From Oscillospiraceae bacterium (GTDB taxonomy: Bacteria > Bacillota > Clostridia > Oscillospirales > Oscillospiraceae), in the NCBI GenBank assembly GCA_015068305.1, contig SVKV01000006.1, positions 1 to 64,000 of the forward strand: a stretch of DNA of 64,000 bases, read 5' to 3'. A program made the translations under genes and the position numbers. The number at the start of each line of letters is the position of its first letter. The stretch's first letter is position 1. This document shows, one piece after another, positions 1 through 64,000 of this stretch. The notes below the pieces were generated by a model, which was not told the DNA's origin, searched no databases, and saw only the letters and a program-made list of their open reading frames with translations.

Positions 1-9
1 CAAAGTATT

Positions 10-55
10 GATTTTCCCTGATGTGATATGATACAATATGACAGAAGGGAAAATC
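10..55. repeat. 10-bp perfect inverted repeat (gattttccct / agggaaaatc) around an AT-rich loop; possible interspersed element
   Basis: Arms 10-19 and 46-55 are exact reverse complements; gatatgata occurs in the loop and again just upstream of the first CDS. Confidence 0.5.
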
Positions 56-119
56 CCCTAAAGTGTTGAGATAACGCAATCTGACACGATATGATAAGTT
101 GAGGAGGCATTTCCCCACC

Positions 120-584
120 ATGAAGCCTCTGGATACTCCGAAGAAGGATGAAACTGCTGCGCCCAAGGCTGCACCTGTGGCTGAAGTGAAGGAGGAAGCT
201 CCCGTAATCGATTTCTCCAAGGTGGAGGTTGAGCCCCTGTTTGCCGACTGCGTGGATTTTGAGACCTTCTCCAAGTCCGATTTCCGGGCAGTGAAGGTTC
301 TGACCTGTGAGGCTGTGAAGAAGTCCAAGAAGCTTCTGAAGTTTACCCTCAATGACGGCACTGAGAACGAGCGTGTGATCCTCAGCGGCATCCACGCCTA
401 CTATGAGCCGGAAGAGCTGATCGGCAAGACCCTGGTTGCCATCACCAATCTGCCTCCCAGACCCATGATGGGCATCGAATCCTGCGGTATGCTGCTGTCT
501 GCTGTCCATAAGGAAGAGGGCGAAGAGCGCCTCAACCTGCTGATGCTGGATGAGCGGATCCCCGCCGGTGCAAAACTGTATTAA
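120..584 (+). CDS. Standalone tRNA-binding (MetRS C-terminal / Trbp111-like OB-fold) domain protein
   Basis: FxKSDFRAVKVLTCEAVKKSKKLLKFTLNDG...GIHAYYEPEELIGKTLVAITNLPPRPMMGIESCGMLL is the MetRS C-terminal OB-fold signature; ATG at 120 preferred to the TTG at 99; in-frame stop at 72-74. Confidence 0.8.
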   Translation: MKPLDTPKKDETAAPKAAPVAEVKEEAPVIDFSKVEVEPLFADCVDFETFSKSDFRAVKVLTCEAVKKSKKLLKFTLNDGTENERVILSGIHAYYEPEELIGKTLVAITNLPPRPMMGIESCGMLLSAVHKEEGEERLNLLMLDERIPAGAKLY

Positions 585-590
585 TTATAA

Positions 591-624
591 AGGCCTGTAC
601 ATCTCCGGATGTACAGGCCTTTTC
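591..624 (+). terminator. Rho-independent terminator
   Basis: aggcctgtacat-ctccgg-atgtacaggcct followed by a T-rich run. Confidence 0.85.
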
Positions 625-756
625 TCTGCTTATGGAGTATGAACAAATGGATCGGTTGCGTAACTCCTAATAAACAAGGAAAATTGTATATCATACTGTA
701 ATTACACTGGTTACTTGAACCATGTTTTGCCGATACTGCCAAGTTTTTATTATGTG

Positions 757-785
757 TTGAAAAAGCAGGGAGACTGTGCTATAAT
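757..785 (+). promoter_or_regulatory. Sigma70/A-type promoter upstream of the sugar transferase
   Basis: TTGAAA - 17 bp - TATAAT. Confidence 0.75.
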
Positions 786-849
786 CATAAAATATAATAG
801 TATAACTATGTAATTCTTGAAATGATACTGTACTGAGGATCGATTGTTC

Positions 850-2220
850 ATGAAAAACAGAGACCAATATAAAAGACTGCTGTTGGCCGCCGCCACAGCT
901 GTGATACTTGCAATGCAGACCGGCCTCTTTGCGGCGGTTTGGTTCACTTGCTATAAAAATGCCGGCGCACAATTTTTTGTCAGAGGCAATTATGCCGTGG
1001 TTGCACTGTACGCACTGATGGTGTTTTTCTTCAACCATATTTTTGGCGGCTTTAAAATTGGAAGGGCACGGGTGTTCGAGGTTTTCTATTCACAGATTTT
1101 CTCGATTCTCTTTGCCAACACGATTACTTACCTGCAGCTGTGTCTGATTTGCCGCTGGAGACTGATGGAAAATCTGATGCCACTGGTATTTATGACGGTT
1201 GTGGAACTGGTACTGGTTTTGGGATGGAGCTTCTTTACCAGATGGGTTTATTCCATACTGTACCCCCCCAGAAAAATGCTGCTGGTTTACGGTGCCTATA
1301 GCCCCGATAATCTGATCAAAAAAATCCAGACCCGGGAGGACCGCTACGATATACAGGATGTGATTTCCATCGATGAGGATTTTGAATGCATCAAGGAGCG
1401 TATCCTGAAAAACGGGAATGTGGTTCTGACAGATATCCCGGCCCATACACGTAATGAGATTCTGAAATTCTGCTTTGAGAATGACATCAGATGCTACTGC
1501 GTTCCCAAAATCTCTGACGTGATGATCCGAAGCGCAGATACCATTCAGTTGATGGATACGACACTTCTGCTGTTCCGGAATATTGGACTGGCTGCTGACC
1601 AGCGGGTACTGAAACGGTTGTTTGATGTCATTGCATCTTTGATTGCAATTATTGTTGCGTCACCGGTCATGCTTCTCATTGCCTGCTGCATCAAGCTATA
1701 CGACGGCGGTCCTGTATTATTTACCCAGGATCGGCTGACGGAGGGTGGAAAGGTATTCAAGGTGTATAAATTCCGCAGCATGTGCGTGGCAGAGGATTCC
1801 TCTGAGTACATTATGACCCGAAAGAATGACAGCAGAGTGACACCAATCGGCAAGATCATCCGCAACATCCATTTCGATGAGCTGCCTCAGCTGTTTAACA
1901 TTCTCAAGGGCGATATGTCCATTGTGGGGCCCCGGCCGGAATGCCCGAATCTGGCAGAAGAATACAAGCAGATCATTCCCCAGTTTGATTACCGTCTGAA
2001 AGTGAAGGCGGGACTGACCGGCTATGCACAGGTATACGGCAAGTACAATACAACGCCTTACGAAAAATTAAAACTGGATCTGCATTATATTGAGAATTAT
2101 TCTTTCCTCCTGGACCTGAAACTGATCATCCTGACCGTAAAGATCCTGTTTCAAAAGGAGAACACAGAGGGAATTGAGGAATGGCAGAAGTCTGCTGCGG
2201 ATCCGTCTGCAAAGAAGTAA
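850..2220 (+). CDS. Polyprenyl-phosphate sugar-1-phosphate transferase (initiating exopolysaccharide sugar transferase)
   Basis: N-terminal transmembrane segments; C-terminal KRLFDVIASLIAIIVASPVMLLIA...KVYKFRSM...DELPQLFNILKGDMSIVGPRPE...KAGLTGYAQV. Confidence 0.9.
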   Translation: MKNRDQYKRLLLAAATAVILAMQTGLFAAVWFTCYKNAGAQFFVRGNYAVVALYALMVFFFNHIFGGFKIGRARVFEVFYSQIFSILFANTITYLQLCLICRWRLMENLMPLVFMTVVELVLVLGWSFFTRWVYSILYPPRKMLLVYGAYSPDNLIKKIQTREDRYDIQDVISIDEDFECIKERILKNGNVVLTDIPAHTRNEILKFCFENDIRCYCVPKISDVMIRSADTIQLMDTTLLLFRNIGLAADQRVLKRLFDVIASLIAIIVASPVMLLIACCIKLYDGGPVLFTQDRLTEGGKVFKVYKFRSMCVAEDSSEYIMTRKNDSRVTPIGKIIRNIHFDELPQLFNILKGDMSIVGPRPECPNLAEEYKQIIPQFDYRLKVKAGLTGYAQVYGKYNTTPYEKLKLDLHYIENYSFLLDLKLIILTVKILFQKENTEGIEEWQKSAADPSAKK

Positions 2221-2247
2221 GATAACGGAGAATAATGGGGTACTGAT

Positions 2248-3015
2248 ATGAACGAACCGCTTGTTTCCGTAATTATGCCTGCATACAAATGCGCATCTAC
2301 CATCCGGGCTGCGATTGATTCTGTGCTGCTCCAGAATGTTCCGCTGGAACTGCTTGTGATTGATGACTGCTCACCGGAGCTCCTGGATGAGGCGCTTGAT
2401 CCGTATCGGAATGAGGAACGGGTGAAATTCTACAGAAATGAGCAGAATCTGGGTGCAGCAGCATCCCGAAACTGGGGTGTCACACTGGCTCGCGCACCGT
2501 ATATTGCATTTCTGGATGCAGATGATATCTGGAAACCGGAAAAGCTTGAAAAGCAGATTTCACTTCTGGATGAAACGGGGCTTGTCTTATGTGCCACAGG
2601 CAGGGAACTGATGGATCCCGATGGCCGGCTGACCGGTCGTGTCATTCCGGTTCCGGAGAGAATTACCTATCGGGAACTGCTGAAGCATAACTGTATCAAC
2701 TGCTCCTCTGTTGTGATGAGAACGGAGGCAGCCCGGGAATTCCCGATGGAGCATGAGGATGCCCATGAAGATTACATCATGTGGCTTAGGGTCTTGCAAA
2801 AATACCAGTATGCCTGCGGGATCAATGAACCCTTGCTGAAGTATCGGCTTACCAATACGGGAAAATCCGGCAGCAAGCTCCATTCTGCCCAAATGACATT
2901 CCGGGTATATCGCTGCATGGGGTTCGGGCTGTGTAAATCTGCTGCGCTTTTTTCCAGCTATGCGGTTCACGGTGTGATGAAATATGCCCTCAGCTATTTG
3001 GGAGACAGAAAATGA
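2248..3015 (+). CDS. Glycosyltransferase family 2
   Basis: PLVSVIMPAYKCASTIRAAIDSVL...LLVIDDCS...NLGAAASRNWG...IAFLDADDIW. Confidence 0.9.
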   Translation: MNEPLVSVIMPAYKCASTIRAAIDSVLLQNVPLELLVIDDCSPELLDEALDPYRNEERVKFYRNEQNLGAAASRNWGVTLARAPYIAFLDADDIWKPEKLEKQISLLDETGLVLCATGRELMDPDGRLTGRVIPVPERITYRELLKHNCINCSSVVMRTEAAREFPMEHEDAHEDYIMWLRVLQKYQYACGINEPLLKYRLTNTGKSGSKLHSAQMTFRVYRCMGFGLCKSAALFSSYAVHGVMKYALSYLGDRK

Positions 3016-3806
3016 AGCTTGATATTCTTTTGTCCTGTGTGAATCAGCAGGATGACCGGTTGATTCGCAGTTCCCGGATCACGGGAAATGCCGTGGTGAT
3101 CAATCAGTGCGGTAATAATGATCTGCGTTCCTGGAAAACCGAAGGCGGAACAGTCCGCTGGTTCGACTCTGCCACAAGAGGATTAACGGTTAGCAGAAAT
3201 CTCGCGCTGGAGAAGTCCGATGCGGATGTCTGTCTGCTGTGCGATGATGACGAGATGTTTGTTCCGGATTATGAAGACCTGATTTGCAAGGCTTATGAAG
3301 CATTGCCCCAGGCGGATGTGATCATTTTTAAGATGGTTGGAAGGGCATCTTCTCTTGAGAACCGGATTATGGAACTGAAGTTTCCCAAGACCATGCACGT
3401 TAGTTCCTGGCAGATTTCTTTCCGCAGGGAGAGTCTTCTGCGAACCGGTGTCCGGTTTGACGAATTGATGGGCGCAGGAACCGGAAACGGTGCGGAGGAA
3501 GAACTGAAGTTTCTGGTGGATTGCCAGAAAGCCGGTCTGAAGATCTGGTATGTTCCGGAGGAAATTGCCTCCGTAGCCCAGACAGAGTCCACCTGGTTTA
3601 AAGGCTTTGATGAATCGTTCTTCTATAACCGGGGTGCTACCACCCGCTATATTCTGGGATGGCCCCTTGCGGTTGCATACGGAATTTACTATGTGATAAA
3701 GAAAAGACCTATGTATACCGGGGACATCTCACCGAAGAAGGCATTCGACGCTCTTTTTCGTGGAATTCGGGAGAATAGAATCGGAAAACAAGCTGGGATG
3801 AAGTGA
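3012..3806 (+). CDS. Glycosyltransferase family 2 / GT-A fold
   Basis: TRGLTVSRNLAL...DADVCLLCDDDE GT-A motifs; ATGA overlap with the previous gene. Confidence 0.75.
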   Translation: MKLDILLSCVNQQDDRLIRSSRITGNAVVINQCGNNDLRSWKTEGGTVRWFDSATRGLTVSRNLALEKSDADVCLLCDDDEMFVPDYEDLICKAYEALPQADVIIFKMVGRASSLENRIMELKFPKTMHVSSWQISFRRESLLRTGVRFDELMGAGTGNGAEEELKFLVDCQKAGLKIWYVPEEIASVAQTESTWFKGFDESFFYNRGATTRYILGWPLAVAYGIYYVIKKRPMYTGDISPKKAFDALFRGIRENRIGKQAGMK

Positions 3807-3831
3807 GCGGTCCCGAAGAAAGAGTTTTGCT

Positions 3832-4866
3832 ATGAAAGTTTTATCACTGATTGTTCCGTCCTATAACAGCGAACAGTTTTTAGATAAGGTAATTCCGTCC
3901 TTTCTGCATCCTGAGGTGATTGATAAGCTGGATATCATCGTTGTCAACGATGGTTCCAAAGATGCAACACCTGAGATTGCAAAAAAATACTGTGACGACT
4001 ATCCAGATTCGGTCCGGCTGATTAATCAGGAAAATAAGGGGCATGGCGGTGCACTGAATACGGGCTGCGCTGCGGCAGTTGGAAAGTATCTGAAAGTAGT
4101 TGATGCTGACGACTGGGTGGAAACGGAGAATCTGCCTGCGTTTATCAGTTTGCTGGAGGACTGTGTCAGCGATGTGGTTCTGACCCATCACCATACCGTC
4201 GATATCTCCAGCGGGGAAATAAAAAAATGGAAGAGTTACCCCGAGCAGTTTGGAAGAAGCTATACCATGGAGGAAATCATGGGTCAGTGGAAGAACTTTG
4301 ACAGAAGTCTGACTTTCCACGGAATCACATACTCCACGGAATTCTATCACCGCAACGGCATTCAACTGTCAGAGCACGTGTTCTATGAAGACCATGAATT
4401 TGCAACATTTCCCTGCTGCATGGCAAAAAGTATCACGCCATTTGATTTATTTATTTATGACTATCGCATCGGCGATGTGCAGCAAAGTGTTTCCAACGAG
4501 AATCAGCTTCGCAGAATCGGTCATACAGAGACGGTTTTGCGGCGTTTCGTCCGGGAGTATTATAACCTTCCGCTGGAAAAAGATGATGCCGGACGGAGTT
4601 ACGTGTGTATGAAAGCCCAGGGCTTGCTCATGAGTTATCTGACAACGGTCATGCTGGTGCATCCTGACCGGAAGCAGGGAAGAATGATGGGCGCCCGGAT
4701 GATGGACTATTTTAAAGAGAATTTACCTGATACATGGGAATTGTCCTTCAAACAGTACCAGGCATTCCGCATCATGAATGTTCTTTCTATACAAAAGCAA
4801 ACTTTTGAATCTATGTTGCACTCGCGAGTTTTCAATTGGTTGCGGCATAGTCGTGATTTTGAATAA
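3832..4866 (+). CDS. Glycosyltransferase family 2
   Basis: LSLIVPSYNSEQFLDKVIPSF...IIVVNDGSKD...NKGHGGALNTG...VDADDW. Confidence 0.88.
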   Translation: MKVLSLIVPSYNSEQFLDKVIPSFLHPEVIDKLDIIVVNDGSKDATPEIAKKYCDDYPDSVRLINQENKGHGGALNTGCAAAVGKYLKVVDADDWVETENLPAFISLLEDCVSDVVLTHHHTVDISSGEIKKWKSYPEQFGRSYTMEEIMGQWKNFDRSLTFHGITYSTEFYHRNGIQLSEHVFYEDHEFATFPCCMAKSITPFDLFIYDYRIGDVQQSVSNENQLRRIGHTETVLRRFVREYYNLPLEKDDAGRSYVCMKAQGLLMSYLTTVMLVHPDRKQGRMMGARMMDYFKENLPDTWELSFKQYQAFRIMNVLSIQKQTFESMLHSRVFNWLRHSRDFE

Positions 4867-4875
4867 GGAGAAATT

Positions 4876-5676
4876 ATGAATAAGTCAAGTAGTAAGATTG
4901 TCCAGTATGTCCAGGAATTCTGGAAATACCGGGATTTGTTGAAGCTGCTTGTTAGCAGAGATATTAAACTCAAATACCGCAGAAGCTTTCTGGGTTATAT
5001 ATGGAGCGTTTTGAATCCGCTGCTGATCATGGTTGTTATGACGGTGGTGTTCTCAACCATGTTCAAGCGGAATATCGATAATTTCCCGGTCTATCTGTTT
5101 TGCGGTCAGCTGCTGTTCAACTTTATGAACTCATCCACCCACCAGGCTATTTTTTCAATTACCGGTAATGCAGCACTGCTGAAGAAAACCTATGTCCCTA
5201 AGTATATTTTTACAATTGCAAAAATCACCAGCGGCATGATTGATATGGTATTTTCTTTAGGTGCATTGGTTATTGTCATGCTGGTTACCCGGGCGAAGAT
5301 TTCCTGGACTGCGCTGCTGTTCCCGTTTGTACTGCTGCAGCTGTATCTGTTCTGCATTGGCCTTGGCCTGTTCCTGGCGCAGGGCAATGTGTTTTTTAAG
5401 GATATCCAGTATATTTATAATGCGATTACCACGGCATGGATGTATCTGACACCGATTTTCTATCCAATTGAGGCTTTGCCCGAATGGCTGTGCTGGTGCG
5501 TGAAGCATTTCAACCCGATGTATTTTTATGTCGGTCAATTTCGGGACCTGGTTTGGACCGGTACCGTTCCCGGTCCATTGATTACGCTTGCAGGATGGGG
5601 TGCTGCTGTGCTGATGCTGACAGTTGGTACATGGAGCTTCATGCGTTCTAAAGATAAGTTTATTCTGTATATTTAA
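4876..5676 (+). CDS. ABC-2 type polysaccharide export permease (Wzm/TagG-like)
   Basis: LLVSRDIKLKYRRSFLGYIWSVLNPLLIMVVM; multiple TM segments; next to the ATPase. Confidence 0.9.
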   Translation: MNKSSSKIVQYVQEFWKYRDLLKLLVSRDIKLKYRRSFLGYIWSVLNPLLIMVVMTVVFSTMFKRNIDNFPVYLFCGQLLFNFMNSSTHQAIFSITGNAALLKKTYVPKYIFTIAKITSGMIDMVFSLGALVIVMLVTRAKISWTALLFPFVLLQLYLFCIGLGLFLAQGNVFFKDIQYIYNAITTAWMYLTPIFYPIEALPEWLCWCVKHFNPMYFYVGQFRDLVWTGTVPGPLITLAGWGAAVLMLTVGTWSFMRSKDKFILYI

Positions 5677-5690
5677 TTAGGAGAACTGTT

Positions 5691-6437
5691 ATGGATGAGA
5701 AACGGGTCATGATTGACGTAGACCATGTGACAATCCGATTCAACCTTGCCAACCAAAAGGTAGATAATCTGAAAGAATACTTCATTAAGCTGATCAAAAG
5801 AGAACTGATGTTCCAGGAATTCCTGGCTGTAAAGGATGTGAGCTTCCAGGTCCGCCAGGGTGAAGCCTGGGGCCTGATCGGAACTAACGGTTCCGGAAAG
5901 TCAACCATGCTCAAGGCAATCAGCGGAATCCTGAAACCCTATAAGGGAACCATTTCGGTTAACGGTAGTGTGGCACCTTTGATTGAACTGGGTGCAGGCT
6001 TTGACCAGGAAATGACAGCCCGGGAGAATATTTTCCTTAACGGCTGTGTGCTAGGACACTCGGAACAGTTCATGCGGGAGCATTTTGATGAGATCGTGGA
6101 CTTTGCGGAGATTCGCGATTTTCTGGATTCGCCCATTAAAAATTACTCATCCGGTATGAAAGCACGGTTGGGCTTTTCCGTAGCGACGATGGTCAAACCG
6201 GATATCCTGATTGTGGATGAGATTTTGTCTGTGGGAGACTATAAGTTCAAGCAGAAGTGCATGAAGCGAATGAAGGAACTTCTTAGCGGCGGTACGACGC
6301 TGCTGTTTGTGTCCCATAATATTGATGAAGTTAAACGCCTGTGCGACCATGCAATTTGGATCCATAAGGGCGAGGCAAAGATGATCGGCGAAGCCAAAAC
6401 CGTGTGCGACACCTATATGGAAGAAATGAAGAAATAA
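5691..6437 (+). CDS. ABC transporter ATP-binding protein, polysaccharide export (Wzt/TagH-like, no C-terminal glycan-binding extension)
   Basis: GLIGTNGSGKST (Walker A), NYSSGMKARLGFSVA (signature), DILIVDEILSVGD (Walker B). Confidence 0.92.
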   Translation: MDEKRVMIDVDHVTIRFNLANQKVDNLKEYFIKLIKRELMFQEFLAVKDVSFQVRQGEAWGLIGTNGSGKSTMLKAISGILKPYKGTISVNGSVAPLIELGAGFDQEMTARENIFLNGCVLGHSEQFMREHFDEIVDFAEIRDFLDSPIKNYSSGMKARLGFSVATMVKPDILIVDEILSVGDYKFKQKCMKRMKELLSGGTTLLFVSHNIDEVKRLCDHAIWIHKGEAKMIGEAKTVCDTYMEEMKK

Positions 6438-6548
6438 CGCTGGTATAATGATTGCTGTATATGTCAATGCAGGGGCCCACATATATACTGAAGCAACGCC
6501 GGCTCTGAGAGGATTGGAGTCGGCGTTGCTGCTGCACATATGAAGAAT

Positions 6549-6586
6549 AGTGTGGCAGGTTTCCTTATTAGGAAACCTGCCACACT
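6549..6586. terminator. Perfect 17-bp stem-loop between convergent operons
   Basis: agtgtggcaggtttcct-tatt-aggaaacctgccacact. Confidence 0.7.
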
Positions 6587-6617
6587 TTACATTTAAATAG
6601 AACTGTGCGATGTTTAA

Positions 6618-9062
6618 TCAGTTGTGGTTCAAAAATTTGTTGATTCTCTGCTTAAGTGTCTTTTTTGGGGAGGTGGACTCATCTTGCTTGGTTGTGGAGA
6701 AACCGTTGCCCTGTAGTGCAGGGCAATCCGTTTGCACGGATGCGGGAACAGTAAATCCTGTGTTCAGATAGTTGTCAATTTCTTTCCGGAGATTGGCGAT
6801 ATCATTTTGGTACTTTTCATTTTCAGATTCCAAAGCTTTAACACGATTGGACATGCCGATAAACTTGCGCATATGATCGACATTTAGAGTGCGCATTGTT
6901 TCGATACCTGCTTTTGTCGGGCAAACGAGTGCATTTTCTAACCATGCCATAGCACGTTCTTTTTCGAAATGAATACACCTGTTAACGGCAACGTAGTCGA
7001 TGGGCGCATATGCCCGGTCACTGTTACAGATATCGTCAGGATTCAGGAATAGACGATCTCTCAGGCCGAGGGCATCGGCAACTGTTTCAAAACGAGTGAT
7101 GCCACGGCTTGCGTTGCCTATAGCGGCATAGGGCTTCTCATAAATAATGCCGAAGCAGGTACCATGATGAGAGTCGGTCATAAGGTAGGAACAATTTTTG
7201 ATGTAGTACAGGAACTGACTCGAAGTGATCCTGGGCAGAATCGTACCGACATGCCAATTATTGATGGCATAATTGTGCTCCTTCAATCCCAGAATTGTGA
7301 TAATTTCAAGGTTTTCATGTTCAGCAATCGCTCTTGCGGCTGCTTCCTTTTCGGGGGTTGGGTCAAGAATATAACAAAGAAGATATTTTCGGTCGATTAC
7401 ATCATGAACCTTGTCTGCTACACGGTTATAGTCCTCTTTAGTACAAAGGAAAACAGGATCAATAATCTGGTCTGCATCGATGCCAAACCGTTTCTTACAG
7501 ACATCAATACCGGATTTTTCGCGGACGCTGATAGCATCAAAGCGTTTCAGGAAATCTCCTGCGGTAGCACGGACCTCATCGCTTGCATAAAAATCGCTTT
7601 GGCCAAACGATGTGGAAAATGCAATCTTTTTCTTGTCCTTATCAACAAAATCAAGGAAGAACGTATAGCCAACCAAATCTGTGCTTCCGCCTGTCCACAT
7701 CTGGTCAGAACCTAACATAAAGGAGTCACAGAACTGGTTGAATTCATACATTTTATCAAAGCTGCGGGTTTTGCCGATATGGAAGAACTGGGAAAGAAAA
7801 TCAACGGTATACTTGATTTCAGGCTCCCATGGCGTACCATTCACCTTGGCGATGGGAACCATTAAGACCTGTTTGCCCAGGTTTTCAAGAATTGTACCTA
7901 AAGCATAGTAGGTCAGCGAACTGCCATAGTTAGAGGCAAACCACCAGCCAACAATGCCTACGTCATAACGCATGCCACGGCCATACCATAGTGCTTTGTG
8001 ATAACCATAGTCCTTCAAATGAGAAAAGAAAAACTTTCTGGAAGGGTGAGGAGGGGTCGGATGGCGGAGCTGACCATTAAACTGGCTCATGAAATCCAGA
8101 GGAATAGGTTCGCATAGCTTCATGCGGGAACGCAGTTTCTGGAAGAGCTTCTGTCCGTGTTTTGAGTTGACCAAAACGAGAGACGTACCCTTTCGGTCAT
8201 CATACGAGGGATTATGACGGTGAACCTGCCAGCAGTCTGCCATTGTAATGTCAGCGATACGTTCTGCTCTGGCATAGGGGCAACTGTAGCAATTGGTTCG
8301 ATTGATAATACCGTCCAGGAATCCCTTATACCACATACCTTCGTTCCAGGCAGCTTTTTTTACTTCGCCGTTTTTCAGGTAAACCACGGTGGGCGTAGAC
8401 CAAGTGTAATGTACCTTGTCACGGAAGTCGACCTTTGCAATCTCCTTCCCTTCGGAGAATTCCTTGATAAAGGACTGATAGGCAGTTACGGAATTAGAAC
8501 CGTGGCACACGAGGTCTGCGGTGTACAGATTCTCATATTCCTTACCCAGATAACCATAAAGACCGGCAATCTGACAGGGGCAGCCGGTATATAAAACCAT
8601 GCGTCCCTGATCAAGATACTGTTTTGCCTGCCTGTATGTCAGCTCTGTATCGCTTTGCACATATTTGGATCCACGCAAAGGTGCTAAATCTGCTTTATAC
8701 TCAGCCCAAATATGATGCACGAACTGATAGTCATCTGTGTATGCAGCACCACATACGGCGCCACCATGTTCAAGCACGTAGTCAGCCAACAAAGAGAACA
8801 TGCCACCGGAAGAACTCTTAAGACGAACATCATCTGCAGCCCATACAGCATAGCTTGCAGGCTTATCATGAAACTTCAGCGGATTCAGGGCGGGACAGAC
8901 GTTCTGGCATAAACCGCAGTTAACACATGTATCTGTTACCTTGGGGAAGATAAAACCCTCTTCATCATATTCCATGACGATTGCGTTTGTAGGGCATTTG
9001 TTATAGCAAGCACCACAGCCGGTACATTGATCGTGCGATACCTGATTGATTGTTTTATCCAT
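6618..9062 (-). CDS. Fusion: 2x[4Fe-4S] / F420-hydrogenase beta-like (FrhB) domain + polysaccharide pyruvyltransferase domain + short C-terminal coiled coil
   Basis: CTGCGACYNKCPTNAI...CVNCGLCQNVCPALNP; FrhB-type GCPCQIAGLYGYLGKEYENLYTADLVCHG; then GIVGWWFASNYGSSLTYYALGTIL...GSDQMW...DSHHGTCFGII. Confidence 0.88.
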   Translation of the reverse strand: MDKTINQVSHDQCTGCGACYNKCPTNAIVMEYDEEGFIFPKVTDTCVNCGLCQNVCPALNPLKFHDKPASYAVWAADDVRLKSSSGGMFSLLADYVLEHGGAVCGAAYTDDYQFVHHIWAEYKADLAPLRGSKYVQSDTELTYRQAKQYLDQGRMVLYTGCPCQIAGLYGYLGKEYENLYTADLVCHGSNSVTAYQSFIKEFSEGKEIAKVDFRDKVHYTWSTPTVVYLKNGEVKKAAWNEGMWYKGFLDGIINRTNCYSCPYARAERIADITMADCWQVHRHNPSYDDRKGTSLVLVNSKHGQKLFQKLRSRMKLCEPIPLDFMSQFNGQLRHPTPPHPSRKFFFSHLKDYGYHKALWYGRGMRYDVGIVGWWFASNYGSSLTYYALGTILENLGKQVLMVPIAKVNGTPWEPEIKYTVDFLSQFFHIGKTRSFDKMYEFNQFCDSFMLGSDQMWTGGSTDLVGYTFFLDFVDKDKKKIAFSTSFGQSDFYASDEVRATAGDFLKRFDAISVREKSGIDVCKKRFGIDADQIIDPVFLCTKEDYNRVADKVHDVIDRKYLLCYILDPTPEKEAAARAIAEHENLEIITILGLKEHNYAINNWHVGTILPRITSSQFLYYIKNCSYLMTDSHHGTCFGIIYEKPYAAIGNASRGITRFETVADALGLRDRLFLNPDDICNSDRAYAPIDYVAVNRCIHFEKERAMAWLENALVCPTKAGIETMRTLNVDHMRKFIGMSNRVKALESENEKYQNDIANLRKEIDNYLNTGFTVPASVQTDCPALQGNGFSTTKQDESTSPKKTLKQRINKFLNHN

Positions 9063-9082
9063 AGGGGTCTCCTTTTTGTGGG

Positions 9083-10045
9083 TTAGATATCTCCTCGTCT
9101 AACGGTATTAGCAAGTGTTGCGATATGGGCGGGCATATTATCCAGGTGCTGAGACAAAGCAAAGTCTTGAATCAAAGCATTCACTTCCTGTAAATGCTCT
9201 GCAGCCTGCGTTACCTGAGTGCTGCGGATATCCGCCACCAGGAATTCCAGCAACCACTGAGTAAAGTCCTTTCCGTACAGATCAAGCCAACCCTGGCTCT
9301 TCCAATAATCACAGATGACTCTGGTCAGGAATAAGTGCTTTCTGATCTTCTCGTCCATATCGTCGTGGTTGGTCTGCATGAGAGATCCCTCACGGTACCA
9401 GCGATAATTGTACAGCTTATCAGAAATAAATGCATAGTTCTTGCCGTGGGGAAAAGCTTCCATCTGGAAGACAGTATCCTCGCCGTATTTGATGCTTTCA
9501 TCAAACAGAAGCTTGTGCTCCGTAAAGAAGGTTCGGCTGTAGGCATGACGCCAGACAAAAGGCTTGGCTGCAGGCTCATTGAACAAGACATCAGGGGTGA
9601 ACTCCCAACGGCGGTGTGTGCGGACCGTTAGGACATGATAATACCAGTTTGTGGCACGAGGTGTTGTGGGAAAGATATGCGTTCCAAAAATGACCACATC
9701 AGTGGGTGCCTCCAGAGTTTCACACCAAACACGCTCACAGGCATTTAAAGCAAGGGAGTCGTCCGAATCCAGAAACATTAGGTAGCTTCCGGATGAACAG
9801 GCGATACCGGCATTACGGGCGGAGGATAGGCCACCGTTAGGCTTGTTCACAATCTTGATGCGGTTATCACGCTTTGCAAATTCCTGCAGGATCTGCAGGG
9901 AAGAGTCAGTACTGCCGTCATTGACACAGATGATCTCGATATCGTATAAGGTCTGGTTGATACAACTGTGCAGACAGGCGCTCAGATACTTTTCTACATT
10001 ATATACTGGAACAATTATAGAAATCTTAACAGGAAGTCCACTCAT
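9083..10045 (-). CDS. Glycosyltransferase family 2
   Basis: KISIIVPVYNVEKYLSACLHSCINQTL...ICVNDGSTDSS...GGLSSARNAGI...FLDSDDS. Confidence 0.92.
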   Translation of the reverse strand: MSGLPVKISIIVPVYNVEKYLSACLHSCINQTLYDIEIICVNDGSTDSSLQILQEFAKRDNRIKIVNKPNGGLSSARNAGIACSSGSYLMFLDSDDSLALNACERVWCETLEAPTDVVIFGTHIFPTTPRATNWYYHVLTVRTHRRWEFTPDVLFNEPAAKPFVWRHAYSRTFFTEHKLLFDESIKYGEDTVFQMEAFPHGKNYAFISDKLYNYRWYREGSLMQTNHDDMDEKIRKHLFLTRVICDYWKSQGWLDLYGKDFTQWLLEFLVADIRSTQVTQAAEHLQEVNALIQDFALSQHLDNMPAHIATLANTVRRGDI

Positions 10046-11223
10046 TTGCTTACCCTCCCAATGATCTTTTTGACAAACAGTTTGATTGTGTAGAGAAGGC
10101 CGTGTTCGCGAATGCAGTCGAAGCCGCCGAGGATCTTATCCAACAGATAGGGAACTTCCTTGCCATTGATTGTGCGCTTGGGCTTGGGTGCTGCTTCGTA
10201 AAAATCAGGGGCAGGTTCACCATTTTTAATCTTAACCTGGATCATGTGATAGCGGTCAGGGTCTTCAATGATCTGGTTTACCGCCTTCCACTTATACCAC
10301 TCAAAGTAAGCTTTATTCAGAAGACCATCCAGCTGATGCCGACGGAAATCTTCAGCGAAGCGCTGAATGAATTCAGCCTGGAGGGGCTCGGCCAGGCGCT
10401 CATAATTCCAGTTATAGCTATCGTATTTTACGCGGACCATAACCGGTTCAACAATCCCTTTTTCCACGGGGTGGTCGTTTAGAAAGCGCTCCATCTCTTC
10501 GTATTCATCGCAAATGCAGTAAACCTTGCCAGGGGAGTTGATAGAAGAAGCCTCGTTGTCCTGGCGATAGTGCAGGAAGCACTCCTCCATCAATCGGACT
10601 CGCTGGGCGCAGACCCATACCTTAAAGTTGAAACTGGCATCCTGATAGGATGCGCCGGGGGTCTCATTGAAGCGAATGTTATTGGAGCGGATGAAATCTT
10701 TGCGGTAGATCGCAGACCAAATGGTGGGCTTGATGTTGAAGAACTCCACCATTTCCATCTTGGACTTGAAAGCGGTCAAAGGACAGAAAGTACGGTTGCT
10801 GGTTGCGGAAGATGCAATAGGAGCAGGTGTGTTAGTTTCAGTAGGTTTGGAAAAATAGAAGAAGAAGCCGGACTTAACAACATCCAGGTCATGCTCTTTG
10901 GCAGTAGCATATAACTTCTCAAACATATCCAGTTCGGCGTAATCGTCGGATTCGATAATGCCAATATACTCACCGGTAGCCATGTCAAAGCCGCGGTTCA
11001 TGCTGTCGCCGTAACCGGCATTAGGCTTGTCAATGATTTTGATTCGGCAATCCTTTTCAGCATACTCTTGAATAATAGACAGTGTGGAATCTTTGGATCC
11101 ATCGTTTACACAGATAATTTCGATATCCTGCAGGGTCTGATTAATGACACTGTCGAGACACTGGTGCAAATATTTTTCTACATTGTAACAGGGAATGACA
11201 ATAGACACTTTGGGAGAACTCAT
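10042..11223 (-). CDS. Glycosyltransferase family 2
   Basis: KVSIVIPCYNVEKYLHQCLDSVINQTLQDIEIICVNDGSKDST...IIESDDY. Confidence 0.92.
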   Translation of the reverse strand: MSSPKVSIVIPCYNVEKYLHQCLDSVINQTLQDIEIICVNDGSKDSTLSIIQEYAEKDCRIKIIDKPNAGYGDSMNRGFDMATGEYIGIIESDDYAELDMFEKLYATAKEHDLDVVKSGFFFYFSKPTETNTPAPIASSATSNRTFCPLTAFKSKMEMVEFFNIKPTIWSAIYRKDFIRSNNIRFNETPGASYQDASFNFKVWVCAQRVRLMEECFLHYRQDNEASSINSPGKVYCICDEYEEMERFLNDHPVEKGIVEPVMVRVKYDSYNWNYERLAEPLQAEFIQRFAEDFRRHQLDGLLNKAYFEWYKWKAVNQIIEDPDRYHMIQVKIKNGEPAPDFYEAAPKPKRTINGKEVPYLLDKILGGFDCIREHGLLYTIKLFVKKIIGRVSK

Positions 11224-11250
11224 CTTTATACCTCGCTTGTTGCGTGTGAA

Positions 11251-12345
11251 TTAAATAATATGTTTTAGGTCGTCCAGTGCAGCACGGATGACTTTATCCA
11301 TATCGTAGTAGCGGTACTGGCCCAGACGGCCACCGAAAATCACATTGCCCTGGGCGTCGGCAAGCTCTTTGTACTTGGCATAAAGAGCGCCATTTTCCGC
11401 ATCGTTGACGGGGTAATAGGGTTCCATGCCGGGTTTCCATTCAGCGGAGTACTCCTTGCTGATGATGGTGGTAGGCTGCTTGCCGAATTCAAAGTGTTTG
11501 TGCTCGATGATGCGGGTAAAGGGCTGGTCCCAGGAGGTGTAGTTGACCACAGCATTGCCCTGGTAGTCTTCCATATCCAGCTCCTCAGTTTCAAACCGGA
11601 CACTGCGGTACTGGAGATTGCCCAGCTTGTAGTCAAAATACTCGTCGATACAGCCGGTATAGACGATCCTGTCTGCGATATTGGGCTCCTGGCGGATGAG
11701 ATCCTTAAAATCTACCCCCAGACGAACCTCTACACCCACCAGCATTTTCTCCACCATGGCGGTGTAGCCGCCAATGGGGATACCCTGGTAGCGGTCGTTG
11801 AAGTAATTATTGTCGTAAGTAAAGCGGCAGGGGAGGCGCTTGATAATAAAAGCGGGGAGTTCCTTGCAGTCCCGGCCCCACTGCTTTTCGGTGTAATCCT
11901 TCACAAGCTTGGTATAAACATCCGTACCCACCAGACTCAGAGCCTGCTCTTCCAGATTCCTGGGTTCGGTGATGTTCAGTGCCGCACGCTGCTGGGCTAT
12001 CTTTTCTTTTGCCTGGGCAGGTGTGCGAATCCCCCACATTTTGGAGAAGGTATTCATGTTGAAGGGGAGATTGTACAGCTCATCCTTGTATACTGCGATG
12101 GGACTGTTGATGTAATTGTTAAACTCAGAAAACTGGTTTACATAATCCCAAACTTCCTTGTCGCTGGTGTGGAAAATGTGAGCACCGTACTTGTGGACAT
12201 TGATGCCGGAAATGCTCTCGGTATAGATGTTGCCGGCGATATGATCCCGGCGATCAATAACAAGGCACTTTTTGCCGGATTTCGTCAGCTCATGGGCAAA
12301 AACAGCACCATAAAGACCGGCGCCCACAATCAGATAATCATACAT
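11251..12345 (-). CDS. glf: UDP-galactopyranose mutase
   Basis: YDYLIVGAGLYGAVFAHEL...RDHIAGNIYTE...KYGAHIFHTS...YTEKQWGRDCKELP...GRLGQYRYYDMD. Confidence 0.95.
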   Translation of the reverse strand: MYDYLIVGAGLYGAVFAHELTKSGKKCLVIDRRDHIAGNIYTESISGINVHKYGAHIFHTSDKEVWDYVNQFSEFNNYINSPIAVYKDELYNLPFNMNTFSKMWGIRTPAQAKEKIAQQRAALNITEPRNLEEQALSLVGTDVYTKLVKDYTEKQWGRDCKELPAFIIKRLPCRFTYDNNYFNDRYQGIPIGGYTAMVEKMLVGVEVRLGVDFKDLIRQEPNIADRIVYTGCIDEYFDYKLGNLQYRSVRFETEELDMEDYQGNAVVNYTSWDQPFTRIIEHKHFEFGKQPTTIISKEYSAEWKPGMEPYYPVNDAENGALYAKYKELADAQGNVIFGGRLGQYRYYDMDKVIRAALDDLKHII

Positions 12346-12593
12346 AGTGGTATTCCTTTCTATAAGTGTTGAGTCTAAGTCAAGACCACAATTATTACAA
12401 TATTATAATACACGGCATGTAAAAAAGCAATCGTATAATCTATAATACCATAACACGGTAAATGTTTAATAAAGAGGTGATACACTGAACCTGGTTAAAA
12501 ACTATCTTGAAAAAGAATTCAAAACTGATATAATATAAAATTATATTATGGATAAGTGTTTGTATTGTAAATACAAGGAAAGGGGGAGAAGTC

Positions 12594-13973
12594 GTGCTGC
12601 AGAAAGATTCCAAGGGAAGCTTTGTGGTTGGCAAGAGAAACCGGGCGCTGAGTCCGACCAAGGTGATCGCGCTGACCTTTGCGCTGATTATTCTGACCGG
12701 AGCGCTGCTGCTGATGCTTCCCATTGCCTCCCGAAGCGGTATTTCCTGCGGCTTCCGGCCGGCCCTCTTTACGGCCACTTCTGCTACCTGCGTCACGGGA
12801 CTGGTGCTCTACGACACCTGGACCCAGTGGAGCTGGTTCGGTCAGATTGTCATCATCAGCCTCATTGAGATCGGCGGTCTGGGTTTTATGTCCGCGGCTT
12901 CTCTGGTGGTCTTTCTGTTTCGGAAAAAGGTGGGGCTGAAGCAGCGGCTTGTGATGGCCCAGGCCTTGAGCCTGACAGATATGGAAGATGTGGTCAAGCT
13001 GCAGAAGGTGGTGATCTTCGGCAGCCTGGGCGTTCAGAGTGTGGGTGCGGCGATTCTATTTGTCCGGTTCCTGCCGGAGTTTGGCTTTCGGCGGGCGCTG
13101 CGCTGGGGTGTGTTCCACTCCATATCCGCTTTCTGCAACGCAGGCTTTGATATTTTTGGCTGTATGGAGCCCGGCTCCAGTCTGATTCTCTTTAACTCTG
13201 ATCCTGTGGTGATTCTGACGCTGGGTGCGCTGGTGATTGTGGGCGGCCTGGGTTTTCTGGTCTGGCAGGAAATTGTACAGGTGCGCAATTTCAAAAAATT
13301 CAGCGTCTATACCAAGCTGGTGCTGCTGATGAGCGGCGGATTGCTGGCTCTGGGAACAGTCTGTTTCTGTGCGCTGGAATGGAGTAATCCCGGAACACTG
13401 GGACCTATGAGCATCGGGGATAAGATCCTTAATGGCTTTTTCCAGTCTGTGACGGTTCGTACCGCTGGTTTTGCTGCCGTCGACCAGGCGGCGCTGACCG
13501 ATGCGGGCAAGGCGGTTTCTCTGGTGCTGATGTTTATCGGCGGATCTTCCGGTTCCACCGCCGGCGGTGTCAAGACCGTGACGATGGTGGTGCTGCTGCT
13601 GTTTCTGGCAGCCCGGGCCCGGGGCCGGGACTCGGTCAGCGTATTCAGACGCACCATTCCCAATTCTCAGGTTCTGGATGCCATGACCATTGGATCGATC
13701 GTGATGGGTCTTGCAATTTTTGGAAGTATTTTCATCTGTGTTACATCGTCGGTGTCCTTTGTGGATGCGGCTTTTGAAACGGTTTCTGCCTTGGCAACGG
13801 TGGGCCTGACGGCAGGTGTTACTCCGTCTTTAAGCATCCCGGCACAGATTTTGATGATCGTTTATATGTATTTCGGACGGGTGGGTGTTCTGACCATCAG
13901 CCTGGGCTTCCTGATGGGAAACAGGGCGCAGGACCGGTTCCAGTATGCCCAGACCAATCTGCTCATCGGCTAG
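12594..13973 (+). CDS. ktrB: Trk/Ktr-type potassium uptake membrane subunit (KtrB/TrkH)
   Basis: TATSATCVTGLVLYDTWTQWS, GGLGFM, GGSSGSTAGGVKT selectivity-loop motifs; GTG start. Confidence 0.9.
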   Translation: MLQKDSKGSFVVGKRNRALSPTKVIALTFALIILTGALLLMLPIASRSGISCGFRPALFTATSATCVTGLVLYDTWTQWSWFGQIVIISLIEIGGLGFMSAASLVVFLFRKKVGLKQRLVMAQALSLTDMEDVVKLQKVVIFGSLGVQSVGAAILFVRFLPEFGFRRALRWGVFHSISAFCNAGFDIFGCMEPGSSLILFNSDPVVILTLGALVIVGGLGFLVWQEIVQVRNFKKFSVYTKLVLLMSGGLLALGTVCFCALEWSNPGTLGPMSIGDKILNGFFQSVTVRTAGFAAVDQAALTDAGKAVSLVLMFIGGSSGSTAGGVKTVTMVVLLLFLAARARGRDSVSVFRRTIPNSQVLDAMTIGSIVMGLAIFGSIFICVTSSVSFVDAAFETVSALATVGLTAGVTPSLSIPAQILMIVYMYFGRVGVLTISLGFLMGNRAQDRFQYAQTNLLIG

Positions 13974-13982
13974 GAGGAACAT

Positions 13983-14630
13983 ATGAAGTCTTATCTTGTA
14001 ATCGGACTGGGTCTGTTTGGTGCAGAGGTTGCCAGACAGCTGTGCAGCCTGGGCTGCGAGGTGCTGGCCATGGATATCAACAGCACTCTGGTGCAGCAGG
14101 TGGCCAACGATGTGACCCATGCGGTGGTGGGTGACGGCAAGGACAAAGAGGTGCTGAAGGCTTTGGATGCAGGCAGCTTTGACTGCGCCATCATTGCTAT
14201 TGGCGACGACCTGTCGGCTTCCATTCTGACCACCATGAATCTGAAGGAACTGAATGTGCCCTATGTGGTCTGCAAGGCCCACGACGAGACTCACCGCCGG
14301 GTGCTGGAAAAGCTGGGTGTGGACCGGGTCATCATCCCTGAGTGTGAATTTGCCGGAAAGCTGGCCCGGAGCCTTTCTTCCCACAATGTGCTGGACTATA
14401 TCGAGCTTTCCAAGGACTATGGCATTCTGGAAGTGCCGGCTCCCAAAAGCTGGGTGGGTAAGACCATCCTGGAGCTGAATGTCCGGGCAAAGCTGGGCGT
14501 GAATATTATTGCGGTGGAAAATAAGGAAACGACCAATGTTTCTCCTTCTGCAAATTACCGGATTGAAGCGGGAGATATCATGGTGGTGCTGGGTGAGAAT
14601 AAAGCATTGGAAGCGGTGCAGAAGCTATGA
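13983..14630 (+). CDS. ktrA: Ktr/Trk potassium uptake regulatory subunit (RCK_N + RCK_C)
   Basis: YLVIGLGLFGAEVARQL Rossmann motif and C-terminal RCK_C; adjacent to ktrB. Confidence 0.92.
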   Translation: MKSYLVIGLGLFGAEVARQLCSLGCEVLAMDINSTLVQQVANDVTHAVVGDGKDKEVLKALDAGSFDCAIIAIGDDLSASILTTMNLKELNVPYVVCKAHDETHRRVLEKLGVDRVIIPECEFAGKLARSLSSHNVLDYIELSKDYGILEVPAPKSWVGKTILELNVRAKLGVNIIAVENKETTNVSPSANYRIEAGDIMVVLGENKALEAVQKL

Positions 14631-15379
14631 TGACAGAACGAATTTCCTCCCGGAAGAATCCGCTGCTGCAGCAGGTGAAGAAGCTGCTTTCCTCCAAAAA
14701 GGAGCGGGAAGCGGCAGGCCTTTTCGTGGCGGACGGAACCAAGCTGCTGGCAGAAGCGGTGAAATATTACCCCGGACTGGATACGGTGATCCTGTCTGAC
14801 GGAGTGGAAGCACAGATTCCGGAGCATGTGCGCCTCGTGCGGGTGCCAGAGGATGTAATGGCCTCCATTTCTCCCATGGAAACACCCCAGGGGGCACTGT
14901 TTCTGTGCCGGCTGCCGGAAAAAACGGAGTTCCGGCCCAAGCCCGGTATGCTGTTGCTGGACGGAATCCAGGACCCCGGCAATATCGGTACCATTTTGAG
15001 AACCGCCGATGCGCTGGAGGTTCCGGTTGTGCTGCTGGAAGGCTGTGCCGATCCCTACAGCCATAAGGTGGTCCGGGCTTCCATGGGCGCAGTGTTCCGC
15101 ACACCGGTGCTCCAGACCACCTGGGAGAAGGCAAGGGCAGCCTGCGCAGAAGCCGGGATTCCGGTGGGCGTGACGGCCCTGTCTGACCGGGCAAAGGATC
15201 TGCGCAGGGCAGACCTTTCCAAAATGGCGGTGGTCATCGGCAGTGAAGGCCGGGGCGTCCGGAAAGAGATCCTGGATGCGGCGGACGCAGAGCTGATCAT
15301 CCCCATGAATCCCAGATGTGAATCGCTGAATGCGGCAGTTGCCGCATCCATCGTCATGTGGGAAATGACAGAACTTTAA
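14627..15379 (+). CDS. TrmH/SpoU-family RNA 2'-O-methyltransferase
   Basis: LLLDGIQDPGNIGTILRTADAL...VIGSEGRGV...IPMNPRCESLNAAVAASI. Confidence 0.93.
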   Translation: MMTERISSRKNPLLQQVKKLLSSKKEREAAGLFVADGTKLLAEAVKYYPGLDTVILSDGVEAQIPEHVRLVRVPEDVMASISPMETPQGALFLCRLPEKTEFRPKPGMLLLDGIQDPGNIGTILRTADALEVPVVLLEGCADPYSHKVVRASMGAVFRTPVLQTTWEKARAACAEAGIPVGVTALSDRAKDLRRADLSKMAVVIGSEGRGVRKEILDAADAELIIPMNPRCESLNAAVAASIVMWEMTEL

Positions 15380-15401
15380 AGACAGAAAGAGGGGAAAGAA
15401 A

Positions 15402-16658
15402 ATGATCGTACACTGGATATGGCTGGCCACACGGCAGAATCTGTCGGACCGGCTGAAAGTGGAGCTGGTGCGTCATTTTCAGGACCCGGAGAATGTATAT
15501 TTTGCGGATGGGGAAAGCTACCGGGAGATCGATGGTCTGACCGCCGAAGGTGCAGCAGCATTGCAGGATAAGGACCTGTCCCAGGCCAATCAGATTCTGG
15601 ATGACTGCGACCGGGCAGGATTGCGGATTCTGACCTACCGGGATGCGGCTTATCCCAGCCGGCTTAAGAATATTTCGGATCCGCCCCTGGTATTTTACTA
15701 TAAAGGCCGGCTGCCGGATTTTGACGGACAGCCGCTGATCGGTGTGGTGGGCACCCGGGGTGCGTCGCCCTATGGCCTGACCGTTGCCAAACGGATGGGC
15801 TATCAGATTTCCAGATGCGGCGGAATCGTGGTCTCCGGTATGGCCTACGGCATTGATGGACTCGCCATGCGGGGCGCATTGACTGCCGGTGGAACGGTTG
15901 TGGGTGTTCTGGGCTGCGGTGCGGAGCAGATCTATCCGCCCTCCAACCGGGCCCTCTTTGCAGACACCGAAAGCTACGGCTGCATCCTGTCGGAGTTTCC
16001 ACCCGGAACACCGCCGATGGCCCGGAATTTCCCGAAGCGGAACCGGATCATCAGCGGCCTCAGCTGCGGCGTACTGGTGGTGGAAGCTCCGGAAAAGAGC
16101 GGCGCGCTGATCACGGCCCGGCTGGCAGCGGACCAGGGCCGGGATGTATTCGTGGTACCCGGAAATATCGATGTTGCCACCTTCGTGGGCAGCAACCGGC
16201 TGCTGCGGGACGGTGCCATTGCCGTCAGCCACGGCTGGGACATCCTGAGTGAATATGAGGCCCAGTTCCCCGGAAAGGTTCGGCGGGACATTGCCGGAAA
16301 TCTGCAGACAGCCTATGCTGACGAAGTGTCGGAACCGGTCGAAGTGGAGAAAGAAGTCCATAAAGTGGCTCAGAAATCCCGGGTTCCGGCCCAAAAGAAG
16401 CCTCCGAAACAGGAAATTAAGAAAAAAGTCATTGACAAGGGGAATTCTTCGCCTTATAGTGACGTAAACGATATCCTGCCAAAGCTGTCCTCTGACGAGC
16501 AGACCATCGTGTCCGCCATCGGCAAGGAGGAACAGCTGGTAGACGACGTGATTGCGGCAACAGGCCTGCCGGTGGGCAAGGTTCTGGCAACGCTGACCCT
16601 GCTGGAAGTCAAGGGTGTGGTCAGACGTTTGCCCGGCAAGCGCGTCCGCCTGGGATAA
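15402..16658 (+). CDS. dprA: DNA processing protein DprA (Smf), with C-terminal winged helix
   Basis: VGTRGASPYG...SGMAYGIDGLAMRGAL...GCGAEQIYPPSNRAL...SEFPPGTPP...FPKRNRIISGLS. Confidence 0.95.
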   Translation: MIVHWIWLATRQNLSDRLKVELVRHFQDPENVYFADGESYREIDGLTAEGAAALQDKDLSQANQILDDCDRAGLRILTYRDAAYPSRLKNISDPPLVFYYKGRLPDFDGQPLIGVVGTRGASPYGLTVAKRMGYQISRCGGIVVSGMAYGIDGLAMRGALTAGGTVVGVLGCGAEQIYPPSNRALFADTESYGCILSEFPPGTPPMARNFPKRNRIISGLSCGVLVVEAPEKSGALITARLAADQGRDVFVVPGNIDVATFVGSNRLLRDGAIAVSHGWDILSEYEAQFPGKVRRDIAGNLQTAYADEVSEPVEVEKEVHKVAQKSRVPAQKKPPKQEIKKKVIDKGNSSPYSDVNDILPKLSSDEQTIVSAIGKEEQLVDDVIAATGLPVGKVLATLTLLEVKGVVRRLPGKRVRLG

Positions 16659-16690
16659 ATCCCGGCAAATTTTAGGAATGGAGAACATTC

Positions 16691-18985
16691 ATGAGCAAAC
16701 CTGCCAATCTGGTGATTGTGGAGTCCCCCTCCAAAGCAAAAACCATCGGAAAATATCTGGGCCCGGATTTTGCCGTCAAGGCAAGCATGGGCCATCTGCG
16801 TGATCTTCCCAAATCCACCATGGGCGTGGACCTGGAGGGAGATTTTACCCCCCGGTACATCCCGGTCAAGGGCAAGGAAGATCTGATCAAGGAACTCAAA
16901 TCCGCGGCTGCAGCAGCAGACACGGTGTATCTGGCGACCGACCCGGACCGGGAGGGCGAAGCCATCTCCTGGCACCTGAAAGAGTTGCTGAACCTTTCGG
17001 ATACCAAGGCCCAGCGGGTCACCTTTAATGAGATCACCCAGAAGGTGGTCCGGGAGTCCATCCGGAACCCCCGGGACATCGATTACGACCTGGTGGATGC
17101 CCAGCAGGCCCGGCGGGTGCTGGACCGGATCGTGGGCTACCAGCTGTCCCCGCTGCTGTGGAAGAAGGTCCGCCGGGGCCTGTCCGCAGGCCGAGTTCAG
17201 TCTGTTGCGACCCGTCTGGTTGTGGACCGGGAAAATGAGATCCGGGCCTTCCAGCCGAAAGAATACTGGACCCTGGATGTACAGCTGAACCTGACCGGAA
17301 AGACCGGCAGCTTCACCGCCCGCTACTGGGGCGAGGAAAAGAAGCGGGAACTGGAAAACGAAGCCCAGACCCAGGCTGTTATCGATGATGTGACCGGAAA
17401 GCCCTTCTCTGTGACCAATGTGAAGAAGGCGGAGAAAAAGCGCTCTGCAGCGCCTCCCTTTACCACCTCCACCCTGCAGCAGGAGGCGTCCCGGAAGCTG
17501 GGTTTCACCCCCAAGCGCACCATGGCCGTTGCCCAGCAGCTGTATGAAGGCGTGGATGTGGCAGGCGAGGGCACTCTGGGTCTGATTACCTATATGCGTA
17601 CCGACTCCCTGCGGCTTTCCGAAGAGGCTATGGCCGCCGCCGCCGCGTTCATCAAAAACCGCTACGGCGCACCCTACTATTATGGAAAGTTCCATGTATT
17701 CAAGACCAAGTCTTCTGCCCAGGATGCTCACGAAGCCATCCGGCCCACCCATGTGGAGCTGGATCCCGAGCAGATCAAAGACAGCCTCAACAAGGATCAG
17801 TACCGGCTTTACAAGCTGATCTGGAGCCGTTTCCTGGCGTCCCAGATGGCCAATGCCGTTTACGATACCGTTTCCATCGACACCGAATGCGAGGACCATG
17901 TGTTCCGCAGCGCCCATTCTTCCCTGCGCTTCCCCGGCTTTATCGCGGTTTACGAAGAGGGAAGAGATGATGAGGGCGAAGTCCTGGGTGCAGCGCTGCC
18001 GGACCTTTCCGTGGGCGACCGGGCAACGGCAGTCAAGTTTGATAAGGAACAGCACTTCACCCAGCCTCCGGCCCGTTATACCGAGGCCACTCTGGTCAAG
18101 GCAATGGAGGAAAAGGGCGTGGGCCGTCCTTCTACCTATGCAGCAACCATTTCCGTTATCCAGGACCGGGATTATGTGGTCAAGCAGGATAAACGCCTGA
18201 TGCCCACCGCCCTGGGCGAAGTGGTGACGGGTCTGATGGTGGAGCGGTTCAATGACATCATCGATGTGGAATTTACCGCCAATATGGAATCCCGGCTGGA
18301 TGCCGTGGAGGAGGGCAAGCAGAACTGGAAGGAACTGCTGGCTGACTTCTATGAGGGCTTCAGTAAGGAGCTTTCCGATGCGGAGGCCGCCATGGAGGGC
18401 CAGCGTCTGAAGGTCCCCGATGAGGAGACCGAGGAGGTCTGCGAGCTCTGCGGCCGGAAGATGGTCATTAAGATGGGCCGGTTCGGCAAATTCCTGGCTT
18501 GTCCCGGATTCCCGGACTGCAAGAATGCAAAGCCTCTGGTGGAGCGGATGCCCGGCCGGTGCCCCAAGTGCGGCAGCGGCATGCTGAAGAAGAAGTCCAA
18601 GCGGGGCTATGCCTACTATGCCTGTGAGCAGGGGCAGGAATGCGGCTTTATGACCTGGGATGTGCCCACGGCGGAGGATTGCCCCAAGTGCGGCCAAACC
18701 CTCTTCAAGAAGTCCGGCCGGGGCAGAATGAAGCCCTTCTGCATCAACGAAACCTGCGAAGCCTTCCTGCCGGAGGACAAGCGGGGCTACTATAAGAAGA
18801 AAACTGCCGCAGAGGGCACCGAGGGTGAGCCCGCCGGTGAACCTGCAGCACAGAAGAAGCCTGCAAAGAAAACAGCAGCGAAGAAGCCTGCGAAGAAAAC
18901 AGCAGCGAAGAAGCCTGCGGCCAAGAAAACCGCAGCAAAGAAGACCACAGCCAAGAAGACTGCCAAGAAGAGCAAGGAGGCCTGA
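16691..18985 (+). CDS. topA: DNA topoisomerase I, zinc ribbons plus Lys/Ala/Pro-rich tail
   Basis: LVIVESPSKAKTIGKYLG...TDPDREGEAISWHL...LSAGRVQSVATRLV...ITYMRTDS; zinc ribbons; KKPAKKTAA tail. Confidence 0.97.
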   Translation: MSKPANLVIVESPSKAKTIGKYLGPDFAVKASMGHLRDLPKSTMGVDLEGDFTPRYIPVKGKEDLIKELKSAAAAADTVYLATDPDREGEAISWHLKELLNLSDTKAQRVTFNEITQKVVRESIRNPRDIDYDLVDAQQARRVLDRIVGYQLSPLLWKKVRRGLSAGRVQSVATRLVVDRENEIRAFQPKEYWTLDVQLNLTGKTGSFTARYWGEEKKRELENEAQTQAVIDDVTGKPFSVTNVKKAEKKRSAAPPFTTSTLQQEASRKLGFTPKRTMAVAQQLYEGVDVAGEGTLGLITYMRTDSLRLSEEAMAAAAAFIKNRYGAPYYYGKFHVFKTKSSAQDAHEAIRPTHVELDPEQIKDSLNKDQYRLYKLIWSRFLASQMANAVYDTVSIDTECEDHVFRSAHSSLRFPGFIAVYEEGRDDEGEVLGAALPDLSVGDRATAVKFDKEQHFTQPPARYTEATLVKAMEEKGVGRPSTYAATISVIQDRDYVVKQDKRLMPTALGEVVTGLMVERFNDIIDVEFTANMESRLDAVEEGKQNWKELLADFYEGFSKELSDAEAAMEGQRLKVPDEETEEVCELCGRKMVIKMGRFGKFLACPGFPDCKNAKPLVERMPGRCPKCGSGMLKKKSKRGYAYYACEQGQECGFMTWDVPTAEDCPKCGQTLFKKSGRGRMKPFCINETCEAFLPEDKRGYYKKKTAAEGTEGEPAGEPAAQKKPAKKTAAKKPAKKTAAKKPAAKKTAAKKTTAKKTAKKSKEA
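18854..18910 (+). repeat. In-frame ~27-nt tandem repeat coding KKPAKKTAA in the topA tail
   Basis: aagaagcctgcaaagaaaacagcagcg / aagaagcctgcgaagaaaacagcagcg, then a diverged third copy. Confidence 0.8.
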
Positions 18986-18987
18986 GT

Positions 18988-20292
18988 ATGAAAGTAAAAG
19001 TCATCGGCGCGGGCCTTGCCGGCTCCGAAGCTGCCTGGCAGCTTGCAAACCGGGGCATTGAAGTGGAGCTTTATGAGATGAAGCCCCATAAGATGAGCCC
19101 AGCGCACCACAGCCCCTATTTTGCAGAATTGGTCTGCTCCAATTCCCTTCGGGGTGACCGGCTGGAAAATGCGGTGGGCCTTCTGAAAGAGGAACTGCGT
19201 CGCTGCGGCAGCCTCATCATGCAGTGCGCCGAGGCCACCCGGGTGGAAGCCGGCGGCTGCCTGGCCGTGGACCGGGATGGCTTTGCTGCCATGGTCACGG
19301 AGAAAATCCGCTCCCATCCGGCCATTGCCGTCATCGAAGAGGAAGTAACGGAAGTGCCGGAAGGCCCGGTGATCATTGCATCCGGCCCCCTGACCTCCGA
19401 TGCCCTCAGCGAGGCAATCGCAGGCTACTTCGGCGAGACCGGGTATCTCCATTTCTTCGACGCGGCAGCGCCGCTGGTAACCGCCGAATCCATCGATATG
19501 GACAAGGCCTGGTGGCAGAGCCGCTACGACCGGGGTACCCCCGACTACATCAACTGCGCCATGAACCGGGAAGAATACGAAGCCTTTATGAAGGAACTGG
19601 TTTCCGCCCAGGAGGCAGAGGTTCACGGCTTTGAGGATAAGAACGTATTTGAAGGCTGTATGCCGGTGGAAGTCATGGCCCGCCGGGGCTTTGATACCCT
19701 GCGCTACGGCCCCCTGAAGCCCGTGGGCCTGACGGATCCCGCCACCGGCAGAGAACCCTATGCGGTGGTGCAGCTGCGGCAGGACAATGCGGAAAAGACC
19801 GTATTCAATCTGGTGGGCTTCCAGACCCATCTGAAGTTCGGAGAACAGAAGCGGGTCTTTACCATGATCCCCGCATTGAAGAATGCGGAATTCGTCCGCT
19901 ACGGTGTGATGCACCGCAACACCTTCCTGCAAAGCCCCAAGCTGCTGGATAAATACTATGCTGACCGGCGCAATCCTCTGGTTGCCTTTGCGGGCCAGAT
20001 GACCGGTGTGGAGGGTTATGTGGAGTCCACGGCATCGGGCTATCTGGCTGCCGTCGCCATGGCAGCGAAGCTGCAGGGCAGGGAATTGCCCGATTTCCCC
20101 AGGACAACCGCCATCGGTGCTCTGGGACAGTACATCAGTGACGAAACCGTCATCAATTTCCAGCCCATGAACATTAATTTCAGCATCATTGCGCCTCTGG
20201 AGAAGCGCATCAAGAAGAAAGCAGAGAAGAATCTGGCAATTGCGAACCGGTCCCTGGAAGTGATCGATTCCATGGTTGCCAAGGGTATCTAA
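18988..20292 (+). CDS. trmFO: Methylenetetrahydrofolate--tRNA-(uracil-5-)-methyltransferase
   Basis: VIGAGLAGSEAAWQLANRGIEVELYEMKP...FAELVCSNSLR...QMTGVEGYVES. Confidence 0.96.
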   Translation: MKVKVIGAGLAGSEAAWQLANRGIEVELYEMKPHKMSPAHHSPYFAELVCSNSLRGDRLENAVGLLKEELRRCGSLIMQCAEATRVEAGGCLAVDRDGFAAMVTEKIRSHPAIAVIEEEVTEVPEGPVIIASGPLTSDALSEAIAGYFGETGYLHFFDAAAPLVTAESIDMDKAWWQSRYDRGTPDYINCAMNREEYEAFMKELVSAQEAEVHGFEDKNVFEGCMPVEVMARRGFDTLRYGPLKPVGLTDPATGREPYAVVQLRQDNAEKTVFNLVGFQTHLKFGEQKRVFTMIPALKNAEFVRYGVMHRNTFLQSPKLLDKYYADRRNPLVAFAGQMTGVEGYVESTASGYLAAVAMAAKLQGRELPDFPRTTAIGALGQYISDETVINFQPMNINFSIIAPLEKRIKKKAEKNLAIANRSLEVIDSMVAKGI

Positions 20293-20309
20293 AGAAAGAG
20301 GGTATGGCT

Positions 20310-21347
20310 ATGAAGATCATTCTCGACGCAATGGGCGGCGACAATGCACCGGAAGCTCCTGTGCTGGGCGCCATCGAAGCAGCGAAAACCTGGGGATCTC
20401 AGATCACGCTGGTTGGCCGGGGTGAAGAAATTCTGGCTGTGATGAAAAAGCACGGCATTGAAACCCTGCCCGACGGCATGGAAATCGCCAATGCCGACGA
20501 TGTGGTGGATATGCACGATGATCCTGCCAATGTGGTCCGCAAGCGCAAGAACTCTTCCATGATCGTGGGACTGAAGATGCTGTCCGAGGACCAGGGCGAT
20601 GCTTTTGTGTCCGCCGGCTCCACAGGCGCGCTGCTGAGCGGCGCTACCCTGGTGGCCAAGCGGGTCAAGGGTATCCGCCGGGCAGCCATGGGTCCTGCCA
20701 TGCCCAATAAGGCCGGCGGCAAGACCGTCATCTGCGACTGCGGCGCCAATGCCGAATGCACACCGGAGTTTTTGCTCCAGTTCGGCATTGTGGGCACCCT
20801 GTTTGCAAAGAAAAACCTGGGAGTCGAGAATCCCAGAGTCGGTCTTCTGAACATCGGCACCGAGGACACCAAGGGCACTCCCCTGCAGAAGGAAGCCTAT
20901 GCGCTGCTGCAGAATGCCCATGAGAAGGGCCTTGTGAACTTCATTGGCAATGTGGAAGGCCGGGAAGTGCTTCTGGGCGGCGTGGATGTGGTGGTCTGCG
21001 ACGGCTTCTCCGGAAATGTGCTCTTAAAGACCATTGAAGGTACTGCCATGTTTATGGGAAGCCTTCTGAAGCGGATGTTCAAGAAGAATATCTTCAGCAA
21101 GGTCGGTTACTTACTGTGCAAGAGCGGCGTTTCCGATCTGATGAAGATGATGGACTACCGGGAAATCGGCGGCACCCAGTTCCTTGGCATCAAGAAGCCC
21201 GTGATCAAGGCCCACGGTTCCTCCGATACACTGGCTTTCCGCAATGCCATCCGGCAGGCGGAGGAGGCCGCAAAGGCTGATTTCTCTGCAGAGCTGGAAG
21301 AGAGTCTGAAGGCACTGGCCGCAGCAAAGGAGAAGACAGATGATTAA
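20310..21347 (+). CDS. plsX: Phosphate acyltransferase PlsX
   Basis: KIILDAMGGDNAPEAPVLGAIEA...SAGSTGALLSGA...HGSSD. Confidence 0.95.
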   Translation: MKIILDAMGGDNAPEAPVLGAIEAAKTWGSQITLVGRGEEILAVMKKHGIETLPDGMEIANADDVVDMHDDPANVVRKRKNSSMIVGLKMLSEDQGDAFVSAGSTGALLSGATLVAKRVKGIRRAAMGPAMPNKAGGKTVICDCGANAECTPEFLLQFGIVGTLFAKKNLGVENPRVGLLNIGTEDTKGTPLQKEAYALLQNAHEKGLVNFIGNVEGREVLLGGVDVVVCDGFSGNVLLKTIEGTAMFMGSLLKRMFKKNIFSKVGYLLCKSGVSDLMKMMDYREIGGTQFLGIKKPVIKAHGSSDTLAFRNAIRQAEEAAKADFSAELEESLKALAAAKEKTDD

Positions 21348-22020
21348 GGATCTGGAAGCGGCCATTGGCTACCGATTCAAGAATATCACACTGCTTCAGA
21401 ATGCACTGACCCATTCCTCCTGTGCCAATGAGCGCTGGCACAACAGCCTCCTCAGTAACGAGCGGCTGGAATTTCTGGGGGACTCCATTCTGGGCATGAC
21501 CGTGGCGGAGTATCTGTACCGGAACTTTCCGGACCGGCCGGAAGGCGATCTGACCCGGATGCGGGCGGACATGGTCTGTGAAAAGGCGCTGGCAAAGGTT
21601 GCGGCCCGGATCGAACTGGGAAAGCATCTGATGCTGGGCAACGGCGAAGAGCAGGGCGGCGGAAGAAAACGGGATTCCATCCTGGCAGATGCGGTGGAAT
21701 CTGTCATCGCGGCCTGTTTCCTGGATGGGGGCATGGAGGCAGCAAGACAGTTTATTGACCGGTTTGTGCTGGTGGAGGTGCCTGTGAAAAAACTCCACAA
21801 TGCAGACTATAAGACCGCGCTGCAGGAACTGGTTCAGCAAAAGAAAAACCAGGTGCTCAGCTATGTCCTCATCGGAGAGTCCGGTCCGGATCATGACAAG
21901 CGGTTTGATGTGGAGGTCAAGCTCAACGGCGTGACGGTGGGCACCGGCTCTGGCAGCAGCAAGAAGCGTGCAGAGCAGGATGCAGCCCGCTGCGCACTGG
22001 AAAAAATGGTTTCTGAATAA
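21340..22020 (+). CDS. rnc: Ribonuclease III
   Basis: NERLEFLGDSILGMTVAEYLY and C-terminal dsRBD; overlaps plsX. Confidence 0.96.
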   Translation: MIKDLEAAIGYRFKNITLLQNALTHSSCANERWHNSLLSNERLEFLGDSILGMTVAEYLYRNFPDRPEGDLTRMRADMVCEKALAKVAARIELGKHLMLGNGEEQGGGRKRDSILADAVESVIAACFLDGGMEAARQFIDRFVLVEVPVKKLHNADYKTALQELVQQKKNQVLSYVLIGESGPDHDKRFDVEVKLNGVTVGTGSGSSKKRAEQDAARCALEKMVSE

Positions 22021-22029
22021 TTGTTATAG

Positions 22030-22060
22030 CGCCGGCTGATTCATCAGCCGGCGTTGTCTT
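22030..22060 (+). terminator. Stem-loop terminator downstream of rnc
   Basis: cgccggctga-ttca-tcagccggcg followed by ttgtcttt. Confidence 0.7.
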
Positions 22061-22080
22061 TATGCCAAAATCCGGACAGG

Positions 22081-22109
22081 TTGACAAAAACAAGGAAATG
22101 CAGTATAAT
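22081..22109 (+). promoter_or_regulatory. Full-consensus promoter
   Basis: TTGACA - 17 bp - TATAAT. Confidence 0.85.
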
Positions 22110-22208
22110 CACTAAAATGCCTATTTATAGGGTTTTGTATACGGTTATTGGAAATTTCTATCGCACCTGCTGCGTAATGATACAGAAGTACAGCAAGAGG
22201 GTTTTAAC

Positions 22209-23303
22209 ATGGACTTAAACAAGAAACTGGAACAGGTCAGCAGACTCTTCCGTATCGAGGGTGAGTATGTTGGCTATGAGACCATCTGCATCGGTAATGT
22301 CAACCAAACCTATGAAGTGAAATTCATTCTGCCCGAAGGAACGCCCAAGTCTTTCCTGATCCAGAATGTCAATACATATGCCTTCCGTCAGCCGGTGCAG
22401 CTGATGGAGAACATTGACAAGGTCACAGAGCACATCCGGGCAAAGAAGCCCGGCCAGGTGGCCCTTCATTTTCATCACACTGCGGACCGGAAGACCTATG
22501 TTTCCGACGGAGCAAACTTCTGGCGGATGACAAATTTCATCCCCTCCAAGACCTACGGATCCGTGGCAGACCCGGAGATCATCCATAACGCAGGCCGGGC
22601 CTTCGGTGAATTCCAGAATCAGCTGGCTGATTTTGATATCAATCAGCTCTACGAAACCATTCCTAATTTCCACAATACCCGGGCCCGTTTTGACCAGCTG
22701 GCAGATGCGGTTGCAAAGGATCCTGTGGGCCGTGTGGCTGAGGTCCGGGCAGAGCTTGACTATCTGATGAGTGTCCGGGAAGAAGCCTGCATTCTGACAG
22801 ATATGGCCAATCGGGGCCAGCTTCCTCTGCGGGTAACCCATAACGATACCAAGATCAACAATGTGCTGTTCAGCCCCATCGACAAGCGGGCTATGGTGGT
22901 GGTGGATCTGGATACGGTTATGCCGGGTCTTGTGGGCCATGATTTTGGCGATGCCATCCGGTTTGCAGCCAACCGGGAGCCGGAGGATTCCAGAAATCTG
23001 GACAACGTCGGAGTCAATCTGGATGTGTTCCGGGCCTTTGCGGAAGGCTTCCTGGAAATGACTGCAAAAACGCTGACACCCAATGAAATCGACACCCTGG
23101 CTGCCAGCTGCCTGACTCTGACGGTGGAGCTGGCTACCCGGTTCCTTGCTGACTACATTCTGGGTGATCCCTATTTTAACATCAGCAGCCCGGATCACAA
23201 TCTGGTCCGTACCCGCTGCCAGATCGCTCTGGCAAAGGATATGCAGAAGAGAATGCCGGAGATGAAGGAAATCGTGGCAATGTGTGTTGCTGAAGCAGAA
23301 TAG
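22209..23303 (+). CDS. APH-fold phosphotransferase, N-acetylhexosamine 1-kinase (NahK)-like
   Basis: LRVTHNDTKINNVLF...VVDLDTVMPGLVGHDFGDAIRF...RFLADYILGDPYF...HNLVRTRCQIAL resembles NahK. Confidence 0.8.
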   Translation: MDLNKKLEQVSRLFRIEGEYVGYETICIGNVNQTYEVKFILPEGTPKSFLIQNVNTYAFRQPVQLMENIDKVTEHIRAKKPGQVALHFHHTADRKTYVSDGANFWRMTNFIPSKTYGSVADPEIIHNAGRAFGEFQNQLADFDINQLYETIPNFHNTRARFDQLADAVAKDPVGRVAEVRAELDYLMSVREEACILTDMANRGQLPLRVTHNDTKINNVLFSPIDKRAMVVVDLDTVMPGLVGHDFGDAIRFAANREPEDSRNLDNVGVNLDVFRAFAEGFLEMTAKTLTPNEIDTLAASCLTLTVELATRFLADYILGDPYFNISSPDHNLVRTRCQIALAKDMQKRMPEMKEIVAMCVAEAE

Positions 23304-23310
23304 TTTTCTC

Positions 23311-23339
23311 ACCCCTGCAGCCCAGGCTGCAGGGGTTTT
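23311..23339 (+). terminator. Rho-independent terminator
   Basis: cccctgcagc-ccag-gctgcagggg-tttt. Confidence 0.85.
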
Positions 23340-23355
23340 GACTTGGGATGCTTCA

Positions 23356-23384
23356 TTGACAATCTGTAGAAAATAGTATATAAT
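23356..23384 (+). promoter_or_regulatory. Full-consensus promoter
   Basis: TTGACA - 17 bp - TATAAT. Confidence 0.85.
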
Positions 23385-23442
23385 GATAAAAATTTAGGCT
23401 TTTCTGAAAAAAAGACTTGCAGTACTTTGCAGGAGGTGGAAA

Positions 23443-25344
23443 ATGGAAAACACCAAACCAAAGGTTCATCCCCAGTGGGAACAGCGGGCGATCATTCTGG
23501 GCGTGGCGGACTTTCTGTGTCTGTTGGCATCCTACTTTTTTGCGCTGTATTTAAGACACGATTTCCGGTTTGCAACCATTGATCCGCTGTTTATCCAGGG
23601 ATATATTCGCACCATCCCCCTCTGGGGTGTGGTTGCCATCGGCGTCTTCTATGCATTCCGGCTGTACCACAGCATCTGGAGTATGGCCAGCATCCCGGAA
23701 ATGTACCGGATCATGAAGGCATTTCTGGTGCTGATTGCCTTTTATCTTGCCTTTGCCTACGGTACGAATATGTATATGCCCAAGTCCTATTACATCATGG
23801 GCACACTCTTCCATTTCTGCTGTACAGTTGCTCTTCGCTTCTCCTACAGAATGATCCGGTTCCAGGTTCAGGGTATTTCCAGAGGACAGAGCGGAAAGAA
23901 GCGCCGGATCATGGTCATCGGTGCCGGTGCTGCGGGACAGGCACTGATCCGGGAGCTCTATACAACCGAAAAGGTGAAATCTTCGGTTGTTTGTGTAATT
24001 GATGACAATGCCAATAAGCATGGCCGCTATATCGAGGATGTGGAGGTGGTGGGTGGCCGCCATGACATCGTGAACATGGCAAAGAAATATCTCGTCACCG
24101 ATATCATCTTCGCAATTCCCAGCTGTTCTGTTAAGGCAAGGTCGGAAATCCTGAACATCTGCAAGGAAACCGGCTGTCATCTGCAGACCATGCCTGGCAT
24201 TTATCAGTTGGTCAACGACGAAGTTCGGGTCAGCCAGCTGCGGGACGTGGAAATTACGGACCTTCTGGGCCGGGAACAGGTGAAGGTCAATAACGAAGAA
24301 ATTCTGGCATCCGTCTTTGGCCAGGTGATCCTGGTTACCGGCGGCGGCGGATCCATCGGCAGCGAGCTTTGCCGGCAGATTGCCGAGGCAAAGCCGAAGC
24401 AGCTGATCATCTTCGATATTTATGAGAATAACGCCTATGACATCCAGCAGGAACTGAAGAAAAAGTATCCGGAACTGGACCTGGTGACTTTGATCGGCTC
24501 CGTCCGCAATACAAACCGCATCCGGTCCGTGATGAATACCTATCGGCCTGATGTGGTGTTCCACGCGGCAGCCCATAAGCATGTGCCGCTGATGGAGGAT
24601 AGCCCCAACGAAGCCATCAAGAACAACGTGATGGGAACTTACAAGACCGCAGAGGCTGCGGCAATGGCCGGCGTGCAGAAATTTGTGCTGATTTCCACGG
24701 ACAAGGCTGTGAATCCCACAAACATTATGGGCGCTTCCAAACGGCTGTGCGAGATGATCGTGCAGATGATGGACAGACGCTATGAAGACACCAGCTTTGT
24801 GGCGGTGCGGTTCGGCAATGTGCTGGGCAGCAACGGCAGCGTCATCCCGCTGTTCAAGAAGCAGATTGCCGAAGGCGGCCCCGTAACGGTGACGGACAAA
24901 CGGATTATCCGCTATTTCATGACCATTCCGGAGGCAGTTTCTCTTGTGCTGCAGGCGTCATTCTATGCCGACGGCGGTGAGATTTTTGTTCTGGAAATGG
25001 GCGAACCGGTAAAGATCGATGATATGGCCCGAAATCTGATCCGTCTTTCCGGATTCAAACCGGACGTGGATATCCAGATCGTATACACAGGCCTCCGTCC
25101 AGGTGAAAAGCTCTATGAGGAGATCCTCATGGACGAAGAGGGCCTGCGGGAAACGGAGAATAAGCTGATCCACATCGGCAGACCCATTGATATGGATGAT
25201 GTCTGGTTTGCCTGGAAGCTGTCGGAATTGGAAGAAGCCTGCAAGGGTGAATCCGACAGAATCAAGGAACTGGTATCGGAAATGGTGCCCACCTACCGGC
25301 TTAAGCCTGCGGAAAAGAAGGAAGCCGAAAAGGTTACCGTGTAA
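23443..25344 (+). CDS. Membrane-anchored nucleotide-sugar 4,6-dehydratase (CapD/PglF/EpsC-like)
   Basis: N-terminal TM segments; GAGAAGQALIREL; VTGGGGSIGSELCRQI; STDKAVNPTNIMGASKR; RFGNVLGSNGSVIPLF. Confidence 0.93.
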   Translation: MENTKPKVHPQWEQRAIILGVADFLCLLASYFFALYLRHDFRFATIDPLFIQGYIRTIPLWGVVAIGVFYAFRLYHSIWSMASIPEMYRIMKAFLVLIAFYLAFAYGTNMYMPKSYYIMGTLFHFCCTVALRFSYRMIRFQVQGISRGQSGKKRRIMVIGAGAAGQALIRELYTTEKVKSSVVCVIDDNANKHGRYIEDVEVVGGRHDIVNMAKKYLVTDIIFAIPSCSVKARSEILNICKETGCHLQTMPGIYQLVNDEVRVSQLRDVEITDLLGREQVKVNNEEILASVFGQVILVTGGGGSIGSELCRQIAEAKPKQLIIFDIYENNAYDIQQELKKKYPELDLVTLIGSVRNTNRIRSVMNTYRPDVVFHAAAHKHVPLMEDSPNEAIKNNVMGTYKTAEAAAMAGVQKFVLISTDKAVNPTNIMGASKRLCEMIVQMMDRRYEDTSFVAVRFGNVLGSNGSVIPLFKKQIAEGGPVTVTDKRIIRYFMTIPEAVSLVLQASFYADGGEIFVLEMGEPVKIDDMARNLIRLSGFKPDVDIQIVYTGLRPGEKLYEEILMDEEGLRETENKLIHIGRPIDMDDVWFAWKLSELEEACKGESDRIKELVSEMVPTYRLKPAEKKEAEKVTV

Positions 25345-25355
25345 AATTTTATCCA

Positions 25356-25392
25356 ATACGCCCAGTCGCGAAAGCGGCCGGGCGTATCTTTT
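25356..25392 (+). terminator. Rho-independent terminator
   Basis: atacgccc...gggcgtat with inner cgc-gaaa-gcg, then ctttttg. Confidence 0.8.
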
Positions 25393-25483
25393 TGTAGCCG
25401 GGAGAAGAAAGTAAACCTTGCTTTTTTTGCGTTTTCTGGGTATAATAAACTGATTCATTATAAGTTTTACAAGAGGTTTTACT

Positions 25484-28400
25484 GTGTACTTAAAATCATT
25501 GGAATTACAGGGCTTCAAGTCCTTCCCGGACAAGACCTTGATTCGCTTCGGCGATGACATCACCGCCATCGTGGGCCCCAACGGCTCCGGTAAATCGAAT
25601 ATTTCCGATGCGATCCTCTGGGTCATGGGTGAGCAGAGCAGCAAGACCCTGCGCGGTGCCAAGATGGAGGACGTGATCTTCGGCGGCACCCAGAAGCGCA
25701 GCGCCGTGGGCTTTGCAGAAGCAACCCTGACGCTGGACAATACCGACCGTGCGCTGCGCTATGATGCGGATGAGGTGATGGTCACCCGCCGGTATTACCG
25801 CTCCGGCGACTCGGAATACTATATCAACCGCCAGTCTGCCCGGCTCCGGGATATCAACGAGATGTTCATGGACACCGGCATGGGTAAGGAAGGCTACTCC
25901 AACATCGGCCAGGGCCGCATTGACGAGATTTTGTCTTTGAAGAGTGCGGACCGCCGTGAGATTTTTGAAGAGGCTGCCGGTATCTCCAAGTACCGTCACC
26001 GCAAAGAGGAGACTGAGCGGAAGCTGGAACGCACGGAGGACAATCTGCTGCGCATCGGCGACAAGGTTTCGGAGCTGGAGCTGCAGCTGGAGCCTCTGAA
26101 GATCCAGTCTGAGAAGGCTGTCAAATATCTGGAGCTGAAAGACGAACTGAAGGGTGTGGAAGTGGCTGTCTGGATGGATATGCTGGACAAGCTCTCCGCA
26201 GTTTCCAGAAAGGCGGAAGAGGACTTTAAGTCTGCCTCCTTTGTGCTCCAGCAGGCCCATGAGGAACTGGAAGGCCTTTACCGCCAGGTGGAGCAGTTGG
26301 GCGAAACCCTCCGGGATAAGGACGGGGAACTGGAGACTGCCCGGCTGAAGGTCAATATGCTGGAAGCAACCCACCAGCAGCTGGACGGCCAGATGGCTGT
26401 GCTCCGGAGCAATATTGACAATAACAATGGCAATATCCTCCGGATTGAAGAGGAACTCCAGGGCCAGGAGGACCGCAGCGGCGGCATTTCCAGCCAGATC
26501 GACCAGGCGAATAACCGTATCGGTCAGATCGAAACCACCCTGGGGGAAAAGAAGAAGGAAATCGAACAGCTGCAGCAGAAGCTGGCAGCCATGACTGCCA
26601 ATGCGGAAGGCTATACCCGCCAGTTCCTGGAACTGCGGAGCAGGGAAACCGGACTGGCTTCCGATATTGCCGGCCGGGAGGCTGACATCCGGGGCCTTGA
26701 AGAGAGTATGGTTCAGACCAAAGCGCGGCTGCAGCAGCTGGAAGCAGATCTGGAAGCCGGAGAAGCCCGGGAACAGGAAGCCCGGGACAACCTGCACGGC
26801 AGCCGGCGGGAGCTGCGCCGAGCCAGGGAAGATGTTTCTGCAGCAAATAATACCATTGCAGGCTATGCCCTGCGCCAGACCACCCGGCTGAAGCGCCGGG
26901 ATGAACTGGCAGAGCAGCTGCGCAGCCTGAATTCCAAGCTGGATTCCATTATGGCCAAGACCCGGGTCTACCGGGCCATGGAGCGGGATTTTGACAGCTA
27001 CAATAAATCCGTGAAAACCGTTATGCAGGAGGCCCAGCGGGGCGCGCTGCGGAATATTCACGGTCCCGTATCCCGGCTGATCCGCACCGAGGACAGCTAT
27101 ACCGTGGCGGTGGAGATCGCCCTGGGTGCTGCCATGCAGCAGATCGTGGTGGGTTCCGAGCAGGACGGCAAGGCAGCCATCTCTTATCTAAAGCGCACCG
27201 GTGGAGGCCGTGCCACTTTCCTGCCGCTGAATACCGTCCAGGGCAGGAAACTCCAGGAAAATGGCCTGGAAGACTGCCGCGGCTTCGTTGGCGTGGCATC
27301 TGATCTGGTGTCCGCGCAGCCTCAGTATCGGGGCATTGTTGAAAATCTGCTGGGCAGAACGGTGATCGTCCAGGATATGGATGCCGCCATTGCCATGGCA
27401 GGAAAATACCACAACCGATTCAAAATCGTCACGCTGGACGGCCAGGTGATGAACCCCGGCGGTTCCATGACCGGCGGTTCGGTGAATAAAGAAGCGGGCA
27501 TTCTGTCCCGGGCCAATGAGCTGGAAAAGCTGACGGTCCAGGAGAAAAAGCTCCAGTCCGACAAACAGAAATGTGAAACCGGCCTGCAGGAGGCTCAGCG
27601 GCAGTTCGACGAAGTGGAATTCGAACTGACTACTGCCCGGGAACAGCTCCGTGAGGCAGAGGACCAGGTCCTCCGGCTGGACGGCGTGGTGAAGCAGCAT
27701 GAGATTCTGCTTGGCGCCATTGAGGAAGCAGCGGAAGCTGCGGACCGGGAGCTGGACAGCCTCAACAGCCGTGACCGGGCCGACCGGGAGCGGTTTGCAG
27801 CCCAGCAGGCAAAAATCCAGGTCTTTACCCAGCAGCTGGCGGAAACCCGGCAGGCCATTGCCCGGCTGGAAGGCAGCCAGACCGAGGCTGCGGAGGCAAC
27901 TGCGGCCATCAATGAGCAGATGACCCAGCTGCGTGCCGCCGAAGCGGCGCTTGATGCAGAGCGGGCAACGGCGCTGCTCCATGTGGAGGATCTGAAGAGC
28001 CTCCGTATTGCCATGGAGGGCGACCGGGAGAAGAAGCTGGCGCTGATTGATGCCATCCGGGAAGAATCTGCCCGGCTGGAAAGCCAGATTGCCGAGCTGA
28101 AGCAGCAGCAATCGGACAATGACATCGAAACCGACATAATGCGGAAGGCCCTGCAGGACACCCTGTCCGGCCGCGCCGAAGCGGAAGCCGCCAAGACCCG
28201 CGCAGAGCGGGATGCCCAGGAAAAGAGCAAGGAAATTCTCAATATGGAGCGGGCCTGTGCCCTGCTGGAACAGAAGAAGCTTACTTCCGACATGGAAGAA
28301 AAGCAGATTATCGACAAGCTGTGGGATTCCTACGGCCTGACCCCCGGCACCGCAGGGGAGCATCGGGGACAGATCGAATCCGTCACCGCCGGCAACCGCC

Positions 28401-29056
28401 GGATCGGCGAACTGAAGCGGAAGATCGGCGCCCTGGGAACCCCCAACCTGGGTGCCATTGAGGAGTATGCCCGGGTCAACGAGCGGTATTCCTACCTTTC
28501 CGAGCAGCGGGATGATGTGCTCAATTCCAAGAAGGATCTGGAAAGCATCATCCGGGATATCACCCGGGAGATGACCGTCATCTTTGTGGAGGAATTCCGG
28601 AAAATTGACCATTACTTCGGCCAGGTCTTTGAAGAGATGTTCGGCGGCGGCAAGGGTCAACTGATCCTGGAGGATCCGGAGAATCCGCTAACCTGCGGCA
28701 TTGAGATCCGCGTTCAGCCCCCCGGAAAGCAGGTCAAGACCATCACATTGCTCTCCGGCGGCGAGAAGGCCTTTGTGGCAACGGCGCTGTACTTTGCCAT
28801 TCTGAAGGTCCGGCCCACGCCTTTCTGTATGCTTGACGAGATCGATGCGGCGCTGGATGACCGGAATGTGGAGCGGTATGCTTCCTATCTGCGCAATCTT
28901 GCCCAGAGAACCCAGTTCATCGTCATCACCCACCGCCGTGGCACTATGGAAGCTGCTGACGTACTCTACGGCGTGACCATGCAGGAGCAGGGTGTTTCCA
29001 CGCTGCTGCGTCTGGATTTGAACCAGATGACCGAATATCTGGGAATTGTGGAATAA
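25484..29056 (+). CDS. smc: Chromosome segregation protein SMC
   Basis: LKSLELQGFKSFPDKT...VGPNGSGKSNISDAI...LLSGGEKAFVATALYFAIL...PFCMLDEIDAALDD; coiled coils and hinge; GTG start. Confidence 0.97.
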   Translation: MYLKSLELQGFKSFPDKTLIRFGDDITAIVGPNGSGKSNISDAILWVMGEQSSKTLRGAKMEDVIFGGTQKRSAVGFAEATLTLDNTDRALRYDADEVMVTRRYYRSGDSEYYINRQSARLRDINEMFMDTGMGKEGYSNIGQGRIDEILSLKSADRREIFEEAAGISKYRHRKEETERKLERTEDNLLRIGDKVSELELQLEPLKIQSEKAVKYLELKDELKGVEVAVWMDMLDKLSAVSRKAEEDFKSASFVLQQAHEELEGLYRQVEQLGETLRDKDGELETARLKVNMLEATHQQLDGQMAVLRSNIDNNNGNILRIEEELQGQEDRSGGISSQIDQANNRIGQIETTLGEKKKEIEQLQQKLAAMTANAEGYTRQFLELRSRETGLASDIAGREADIRGLEESMVQTKARLQQLEADLEAGEAREQEARDNLHGSRRELRRAREDVSAANNTIAGYALRQTTRLKRRDELAEQLRSLNSKLDSIMAKTRVYRAMERDFDSYNKSVKTVMQEAQRGALRNIHGPVSRLIRTEDSYTVAVEIALGAAMQQIVVGSEQDGKAAISYLKRTGGGRATFLPLNTVQGRKLQENGLEDCRGFVGVASDLVSAQPQYRGIVENLLGRTVIVQDMDAAIAMAGKYHNRFKIVTLDGQVMNPGGSMTGGSVNKEAGILSRANELEKLTVQEKKLQSDKQKCETGLQEAQRQFDEVEFELTTAREQLREAEDQVLRLDGVVKQHEILLGAIEEAAEAADRELDSLNSRDRADRERFAAQQAKIQVFTQQLAETRQAIARLEGSQTEAAEATAAINEQMTQLRAAEAALDAERATALLHVEDLKSLRIAMEGDREKKLALIDAIREESARLESQIAELKQQQSDNDIETDIMRKALQDTLSGRAEAEAAKTRAERDAQEKSKEILNMERACALLEQKKLTSDMEEKQIIDKLWDSYGLTPGTAGEHRGQIESVTAGNRRIGELKRKIGALGTPNLGAIEEYARVNERYSYLSEQRDDVLNSKKDLESIIRDITREMTVIFVEEFRKIDHYFGQVFEEMFGGGKGQLILEDPENPLTCGIEIRVQPPGKQVKTITLLSGGEKAFVATALYFAILKVRPTPFCMLDEIDAALDDRNVERYASYLRNLAQRTQFIVITHRRGTMEAADVLYGVTMQEQGVSTLLRLDLNQMTEYLGIVE

Positions 29057-29068
29057 AGGAGTAAAATC

Positions 29069-29983
29069 ATGGGATTTTTTGATAAAATCAAGGCCGGCCT
29101 TGCAAAGACCCGGGCCGCCCTGAGCAATACATTGGATGAAGTGTTCACCGGCTATGAATCTATCGATGACGATTTTTATGATGAGCTGGAGGAAACGCTG
29201 ATTCTGGCTGATTTGGGTGTGGATACGGCTACCAAGGTGGTTTCCACCCTCCGCCGCCGGGCCACTGACCGGGGCTGGGTCTATACGGAGCATGTCCGCT
29301 TCGGACTGAAGCAGCTGCTGACCGAGATGCTGAATGTGGGTGATCCGGCGCTGAATATCAGCACCAACCCCTCCGTGATCCTGGTCATCGGTGTCAACGG
29401 CGTGGGCAAGACCACCACCATCGGCAAGATTGCCAAGCAGCTGACTTCCCAGGGAAAGAACGTGATGCTGGTGGCCGGTGATACCTTCCGGGCTGCCGCA
29501 GCCGATCAGCTGGAGATCTGGGCAGGACGGAGCGGCGCATCCATTGTCCGCCAGCATGAGGGAGCGGACCCTGCATCCGTTGTCTACGACGGCATTCAGT
29601 CCGCCAAGGCCAAGGGCAGCGAGGTCATCATCATCGACACCGCAGGCCGGCTTCACAACAAGGCCAATCTGATGAATGAGCTGAATAAGATCAGCCGCAT
29701 CGTGGACCGGGAGCTGCCGGGCGCGGCCAAGGAAGTGCTGTTGGTGCTGGACGGCACCACCGGCCAGAACGGCCTTATCCAGGCAAAGCAGTTCAAGGAA
29801 ATTGCCGGCGTTACCGCCATGGCCATCACTAAGCTGGACGGCACCGCCAAGGGCGGCATCGTCATTGCGGTATCCGATGCTCTGCAGATTCCAGTGAAGT
29901 TTGTGGGCGTGGGCGAACAGGCGGACGATCTGATGCCCTTTGTTGCCGAAGACTTTGTGAAAGCGCTGATTGGAGACGAATAA
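29069..29983 (+). CDS. ftsY: Signal recognition particle receptor FtsY
   Basis: VIGVNGVGKTTTIGKIA...GDTFRAAAADQLEIW...IIDTAGRLHNK...TKLDGTAKGG. Confidence 0.96.
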   Translation: MGFFDKIKAGLAKTRAALSNTLDEVFTGYESIDDDFYDELEETLILADLGVDTATKVVSTLRRRATDRGWVYTEHVRFGLKQLLTEMLNVGDPALNISTNPSVILVIGVNGVGKTTTIGKIAKQLTSQGKNVMLVAGDTFRAAAADQLEIWAGRSGASIVRQHEGADPASVVYDGIQSAKAKGSEVIIIDTAGRLHNKANLMNELNKISRIVDRELPGAAKEVLLVLDGTTGQNGLIQAKQFKEIAGVTAMAITKLDGTAKGGIVIAVSDALQIPVKFVGVGEQADDLMPFVAEDFVKALIGDE

Positions 29984-30589
29984 ATGAAAGTTGTACTGGC
30001 AAGCAAGAATCCCCACAAACTGGTGGAAATCAGTAAGATTACCGAGAAATTCGGCTTCGAGCTGGTCCTCCAGTCTGAGCTGGGTGTGGATATCGATGTG
30101 GAAGAAACCGGCACCACCTTCGAAGAGAATTCTTTCATCAAGGCAGAGGCTGTGATGAAGGCCACGGGCCTTCCCGCGCTGGCAGACGATTCCGGTATCG
30201 CGGTGGATGCCCTCAACGGCGAGCCCGGCATCTACTCGGCCCGGTACGGCTTCGACGATTCTCTGGACGACTGGGGCAGACTTCTTCTGCTGCTGAAGAA
30301 TACCGAGCATGTGCCCGACGGCCAGCGGCAGGCCCAGTTCGTCTGCGTGATCACCATGGTGACCCCGGAAGGACAGGTGATCCAGGCCCGGGGCGAGATC
30401 CACGGCGAGCTGCTGCGGGCCCCTGTCGGCGAGAACGGCTTCGGCTATGATCCCATTTTCTACTATCCCCCCGCAGGCATGAGTACTGCGGAAATGCCCC
30501 CGGAAGAGAAGAACAAGGTTTCCCACCGGGGCAATGCACTGAATGTATTTTATGAGAAATTAAAGGAGGCAGGTTATGCTGACAAGTAA
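29984..30589 (+). CDS. rdgB: XTP/dITP diphosphatase (Ham1/RdgB)
   Basis: VVLASKNPHKLVEI...ALADDSGIAVDALNGEPGIYSARY...FGYDPIF...SHRGNAL. Confidence 0.95.
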   Translation: MKVVLASKNPHKLVEISKITEKFGFELVLQSELGVDIDVEETGTTFEENSFIKAEAVMKATGLPALADDSGIAVDALNGEPGIYSARYGFDDSLDDWGRLLLLLKNTEHVPDGQRQAQFVCVITMVTPEGQVIQARGEIHGELLRAPVGENGFGYDPIFYYPPAGMSTAEMPPEEKNKVSHRGNALNVFYEKLKEAGYADK

Positions 30590-31037
30590 GGAACGGGCAG
30601 AACTTCGCGCTCAGGCAAATACCATCGACACCACTCTGATCGTGGGTAAGGACGGCGTGACAGAGAATACCATCGCTGAGGCAGACCGGCTGCTGACCGC
30701 CCGGGAACTGGTAAAGGGCAAGGTCCTGGAGACTGCGCTGATGAGCGCCCGGGAAGTCAGCGACGAGATCTGTGCTGCCACCGGTGCCGACGGTGTTGCC
30801 TGTGTGGGCTATAAATTTGTGATTTACCGCTTCAGCGAAAAATGCCAGGAGGAGCGGAACCAGACAGGCCGGGCAAAGCGGAAAGAAACCAAGGTTAATC
30901 CCGTCCGCAAGGGTGCCCAGGCCCGCCGCCAGGCAGCCCGGAAGGTCCGGGAACAGCGGAATGAATATTTCCGCCAGCAGGCAATTGAAAAGTCCATCGA
31001 GAAGGCAAGAGAGAAGAAACTGAGAGAACAGGAATAA
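30576..31037 (+). CDS. yhbY: YhbY/CRS1-CRM RNA-binding protein with basic C-terminal extension
   Basis: LTSKERAELRAQANTIDTTLIVGKDGVTENTIAEADRLL...ELVKGKVL. Confidence 0.88.
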   Translation: MLTSKERAELRAQANTIDTTLIVGKDGVTENTIAEADRLLTARELVKGKVLETALMSAREVSDEICAATGADGVACVGYKFVIYRFSEKCQEERNQTGRAKRKETKVNPVRKGAQARRQAARKVREQRNEYFRQQAIEKSIEKAREKKLREQE

Positions 31038-31080
31038 TTCCAATTCCGAATGAGATTGGTTGTCACAGGAGGGATCTACG

Positions 31081-32253
31081 TTGAAAATCGGCATCTACGG
31101 CGGTACCTTTAACCCCATCCACACGGGTCATATGCATGCGGCAGTCCAGGCGATCGATACGCTGGGGCTTGACAAACTGCTGATGATCCCGGATCGGATT
31201 GCGCCTCATAAGCAGATCCCCTCCGGATCCCCGTCCCCGGAGCAGCGGCTGGAAATGCTGCGCATCGCGGTGGAGGGCTATGAGAAAATCCAGGTTTCCG
31301 ATATGGAACTGAAGCGGGAAGGGAAGAGCTACACCTATCTGACGGTGGAGGCCCTCCGGGAAGAATATCCCGATGCGGAAATCTTTCTGCTGATGGGCAC
31401 CGATATGTTCCTTAGCTTCCATACCTGGATGAATCCTGACCGAATCACTGCCCAGGCAACCCTCGCGGTGATGTACCGGGGAGAAAAGGGCGAAGAAGCG
31501 AAGATCGAAGCCCGGAAGCAGGAAATGGAAGCTGCGGGAGTCAAGGTCGCGCTGATAAAAAATGACACCATCAACATTTCCTCCACCCAGCTGCGGCGGC
31601 TGATTGCATTCCGCTGCGCCGGTGAATTCCTGCCTGCCGGAGTGGGTGACTACATCCGGGAAAAGGGGCTTTACGATTCCGCTGCCGACTGGAGAGACCT
31701 TCCCATGGAAGCGCTGGAGCCTATTGTCATCCGGCTCTTAAACCCCAATCGGGTGGCCCATGTCCTGGGCTGCCGGGATACGGCGGTGGAGCTGGCAAAG
31801 CACTGGGGCGCGGAAGTGGATGATGCTGCCCGGGCGGGCATTCTCCATGATATCACCAAGGCGCTGGATGGCCCCCTGCAATTGACATTGTGCCGGGAGT
31901 ATGGTACGATACTGGATGGATTTGGATATAAATACCCCAAAACCCTCCATGCTTTGACCGGTTCTTTGGTCGCGGAGCGGATTTTCGGGGAAGATGAAGC
32001 AGTCGTTTCTGCCATTTGCCACCACACAACCGGCAAAGCGGACATGACCCTGCTTGAAAAGATCATCTATGTGGCAGACTATATGGAGCCCTGCCGGAAT
32101 TTCCCCGGTGTGGAGGAGCTCCGGGCACTGGCTTTTTCCGACATCACGGCTGCGCTGAAGCTGGGACTGGAAATGACACTGCGGCATCTGGCAAATCTGG
32201 GAGATGAGGTCAGTCCCGCATCCCAGGCTGCCCTGGAATTTTTGAATTCGTAA
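31081..32253 (+). CDS. nadD: Fused nicotinate-nucleotide adenylyltransferase (NadD) + HD-domain hydrolase (YqeK-like)
   Basis: IGIYGGTFNPIHTGHM...ISSTQLRRLI; then HVLGCRDTAVELAKHWG...AGILHDITK...SAICHHTTGK; TTG start after caggagg. Confidence 0.9.
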   Translation: MKIGIYGGTFNPIHTGHMHAAVQAIDTLGLDKLLMIPDRIAPHKQIPSGSPSPEQRLEMLRIAVEGYEKIQVSDMELKREGKSYTYLTVEALREEYPDAEIFLLMGTDMFLSFHTWMNPDRITAQATLAVMYRGEKGEEAKIEARKQEMEAAGVKVALIKNDTINISSTQLRRLIAFRCAGEFLPAGVGDYIREKGLYDSAADWRDLPMEALEPIVIRLLNPNRVAHVLGCRDTAVELAKHWGAEVDDAARAGILHDITKALDGPLQLTLCREYGTILDGFGYKYPKTLHALTGSLVAERIFGEDEAVVSAICHHTTGKADMTLLEKIIYVADYMEPCRNFPGVEELRALAFSDITAALKLGLEMTLRHLANLGDEVSPASQAALEFLNS

Positions 32254-32281
32254 TATTCTTTCTAGAGAAAGGAAAGATCAT

Positions 32282-32644
32282 ATGTTAAGTGCAAGAGAAG
32301 TGGCCCTGGCTGTGACCAAGGCACTGGATGAAAAGAAGGGCATTGACATCAAGCTGCTGAAAATCGACAAGGTCAGCTCCCTGGCAGATTATTTTCTGAT
32401 CTGCACCGGTACCGTCAATACCCATGTCAAGACCCTGTGCGACTACGCAGAGTATACCATGGAGCAGCTGGGCGAGCCCATGCTGGGCCGGGAAGGCCAC
32501 CGGGGCAACAGCTGGGAACTGCTGGATTTCGGCTCCGTGGTTGTCCATGTGTTTACCGACGAAGCCCGCCGGTTCTATGACCTGGAGCGGCTCTGGGCCG
32601 ATGCAGAACTGGTGGACCTGAGCGACATCGTGATGCCCGAGTAA
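32282..32644 (+). CDS. rsfS: Ribosomal silencing factor RsfS
   Basis: KGIDIKLLKIDKVSSLADYFLICTGT...EGHRGNSWELLDFGSVVVHVFTDEARRFYDLERLW. Confidence 0.95.
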   Translation: MLSAREVALAVTKALDEKKGIDIKLLKIDKVSSLADYFLICTGTVNTHVKTLCDYAEYTMEQLGEPMLGREGHRGNSWELLDFGSVVVHVFTDEARRFYDLERLWADAELVDLSDIVMPE

Positions 32645-32671
32645 TCTGTAATATTGACTGAGGTGAGAGAA

Positions 32672-35098
32672 ATGCCTGTTTACGATTTTTCCGCCATTGA
32701 AAAGAAATGGCACAAATACTGGGAGGAGAACAATACCTTTGCCACCGATGTGTGGGATTTCTCCAAGCCCAAGTACTATGTTCTGGATATGTTCCCCTAT
32801 CCTTCCGGTGTGGGTCTGCACGCAGGCCACCCCGAGGGCTATACCGCAACCGATATCATGTCCCGCATGAAGCGCATGCAGGGCTACAATGTGCTGCACC
32901 CCATGGGCTACGACTCCTTTGGTCTGCCCGCCGAGCAGTATGCCGTCGATACCGGCAACCATCCTGCCGGCTTTACGGAGAAGAACATTGCCACCTTCTC
33001 CGGTCAGCTGAAGGAACTGGGCTTTGACTATGACTGGTCCAAGGTCATCGCTACCTCTGACCCCGAGTTCTACAAGTGGACCCAGTGGATTTTCAAGAAG
33101 CTGTGGGAAGCAGGCTATGCCAAGCGCATCGAAATGCCTGTCAACTGGTGTGAAGCACTGGGCACGGTCCTTGCCAACGACGAGGTCATCGACGGCAAGT
33201 CCGAGCGCGGAGGCTATCCTGTCGTCAAGAAGAACATGATGCAGTGGGTCATTGACCAGCCCGCCTTTGCAGAAGCCCTGCTGGAGGGCCTGGATGAGAT
33301 TGACTGGCCCGAATCCACCAAGGAGATCCAGCGCAACTGGATCGGCAAGTCCACCGGCGTTGAGGTGGATTTCAAGCTGGTGGGCGGCGGTGCATTCTCC
33401 ATCTACACCACCTGCATTGAAACCATCTACGGCATCACCTTCATGGTTCTGGCTCCCGACGGCAAGATCACCGCATCTTTGCTGGACCGTGTTGAGAACC
33501 GGGAAGAAGTGGAAGCTTACATCGCAGAAGCTGCCAAGAAGAGCGACATCGATCGCACTGATGCCACTAAGACCAAGACCGGCTGCCCCCTGAAGGGCGT
33601 CTATGCCATCAACCCCGTCAACGGCAAGGAAGTCCCCGTGTTCATCGGCGACTTCGTCCTGGGCAACTACGGCACCGGTGCCGTCATGGCAGTTCCCAGC
33701 CACGACCAGCGTGACTTTGAGTATGCCATTGCCCACAATATCCCCATGATCCAGGTCATTGAGGGCCGCGATGTTTCTGAGTGTGCTTTCGAGAAGCAGG
33801 ATTACCTGGGCAAGGGCTGTAAGCTGATCAACTCCGAGGAGTTCACCGGTCTGACCGTGGAAGAAGCTAAGGAAGCCATTACCTGCAAGCTGGAAAATGC
33901 CGGTGTTGCAAGACGGAAGAATAACTACCACTTCCGCGAGTGGATCTTTGCCCGCCAGCGCTACTGGGGCGAGCCTGTTCCCTGTGTGTATACCGAGGAC
34001 GGCGAAACTGTCTTCCTGCCCGATGAAGAACTGCCTCTGGTGCTGCCCGTTCTGGAGGATTACAAGGGCCGCGGCGGCCAGGCACCTCTGGAAAATGCCG
34101 AGGAATGGAAGTACTATGACAACAACGGCCTGAAGGGCAAGCGGGAAACCTCCACCATGCCCGGCTCCGCTGGTTCCTCCTGGTACTACATGCGCTATAT
34201 TGATCCCAAGAACGACAAGGCCCTGTGCGATCCGGAACTGCTGAAGCACTGGCTGCCTGTTGACCTGTATGTGGGCGGTCCCGAGCACGCCGTGGGTCAT
34301 CTGATCTACTCCCGTATCTGGAACCGGTTCCTGTATGACCAGGGTGTTTCTCCTGTCAAGGAGCCCTTCAAGAAGCTGGTCCATCAGGGCATGATCCTGG
34401 GTGAGAACGGCATCAAGATGGGCAAGCGGTTCCCCGAATTCGTGGTTAACCCCTCCGACATCGTCCGGGAGTACGGCGCAGATACCCTGCGTCTGTACGA
34501 GATGTTCATGGGTCCTCTGGAGGTTTCCAAGCCCTGGAGCGCCACCGGTGTTGCCGGTGCCAAGAAGTTCATCAACCGCGTGTGGAACTTCTTCTCCGAG
34601 AGCGCCAACATCACCGATGCCGACGATGGCAAGCTGACCAAAATCTACCACCAGACCGTCAAGAAGGTCACCTCTGACTTTGAGACTCTGGGCTTCAATA
34701 CCGCCATTGCCCAGATGATGGTCTTCGTCAACGAGGTTTACAAGGCAGGCACCTGCCCCAGAGAATATGCCGAGGGCTTCATCAAGATGATGTCCTGCAT
34801 CACTCCCCATGTGGGCGAAGAGCTGTGGCAGCTGCTGGGCCATGACAAGACCATTGCCTACGAAAAGTGGCCCGAGTACTCCGAGGAAAAGTGCAAGGAC
34901 AACGAGGTTACCATCGCCGTCCAGGTCAACGGCAAGATGCGCGGCACTGTGATGATGGCTGCAGATCTTGACAATGATACGGTTGTTCAGAACGTCCTGG
35001 CCAACGAAAAGATCGCTGCTTTCCTCTCTAAGCAGGAAGGCCAGATCCGCAAGACCATCGTGGTTAAGAACAAGCTGGTCAATTTGATCGTGAAGTAA
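32672..35098 (+). CDS. leuS: Leucyl-tRNA synthetase
   Basis: MFPYPSGVGLHAGHPEGYTATDIMSRMKRMQGYNVLHPMGYDSFGLPAEQYA; KMGKRFPEFVVNP. Confidence 0.97.
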   Translation: MPVYDFSAIEKKWHKYWEENNTFATDVWDFSKPKYYVLDMFPYPSGVGLHAGHPEGYTATDIMSRMKRMQGYNVLHPMGYDSFGLPAEQYAVDTGNHPAGFTEKNIATFSGQLKELGFDYDWSKVIATSDPEFYKWTQWIFKKLWEAGYAKRIEMPVNWCEALGTVLANDEVIDGKSERGGYPVVKKNMMQWVIDQPAFAEALLEGLDEIDWPESTKEIQRNWIGKSTGVEVDFKLVGGGAFSIYTTCIETIYGITFMVLAPDGKITASLLDRVENREEVEAYIAEAAKKSDIDRTDATKTKTGCPLKGVYAINPVNGKEVPVFIGDFVLGNYGTGAVMAVPSHDQRDFEYAIAHNIPMIQVIEGRDVSECAFEKQDYLGKGCKLINSEEFTGLTVEEAKEAITCKLENAGVARRKNNYHFREWIFARQRYWGEPVPCVYTEDGETVFLPDEELPLVLPVLEDYKGRGGQAPLENAEEWKYYDNNGLKGKRETSTMPGSAGSSWYYMRYIDPKNDKALCDPELLKHWLPVDLYVGGPEHAVGHLIYSRIWNRFLYDQGVSPVKEPFKKLVHQGMILGENGIKMGKRFPEFVVNPSDIVREYGADTLRLYEMFMGPLEVSKPWSATGVAGAKKFINRVWNFFSESANITDADDGKLTKIYHQTVKKVTSDFETLGFNTAIAQMMVFVNEVYKAGTCPREYAEGFIKMMSCITPHVGEELWQLLGHDKTIAYEKWPEYSEEKCKDNEVTIAVQVNGKMRGTVMMAADLDNDTVVQNVLANEKIAAFLSKQEGQIRKTIVVKNKLVNLIVK

Positions 35099-35105
35099 AT
35101 CTGTC

Positions 35106-35139
35106 AAAACAGGCTGCGGATCATACGCAGCCTGTTTTT
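35106..35139 (+). terminator. Rho-independent terminator downstream of leuS
   Basis: aaaacaggctgcg...cgcagcctgttttt. Confidence 0.88.
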
Positions 35140-35155
35140 CATCGGGAGGCTTTTT

Positions 35156-36172
35156 ATGGACAATCGAATCTGGTTTAAGCAGGCCCAGTACGGCATGATG
35201 GCCCACTGGGGGCTTTACAGTCTGCTGGCGGGAGAATACCGGGGCAGACGTTCCGGTAATTATGCCGAGTGGATCCAAAGCGACATGGCAATTCCTAATT
35301 CCGAATATGCCCGGCTGGCGGAAGCATTCAATCCGGTATACTTCGATGCGGATGAGTGGATCCGGCTTGCCAGAGATGCCGGGATGAAGTATTTTGTTTT
35401 CACAGCAAAGCACCACGACGGCTTTGCCATGTTCCGTTCCAAAGCGGACCGGTTCAATGTGGTGGATGCAACTCCCTTCCGCCGGGATGTGGTGGAGGAA
35501 CTGGCCAATGCCTGTGACCGGCATGGACTGAAATTCGGCCTGTACTATTCCCAGGAACTGGACTGGGCCCATCCTCACGGCGGCGGCTATACCCGCACAG
35601 ACCCCTGCGCCGGAACCAGCTGGGATAACAATTGGGACTTTCCTGACCGGGAGAAGAAGGATTTTGGCATCTGCTTTGAAGAAAAAATCAAACCCCAGGT
35701 CCGGGAGATCCTTACAAACTACGGCGATTTGTGCCTGATCTGGTTCGATGTGCCCCATACCATCACTTCTGATCAGAGCATGGAGCTTTACCGGATGGTC
35801 AAGGAACATCAGCCCGGGTGCCTGATCAATTCGCGCCTGGGAAACGGAGCCTATGACTATGTTTCCCTGGGGGACAATGAATATCCCCGGGAAGCACCCC
35901 CGGAAAACTGTAAGGCAGACCCCAACAGTGTGGACGGGTTTAAGGATTCTCCCTATGGCCTGTATGAAACACCCGCTACCATGAATGCATCCTGGGGCTT
36001 CCGCTATTATGATCAGAATTGGCTGTCGGGGGATGCGATCCGGAAAAAGCGGGAAGCGCTGAAGGGACTGGGAATCAATTATTTGCTGAATGTGGGGCCC
36101 GATGGACTGGGAAGAATTCCTTCATTTTGCCGGGATGCCCTTCTGGAAGCAGCGATTCGGGTAGACGGGTAA
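35156..36172 (+). CDS. Alpha-L-fucosidase, GH29 family, single domain, no signal peptide seen
   Basis: WFKQAQYGMMAHWGLYS...YFVFTAKHHDGFAMF...GLYYSQELDW...LCLIWFDVP. Confidence 0.85.
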   Translation: MDNRIWFKQAQYGMMAHWGLYSLLAGEYRGRRSGNYAEWIQSDMAIPNSEYARLAEAFNPVYFDADEWIRLARDAGMKYFVFTAKHHDGFAMFRSKADRFNVVDATPFRRDVVEELANACDRHGLKFGLYYSQELDWAHPHGGGYTRTDPCAGTSWDNNWDFPDREKKDFGICFEEKIKPQVREILTNYGDLCLIWFDVPHTITSDQSMELYRMVKEHQPGCLINSRLGNGAYDYVSLGDNEYPREAPPENCKADPNSVDGFKDSPYGLYETPATMNASWGFRYYDQNWLSGDAIRKKREALKGLGINYLLNVGPDGLGRIPSFCRDALLEAAIRVDG

Positions 36173-36201
36173 AGATTTTTGTAATTTTATTGAATTCCTG
36201 C

Positions 36202-36230
36202 TTGACATTCGGCGAATTACTGATTATAAT
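36202..36230 (+). promoter_or_regulatory. Full-consensus promoter upstream of rpsU
   Basis: TTGACA - 17 bp - TATAAT. Confidence 0.88.
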
Positions 36231-36300
36231 ATTCAAGCCTAATGTTAGGTCCTGAACGCATCCTGGACTTAGCCGGATGCTATTGAGGGGAGGGAAAACA

Positions 36301-36483
36301 ATGTCTGAAATTCGCGTTAAGGAAAACGAAACTCTGGAGAGCGCTCTGCGCCGTTTCAAGCGTAGCTGTGCCAAGGAGGGCGTTATCGCTGAAGTTAAGA
36401 AGCGCGAGCATTACGTCAGCCCCAGCCTGAAGCGTAAGCAGAAGTCTGAAGCTGCCCGTAAGAACAAGAGAAAGTTCTATTAA
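36301..36483 (+). CDS. rpsU: 30S ribosomal protein S21
   Basis: [54 protein letters not shown]. Confidence 0.96.
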
Positions 36484-36509
36484 TTGAAAATCCCTCTTGA
36501 TTTATGCTC

Positions 36510-36540
36510 AAAACCGCTCACCGAAAGGTGAGCGGTTTTT
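36510..36540 (+). terminator. Rho-independent terminator downstream of rpsU
   Basis: aaaccgctcacc-gaaa-ggtgagcggttttt. Confidence 0.9.
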
Positions 36541-36545
36541 GCATC

Positions 36546-37103
36546 TTAATTGGTATGTTTTGTTGTATGTACCTTGTGCTCAGCCAGGGAGTGGAAGGTA
36601 GCCATGTTTTTTAGATACATTTCAATTCCACTCAAAATATCTTCATCTGCCCCATTGGTGATTTGGACATCAACGTGTGTAATACCGTTGAAGGCATCCA
36701 ATTCTTCCTCACGAAGAGGCTGACTGGTGGCAGTGAACAGGTATTTCACTTCTTTTTTATGCTCAGCCTCAAACTCAGCAACAGCCAAAGCTGTTTCGTA
36801 ATCTGTCAGAATAACTGCAGGCTGAAAATGATATCTACCGATGAGATCGGCAATCTTCTGCCCCAATTCTTCGGTTTCTGCTACGACAATGGCCTGCTTC
36901 CGGGCGGTATTTCGGCCCAGCAGTTCATCCGTTGTCACTTCAAAAAAGTCTGCCAGTGCGCAAAGCATCAGAATATCCGGCAGGGTATAGCCATTCTCCC
37001 ATTTGGATACGGCGGCTGCGGTGACACCCAGCTCCGCCGCAAGCTCCTCCTGGGTGATGTTTTTCTGTTTTCTCAGTTCCTGAATATTTCTTCCGATGTT
37101 CAT
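36546..37103 (-). CDS. XRE-family HTH transcriptional regulator with uncharacterised C-terminal domain
   Basis: NIGRNIQELRKQKNITQEELAAELGVTAAAVSKWENGYTLPDILMLCALADFFEVTTDELLG. Confidence 0.88.
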   Translation of the reverse strand: MNIGRNIQELRKQKNITQEELAAELGVTAAAVSKWENGYTLPDILMLCALADFFEVTTDELLGRNTARKQAIVVAETEELGQKIADLIGRYHFQPAVILTDYETALAVAEFEAEHKKEVKYLFTATSQPLREEELDAFNGITHVDVQITNGADEDILSGIEMYLKNMATFHSLAEHKVHTTKHTN

Positions 37104-37182
37104 ATTGAAACCTCCAAAGTTGATTTCAAAGATCTTTGATGGCTTCATGATAGCATGGAATCTGAGATTCCGCAATGGAGCG

Positions 37183-37908
37183 TCAGGCAGATGACTTTCC
37201 TGTTGGGAAAGTCCCCAGCTCCTGCCACAATCCTACGGCGCGGCTCACGCCCAGCTCTGCGGCCAATTCCAGTTTCTTTTCGAGGCTTTCCGGGGTATCA
37301 AACAGAGTGAAATTAATGGAATCTCCGGTGATCTGCGTGCGGTAGCAGCAGCGCAAAGCTTCCTCATAGAAGCCGCCCTCAAGCTGCTGTGTGGGAAAAA
37401 CCGGATGATGGGTCATTCCTTTTTCTGTGATCTGCACCTCTTCCTGGCACAGGGCAGCCTCCAGCCAGATATCTCTTCCGCGCCACGGTGCGATGTGCTG
37501 CTCCGAAGGAATGTGAAGGGGAGCAGGGGAGAGAAAAACCGGACAGTCAAGGGGCTGCGCAAAGCCTTCGGTGACTGCTGCGGGACAGGGCAGCTTCTTA
37601 AGGATCGTTGTCACCATTGCGACGGATTCGGGCTCCGGGGGACGCTGAAAGTCCAGCAAAACACTTTCGCAGCTTAGACGGGAAACCGCATCGGCAAGCT
37701 GACCGGCCACCAGATCGGGACTGTGGCCGGCGCAGGCCATCCGGTCGTTGAGAATGAGCATGGCTTTTTCCGGCAGGACATCCGGGATGCCGGCAAGACC
37801 TGCGCCGTAAGGGGAAAAGTGGCAGGCCATATAGGCGCAGGGAAAGGTGGGGGATGGCGCCGCGGAAATTTCAGTGGCAGTCATCGCAAGATAAAGGGGC
37901 AAAACCAT
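37183..37908 (-). CDS. Uncharacterised protein, possibly a degenerate GH18-like TIM barrel
   Basis: CESVLLDFQRP and the C-terminal FDTPESLEKKLELAAELGVSRAVGLWQELG resemble GH18 beta4 and terminal motifs, without a DxxDxDxE motif. Confidence 0.6.
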   Translation of the reverse strand: MVLPLYLAMTATEISAAPSPTFPCAYMACHFSPYGAGLAGIPDVLPEKAMLILNDRMACAGHSPDLVAGQLADAVSRLSCESVLLDFQRPPEPESVAMVTTILKKLPCPAAVTEGFAQPLDCPVFLSPAPLHIPSEQHIAPWRGRDIWLEAALCQEEVQITEKGMTHHPVFPTQQLEGGFYEEALRCCYRTQITGDSINFTLFDTPESLEKKLELAAELGVSRAVGLWQELGTFPTGKSSA

Positions 37909-37936
37909 GGACAAATCACCCTCGTCGTGTTATAAT
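37908..37936 (+). promoter_or_regulatory. Promoter for the HAD phosphatase gene, abutting the start of the divergent gene
   Basis: TGGACA - 17 bp - TATAAT. Confidence 0.6.
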
Positions 37937-37970
37937 TCATCCATATCCTATGAAAGCTAAGAGGTATGAT

Positions 37971-38483
37971 ATGCCTTTTCCGTTACTCCCCGGTATCATT
38001 ACCGACGAACTGACCGACCTGACCCCGGAACTGCTGCAGGAGCATGGCATCCGGCTGCTGATGATGGATTTTGATAATACCATCGTCCCCTATACCACCG
38101 ATGCTCCCACCCCGCTGATGGAGCAGTGGCTCATGGATATGGCGGAATGTGATATCCACATTTGCGTTGTGTCCAACAGCAAGCGGGACCGGGTGAAGGT
38201 TTTCTGCAATAAATACGGCATTGCCTGCATCACCCACGCGAAGAAGCCCTTTACCAAAGGAATTCGGGAATGCCTTTCAAAGTATGGCATCCCGGCATCC
38301 GAAGCGGCGTTGGTGGGCGATCAGATCTACACCGATACCTTCGGTGCCAACAATGCAGGCTGCCTGCCCATTCTGGTCCGGGCAATCGACAATCATAATA
38401 TCTGGCTGAAGCTGCGTCATGTGGCGGAACTGCCTTTTATTTTTGCTGCAAGAAAAAGGAGAATCAACCATGAAAAATCTTGA
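37971..38483 (+). CDS. YqeG-family HAD IIIA phosphatase
   Basis: LLMMDFDNTIVPY...ICVVSNSKRDRV...HAKKPFTKGIRECL...ALVGDQIYTDTFGANNAGCLPILV. Confidence 0.92.
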   Translation: MPFPLLPGIITDELTDLTPELLQEHGIRLLMMDFDNTIVPYTTDAPTPLMEQWLMDMAECDIHICVVSNSKRDRVKVFCNKYGIACITHAKKPFTKGIRECLSKYGIPASEAALVGDQIYTDTFGANNAGCLPILVRAIDNHNIWLKLRHVAELPFIFAARKRRINHEKS

Positions 38484-39531
38484 TAAGTATCTGTCCCTGC
38501 TGGGAGAAGAAGTGGACGGCCTGCTGCTGACCAGCCGCTACAGCCGTCACTACGGCGCTGAGTTTGACATTGCCGAGGGCGTTGCCATCGTCACCGCCAA
38601 GGGCTGCCGTTATTTCACCGACAGTCGCTACATCGAGTCCGCCCAGCGGGATCTGAAGGGCTTTGAGGTGCTGTGTGTCGACAAGATCGGCTACATGAAG
38701 CTCCTGAACGACGCCATCGCAGATTTCGGTGTTACCGTTCTGGGCTACGAAGAGCCCTATCTGACCGTTGCCGAGCTGATGGGCTATGAGAAGAATCTGA
38801 ACGCCAAGCTGATTCCCTTCAATGAGAAGATCTATGCCTTCCGGGGCGTTAAGGAAAGCTGGGAGCTGGATCTGATGCGCAAGGCCCAGGATATCACCGA
38901 TAAGGCTTTTGCTGAGGTGGTTACCCGCCTGAAGGCAGGCATGACTGAGCTGGAGCTCCAGGCAGAACTGATCTACTGCCTGTACAAGAACGGCGCCACC
39001 GGTCTGGCATTTGATCCCATCGTGGTTTCCGGCCCCAACACCAGCCTGCCCCACGGCGTGGCCGGCGAGCGTGTGATCTGCGAAGGCGACTTCGTGACCA
39101 TGGACTTCGGCGCTTCCTACATGGGCTACTGCTCCGATATGACCCGCACCGTTGCCGTTGGCTTTGCCACCGAGGAAATGAAGAAGGTCTACAACACCGT
39201 TCTGGAAGCACAGCTGGCAGGTCTGGCCGTCTCCAAGGCCGGTGTGCCCGGTATGGACATCGACGGCGCTGCCCGGAAGGTCATTGCCGATGCCGGTTAC
39301 GGCGAGTACTTCGGCCATGGCTACGGCCACAGCCTGGGCCTGGAGATCCACGAGGGTCCCAACCCCAATCCCAGAAATGAGCTGGGTATGCCGGTGGGTG
39401 CGGTTGCTTCTGCCGAGCCCGGCATCTATCTGCCCGGCAAATTCGGTGTCCGCATTGAAGATACCTGCATTTATCTGGAGGATGGCATCGAAATTCTGAC
39501 CCACAGCCCCAAAAATCTGATGATTATCTAA
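38470..39531 (+). CDS. M24 Xaa-Pro aminopeptidase
   Basis: GLAFDPIVVSGPNTSLPHGV...VTMDFGASYMGYCSDMTRTVAVG...HGYGHSLGLEIHEGP...AEPGIYLPGKFGVRIED. Confidence 0.94.
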   Translation: MKNLDKYLSLLGEEVDGLLLTSRYSRHYGAEFDIAEGVAIVTAKGCRYFTDSRYIESAQRDLKGFEVLCVDKIGYMKLLNDAIADFGVTVLGYEEPYLTVAELMGYEKNLNAKLIPFNEKIYAFRGVKESWELDLMRKAQDITDKAFAEVVTRLKAGMTELELQAELIYCLYKNGATGLAFDPIVVSGPNTSLPHGVAGERVICEGDFVTMDFGASYMGYCSDMTRTVAVGFATEEMKKVYNTVLEAQLAGLAVSKAGVPGMDIDGAARKVIADAGYGEYFGHGYGHSLGLEIHEGPNPNPRNELGMPVGAVASAEPGIYLPGKFGVRIEDTCIYLEDGIEILTHSPKNLMII

Positions 39532-39642
39532 AAAAATTGCGATTCCCTCTTGCAAATTGTATCTTCTTCGGTTAGAATATACAAGTTAAAGTATGCAAAC
39601 ATAAAACATCCGCAAGGATGACCATTTTAGGAGGATATTACA

Positions 39643-40206
39643 ATGATTTCTGCAGGCGATATTCGCAACGGCATTACTTTCGAGATGGACGGCAAGGTTA
39701 TGCAGGTCATCGAGTTCCAGCACGTCAAGCCCGGCAAGGGCGCTGCATTCGTTCGCGTGAAGATGCGCAACGTCATCACCGGCGGCGTGACCGAAACTTC
39801 CCTGAACCCCTCTGCCAAGTTCCCCACCGCTTTCATTGAGAGAAAGAAGATGGAGTACTCCTACAACGACGGCTCCCTGTACTACTTCATGGACCAGGAG
39901 ACCTACGAGCTGGAGCCCATCGACGGCGCTAACCTGGACGACTCCTTCAAGTTCGTCAAGGAGAACGACGTTTGCACCATCATGAGCTACAAGGGCAAGG
40001 TCTTCGGCGTCGAAGTCCCCAACTTTGTTGACCTGGTTGTTACCGAGACCGAGCCCGGTTTTGCCGGCAACACCGCTACCAACGTCACCAAGCCCGCTAC
40101 CGTTGAGACCGGCGCTGAGGTGAAGGTGCCCCTGTTTATCAACGAGGGCGACAAGATCCAGATCGACACCCGTACCGGTGAGTACCTGGGCCGTTCCAAG
40201 GCTTAA
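39643..40206 (+). CDS. efp: Elongation factor P
   Basis: [49 protein letters not shown]. Confidence 0.97.
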
Positions 40207-40406
40207 GTTTATAGCGGTCACCGCTGTAAATCCTTTTCTGCCCTGTTGGCGTGTCTTTCGGCGCAGCTCGGCAGTTTGAAATCCTTGAAATACACAAAGT
40301 ATTCCTTCGGTTTTGAACTTTGATCTGCACCAAAATCCGTCGCCATCTGTACAAAAAAGTCTTTTCATCGGCGCCCGACTGTCCGATTGGATAAACTGTT
40401 AATTTC

Positions 40407-40435
40407 GGGGGACGATGCGCATCGTCCCCCTTTTT
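40407..40435 (+). terminator. Rho-independent terminator
   Basis: gggggacgatgcgcatcgtccccc-ttttt. Confidence 0.85.
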
Positions 40436-40461
40436 CAAAATTGTAGTAAGGAGTAATTACT

Positions 40462-40908
40462 ATGACCATTTCTGAAAAGTCCGCTTACCTGAAGGGCCTG
40501 ATGGACGGCCTGAAGCTCAGCACCGAGACTGATGAGGGCAAGATGATTGCCGCCATCGTGGATCTGCTGGGTGATCTGACCCGCAAGGTTACCGACATCG
40601 AGGATACCACCATCGCCATCTCCGATGAGCTGGATGAGATCGAAGAGGATCTGGATGCCATCGAGGACTTCATCATGGACGAAGATGAGGATGACTACGA
40701 GGACGAAGAGGACTTCGACTGGGACGACGAGGACGAGGAATTCGAGGAAGGCTTCGACTTCGGCGACGAGGACACCACCATCTACGAAGTTCAGTGTGTC
40801 TGCGGCGAAGTGATCAACTTCGACGAGGAGACCCTGGAAGAGGGCTCCATCATTTGCCCCAACTGCGGCGAGACTCTGGAATTCGACGTGGAAGAGGACG
40901 AAGAGTAA
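40462..40908 (+). CDS. CD1247-type N-terminal domain protein: acidic linker and C-terminal zinc ribbon
   Basis: SEKSAYLKGLMDGLKLSTETDEGKMIAAIVDLLGDLT; Asp/Glu-rich middle; CVCGEVINF...CPNCGETLEF. Confidence 0.75.
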   Translation: MTISEKSAYLKGLMDGLKLSTETDEGKMIAAIVDLLGDLTRKVTDIEDTTIAISDELDEIEEDLDAIEDFIMDEDEDDYEDEEDFDWDDEDEEFEEGFDFGDEDTTIYEVQCVCGEVINFDEETLEEGSIICPNCGETLEFDVEEDEE

Positions 40909-40920
40909 TCAGGAATACTG

Positions 40921-40953
40921 AACCCGGGTATGCGAGCGCATACCCGGGTTTTC
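40921..40953 (+). terminator. Rho-independent terminator
   Basis: aacccgggtatgc-gagc-gcatacccgggtt-ttc. Confidence 0.85.
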
Positions 40954-41103
40954 TGCATTTATAGACTGTTTTTCTAATGACGGCAGAACTATTGGAACGG
41001 TCAATTTGTACAAATGAAACTGATGTGCTATGATAATTCTATGTAGTTCGCACAGTTTTGCTTTTGCTGCAATCAGAATAAACAAATATACAGGAGGATA
41101 AAT

Positions 41104-42378
41104 ATGGCCAATTATGTTGAAATGTGGAAGGATCTGGGAATGAATCTGGAAAACCATGACCTGCTGTGTCAGGTGCTCCCCACCGCTGTGGGTGATGTGT
41201 TCCTGTCCCAGGAGAACCGCCCCAATGCGATGGATTTCTGGGATCTGGTCATCTCCGAAGTTCATGGCATTCGCCCTGCTGAGCTGATCGAAGCCCAGAA
41301 GGCAGGCAGAAAAGTCTTTGGCACTTTCTGCGTCTATGTTCCTGATGAAGTTGTCATTGCTGCCAATGGTATCGTTACCGGCCTGTGCGGTGGCTCCCAG
41401 TTCTGGGTTCCCGACGGCGAGACTGTTTTGCCCAAGGCTACCTGTCCTCTGGTGAAGGCATCTGTCGGCGCAAGATTGGGCAAGACCTGTCCGTTCTTCC
41501 GGATTGCGGATATGTATGTCGGTGAGACTACCTGTGACGGCAAGAAGAAGGCCTATGAGATCCTGGGTGAGGATGTTCCCATGTACATCATGGACCTGCC
41601 TCAGATGAAGCGGCCCAAGGATATCGTCAAGTGGAAGGAAGAAATTGCCGACTTTGCCAAAAAGGTCGAAGAGTTCACCGGCAATGAAATTACTGTGGAG
41701 AAGCTGAACGAGGCCATCCACATCATCAACGAGCGCCGCAAGGCCATGGCCCGTGTTTATGAGTGCCGCAAATCCGAGTGCCTGCCCATCTCCGGCCGTG
41801 ATGCTCTGCTGATGACTCAGATTTCCTTCTTTGATGATCCTGTCCGCTGCGCTCAGATGTGCAACCGTCTGGCAGACGAGCTGGAGCAGAGAATCAAGGA
41901 CGGTGTTTCTGTGGTTCCCGCCGGAACCAAGCGCATTCTGGTCACCGGCACTCCTCTGGCTGTTCCCAACTGGAAGCTGCATAACATCATCGAAACCAGC
42001 GGCGGTGCTGTTGTCTGCGAGGAGATGTGCACCGGCACCCGCTACTTCACCAACCTGGTGGATGAGACCAAGACCACGCTGGATGAGCAGTTCATGGCTC
42101 TGTCCGAACGCTACATGAAGACCAATTGCGCCTGCTTTACCCCCAACACCGGCCGTATCGAGGACATCCTGGAGCTGGTCAAGGAGTACAAGGTCGACGG
42201 TGTCATCGACTGCAGCCTGAAGTTCTGCTGCCTGTATGATACGGAAAAGCGCGGTGTTGCTGCTGCACTGAAGGAAGCCGGAATTCCTGTGCTGAGCCTG
42301 GAAACCGACTATGCCGATACCGATGCCGAGCAGCTGCGCACCAGAATCGGTGCTTTCATCGAACTGCTCAATGGCTGA
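41104..42378 (+). CDS. Double-cubane-cluster-type reductase (HgdB / 2-hydroxyacyl-CoA dehydratase D superfamily)
   Basis: Conserved Cys positions (FGTFCVYVPDE, CPLVKASVG, CPFF, CNRLADEL, EEMCTGTRYF, DCSLKFCCLYDTE) typical of the superfamily. Confidence 0.85.
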   Translation: MANYVEMWKDLGMNLENHDLLCQVLPTAVGDVFLSQENRPNAMDFWDLVISEVHGIRPAELIEAQKAGRKVFGTFCVYVPDEVVIAANGIVTGLCGGSQFWVPDGETVLPKATCPLVKASVGARLGKTCPFFRIADMYVGETTCDGKKKAYEILGEDVPMYIMDLPQMKRPKDIVKWKEEIADFAKKVEEFTGNEITVEKLNEAIHIINERRKAMARVYECRKSECLPISGRDALLMTQISFFDDPVRCAQMCNRLADELEQRIKDGVSVVPAGTKRILVTGTPLAVPNWKLHNIIETSGGAVVCEEMCTGTRYFTNLVDETKTTLDEQFMALSERYMKTNCACFTPNTGRIEDILELVKEYKVDGVIDCSLKFCCLYDTEKRGVAAALKEAGIPVLSLETDYADTDAEQLRTRIGAFIELLNG

Positions 42379-42643
42379 TCCGGATCTTCGTTGGTACGTC
42401 ATGTTTGCCAACTATGAGCAAGGTTTGGCACTGCGGGACCTATTAATGAAGCATGGCGTGAAAAACCGCATTGCACCGGCTCCCAGGAGCATTCAAGGGG
42501 AACTCAGCTGCGGCATGAGTTTGCTGATTGAGGATGCGGATATTGAATCTGCCTTGACATGCATTGTGACAAACAATGGAGCGTACCATAGCATTGTACC
42601 GCTAAGAAATCAAATCAAATCCCGACGGGATAAATATTGCTGA
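42371..42643 (+). CDS. DUF3343-type small protein, translationally overlapping the upstream reductase
   Basis: RWYVMFANYEQGLALRDLLMKHGVKNRIAPAPRSIQGELSCGMSLLI; ATG at 42371 inside the 3' end of the upstream CDS. Confidence 0.78.
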   Translation: MADPDLRWYVMFANYEQGLALRDLLMKHGVKNRIAPAPRSIQGELSCGMSLLIEDADIESALTCIVTNNGAYHSIVPLRNQIKSRRDKYC

Positions 42644-43975
42644 TCATTGACTCCTCCGTTCATGAATTTGGGCGGAGGAGTTTTTTAGATCCCCGGTTGC
42701 CGGATTCTCCAGCAGTTTTCCGCCTTCTGTGAACCGGGAGCCGTGGCAGGGGCAGTCCCAGCTTCGCTCCGCCGGATTCCATTTCAGTGCACAGCCCAGA
42801 TGGGGGCACCGGGGCTTTGTGGGCGTGAGCAGATTGAACGTGGATTCCACCGCATTAACCGCCAGCTGGGGCCGCAGGATGGTCCTGGAGGGGGAGAAAA
42901 GCTCGGCATAGGGATTGGACCTGCCCTGGACCAAGTCCGCCAAAAGATGTGCGGAGACCATGGAGGCGGTCATGCCCCATTTGTTGAAGCCGGTGGCGAC
43001 AAAAAGGTTTGGCGTATTGGCGCTGTACTGGCCGATATAGGGAATCCCGTCCAGCGTTATGCAGTCCTGGGTGGCCCAGCGGCAAACCTCCCGGGATTGG
43101 GGGTAGTGCTTTTTTGCAAAGGCCTCCAGTTCCGCCCAGCAGCCGCCCTGCTTTCCGGTCCGGTGCCCGCCGCCTCCGAGCAGCAGCACATCCCCATAAC
43201 TGCGGAAGGAAAGACCGTCCGTTGCCCCATCCAGATACATGCCCTCCGGCTGCGGCGCATTTTTCAGCGCCAGGACGTAGGAGCGCCGCTGATACAGTTT
43301 CAGAAAATAGAGACCGTGCTTGTTGAAAATAGGGAAGTGGGTGGCAACAATGATTTTTTCCGGGAAGATTTTGCCGCTGTCTGTGATGACTGCGGTTCCG
43401 TCGAATGCTTTGACTGCCGTGTGCTCATAAATGCGCAGCTCTTTTGCAATGCCGGCAGCAAATTTCAGCGGATGAAACTGAGCCTGGTTCGGAAAAGAAA
43501 CTGCCCCGGAAACCGGAAGAGGCAGGGGGAGGCGGCTGTGGAATTCTGCCGGGATACCCAGCTGATGCAGGGCCTGCCACTCCTGCATCGGGCTGTCCGT
43601 GTCTGCAGTTGCATAGATATAATTATCCCGGACCTCAAAATCGCAGGCAACAGACCGGCACATCTTCCGGTACCGGGTCAGTGCATCCTCGTTGGCCTGC
43701 CAGTAAAGCCGGGCCTTCTCCGGACCGAAGCGGCGCAGCAGCTTGTGATAAACAAGACCGTGCTGGGTCGTGATTTTGGCGGTGGTGTTCCGGGAAACGC
43801 CATGCATGATCGTATCCGCTTCGATCAGCGCATAATTGACACCCTCCCGGTGGAGCTGATGGGCGCACAGAATGCCCGCCAGACCGCCGCCAATAATCAG
43901 CACATCGGTATTTAAGTCCTGCTGCAGTTTCGCAAAAGAGGGGAGCTGTATTTCAGCCCAGATGGAGTTGTTCAT
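42644..43975 (-). CDS. FAD-dependent oxidoreductase (DAO family) with C-terminal Rieske [2Fe-2S] domain
   Basis: DVLIIGGGLAGILCAHQL; CPHLGCALKWNPAERSWDCPCHGSRF. Confidence 0.9.
   Translation of the reverse strand: MNNSIWAEIQLPSFAKLQQDLNTDVLIIGGGLAGILCAHQLHREGVNYALIEADTIMHGVSRNTTAKITTQHGLVYHKLLRRFGPEKARLYWQANEDALTRYRKMCRSVACDFEVRDNYIYATADTDSPMQEWQALHQLGIPAEFHSRLPLPLPVSGAVSFPNQAQFHPLKFAAGIAKELRIYEHTAVKAFDGTAVITDSGKIFPEKIIVATHFPIFNKHGLYFLKLYQRRSYVLALKNAPQPEGMYLDGATDGLSFRSYGDVLLLGGGGHRTGKQGGCWAELEAFAKKHYPQSREVCRWATQDCITLDGIPYIGQYSANTPNLFVATGFNKWGMTASMVSAHLLADLVQGRSNPYAELFSPSRTILRPQLAVNAVESTFNLLTPTKPRCPHLGCALKWNPAERSWDCPCHGSRFTEGGKLLENPATGDLKNSSAQIHERRSQ
42651..42686 (+). terminator. Rho-independent terminator of the reductase/DUF3343 operon, inside the 3' end of the convergent CDS
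   Basis: ctcctccg...cggaggag-tttttt. Confidence 0.75.
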
Positions 43976-44130
43976 ATCATCACCGGCAGTAGTATGCGCG
44001 GTGGGAGAAGAATTAATCCCGGATCAGTGCTTTCATAGTGCGGTACCTTCTAACGGAATCCGATGTCGGGAACAGTGAAATGCCAAATTATAAGAATATG
44101 ACTGTTAGTCGTGTTGAATTTTTAAAAAAA

Positions 44131-44173
44131 TGAGCATCTGCCAACAGTCATACCGACTGCCGTCAGATGCTCA
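44131..44173 (-). terminator. Compound hairpin followed (on - strand) by T7; probable terminator
   Basis: tgagcatctg/cagatgctca with inner cagtc-atacc-gactg; aaaaaaa at 44124-44130 on +. Confidence 0.65.
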
Positions 44174-44174
44174 T

Positions 44175-44252
44175 GGACTTTCCCACGCCCTAACTGACTG
44201 TCCACCGGACAGTCAGTTACCCCGTCTTCGCCGGGGCCGGGCTTTCAAGTCC
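44175..44252 (-). ncRNA. Candidate structured RNA / multi-stem element (strand uncertain)
   Basis: Nested pairing: ggactt/aagtcc (44175-80/44247-52), gccc/gggc (44187-90/44239-42), enclosing 13-bp stem 44191-203/44207-19 and ccccg/cgggg 44220-24/44232-36. Confidence 0.5.
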
Positions 44253-44262
44253 GTGCCACGTC

Positions 44263-44297
44263 AAAAAACGCCAACCGCAAATGCGGTTGGCGTTTTT

Positions 44298-44298
<1 letters not shown>
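44263..44298 (-). terminator. Bidirectional-looking terminator abutting tRNA-Trp
   Basis: aaaaaacgccaaccgca-aa-tgcggttggcgtttttt. Confidence 0.88.
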
Positions 44299-44373
<75 letters not shown>

Positions 44374-44410
44374 ATGTAAATATAAAGGGCGTTGCCGCCC
44401 GTATTTTTTG

Positions 44411-44487
44411 TGGTGGGCCTTCAGGGATTCGAACCCGGGACTATCCGGTTATGAGCCGGAGGCTCTAACCAACTGAGCTAAAGGCCC
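44411..44487 (-). tRNA. tRNA with CAT anticodon (elongator Met or Ile2)
   Basis: Reverse complement GGGCCTTTAGCTCAGTTGGTTAGAGCCTCCGGCTCATAACCGGATAGTCCCGGGTTCGAATCCCTGAAGGCCCACCA. Confidence 0.93.
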
Positions 44488-44600
44488 ATCGGTCGCGGGT
44501 GCTGAGCACCAATCACTTGGATATGATAGCACATAGGTGCGCTTCTGTCAAGGTTTTTCTTTGGCGATTTTTGCGAAATTTGGTTGCATATTTCAAAATC

Positions 44601-44629
44601 TTGACAGTGGTACGGCATGGAACTATAAT
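44601..44629 (+). promoter_or_regulatory. Full-consensus promoter upstream of the enoate reductase operon
   Basis: TTGACA - 17 bp - TATAAT. Confidence 0.88.
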
Positions 44630-44687
44630 AAAACTATCAGTAGCGAAATACTGAATTGACCACCAAAAGATAAGGAGTGGATACAAA

Positions 44688-46748
44688 ATGGATGCAAAGT
44701 ACGAAGCTTTGTTTACCCCCTGGAAGATCGGCAATGTGGAGATCAAAAACCGCATCGTCATGTGTCCCATGGGCGGAACATCCCTGTTCGGCTGGTTTGA
44801 ACTGACCGGCTGCGGCTTTGACAAGGAGGCAGCCAAGCTGTTCCTGGAGCGGGCCAATAACAACGTGGGTCTGATCATCCCCGGCATCGCACCCCTGCGG
44901 GATACCTTCTGGGGCAAGTGGCTCTGGCAGAATCCCAAGATGTTCGAGGAACTGAAGGAATTCATGGATGAGATCCATAAGACCGGTGCCAAGCTGTTCG
45001 TGCAGCTGACCGCCGGCATGGGCCGGTCCTGGGCCATCACCGAGCTGATCGGACCGCTGCACAAGAATAAGATTACCCGGGCCATTGTTAAGCCCGTCAT
45101 CGACACCAGCCATGAGCTGGCCTGCCCCAGCCCCCAGCCCAACCGCTGGGCTCCGGACATCATCTGCCCGGAAATGACCGTGGAGCAGATCCATGAGATC
45201 ATTGAGGCCTTTGCCAAGACCGCCAAGCTGTGCAAGGACGCCGGTGTTGACGGTGTGGAAGTCCATGCTGTCCATGAAGGCTATCTGCTGGATCAGTTTG
45301 CCATCGAATTCTTCAACAAGCGCACCGACGACTACGGCGGAAGCTTCGAAAACCGCTACCGCTTCGCAGCTGAAGTGGTCCATGCCATCAAAGAGGCCTG
45401 CGGCGACGATTTCCCCGTTTCCCTGCGCTACAGCGTCGAATCCAAGCTGAAGGGCTTTGCCGAGGGTATCGTCCCCGGTGAGGATGCCAAGGAAATGGGC
45501 CGTAATATGGAAGAGTCCGAGCGGGCAGCCAAATACCTGCAGGATGCCGGCTACGATATGCTCAACGCCGACAACGGCACCTACGACTCCTGGTACTGGG
45601 CCCATCCGCCCATGTATATGCCCCAGAACTGCAACCTGGAGGATGTGGCACACATCAAGCAGGTGGTGGATATTCCCGTGGTCTGCGCCGGCCGTATGGA
45701 GCCGGATGTGGCTGCCGCAGCCATCGCAGAGGGCAAGATCGACGGCATGGGCGTTGCCCGCCAGTTCCTGGCTGACGGCGAATGGATCACCAAGCTCATC
45801 GAGGACCGGATGGAGGACATCCGTCCCTGCATCTGCTGCCACAGCGGCTGCTTCAACTTCTCTTCCTCCAAGGGTCACTATAACACCCAGGATCTGTCCG
45901 ATACCATGGGCCTGGCCCGCTGCGCGCTGAACGCTGAAACCATGCAGAGCAAGAAGCACTACATTAAGCCTGCCAGGAAGGCAAAGAACATTGCCATCAT
46001 CGGCGGCGGCATCGGCGGCATGGAGGCCGCTCTGGTCTGCGCCAAGCGGGGCCATAAGGTGACGCTGTACGAAAAGACCAATGAGCTGGGCGGTGTGTTC
46101 ATTGCAGCGGCAGCACCCTCCTTCAAGGAAAAGGATAAGGCTCTCATCGCCTGGTACAAGCGGGAACTGACAAAGTATCCCATTGAAGTCAAGCTGAATG
46201 CAGAGGTCAAGGATCTGTCCGTGGTCAATGCGGACGAGGTGATCATCGCTACCGGCGCAAAGGCCAACCGGATCCCCGTGCCCGGTTTCGACAAGGGCAT
46301 CCAGGCCATCGACTTTCTGCTGGGCAAGGCTGAGGTGGGCGAGAATGTGACCATCATCGGCGGCGGCCTGACCGGCTGTGAGATCGCCTACGAGCTGTAT
46401 CTGCAGGGCAAAAAGCCTACCATCGTGGAGATGCTGGATGATCTGGTCTGCACGCCCGGCATCTGCCTGGCCAACACCAGCTTCCTCCGAGACTTCTTCA
46501 AGGCAAACAAGGTTCCCGTCCACCTGGAAACCAGCGTCTGCGAGATCCAGGATGACGGCGTTCTGGTCAAGGACAAGAACGGCATGCAGTACAAGATCGC
46601 ATCCGACAATGTGATCCTGTCCGTCGGCTACAAGCCCGATCCTCTGGCACCCAAGGCAAAGCATGTTCATGTGATCGGCGATGCGGACAAGGTGGGCAAC
46701 CTGCGCACCGTTATCTGGCAGGCCTGGGATGTCTGCATGAAGCTGTAA
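44688..46748 (+). CDS. Old-yellow-enzyme/2-enoate reductase family: FMN barrel + Fe-S + FAD/NAD(P)-binding domains
   Basis: FTPWKIGNVEIKNRIVMCPMG; CICCHSGC; NIAIIGGGIGGMEAALVCAKRGHKVTLYEK; TIIGGGLTGCEIAYEL. Confidence 0.9.
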   Translation: MDAKYEALFTPWKIGNVEIKNRIVMCPMGGTSLFGWFELTGCGFDKEAAKLFLERANNNVGLIIPGIAPLRDTFWGKWLWQNPKMFEELKEFMDEIHKTGAKLFVQLTAGMGRSWAITELIGPLHKNKITRAIVKPVIDTSHELACPSPQPNRWAPDIICPEMTVEQIHEIIEAFAKTAKLCKDAGVDGVEVHAVHEGYLLDQFAIEFFNKRTDDYGGSFENRYRFAAEVVHAIKEACGDDFPVSLRYSVESKLKGFAEGIVPGEDAKEMGRNMEESERAAKYLQDAGYDMLNADNGTYDSWYWAHPPMYMPQNCNLEDVAHIKQVVDIPVVCAGRMEPDVAAAAIAEGKIDGMGVARQFLADGEWITKLIEDRMEDIRPCICCHSGCFNFSSSKGHYNTQDLSDTMGLARCALNAETMQSKKHYIKPARKAKNIAIIGGGIGGMEAALVCAKRGHKVTLYEKTNELGGVFIAAAAPSFKEKDKALIAWYKRELTKYPIEVKLNAEVKDLSVVNADEVIIATGAKANRIPVPGFDKGIQAIDFLLGKAEVGENVTIIGGGLTGCEIAYELYLQGKKPTIVEMLDDLVCTPGICLANTSFLRDFFKANKVPVHLETSVCEIQDDGVLVKDKNGMQYKIASDNVILSVGYKPDPLAPKAKHVHVIGDADKVGNLRTVIWQAWDVCMKL

Positions 46749-46779
46749 GCGGCGAATCAATAAGAAAGGATGCTCACAT

Positions 46780-48051
46780 ATGTACTTAACTCCCGAACAG
46801 CAGGCCATTTTGAACGGCTCCCAGGGCGAAACCATGGCAAAGGTCATGAAGACCCTTGTGATGTACGGCGAAACCTTCGGCGCAGACAAAATGGTTCCTG
46901 TGACTTCTGAATATAACCATCTGGTGACCTCCTTCGGTCTGAAGATGCTAAAGCCCGTGTTTGAGCTGATGCAGCAGCTTATCGATGCCGGGGCTGTTTC
47001 TCAGCAGCAGTTTTCCGTGGATCCCCGGCCTGTGGATCCCAAGGTCCCTGCCAATTTCCTGCAGAACTTCATTTTCAACAAGATCATGTACACCAAGCAG
47101 GCTTCCTACGAAGACCAGCTGAAGGAGCTGGGCCTCATGAATGAGGATGCCTTCACCTGCACCTGCTACTTAGACCAGGTGAGCAACAAACCCAAGAAGG
47201 GCGAGATCCTCAGCTGGGCAGAATCTTCCGCTGTTGTTTATGCCAACTCCGTTCTGGGTGCCCGGTGCAACCGGAACTCCGGCATTATGGATATCATGGG
47301 CTCCATTGCCGGCTGCGTGCCTAATTTCGGTCTGCTGACTGATGAAGGCAGAAAGGCTACCTGGATCGTCAAGGTCGAATGTGAGAAGAAGCCCGAGGCA
47401 CAGCTGCTGGGCTCTGCCATCGGCATGAAGGTCATGGAAGATGTGCCCTATGTGATGGGTATGGAAAAGTGGCTGGGCACCGAACTGAACGACGAAAACT
47501 GCGCATATTTGAAGGATTTCGGCGCCGCCACTGCAAGTAACGGCGCTGTGGGCCTGTACCACATTGCAAATCTGACCCCCGAAGCAAAAGAACTGGGCGA
47601 GAGCCTCATCGCAGAGGGTGCACAGGTCTATGTGATCGACGATGCCGAGCTGCAGAAGGTCCAGGACAACTATCCCGTCATGTGGAAGAATCCTGCCGCC
47701 AAGCCCAAGCTCTGCTTCGTAGGCTGCCCCCATCTGAGCATGCAGCAGCTCAAAGACTGGACTGTGGCTGTTGAGGAAGGTCTGAAGGCTGCAGGCAACA
47801 AGAAGGTCCAGATTCCCACTGTCTTTACTGCGGCCCCTGCCGTGAAGAAGGAATTTGAAAAGACCGAATTTGCTGCCCGGCTGGAGGCCACTGGCATCAT
47901 CCTGTCTTCCATCTGCCCGCTGATGTACATGAATAACCCCCTGTGCAAGGCCATGCCGGTCATGACCTGCTCCAACAAGCTCCGCACCTATACCACCGCC
48001 CGTTACTATACCGAATCCGAGATTCTGGAAAAGATCACGAAAGGAGTGTAA
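46780..48051 (+). CDS. Aconitase X (AcnX) large/catalytic subunit (DUF521)
   Basis: LTPEQQAILNGSQGETMAKVMKTLVMYGE...VYANSVLGARCNRNSGIMDIMGSIAGCVPNFGLL...SSICPLMYMNN. Confidence 0.9.
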   Translation: MYLTPEQQAILNGSQGETMAKVMKTLVMYGETFGADKMVPVTSEYNHLVTSFGLKMLKPVFELMQQLIDAGAVSQQQFSVDPRPVDPKVPANFLQNFIFNKIMYTKQASYEDQLKELGLMNEDAFTCTCYLDQVSNKPKKGEILSWAESSAVVYANSVLGARCNRNSGIMDIMGSIAGCVPNFGLLTDEGRKATWIVKVECEKKPEAQLLGSAIGMKVMEDVPYVMGMEKWLGTELNDENCAYLKDFGAATASNGAVGLYHIANLTPEAKELGESLIAEGAQVYVIDDAELQKVQDNYPVMWKNPAAKPKLCFVGCPHLSMQQLKDWTVAVEEGLKAAGNKKVQIPTVFTAAPAVKKEFEKTEFAARLEATGIILSSICPLMYMNNPLCKAMPVMTCSNKLRTYTTARYYTESEILEKITKGV

Positions 48052-48057
48052 TCTGCC

Positions 48058-48501
48058 ATGAAAGAATTCAAAGGAAGAGTTGTTGCACCCGGTACGGTTA
48101 CCGCTCCTGCGCTGGTTTCCCACGGGGGCCTGAATACCCTGGCATCCTTCCAGGGCGCGCTACAGTTCGGCGACAAGAAGGCCACCTGCGGTGACCAGAA
48201 TAATGCAGACCTGTATAACAAGCAGATGGTGGGCACCGCCCTGTGCCTGCCCCAGACCATCGGCTCCACCACCGGCGGCCTGGTGCTGTATACTGCCTGC
48301 GCCATGAACCGTCAGCCTGCCTGTATGCTGTTCAGTAAGCCTATCGACTCTCTCGCTGCCGCAGGTTCCATTCTGGCATCTGTCTGGCTTCCTGAGGTTC
48401 AGATGCCTGTTATTGACTCCCTGGGCGATGATTTTCTTGATTATGTGAAGGATGGCATGTCCGTCACCATCAAGGAAGACGGAACCGTCTGTGTTGACTA
48501 A
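48058..48501 (+). CDS. Aconitase X swivel (small) subunit (DUF126)
   Basis: KGRVVAPGTVTAPALVSHGGLNTLASF...CGDQNNADLYNKQMVGTALCLPQTIGSTTGGLVL. Confidence 0.88.
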   Translation: MKEFKGRVVAPGTVTAPALVSHGGLNTLASFQGALQFGDKKATCGDQNNADLYNKQMVGTALCLPQTIGSTTGGLVLYTACAMNRQPACMLFSKPIDSLAAAGSILASVWLPEVQMPVIDSLGDDFLDYVKDGMSVTIKEDGTVCVD

Positions 48502-48511
48502 AGGTTAAATC

Positions 48512-48540
48512 AAAACACCCGGCTTGTGCCGGGTGTTTTT
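48512..48540 (+). terminator. Rho-independent terminator after the AcnX genes
   Basis: aaaacacccggc-ttgt-gccgggtgttttt. Confidence 0.88.
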
Positions 48541-48575
48541 CTGTGTTATACTTTCATCAGAAAGGATGTGGGATC

Positions 48576-49691
48576 ATGGGAAACCAGATTCGGGCGGCGC
48601 TGATTGGATTCGGCGGAATGGGAAAGATTTATGCCCAGATGATTTATGCCGGAATGGCACCGGGGATGATGCTTGCCGGCGTCTGCTGCCGGAATGAAGA
48701 GGGGCAGAAGCTGCTGAAAGAGCGATTCTCCGGCGTTGCGGTTTACACGGATGCGGACCATATGGCGCAGCACCAGGAAGATTATGACGCGGTGATCATC
48801 GTCACGCCCCATACCAGCCACATTCCCCTGGGTCTTCGGTTTGCAAAGCTGGGAAAGCACATCCTCATGGATAAGCCTGCGGGAACCGATGCCGGGGAAG
48901 TGGAAGAACTGGTGCGCTATTGCGACGATCACGGAATTGCTTTCTCCATGATCTTCAACAACCGGCAGCTGCCGGGCTTCAAGGCAGTGAAGGAGAAACT
49001 GGACAGCGGCATTCTGGGCAAGCTCCACCGGGCGGTGTGGGTCTGCAATGACTGGTACCGCAGTCCTGCCTACCATGCATCCGCCGGCTGGCGCAGCAGC
49101 TGGGCAGGGGAGTGCGGCGGCATGATGGTCAATCAGAATCCCCATTTTTTGGATATGTGGAACTGGTTCTTTGGCTTGCCGGACAGGGTTTATGCCTCCA
49201 TGGAATTTGGCCGGTACAATGATTTTTCCGTGGATGATGCCATCGATCTGCAGCTGTTTTATAACAATGGATTCCACGGTACCTTCATCAGTGCCACCGG
49301 TGAGGCTCCGGGCATCAACCGGCTGGAAATCTGGGGATCCGGAGGCAGGCTGACGCTGGAGGGAAACCGGATCAGCTTTGCGGAAAACGAGCTGGATACA
49401 GAGCTGTTCGGCCGGGTGAATACGGAAAAGTTTGCGAAGATTCCTTTTGTGATCCATGAAGAGACGCTGGAGGGCCAGGTAAACCCCTATACGGCTGTTT
49501 TTCAGAATTTTGCAGATCATATCCTCTGGGGAAAACCGCTGTTTACGACCGGCTGGGACGGCCTGAGGCAGGTTCAGCTTGCCAATGCGGTCTATGTATC
49601 CGGCTGGGAGGAAAGAACGGTATCTGTTCCGGTGGACGGAAAGCGGTACCGGGATGGACTGAAGCAGCGGCAGGAAACGGAAAAACATTAG
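48576..49691 (+). CDS. Gfo/Idh/MocA-family oxidoreductase
   Basis: RAALIGFGGMGKIYAQMIY...VIIVTPHTSHIPLGLRFAKLGKHILMDKPAGTDAGE. Confidence 0.9.
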   Translation: MGNQIRAALIGFGGMGKIYAQMIYAGMAPGMMLAGVCCRNEEGQKLLKERFSGVAVYTDADHMAQHQEDYDAVIIVTPHTSHIPLGLRFAKLGKHILMDKPAGTDAGEVEELVRYCDDHGIAFSMIFNNRQLPGFKAVKEKLDSGILGKLHRAVWVCNDWYRSPAYHASAGWRSSWAGECGGMMVNQNPHFLDMWNWFFGLPDRVYASMEFGRYNDFSVDDAIDLQLFYNNGFHGTFISATGEAPGINRLEIWGSGGRLTLEGNRISFAENELDTELFGRVNTEKFAKIPFVIHEETLEGQVNPYTAVFQNFADHILWGKPLFTTGWDGLRQVQLANAVYVSGWEERTVSVPVDGKRYRDGLKQRQETEKH

Positions 49692-49692
49692 T

Positions 49693-49721
49693 AAAAGGAG
49701 TCCTTAGCAGGACTCCTTTTT
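49693..49721 (+). terminator. Rho-independent terminator
   Basis: aaaaggagtcc-ttagca-ggactccttttt. Confidence 0.85.
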
Positions 49722-49767
49722 GGCATACCCCCCGGACAATCTGCATAAGCTTTTCCAGGTGATGCGG

Positions 49768-50241
49768 ATGAAGAATCAAAAATTCCGGGTCTATGCCATT
49801 GCAATCCTCATTCCGGAAGCGGTGGGAGCTCTGGCGGGCCTGCTCACAAGAGAGGGTATCCTAAATTTTCAGAATGTGCCCCAATCGGCGCTGACACCTC
49901 CGGCGGTTCTTTTTCCCGTCGTCTGGACAATCCTGTATGCCCTGATGGGCATCAGTCTGGCCAGGGTTTGGATGGCGGAGGAAAGCATGGAACGGGCCCG
50001 GGGACTGTCCCTGTTTTTGTTTCAGCTGATCTTCAATTTCTTCTGGAGCCTTTTCTTCTTCAATATGGGTGCCTACGGTTTCTCATTTTTGTGGATTCTG
50101 GGGCTCTGGGTGCTGATCGGGCTGATGATCCTGTCTTTTTACAAAGTAGACAAGATTGCTGCCTGGCTCCAGGTGCCCTATTTTCTGTGGGTGACCTTTG
50201 CTGCCTATCTCAATTACGCAGTCTGGCAGCTGAACAAATGA
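49768..50241 (+). CDS. tspO: TspO/MBR family protein
   Basis: LTPPAVLFPVVWTILYALMGISLARVW...FQLIFNFFWSLFFF; five hydrophobic segments. Confidence 0.9.
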   Translation: MKNQKFRVYAIAILIPEAVGALAGLLTREGILNFQNVPQSALTPPAVLFPVVWTILYALMGISLARVWMAEESMERARGLSLFLFQLIFNFFWSLFFFNMGAYGFSFLWILGLWVLIGLMILSFYKVDKIAAWLQVPYFLWVTFAAYLNYAVWQLNK

Positions 50242-50242
50242 A

Positions 50243-50278
50243 AAGTGTCCCGGATGCTTCTGCATCTGGGACATTTGT
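50243..50278 (+). terminator. Stem-loop terminator
   Basis: gtcccggatgc-ttct-gcatctgggac followed by atttgttctt. Confidence 0.65.
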
Positions 50279-50340
50279 TCTTGCAAAAAAGACCGAAATG
50301 AGTTACCATAGGCCTATACATTATTTAGGAGGATTCATGG

Positions 50341-51567
50341 ATGAACGCAACTGAAATTATGAAGATTTTTGAGGATACGGCCTATGTCCGCATGGGCGGT
50401 ACGGAGGAAGAGCTTCGGGCTGCTAGGTATCTGCAGGAATGCTGCTCCAGGATGGGCTTGACTGCCGCCATCGAGGATTTCCCTGTGGATATGGCCAATC
50501 TCCAGGAGGCTTCTTTCGAGGCAGACGGTGTCAGCGTGACCTGCAAGGGTTACTTCAATGCAGGCTCCGCAGAAATTGAAGCACCTTTCTACTACCTGCG
50601 CAGCACCGAACCCTACGCCCTGAAGCAGTGCAAGGGCAAGATCGTCATGATCGACGGCTATATGGGCTACTGGATGTACCAGGATCTGCTGGAAAACGGC
50701 GCTGTGGGCTTTGTGACCTACGACGGTAATGCAAACTACTGCGACCGGGACATCGATCAGCGGGAGCTCCGGGCCTTTGTCCACAAGGGTAACAAGATCC
50801 CCGGTGTCAACATCAATGCCAAGGATGCCATTGAGCTGGTCAACAAGGGCGTAACCAATGCCAAGATCGTTCTGAAGCAGGAAGAATATGTAGGCAACTC
50901 CCGGAACGTGGTGCTGGATATGCCCGGCGAAATCGACGAGTACATCGTGCTGACCGCACACTATGATTCCACCTCTCTTTCCCAGGGCGCATACGACAAT
51001 ATGTCCGGCTCCGTGGGCCTGCTGGGCATCGCCGAGTATTTTACCACCCATCCCCACCGCTACGGTCTGCGCTTTGTCTGGTGCGGCAGCGAGGAGCGGG
51101 GTCTGCTGGGTGCCAAGGCTTACTGCGAGAAGGAAGAAAATCTGAAACATGTGGCTCTGAATATTAACCTGGATATGATCGGCTGCATCATGGGCCGTTT
51201 CATCGGCTGCTGCTCTGCTGAGGAAAAGCTGGTCCATTATATCAGCTATCTGGGCAGCGAGCTGGGCTTCCCCATCAGTGTTCGGCAGGATGTGTACTCC
51301 TCTGACTCTACGCCCTTTGCGGATAAGGGTGTGCCGGCCCTGTCTTTTGCAAGAATTGCACCCCAGAATACCGCAACCATCCACAACAGCTATGATACCA
51401 TTGCCCTCATGAAGGGTGAGCAGATGGTGGAGGACATTGCCTTCATCGTGGCCTTTACTGACCGGATGGCCAATGCCAAGCTGTGCCCCGTGGCAAAGGA
51501 GATTCCCGATTCTGTCAAGGAAAAGCTGGATATTTACCTGGCCCGGAAGCGCGCTCCCAAGCAGTAA
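50341..51567 (+). CDS. M28-family metallopeptidase
   Basis: IVLTAHYDSTSLSQGAYDNMSGSVGLLGIAEYF...RFVWCGSEERGLLGAKAY...NLDMIG. Confidence 0.9.
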   Translation: MNATEIMKIFEDTAYVRMGGTEEELRAARYLQECCSRMGLTAAIEDFPVDMANLQEASFEADGVSVTCKGYFNAGSAEIEAPFYYLRSTEPYALKQCKGKIVMIDGYMGYWMYQDLLENGAVGFVTYDGNANYCDRDIDQRELRAFVHKGNKIPGVNINAKDAIELVNKGVTNAKIVLKQEEYVGNSRNVVLDMPGEIDEYIVLTAHYDSTSLSQGAYDNMSGSVGLLGIAEYFTTHPHRYGLRFVWCGSEERGLLGAKAYCEKEENLKHVALNINLDMIGCIMGRFIGCCSAEEKLVHYISYLGSELGFPISVRQDVYSSDSTPFADKGVPALSFARIAPQNTATIHNSYDTIALMKGEQMVEDIAFIVAFTDRMANAKLCPVAKEIPDSVKEKLDIYLARKRAPKQ

Positions 51568-51572
51568 TAGGA

Positions 51573-51603
51573 AAAGGCGAACCGCGAAATGCGGTTCGCC
51601 TTA
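51573..51603. terminator. Stem-loop between convergent genes
   Basis: aaggcgaaccgc-gaaat-gcggttcgcctt. Confidence 0.75.
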
Positions 51604-51691
51604 AATATTACAAATGAATCGTTACCGAGCGGGTGGGCAGTACCGAAATCCACAGCACCGGGCACGAATTGCCTGTCGGGGCATCCCGACC

Positions 51692-53083
51692 TTACAGCTC
51701 GCAGTTGCCGACGGTGCGGGGGAAGGGGATTGCATCGCGGATGTTGCCGATGCCGGTCAGATACATGACGCAGCGCTCGAAGCCCAGACCGAAGCCGGCA
51801 TGACGGCAGGAGCCGTACTTGCGCAGATCCATGTAGAAGCCGTAATCCTCGGGATTCATGCCCAGCTCTTCGATGCGGGCCTTCAGAATCTCATAGTTAT
51901 CCTCACGCTGAGAGCCGCCGGTGATCTCGCCGACACCGGGAACCAGGCAGTCCACAGCAGCAACGGTCTTTCCGTCGGGGTTCAGCTTCATGTAGAAGGC
52001 CTTGATCTCCTTGGGGTAGTCGGTGACGAAGACGGGCTTCTTGAAGATCACTTCCGTCAGATAACGCTCATGCTCGGTCTGCAGATCGCAGCCCCAGCTG
52101 ACGGGATAGTCGAACTGGTCGTTGTGGTTTTCCAGCAGAGCCACTGCATCGGTGTAGGTGATGCGGCCGAAGTCGTTGCTCAGGATGTTGTTCAGACGGT
52201 CCAGCAGACCCTTGTCAACAAACTGGTTGAAGAAGTTCATTTCCTCGGGAGCATGCTCCAGAACGTAGGAAATGATGTACTTCAGCATATCCTCCTCCAC
52301 CCGGAGCAGATCGTCCAGATCAGCAAAGGCCATTTCGGGCTCGATCATCCAGAATTCGGCGGCGTGGCGGGTGGTGTTGGAGTTTTCGGCACGGAAGGTG
52401 GGGCCGAAGGTGTAAATGTTGCGGAAAGCCATGGCAAAGGTCTCACCGTTGAGCTGGCCGGAGACGGTCAGATTGGTGGGCTTGCCGAAGAAATCCTTGG
52501 AGAAATCCACCTTGCCGTCCTCAGTCATGGGGATGTTCTGAAGGTCCATGGTGGTGACCTGGAACATCTCGCCGGCACCCTCGCAGTCGGAGCCGGTAAT
52601 CAGGGGCGTGTGGACATAGACGAAGTCCCGCTCCTGGAAGAACTGGTGGATGGCTATGGCAGCCAGGCTTCTTACACGGAACACAGCCTGGAAGGTGTTG
52701 GTCCGGGGACGCAGATGGGGAATGGAGCGCATGAACTCCATGGTATGGCGCTTGGGCTGCAGAGGGTAATCACCGGTGGAGGGGCCTTCCACAGTGACGG
52801 TCCTGGCCTGGATTTCAAAGGGCTGCTTGGCCTCGGGGGTCAGAATGACCGTGCCCTTAACGATCAGTGCAGCACCGATGTTGATTTTGGAGATTTCCTG
52901 GAAATTCTCGATGGTGTCGTTATAAACTACCTGAACGGGGCTGAAGTAAGTACCGTCAGAGAGCATGATGAAGCCAAACTGCTTGGAGCCCCGGCGATTG
53001 CGGACCCAACCACCGATTTCAATCTCGGTATCGGCGTATTTGGCGGTGTTCTTAAACAGCTCGCGCATGGTGATGAGTTCCAT
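51692..53083 (-). CDS. asnS: Asparaginyl-tRNA synthetase
   Basis: [26 protein letters not shown]...[24 protein letters not shown]...[15 protein letters not shown]...[31 protein letters not shown]. Confidence 0.96.
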
Positions 53084-53183
53084 AAATACGATCCTCTCTT
53101 CTTGCTGAAAATATAGTTTAGTATAAGCCAAATTGGAGGATTTTACAAGAGGGAAAGTGAATTTTTATGGAAAATATTCAAAG

Positions 53184-53214
53184 AAAACCCTCCGGTTCGG
53201 AAGAACCGGAGGGG
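53184..53214 (-). terminator. Terminator of the atp operon
   Basis: ccctccggttc-ttcc-gaaccggaggg-tttt on the minus strand. Confidence 0.85.
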
Positions 53215-53219
53215 AATTC

Positions 53220-55904
<2,685 letters not shown>

Positions 55905-55919
55905 GGTAATTTCCCTCCC

Positions 55920-57428
55920 TTACTTCGTAAACTCGACCAGCAGTTCGGACAGGGCGGCCTTCAGGCCTTCTTCGGTATCCTTTTCCAGCTTGCCGGTGGT
56001 ACGGATGGCCTCCAGGACCTCGGGATGGGAGTTATCCATGAATTCACGCATCCGAACCTCGAATTCGGGGATCTGAGCCACATCGATGTCGTTCAGATAG
56101 CCCTTGGTAACTGCATAGATGATGCACACCTGATGGGCAACTTCCACAGGAGCATTGTTCTTCTGCTTCAGAACAGCTACGATGCGCTCACCCAGAGAAA
56201 GTCTTGCCTTGGTATCGGCATCCAGGTCGGAGCCGAACTGTGCAAAGCTCTGCAGCTCGCGGTACTGAGAGTACAGCAGCTTCAGACTGCCTGCGACCTT
56301 CTTCATGGCCTTGATCTGTGCGTCACCGCCGACACGGGAAACGGAGATACCGGGGTTGACTGCGGGCATAACACCGGAGTTAAACAGCTCGGATTCCAGG
56401 AAGATCTGGCCGTCGGTAATGGAGATGACGTTGGTGGGAATATAGGCGGAAACGTCGCCGGCCTGGGTCTCAATGATGGGCAGAGCGGTCAAAGAGCCAC
56501 CGCCCTTCTTGTCAGACATACGGGCTGCACGTTCCAGAAGACGGGAGTGCAGGTAGAAGACGTCGCCGGGGTAAGCTTCACGTCCGGGGGGACGGCGGAT
56601 CAGCAGAGAAATTGCACGGTATGCAACTGCGTGCTTACTCAGGTCGTCGTAGATGACCAGAACATCCTTGCCCTGGTGCATGAAATGCTCGCCCATGGTG
56701 CAGCCGGTGTAGGGGGCGATGTACTGCATGGGAGCAAGCTCGGAAGCGGTGGCGGAGACCACGATGGTATAGTCCATAGCGCCGGCGATGGTCAGGTTTT
56801 CAACCACCTGAGCAACGGTGGAGCGCTTCTGACCGATGGCCACGTAGATACAGATGACATCCTTGCCCTTCTGGTTAACGATGGTATCGGTAGCGATGGT
56901 GGTCTTACCGGTCTGACGGTCGCCGATGATCAGCTCACGCTGGCCGCGGCCGATGGGAATCATGGAGTCGATGGCCTTGATACCGGTCTGCAGGGGGGTA
57001 TCCACGTGCTGACGGTCAATGATGCCGGGAGCGGGCATTTCGATGGGGCGGAAGGCCTCCTCAGCGATGGGGCCCTTGCCGTCGATGGGCTCGCCCAGAG
57101 CATTCACAACGCGGCCAATGAGGTTTGCGCCCACGGGAACGGACACAACACGGCCGGTGCGCTTGACCGTGTCGCCTTCCTTGATACCGTTGTCGGTACC
57201 CAGGATAACGATGGAGACGGTATCCTCCTCCAGGTTCTGGGCCATGCCGTAGGAACCGTTGGGGAATTCCACCAGTTCGCCGGCCATACACTGATCCAGA
57301 CCGGAGGCCTTGGCGATGCCGTCGCCCACCAGAATGACGACGCCGGTCTCGCTGGACTCCATCTTGTTTTCGTAGTTCTTGATCTGACTACGAATGATTT
57401 TTGTTATTTCTTCGGGTCTTAATTCCAT
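55920..57428 (-). CDS. atpA: F-type ATP synthase alpha subunit
   Basis: [16 protein letters not shown]...[24 protein letters not shown]. Confidence 0.98.
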
Positions 57429-57446
57429 ACTGTCCCTGCTTTCTTA

Positions 57447-57986
57447 TCAGAGTACGGTGCCTTTCAGCGCCTTGGTGATGGCGTCCATGCGGTGGGAAAC
57501 CGTATCATCCAGACGCTTGCCGTCATAATCCAGGCGGACACCGCCCAGAACAGAGGGGTCGACCAGGTTGTGCAGCTTGATCTGCTTGGCGGTCGCCCGG
57601 GAGAGCTTTTCTGCCAGCTTTGCCGCCTGTTCCTCGCTGAGCGCGATGGCCGTGATGGCGGTGACGGGCAGAATGCCGTTGTCACGGTTGTAAAGATCCT
57701 CAAAGGTCTTGCAGCAGTCGTAGAAATGCTTCATGTAGCCCTTCTCGGTGAGAATCTTCAGAAAGTTCAGCACGTAGGCGTGAACCTTGCCGCGGAAGCT
57801 GTCGTCAAGGATCTGGCAGCGTTCCTGCTTGGGGAAATTGGGGGAGGAAAGCAGGCGAATAAATTCGGGATTTTCACGGAAGCTCTGGGAAAGAACGGTC
57901 AATTCCTCCAGGAGCTTGCCGGTGAGCTGCTCCTCCAGCGCTAAGGTGTACAGCGCTTCGCCGTAAACATTTCCTACCTGGGTCAT
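57447..57986 (-). CDS. atpH: F-type ATP synthase delta subunit
   Basis: VGNVYGEALYTLALEEQLTGKLLEELTVL...LVDPSVLGGVRLDYDGKRLDDTV. Confidence 0.95.
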   Translation of the reverse strand: MTQVGNVYGEALYTLALEEQLTGKLLEELTVLSQSFRENPEFIRLLSSPNFPKQERCQILDDSFRGKVHAYVLNFLKILTEKGYMKHFYDCCKTFEDLYNRDNGILPVTAITAIALSEEQAAKLAEKLSRATAKQIKLHNLVDPSVLGGVRLDYDGKRLDDTVSHRMDAITKALKGTVL

Positions 57987-58489
57987 ACCTGATCACCCAA
58001 TTCGTCGATAAAGCTGTCGATCAGAGACTTCTGGTCGTCAGCGGTCAGCTCGCGGCCCACAACCTTGCCTGCAATGGCCAGGGACAGACCTGCGATCTCG
58101 TCTTTTGCGTCGTTGATAGCCTTCTTCTTTTCCTGAGCAATGTCAGCGCTGGCCTTTTCACGGATGGCGACAGCCTCGTCATTGGCCTGGCGGATGATCT
58201 CTTCACTGCGGACAGTTGCGGTCTTCTGAGCCCGCTCCAGGATGGAACTGGCCTGAGCCTTGGCTTCCTTCATGTTCTGCTCATAGGTTTCCTTGATGAC
58301 CAGAGCCTCGGCTTTTGCAGCCTGGGCGTCGGTGATTTCCTTGTCAGCAGCCTCCCGGCGCTGATCCAGAATTGCCTTGATCTTATCCAGGAAGAAGATC
58401 TTTACGACTGCAAGCTGGAGAAACAGATTGCAGATCTGCGCAATCAGAGTTACAGGGTTTACCGTCACAAGGGACTGGTAAAGATCCAT
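57983..58489 (-). CDS. atpF: F-type ATP synthase b subunit
   Basis: N-terminal TM helix plus long amphipathic helix; operon position. Confidence 0.93.
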   Translation of the reverse strand: MDLYQSLVTVNPVTLIAQICNLFLQLAVVKIFFLDKIKAILDQRREAADKEITDAQAAKAEALVIKETYEQNMKEAKAQASSILERAQKTATVRSEEIIRQANDEAVAIREKASADIAQEKKKAINDAKDEIAGLSLAIAGKVVGRELTADDQKSLIDSFIDELGDQV

Positions 58490-58536
58490 TTGTTTGCCTC
58501 CTTCCGGTTTTGTTGATGAATACTACTTGCGGTAAA

Positions 58537-58827
<291 letters not shown>

Positions 58828-58873
58828 CTAAAAATTAATTAACAAAATCATTTATTCAAATGGCTGCGGGCGG

Positions 58874-59752
58874 TTAGTCGCCGGCGGCCTGTTTGATGAA
58901 GAGAGTGGTGAGGGTGCAGAAGATGAATGCCTGGATGCAGCCGCCGAACCAGTCAAAGTACAGGCTGGGAATGGCGGGAATACCCACGGTCAGCCAGGGG
59001 AAAGTGGCACCCAGATTGGTGATGACTGCCAGCACACCCAGAACAGTGATGATGATGCCGGGGATCAGAAGCGCCTTTTTCTTCTTCAGATAGCCGAAGA
59101 TCAGCGGGCACAGACCAATGACCAGAACCACCAGGGCCACATACATGCTGGAACCCAGGAAGCCGAAGAGGGCATTGTTGGCAGCGACCAGAGCGGCATA
59201 GATCAGGGTGCTGATAACGGTGCCGGACAGGATGTTGCCGAAATGACGGCAGGCCATGGAAATGGGTGTGAAGCACTCACTCATGATGTTGATGGGCAGC
59301 AGAATGAAGATGGGATCCAGGAACCCCTTCAGATAACCGCCCAGGCCGGAAGCCTTGATCTTATGATAGGTGATCAGCACGAAAACCACGAGACCCCAGG
59401 CAAGCTCCGTCATCAGGTCAGCGGTGGGACTCCAGATGCCCAGCAGGCTGATCAGATTGGAGAAGAAACTGGTGATAAAGATCGTGCCGACCAGGGGAAT
59501 GTACCGGTCAAACTCCGTACCCATGTTGCCCCGGACAAAGTTGACCAGAGCACCGTAGACCATTTCCGCCACAGCCTGCTTCCGGGAAATGCCGGAAACC
59601 TTCAGACCGGAGCCCAGCCAGATGGCCAGAGCGGAGATGATGATCAGAATCAGCCAGGACACGATCAGTGTCTGGGTGATCTGAACGGTACCGAAGAGGG
59701 GTACATTCTCAAAGGTATGGATAATTCTTGCGCCATTGATTGATACATCCAT
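58874..59752 (-). CDS. atpB: F-type ATP synthase a subunit
   Basis: SECFTPISMACRHFGNILSGTVI motif; C-terminal FDWFGGCIQAFIFCTLTTLFI. Confidence 0.95.
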   Translation of the reverse strand: MDVSINGARIIHTFENVPLFGTVQITQTLIVSWLILIIISALAIWLGSGLKVSGISRKQAVAEMVYGALVNFVRGNMGTEFDRYIPLVGTIFITSFFSNLISLLGIWSPTADLMTELAWGLVVFVLITYHKIKASGLGGYLKGFLDPIFILLPINIMSECFTPISMACRHFGNILSGTVISTLIYAALVAANNALFGFLGSSMYVALVVLVIGLCPLIFGYLKKKKALLIPGIIITVLGVLAVITNLGATFPWLTVGIPAIPSLYFDWFGGCIQAFIFCTLTTLFIKQAAGD

Positions 59753-59785
59753 ATATCGCTCACCTCATTATAAATATGGTGTTAC

Positions 59786-60259
59786 TTACACTTCAAAGCT
59801 GCCCAGATGATCTTCGGGCTCTTCCTGCTCGTCGGCAGGGGGATTTTTTCGCTCACTAGGCTCCACCAGCTTACCCTTGCTCTGCAGATAAAAAATTACC
59901 AGATTGGGGAACAGCAGGGGAACGGCGGCAGCGACCACATGGATATGGGGAACCAGGATCGCAACGATGATCCAGCCGGCCTGCAGCAGAAGACGGCCAT
60001 TGTAGCTGCCCTGGATGAAGGCCTTCATCTGCTTTTGCTCCGCGATGTCAACAGCCTTCTGAATGGTCAGGCACATGACGGTGAAATTTGCAACCGCAAC
60101 AATAAAGCCGCCCAAAGCACCGACAAAAACTCTGTAGCTGAATGTTCCGATGCCGCCCAGGCTCAGAATAAAAAGAACGGCGATCATGATGACATCGCAG
60201 ATGCCGGTGCCGACGGCAATACGTTTGATTTCTTTTTTGGATGCGCTTTGTAGTTTCAT
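59786..60259 (-). CDS. ATP synthase subunit I-like membrane protein
   Basis: Four hydrophobic segments; position between atpB and AtpZ-like gene. Confidence 0.65.
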   Translation of the reverse strand: MKLQSASKKEIKRIAVGTGICDVIMIAVLFILSLGGIGTFSYRVFVGALGGFIVAVANFTVMCLTIQKAVDIAEQKQMKAFIQGSYNGRLLLQAGWIIVAILVPHIHVVAAAVPLLFPNLVIFYLQSKGKLVEPSERKNPPADEQEEPEDHLGSFEV

Positions 60260-60280
60260 GGTTTCATTCCTTTTTGGGTA

Positions 60281-60538
60281 TTAGCTGTGGTCGTTGAACG
60301 ACACGGGGGGCTTTTCCTGGGATGAGGCTTCATCCCGGGCCTTGAGCAGGGAGTGCAGACAGCTCTTTGCGGTGGAGATGCTGGTCAGAAAACCGATCAC
60401 ACCGCACAGAATCATTACCCACAGTCCCAGATCAAACCGGTTCTGCAGCCAGAAGCCCAGATACATAAAAAGGCATAGGGGAAACAGCACGGAAAAGCCA
60501 AATTGCGTTACCCATATGATCAGACTCAGTATTTTCAT
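60281..60538 (-). CDS. AtpZ/AtpI-like small membrane protein
   Basis: WVTQFGFSVLFPLCLFMYLGFWLQNRFDLGLWVMILCGVIGFLTSI; first gene of the atp operon. Confidence 0.75.
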   Translation of the reverse strand: MKILSLIIWVTQFGFSVLFPLCLFMYLGFWLQNRFDLGLWVMILCGVIGFLTSISTAKSCLHSLLKARDEASSQEKPPVSFNDHS

Positions 60539-60599
60539 AGTGCCTCCAGCCTGGAGAGAATCAGTGAACAGGGCATAGAACCCCCATTAATCAGTAACT

Positions 60600-60628
60600 A
60601 TTATATCGAATAATAAGTTAAGATTCAA
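60600..60628 (-). promoter_or_regulatory. Promoter of the atp operon
   Basis: Minus strand TTGAAT - 17 bp - TATAAT. Confidence 0.75.
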
Positions 60629-60821
60629 TCATAAAAAATTATAGGAAATCGATTTGTCTGTTTCAACAAAAAATTTATTAAAATTTGGGAGTGTTGACTA
60701 TAGTTTGCTCGTCTTTTCATAAATGTACCCGAAGCCGGGGAAAGAATTCACAAAAGGACTTTTCATTTTCCCGGAAATATTGTAAACTGTATATCAGAAT
60801 GATAACGGAGCGAGAGAGTTA

Positions 60822-63032
60822 ATGGAACAGGAAATGGAAATCATCCAGGGCGTCATCAGCGCCGTGGTGTTTGAAAATTACGATAACGGCTATGCGGTGC
60901 TGCGGCTGAATGTGGGCGGCGGCCAGGCTGTGACCGTGGTGGGCACCATTCCGCTGCCGGCAGCTGGCGAGCGGCTGATGGTTACGGGAAAATGGAGCAA
61001 CCATCCCAGCTTCGGACGTCAGTTTGAGGCGGAATTTCTGGAACGGCTGATGCCCCAGACCAGCATGGAGATTTTAAGCTATCTGGGCAGCCGGATCATC
61101 AAGGGCATCGGCCCCCGGATGGCAGCCCGGATCGTGGAGCGGTTCGGCGATGAAACGCTGACCGTCATGGAGCGCCAGCCGGAGCGACTGGCGGAGGTTT
61201 CCGGTATTTCCCGGGAAAAGGCTCTGAAAATCGGTGAGGAATTTCATCAGCGCGTTGGCATGCGGCAGCTGATGGAGTTTTTTACCATGCATCACCTGCC
61301 GGCGGAGCTGGCTGTGCGTACCTACAAATTATACGGCGAAAGCACCGTGGATCTTCTTTACGATGATCCGTACCTGCTGATGGACGAAGGCCTGGAGGCT
61401 CCCTTCGGAGCGGTGGACCGGTTTGCCATCGACCTGGGCGTGGCGGGAGACGATCCCCGGCGTGTGGAAGCCGGTATCCTTTTCGAACTGCGCTACAATC
61501 TGTCCGCAGGCCACGCCTTTTTGCCGGAGGACAAGCTGGTTGCGGCAACAGCGCAGCTGCTGAACATCGACGGAACATCCGTCACAGAAGGACTGAACCG
61601 GCTGATGGAAGCGGACCGGCTGGTCCGGGATCACCTGGCGGGTATTACGGTGGATTATCTGCCCCAGCTTCATGAGGCAGAGAATTACTGCACCCGCAGG
61701 CTTCTGGAAGCGGCGTCCGTCCATATCCCCGCTCCGGGTAATCTGGAGAGAATGCTCCGCACGGCCCAGAAAGAAGACAGAATCGAGTATTCCCAGCAGC
61801 AGAAGGATGCCATCCGGGCAGCGGCCACCGAGCGGATTTTGCTCATCACCGGCGGCCCCGGTACCGGTAAGACCACCATTCTGAACGGCATTCTGTCGCT
61901 GTTTGGCCAGATGCAGCTGAAATGCTTGCTGGCTGCCCCCACCGGAAGAGCGGCCAAGCGGCTGACGGAAGTGACGGGGGAGGAGGCCTCCACCATCCAC
62001 CGGCTGCTGGAAGCTGGAATCGATCAGAATACAGGGCTTATGTTCTTTGCGAAGGATGAGAGCAATCCACTGAAAGCCGATGCCATTATCATTGATGAAA
62101 TGTCCATGGTGGATGTGCAGCTGCTGCACAGTCTGTTGCAGGCCATCCCGGCAAACAAGCGGATCATCCTGGTGGGTGACCCGGATCAGCTGCCGCCTGT
62201 GGGTCCCGGATTTCCCTTCAGCGATATGCTTCGCAGCGGTGTGCTGCCCACGGTCCGTTTAACGGAAGTATTCCGCCAGGCTCAGCAGAGCCTCATCGTT
62301 ATGAATGCCCACCGGGTCAACCGGGGCGAAATGCCGGAACTGAAATCGGTCACCAGCGACTTTTTCTTCATGCGCCGCCAGAGTGAGGATGCGGTGCGCA
62401 GTACCATCCGGGATCTTTGCACCACGCGCCTTCCTCAGAATATGGGTATCCCCTCGGATCAGATCCAGGTGCTGACCCCCACCCGGAAGGGGGGCGTGGG
62501 AACCTGGAGCCTCAACACACTTTTGCAGGAGGCACTGAACCCTTCCGCACCCAATAAAAAGGAGCGCCAGTCCGGAGAGTTTACCTTCCGGGAAGGGGAC
62601 CGGGTGATGCAGATCCGCAATAATTACGATATTTTGTGGAAAAAGTGTGACGGCAGCGCCGTGGGTGCCGGTATTTTCAATGGGGATATCGGCATCATCA
62701 GAAAGATCGATCCCCAGATGGAAACCGTGACGGTGGTCTATGACGACCGGGAAGCAGACTACGATTATACCCAGCTCAATGAGCTGGAGCCTGCATATGC
62801 CATGACGGTCCACAAGAGCCAGGGCAGCGAGTACCGGGCGGTGATCCTGGCGGCCTGGAATGGCTCGCCTTACTTACTCAGCCGGAGCATTCTCTATACC
62901 GCCATCACCCGGGCCCGGGAACTGCTGATTATCGTGGGCAGGGAAGAGACGGTTGCCGTCATGACGGAAAATGCAAAGAAAAACCGCCGCTATTCCGGCC
63001 TCAAGCTGCGGCTCCAGGGGAAATGTGAATGA
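60822..63032 (+). CDS. recD2: ATP-dependent RecD2-type DNA helicase
   Basis: ITGGPGTGKTTILNGIL...AAPTGRAAKRLTEVTGEEASTIHRLLE...IIDEMSMVD...GDPDQLPPVGPG...YAMTVHKSQGSEY. Confidence 0.96.
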   Translation: MEQEMEIIQGVISAVVFENYDNGYAVLRLNVGGGQAVTVVGTIPLPAAGERLMVTGKWSNHPSFGRQFEAEFLERLMPQTSMEILSYLGSRIIKGIGPRMAARIVERFGDETLTVMERQPERLAEVSGISREKALKIGEEFHQRVGMRQLMEFFTMHHLPAELAVRTYKLYGESTVDLLYDDPYLLMDEGLEAPFGAVDRFAIDLGVAGDDPRRVEAGILFELRYNLSAGHAFLPEDKLVAATAQLLNIDGTSVTEGLNRLMEADRLVRDHLAGITVDYLPQLHEAENYCTRRLLEAASVHIPAPGNLERMLRTAQKEDRIEYSQQQKDAIRAAATERILLITGGPGTGKTTILNGILSLFGQMQLKCLLAAPTGRAAKRLTEVTGEEASTIHRLLEAGIDQNTGLMFFAKDESNPLKADAIIIDEMSMVDVQLLHSLLQAIPANKRIILVGDPDQLPPVGPGFPFSDMLRSGVLPTVRLTEVFRQAQQSLIVMNAHRVNRGEMPELKSVTSDFFFMRRQSEDAVRSTIRDLCTTRLPQNMGIPSDQIQVLTPTRKGGVGTWSLNTLLQEALNPSAPNKKERQSGEFTFREGDRVMQIRNNYDILWKKCDGSAVGAGIFNGDIGIIRKIDPQMETVTVVYDDREADYDYTQLNELEPAYAMTVHKSQGSEYRAVILAAWNGSPYLLSRSILYTAITRARELLIIVGREETVAVMTENAKKNRRYSGLKLRLQGKCE

Positions 63033-63694
63033 TTCATAAGCTGTTAACGGAACTGCTGTTTCCGCCCAAATGCATCCTGTGCGGAAAACTGCTGAAAAGA
63101 GACGAAACGGATCTGTGCCGCACCTGCCGGGTGGAAAGCCCCATGTGTGATAAGAATAACTTAAAGTTCCCGTTTCTTGACAGTTGGGCTGCGGTCTGGT
63201 ATTATAAAGGGAACATCAGGAAAAGTCTGCACCGGTATAAATTCCGCAATGCCCGGCATTATGCGCCGGCTTACGGAAGAATGCTGGCCATGAAGCTGAT
63301 GCAGGAATACCCGGAGGGCATTGATGTGCTCACCTGGGTGCCGGTCAGCAGGTGGCGGAAATTCACCAGAGGTTATGACCAGGTGGAACTGCTGGCAGAA
63401 GCCGTGGGAAAAGAGCTGGGGATGGTACCGGTTCGCACCCTGGAAAAACTGCGCAATAACCGTCCCCAATCCCGGATTTCCGGTGTTGCCAGACGCCGGG
63501 CCAATGTGCTGGGCATTTACCGGGCTGCGGCTCCGGAAGCTGTGGAAGGAAAGCGGATTTTGCTCCTGGATGACATTGTTACCACCGGCGCCACCGCCGG
63601 AGAGTGCGCCCGGGTGCTGCTCACCGCCGGGGCAAAGGAAGTATATTTGGGCTGCGTGGCGGCAGCTTTACATCATAAACAGGACAAAAGGTGA
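63029..63694 (+). CDS. comFC: ComF-family phosphoribosyltransferase-like protein
   Basis: LLFPPKCILCGKLLKRDETDLCRTCR zinc finger; RGYDQVELLAEAVGKELG; ILLLDDIVTTGATAGECARVLL. Confidence 0.92.
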   Translation: MIHKLLTELLFPPKCILCGKLLKRDETDLCRTCRVESPMCDKNNLKFPFLDSWAAVWYYKGNIRKSLHRYKFRNARHYAPAYGRMLAMKLMQEYPEGIDVLTWVPVSRWRKFTRGYDQVELLAEAVGKELGMVPVRTLEKLRNNRPQSRISGVARRRANVLGIYRAAAPEAVEGKRILLLDDIVTTGATAGECARVLLTAGAKEVYLGCVAAALHHKQDKR

Positions 63695-63700
63695 TCATTT

Positions 63701-64000
63701 ATGTCTATTTTCTCTACCAATGACCTGGGCGTGGACCTGGGTACTGCGAACGTTTTGATTTATGCCGACGGCAAGGGTCTGGTTGTCAGAGAGCCCTCCG
63801 TTGTTGCGGTTGACAAGAATACCGGCAAGATTCTGCAGGTGGGTTCCGCTGCCCGTAATATGCTGGGCCGTACCCCCGGCAACGTGGTGGCCATGCACCC
63901 GCTGAAGGACGGTATCATCTCCGACCATGAGATGACGGTCCGGATGCTCCAGGCCATGTTCAAAACCGCAACCAAGTCCGGCGCTTTCACCCCTAAGCCC
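63701..64000 (+). CDS. mreB: Rod shape-determining protein MreB (truncated by window end)
   Basis: DLGVDLGTANVLIYADGKGLVVREPSVVAVDKNTGKILQVGSAARNMLGRTPGNV; ORF open at 64000. Confidence 0.93.
   Translation, partial: MSIFSTNDLGVDLGTANVLIYADGKGLVVREPSVVAVDKNTGKILQVGSAARNMLGRTPGNVVAMHPLKDGIISDHEMTVRMLQAMFKTATKSGAFTPKP

Follow-up and report, generated by a model that had tools for sequence, protein, structure and literature searches.

Hairpin-forming DNA insertions downstream of tRNA genes in Oscillospiraceae have closing stems that match the neighboring tRNA

Background

In the attC sites of integrons, R'' and R' boxes pair with each other on one DNA strand around an unpaired spacer, and further stems and a variable top complete the fold (PMC2727003). 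Arrays of such folded cassettes, together with gene capture, are known from integrons with one attI site and a dedicated integrase. Other mobile or repeated elements are associated with tRNA genes. Tycheposons are tRNA-gene-linked, kilobase-scale elements that have their own tyrosine recombinase. REP and BIME elements are short palindromic repeats that occur in many copies, and the rtT repeats of tyrT contain part of the tRNA 3' end behind the tRNA gene. A search of the open-access literature found no description of tRNA-anchored foldable cassettes.

The window analyzed here is a stretch of 64,000 nucleotides from an Oscillospiraceae bacterium (assembly GCA_015068305.1, contig SVKV01000006.1, positions 1 to 64,000). 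Downstream of its tRNA-Trp gene lies a DNA insertion that folds into hairpins and belongs to a multicopy family without an earlier name, and the stem that closes this copy repeats the T-arm of the tRNA next to it.

Structure of the element behind tRNA-Trp

The earlier note on this region, made from its letters alone, had described many nested stems and a terminator-like hairpin between a tRNA-Trp/tRNA-CAT pair and a FAD-Rieske gene, and it could assign them to no known family. All of these stems are present. The tRNA pair is confirmed by ARAGORN and Rfam and the gene by its Pfam DAO and Rieske domains, and Rfam at the gathering score matches only the tRNAs around the element, with sub-threshold matches at chance level. 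Features of the region:

42644..43975, minus: FAD-dependent oxidoreductase with a C-terminal Rieske domain, 443 aa (Pfam DAO 3.6e-41, Rieske 1.4e-7)
44130..44174, minus: second hairpin, hp2, a compound hairpin followed by T7 on the minus strand (fold of 89 homologues)
44175..44253, minus: type A core (R1 match of 93 bits, covariation)
44175..44180, minus: R' box AAGTCC, identical to the 3' strand of the tRNA-Trp T-arm (TTCAAGTCC) and pairing with R''
44175-44180 / 44247-44252: P1 stem, ggactt/aagtcc
44187-44190 / 44239-44242: P2 stem, gccc/gggc
44191..44219, minus: P4 hairpin with a GGT loop, whose 13-bp stem is 44191-44203 / 44207-44219
44220-44224 / 44232-44236: ccccg/cgggg hairpin
44244..44262, minus: decayed inverted copy of the tRNA-Trp 3' end, GACGTGGCACGGACTTGAA, whose inner part is the R'' box GGACTTG (sequence)
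44263..44298, minus: terminator hairpin of tRNA-Trp, A6 - stem - T6 (fold, homologues)
44298..44373, minus: tRNA-Trp (CCA), the anchor gene (ARAGORN, Rfam RF00005)
44411..44487, minus: tRNA-Met (CAT), upstream in the same tRNA cluster (ARAGORN, Rfam)

The region 44120-44300 folds with a large stability excess over shuffled sequences on both strands (z about -11.5). Its energy is -95.0 kcal/mol on the plus strand and -104.7 kcal/mol on the minus strand, against shuffle means of -46.5 and -57.3 kcal/mol (z = -11.7 and -11.3, respectively), and none of 200 shuffles folded equally well. On the minus strand, tRNA-Trp comes first, followed by its terminator, a short segment with GGACTTGAA at its end, a three-way junction and hp2. 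The real unit spans approximately 44130-44262 on this strand. The terminator-like hairpin of the earlier note at 44263-44298 is the terminator of tRNA-Trp within the same palindromic arrangement, and the FAD-Rieske gene is a downstream neighbor outside the element.

The type A core is a three-way junction of P1 (R''/R'), P2, P3 and P4, with conserved unpaired GAAA/GTGGGA segments and a GGT triloop. Directly after it, hp2 abuts R' without a gap and consists of a covarying outer stem, an internal loop with conserved GACG/GTTGG and an inner stem-loop. In the window, hp2 is followed by a T7 run on the minus strand (44124-44130) and resembles a terminator, and most homologues have no T-run there. 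The full antisense of the tRNA-Trp 3' end is TGGCAGGGGCACTAGGACTTGAA, and the copy in the window has decayed outside GGACTTGAA. That the closing stem copies the T-arm of the neighboring tRNA is the key feature absent from the earlier note.

Distribution and covariation of the type A core

Homologues of the element are found by blastn throughout the genus, with several per genome. A covariance model of the type A core (R1) matches 80 of 121 same-genus genomes with up to 18 copies each, and its distribution is patchy, with many nearly complete genomes having none. An exact pattern scan of GTDB genomes returned 104 stretches, almost all labeled as Oscillospiraceae or Clostridia and mostly from gut metagenome-assembled genomes (MAGs); the single stretch labeled Akkermansia is probably a binning error. 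Copies are also present in a cultured bacterium, Pseudoflavonifractor sp. MSJ-30 (L100 and L121). Among the genomes searched, the family does not extend beyond this genus and a single sister genus within Oscillospiraceae.

Covariation is overwhelming across 119 R1 matches (97 of them distinct). Standard pairs occupy 97.2% of the pair cells, and both partners have changed in 20 of the 30 pairs. The covariation score of 0.393 compares with 0.108 after shuffling. Sliding the pairing by one column reduces the paired share to approximately 50%. The hp2 hairpin covaries with a regularity equal to that of the core. An unpaired G that follows P2 on the 5' arm of type A is conserved in 95 of 97 rows; it is at most a candidate counterpart of the extrahelical bases on the R''-L'' arm of attC sites. 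A shorter variant with a core of approximately 62 nt that lacks the P3 hairpin occurs at L055:11818-11879 and L103:25-258, and it too is found in tandem.

Tracking of the neighboring tRNA gene

Among the 95 type A copies that are not at contig edges, 77 have a tRNA on the same strand no more than 400 nt upstream, and 57 lie 41-59 nt behind it. Seventeen isoacceptors are represented. Copies that have no tRNA usually stand behind a fragment of a tRNA 3' end, often at the apparent end of an integrated element. Since homologues occur behind at least 17 tRNA types and before unrelated genes, the riboswitch of the FAD-Rieske gene that the earlier note had considered is rejected; the downstream sequences and genes at other loci are unrelated.

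The R' hexamer is identical to the T-arm of its own tRNA in 55 of 57 unique pairs. Random reassignment gives a mean of 18 matches and a maximum of 31 in 10,000 trials. R'' tracks its own tRNA as well (48/57, permutation mean 17). At seven loci, which involve His, Pro, Leu, Ser and Gln tRNAs, the segment just before the core reproduces the tRNA 3' end perfectly in antisense over 23 nt, CCA included. In nearly all copies a terminator with a T-run separates the tRNA from the element, as it does in the window, and in several loci the tRNA 3' end, terminator and inverted copy make one continuous palindrome. In L035:1300-1620 (also L120:5541-5761), two type A elements are arranged back to back around one such tRNA-3'-end/terminator palindrome, with the inverted element standing in place of the tRNA body.

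Type B sites and the complete cassette

A second kind of site, type B, was found by following the loci of arrays. It has the closing boxes of type A and the same TCCGGTGGA hairpin, and P4 is the motif most widely common to the two types. The right end of type B is AAATGCAAA, and a direct repeat of the tRNA 3' end adjoins it. The right-end signature, AATGCAAA-Y(N)-RANTCCC, has about 130 matches in 54 of 121 genomes, compared with none for the reversed control pattern. Because several complete cassettes with a type A core have the type B right end, the element in the window can be placed in this family. Its own copy has no right-end signature, and it is a type A site that lost, or never had, its right end.

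A covariance model of type B (R2) matches 105 of 121 same-genus genomes with up to 30 copies, and in an order-wide sample of 348 genomes type B is limited to this genus and one sister genus. Its covariation is likewise almost complete, with 98.1% of cells paired and two-sided changes in 25 of 26 pairs; about 13 nt and a GCAAA segment are unpaired and conserved. The closing stem P1 is paired in 97.7% of type A cells and 98.9% of type B cells.

A typical cassette is approximately 150-190 bp long and is located at a tRNA or tmRNA gene. Among the 106 distinct type B sites, 68 lie within 75 nt of such a gene, and these represent 28 gene types. The right-hand direct repeat (tRNA positions 56-76) is 13-21 nt long in 65 of these 68 sites. 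A hairpin follows the full-length repeat in 19 of 37 cases and is probably the displaced terminator of the gene. At L350:7085-8180, a tRNA cluster has one type B site between tRNA-Gly and tRNA-Cys, where there is no terminator hairpin, and another four in tandem behind tRNA-Cys.

In IMG/VR, no type A core was found, and the right-end pattern of type B is present in four contigs. Three of these also match R2, and two have the pattern at tRNAs or tRNA 3' ends. On these matches, phages are at most possible carriers of the sites as att sites.

Arrays, cargo genes and nearby recombinases

The genome from which the window comes has 44 tRNA genes and about 27 type A or B sites, of which about 25 are type B. 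A site of either type lies within 80 nt downstream of 16 of the 32 tRNAs that end a cluster, a position that has a chance of less than 0.001 per site, and the tmRNA gene also has one. None of the eight tyrosine recombinases in this genome reaches the integron-integrase cut-off (TIGR02249 or NF011946), and no recombinase gene was seen beside an array there. Contig C20 of the same genome (L342:6594-13299) has another four type B sites, on its minus strand, with no adjoining tRNA, and three of these are in tandem.

Tandem arrays are common, and genes are found between successive sites. A cassette of approximately 4.7 kb behind tRNA-Arg (L358:4242-9292, minus strand) lies between two type B sites and encodes a C5 methyltransferase, a HaeIII-type endonuclease, a second C5 methyltransferase and Shedu SduA, all in the orientation of the tRNA. 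A short-chain dehydrogenase gene, also in tRNA orientation, separates successive sites at L347 in the window's own genome, and YfhO (L355) and a 152-aa open reading frame (L357) are situated between sites elsewhere. The tandem order of gene and then site recurs at L357/L261, L358, L347 and L355; these cargo cassettes are few in the sample, all loci come from draft genomes that are mostly MAGs, and the E-values are rough.

Modules that are 88-91% identical occur at loci that differ in their tRNA ends and have exchanged flanks. In L313 and L349, which are 91% identical inside the module, the tRNA-specific flanks switch exactly at the module edges. In a nearest-neighbor count most neighbors end in a different tRNA, but different-end pairs are far commoner from the outset, and the evidence for retargeting is therefore the explicit module pairs. 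A search for empty sites at tRNA-Trp and tRNA-His gave no clean filled/empty pair, the intergenic regions being too variable, as in the cross-species comparison of the tRNA-His locus. Copy number, patchiness, arrays, direct repeats and cargo support one proposal of the earlier note, a small structured mobile element at a tRNA locus.

Tyrosine and serine recombinase genes are found by these sites at several tRNA junctions, and none is tied to the family. Candidate recombinases include the XerC/XerD-like L334/L335, L337 and ICE integrases. In six same-genus genomes (L197, L199, L213, L214, L215 and L224), a tyrosine integrase gene lies directly behind tRNA-Trp, which makes the tRNA-Trp of the window an integration hotspot. 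A tyrosine recombinase gene in L123 ends at a tRNA-Gln att site and element. At L093:2807-4381, L072:1590-3077 and L355:3528-4385, the end of a large serine recombinase gene coincides exactly with a tRNA 3' end, behind which stands a type A or B site.

Recombination modules or attachment regions

With slightly better than even confidence, we read these elements as single-strand-folding recombination modules of integron-like cassettes that have the tRNA T-arm as their target. The recombinase genes raise an alternative that we judge unlikely, in which the elements are leftover attachment regions of conventional tRNA-targeting integrative and conjugative elements (ICEs), prophages or serine-recombinase elements, whose own integrases act on double-stranded att sites and for which the folds are incidental to arm sites. 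The integrase genes behind tRNA-Trp in six genomes, the recombinase genes that end at a tRNA att site and element (L123, L093 and L072) and direct repeats of the tRNA 3' end, which are typical of such elements, would all fit. However, near-complete covariation of several helices is unexpected for double-stranded att sites, and tandem sites occur without any integrase. R'' and R' also differ between tRNAs around modules that remain 88-91% identical, so there is no fixed att specificity.

Folded DNA or RNA

Counted over type A, hp2 and type B, G-U exceeds A-C by 109 to 38 on the tRNA-sense strand, which suggests one preferred strand, although the p-value of this asymmetry is too optimistic because the sequences are related, and a biased mutation spectrum could contribute. 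The asymmetry would also fit a structured non-coding RNA that is co-transcribed with the tRNAs and acts, for example, on the pre-tRNA 3' end through the antisense R'' segment. The conserved unpaired bases, the tandem G-A-like internal loops and the complementarity of that segment to the tRNA 3' end are compatible with such an RNA. We nevertheless regard it as rather improbable. In nearly all copies the T-run terminator stands between the tRNA and the element and leaves no room for a promoter, G-U makes up 1.2% of type B pairs compared with 8.1% in the tRNA helices of the same loci (a sevenfold difference), and the bounding of gene cassettes and the direct repeats would be needless for an RNA. 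Since G-U pairs are few and a terminator is directly upstream, we infer that the active form is folded single-stranded DNA rather than RNA. The undescribed non-coding RNA that the earlier note had offered as one option is disfavored by the strong terminator and the G-U-poor covarying helices.

Possible mechanism

If the elements are single-strand-folding recombination modules, a module would insert at the T-loop of a tRNA or tmRNA gene and re-make the 3' end of that gene. The full locus reads tRNA, terminator, inverted tRNA 3' end (R''), folded module, and R' with a direct repeat of the tRNA 3' end. When the tRNA-sense single strand folds, R'' and R' would pair and rebuild a short double-stranded piece of T-arm atop the structured hairpins. 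Several points count against this reading. No recombinase is tied to the family, the comparison of tRNA loci gave no clean empty site, ordinary site-specific recombination does not account for a change of both R'' and R' with the tRNA, cargo cassettes are few, and the copy in the window has no right-end signature. In type A, moreover, R' is not the edge of the cassette, because hp2 comes after it. Modules could pass between different tRNA genes, adopting the flanks of each new tRNA, and pile up in tandem arrays in which genes may ride between successive sites. Recombination would be carried out by a recombinase supplied in trans. The tRNA 3' end might be copied in both orientations if the T-loop is broken, the folded module caps the downstream end and repair proceeds through the terminator hairpin.

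A further alternative would need no recombinase dedicated to the family. Inverted copies of the tRNA 3' end might arise by fold-back copying when the template switches at the terminator hairpin, and the hairpins would persist as by-products of replication. The continuous palindromes of tRNA 3' end, terminator and inverted copy seen at several loci are consistent with this, and an order of repeat, inverted repeat, module and repeat fits a two-turn zigzag. Fold-back copying is quite improbable because it would leave unexplained a conserved module at about 28 gene types, a fixed right-end signature and cargo genes. Movement of REP-like elements by an IS200/IS605-type Y1 (HUH) transposase acting on folded single strands, with the target-complementary strand as a possible guide, would suit short multicopy palindromic elements, but it is most improbable, as long direct repeats are atypical of Y1 transposition and Y1_Tnp is absent from 12 of 13 type B-carrying genomes (present only in G019), for which reason IS200/IS605 or RAYT was rejected as the general driver.

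The recombination-module reading leads to a broader and more tentative proposal, to which we give somewhat less than even credence: a new cassette-capture system of Clostridia that parallels integrons at tRNA and tmRNA genes. Its folded single-stranded sites would recombine with T-arms. With each insertion they would reproduce the 3' end of the local tRNA and so keep that tRNA intact, and they would be able to move to almost any other tRNA and to build arrays that can carry defense and metabolic genes. If this is true, it represents a separate solution to gene capture, with the T-arm as target, approximately 28 tRNA and tmRNA types in use and half of the terminal tRNA genes occupied. It would be relevant to the questions of why insertions concentrate at tRNA genes and of how defense genes reach gut bacteria. 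That the local tRNA is tracked in both orientations poses a sharp, directly testable mechanistic question.

Comparison with known systems

Like REP and BIME elements, these insertions are short multicopy palindromes, and like rtT they repeat part of a tRNA 3' end behind the tRNA gene. They differ in that most of the genomes have no Y1 transposase and in that the tRNA segment is present in both orientations, inverted and direct, and varies from one tRNA to the next. Linkage to tRNA genes is shared with tycheposons, in which we know of no hairpin module of this kind.

TRNA-targeting ICEs, integrative mobilizable elements (IMEs) and prophages also insert into the 3' part of a tRNA gene, restore the gene and leave a direct repeat of its 3' end. 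The present cassettes, in contrast, are about 150-190 bp long, usually contain no genes or integrase and have no room for an integrase; the cargo that is seen is not a recombinase. They carry a conserved foldable module that is not bound to one tRNA, and closely similar modules occur at different tRNAs with different att flanks, whereas those elements have a fixed att.

The closest parallel is the integron cassette. In attC, seven-nucleotide inverted R''/R' boxes close a site that folds as a single strand (PMC2727003). The likeness extends to the further stems, variable top and central unpaired spacer (GAAA/GTGGGA in type A, about 13 nt and GCAAA in type B), to the location of the site at the 3' end of a gene, to tandem arrays bounded by direct repeats and to strong conservation of structure with little conservation of sequence. 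In both systems the pairing boxes contain the target sequence, and here P1 matches the tRNA T-arm. The lineage in this case is Oscillospiraceae, and IntI was not found in the window's genome. An integron has a single attI beside its integrase, whereas the sites in this genome are scattered over many tRNA loci, none of them beside an integrase. The cassettes described here also include a terminator and an inverted tRNA 3' end, and most are geneless. Finally, where attC has one attI as its partner, these sites have the T-arms of many tRNA and tmRNA genes, and their boxes copy the local tRNA.
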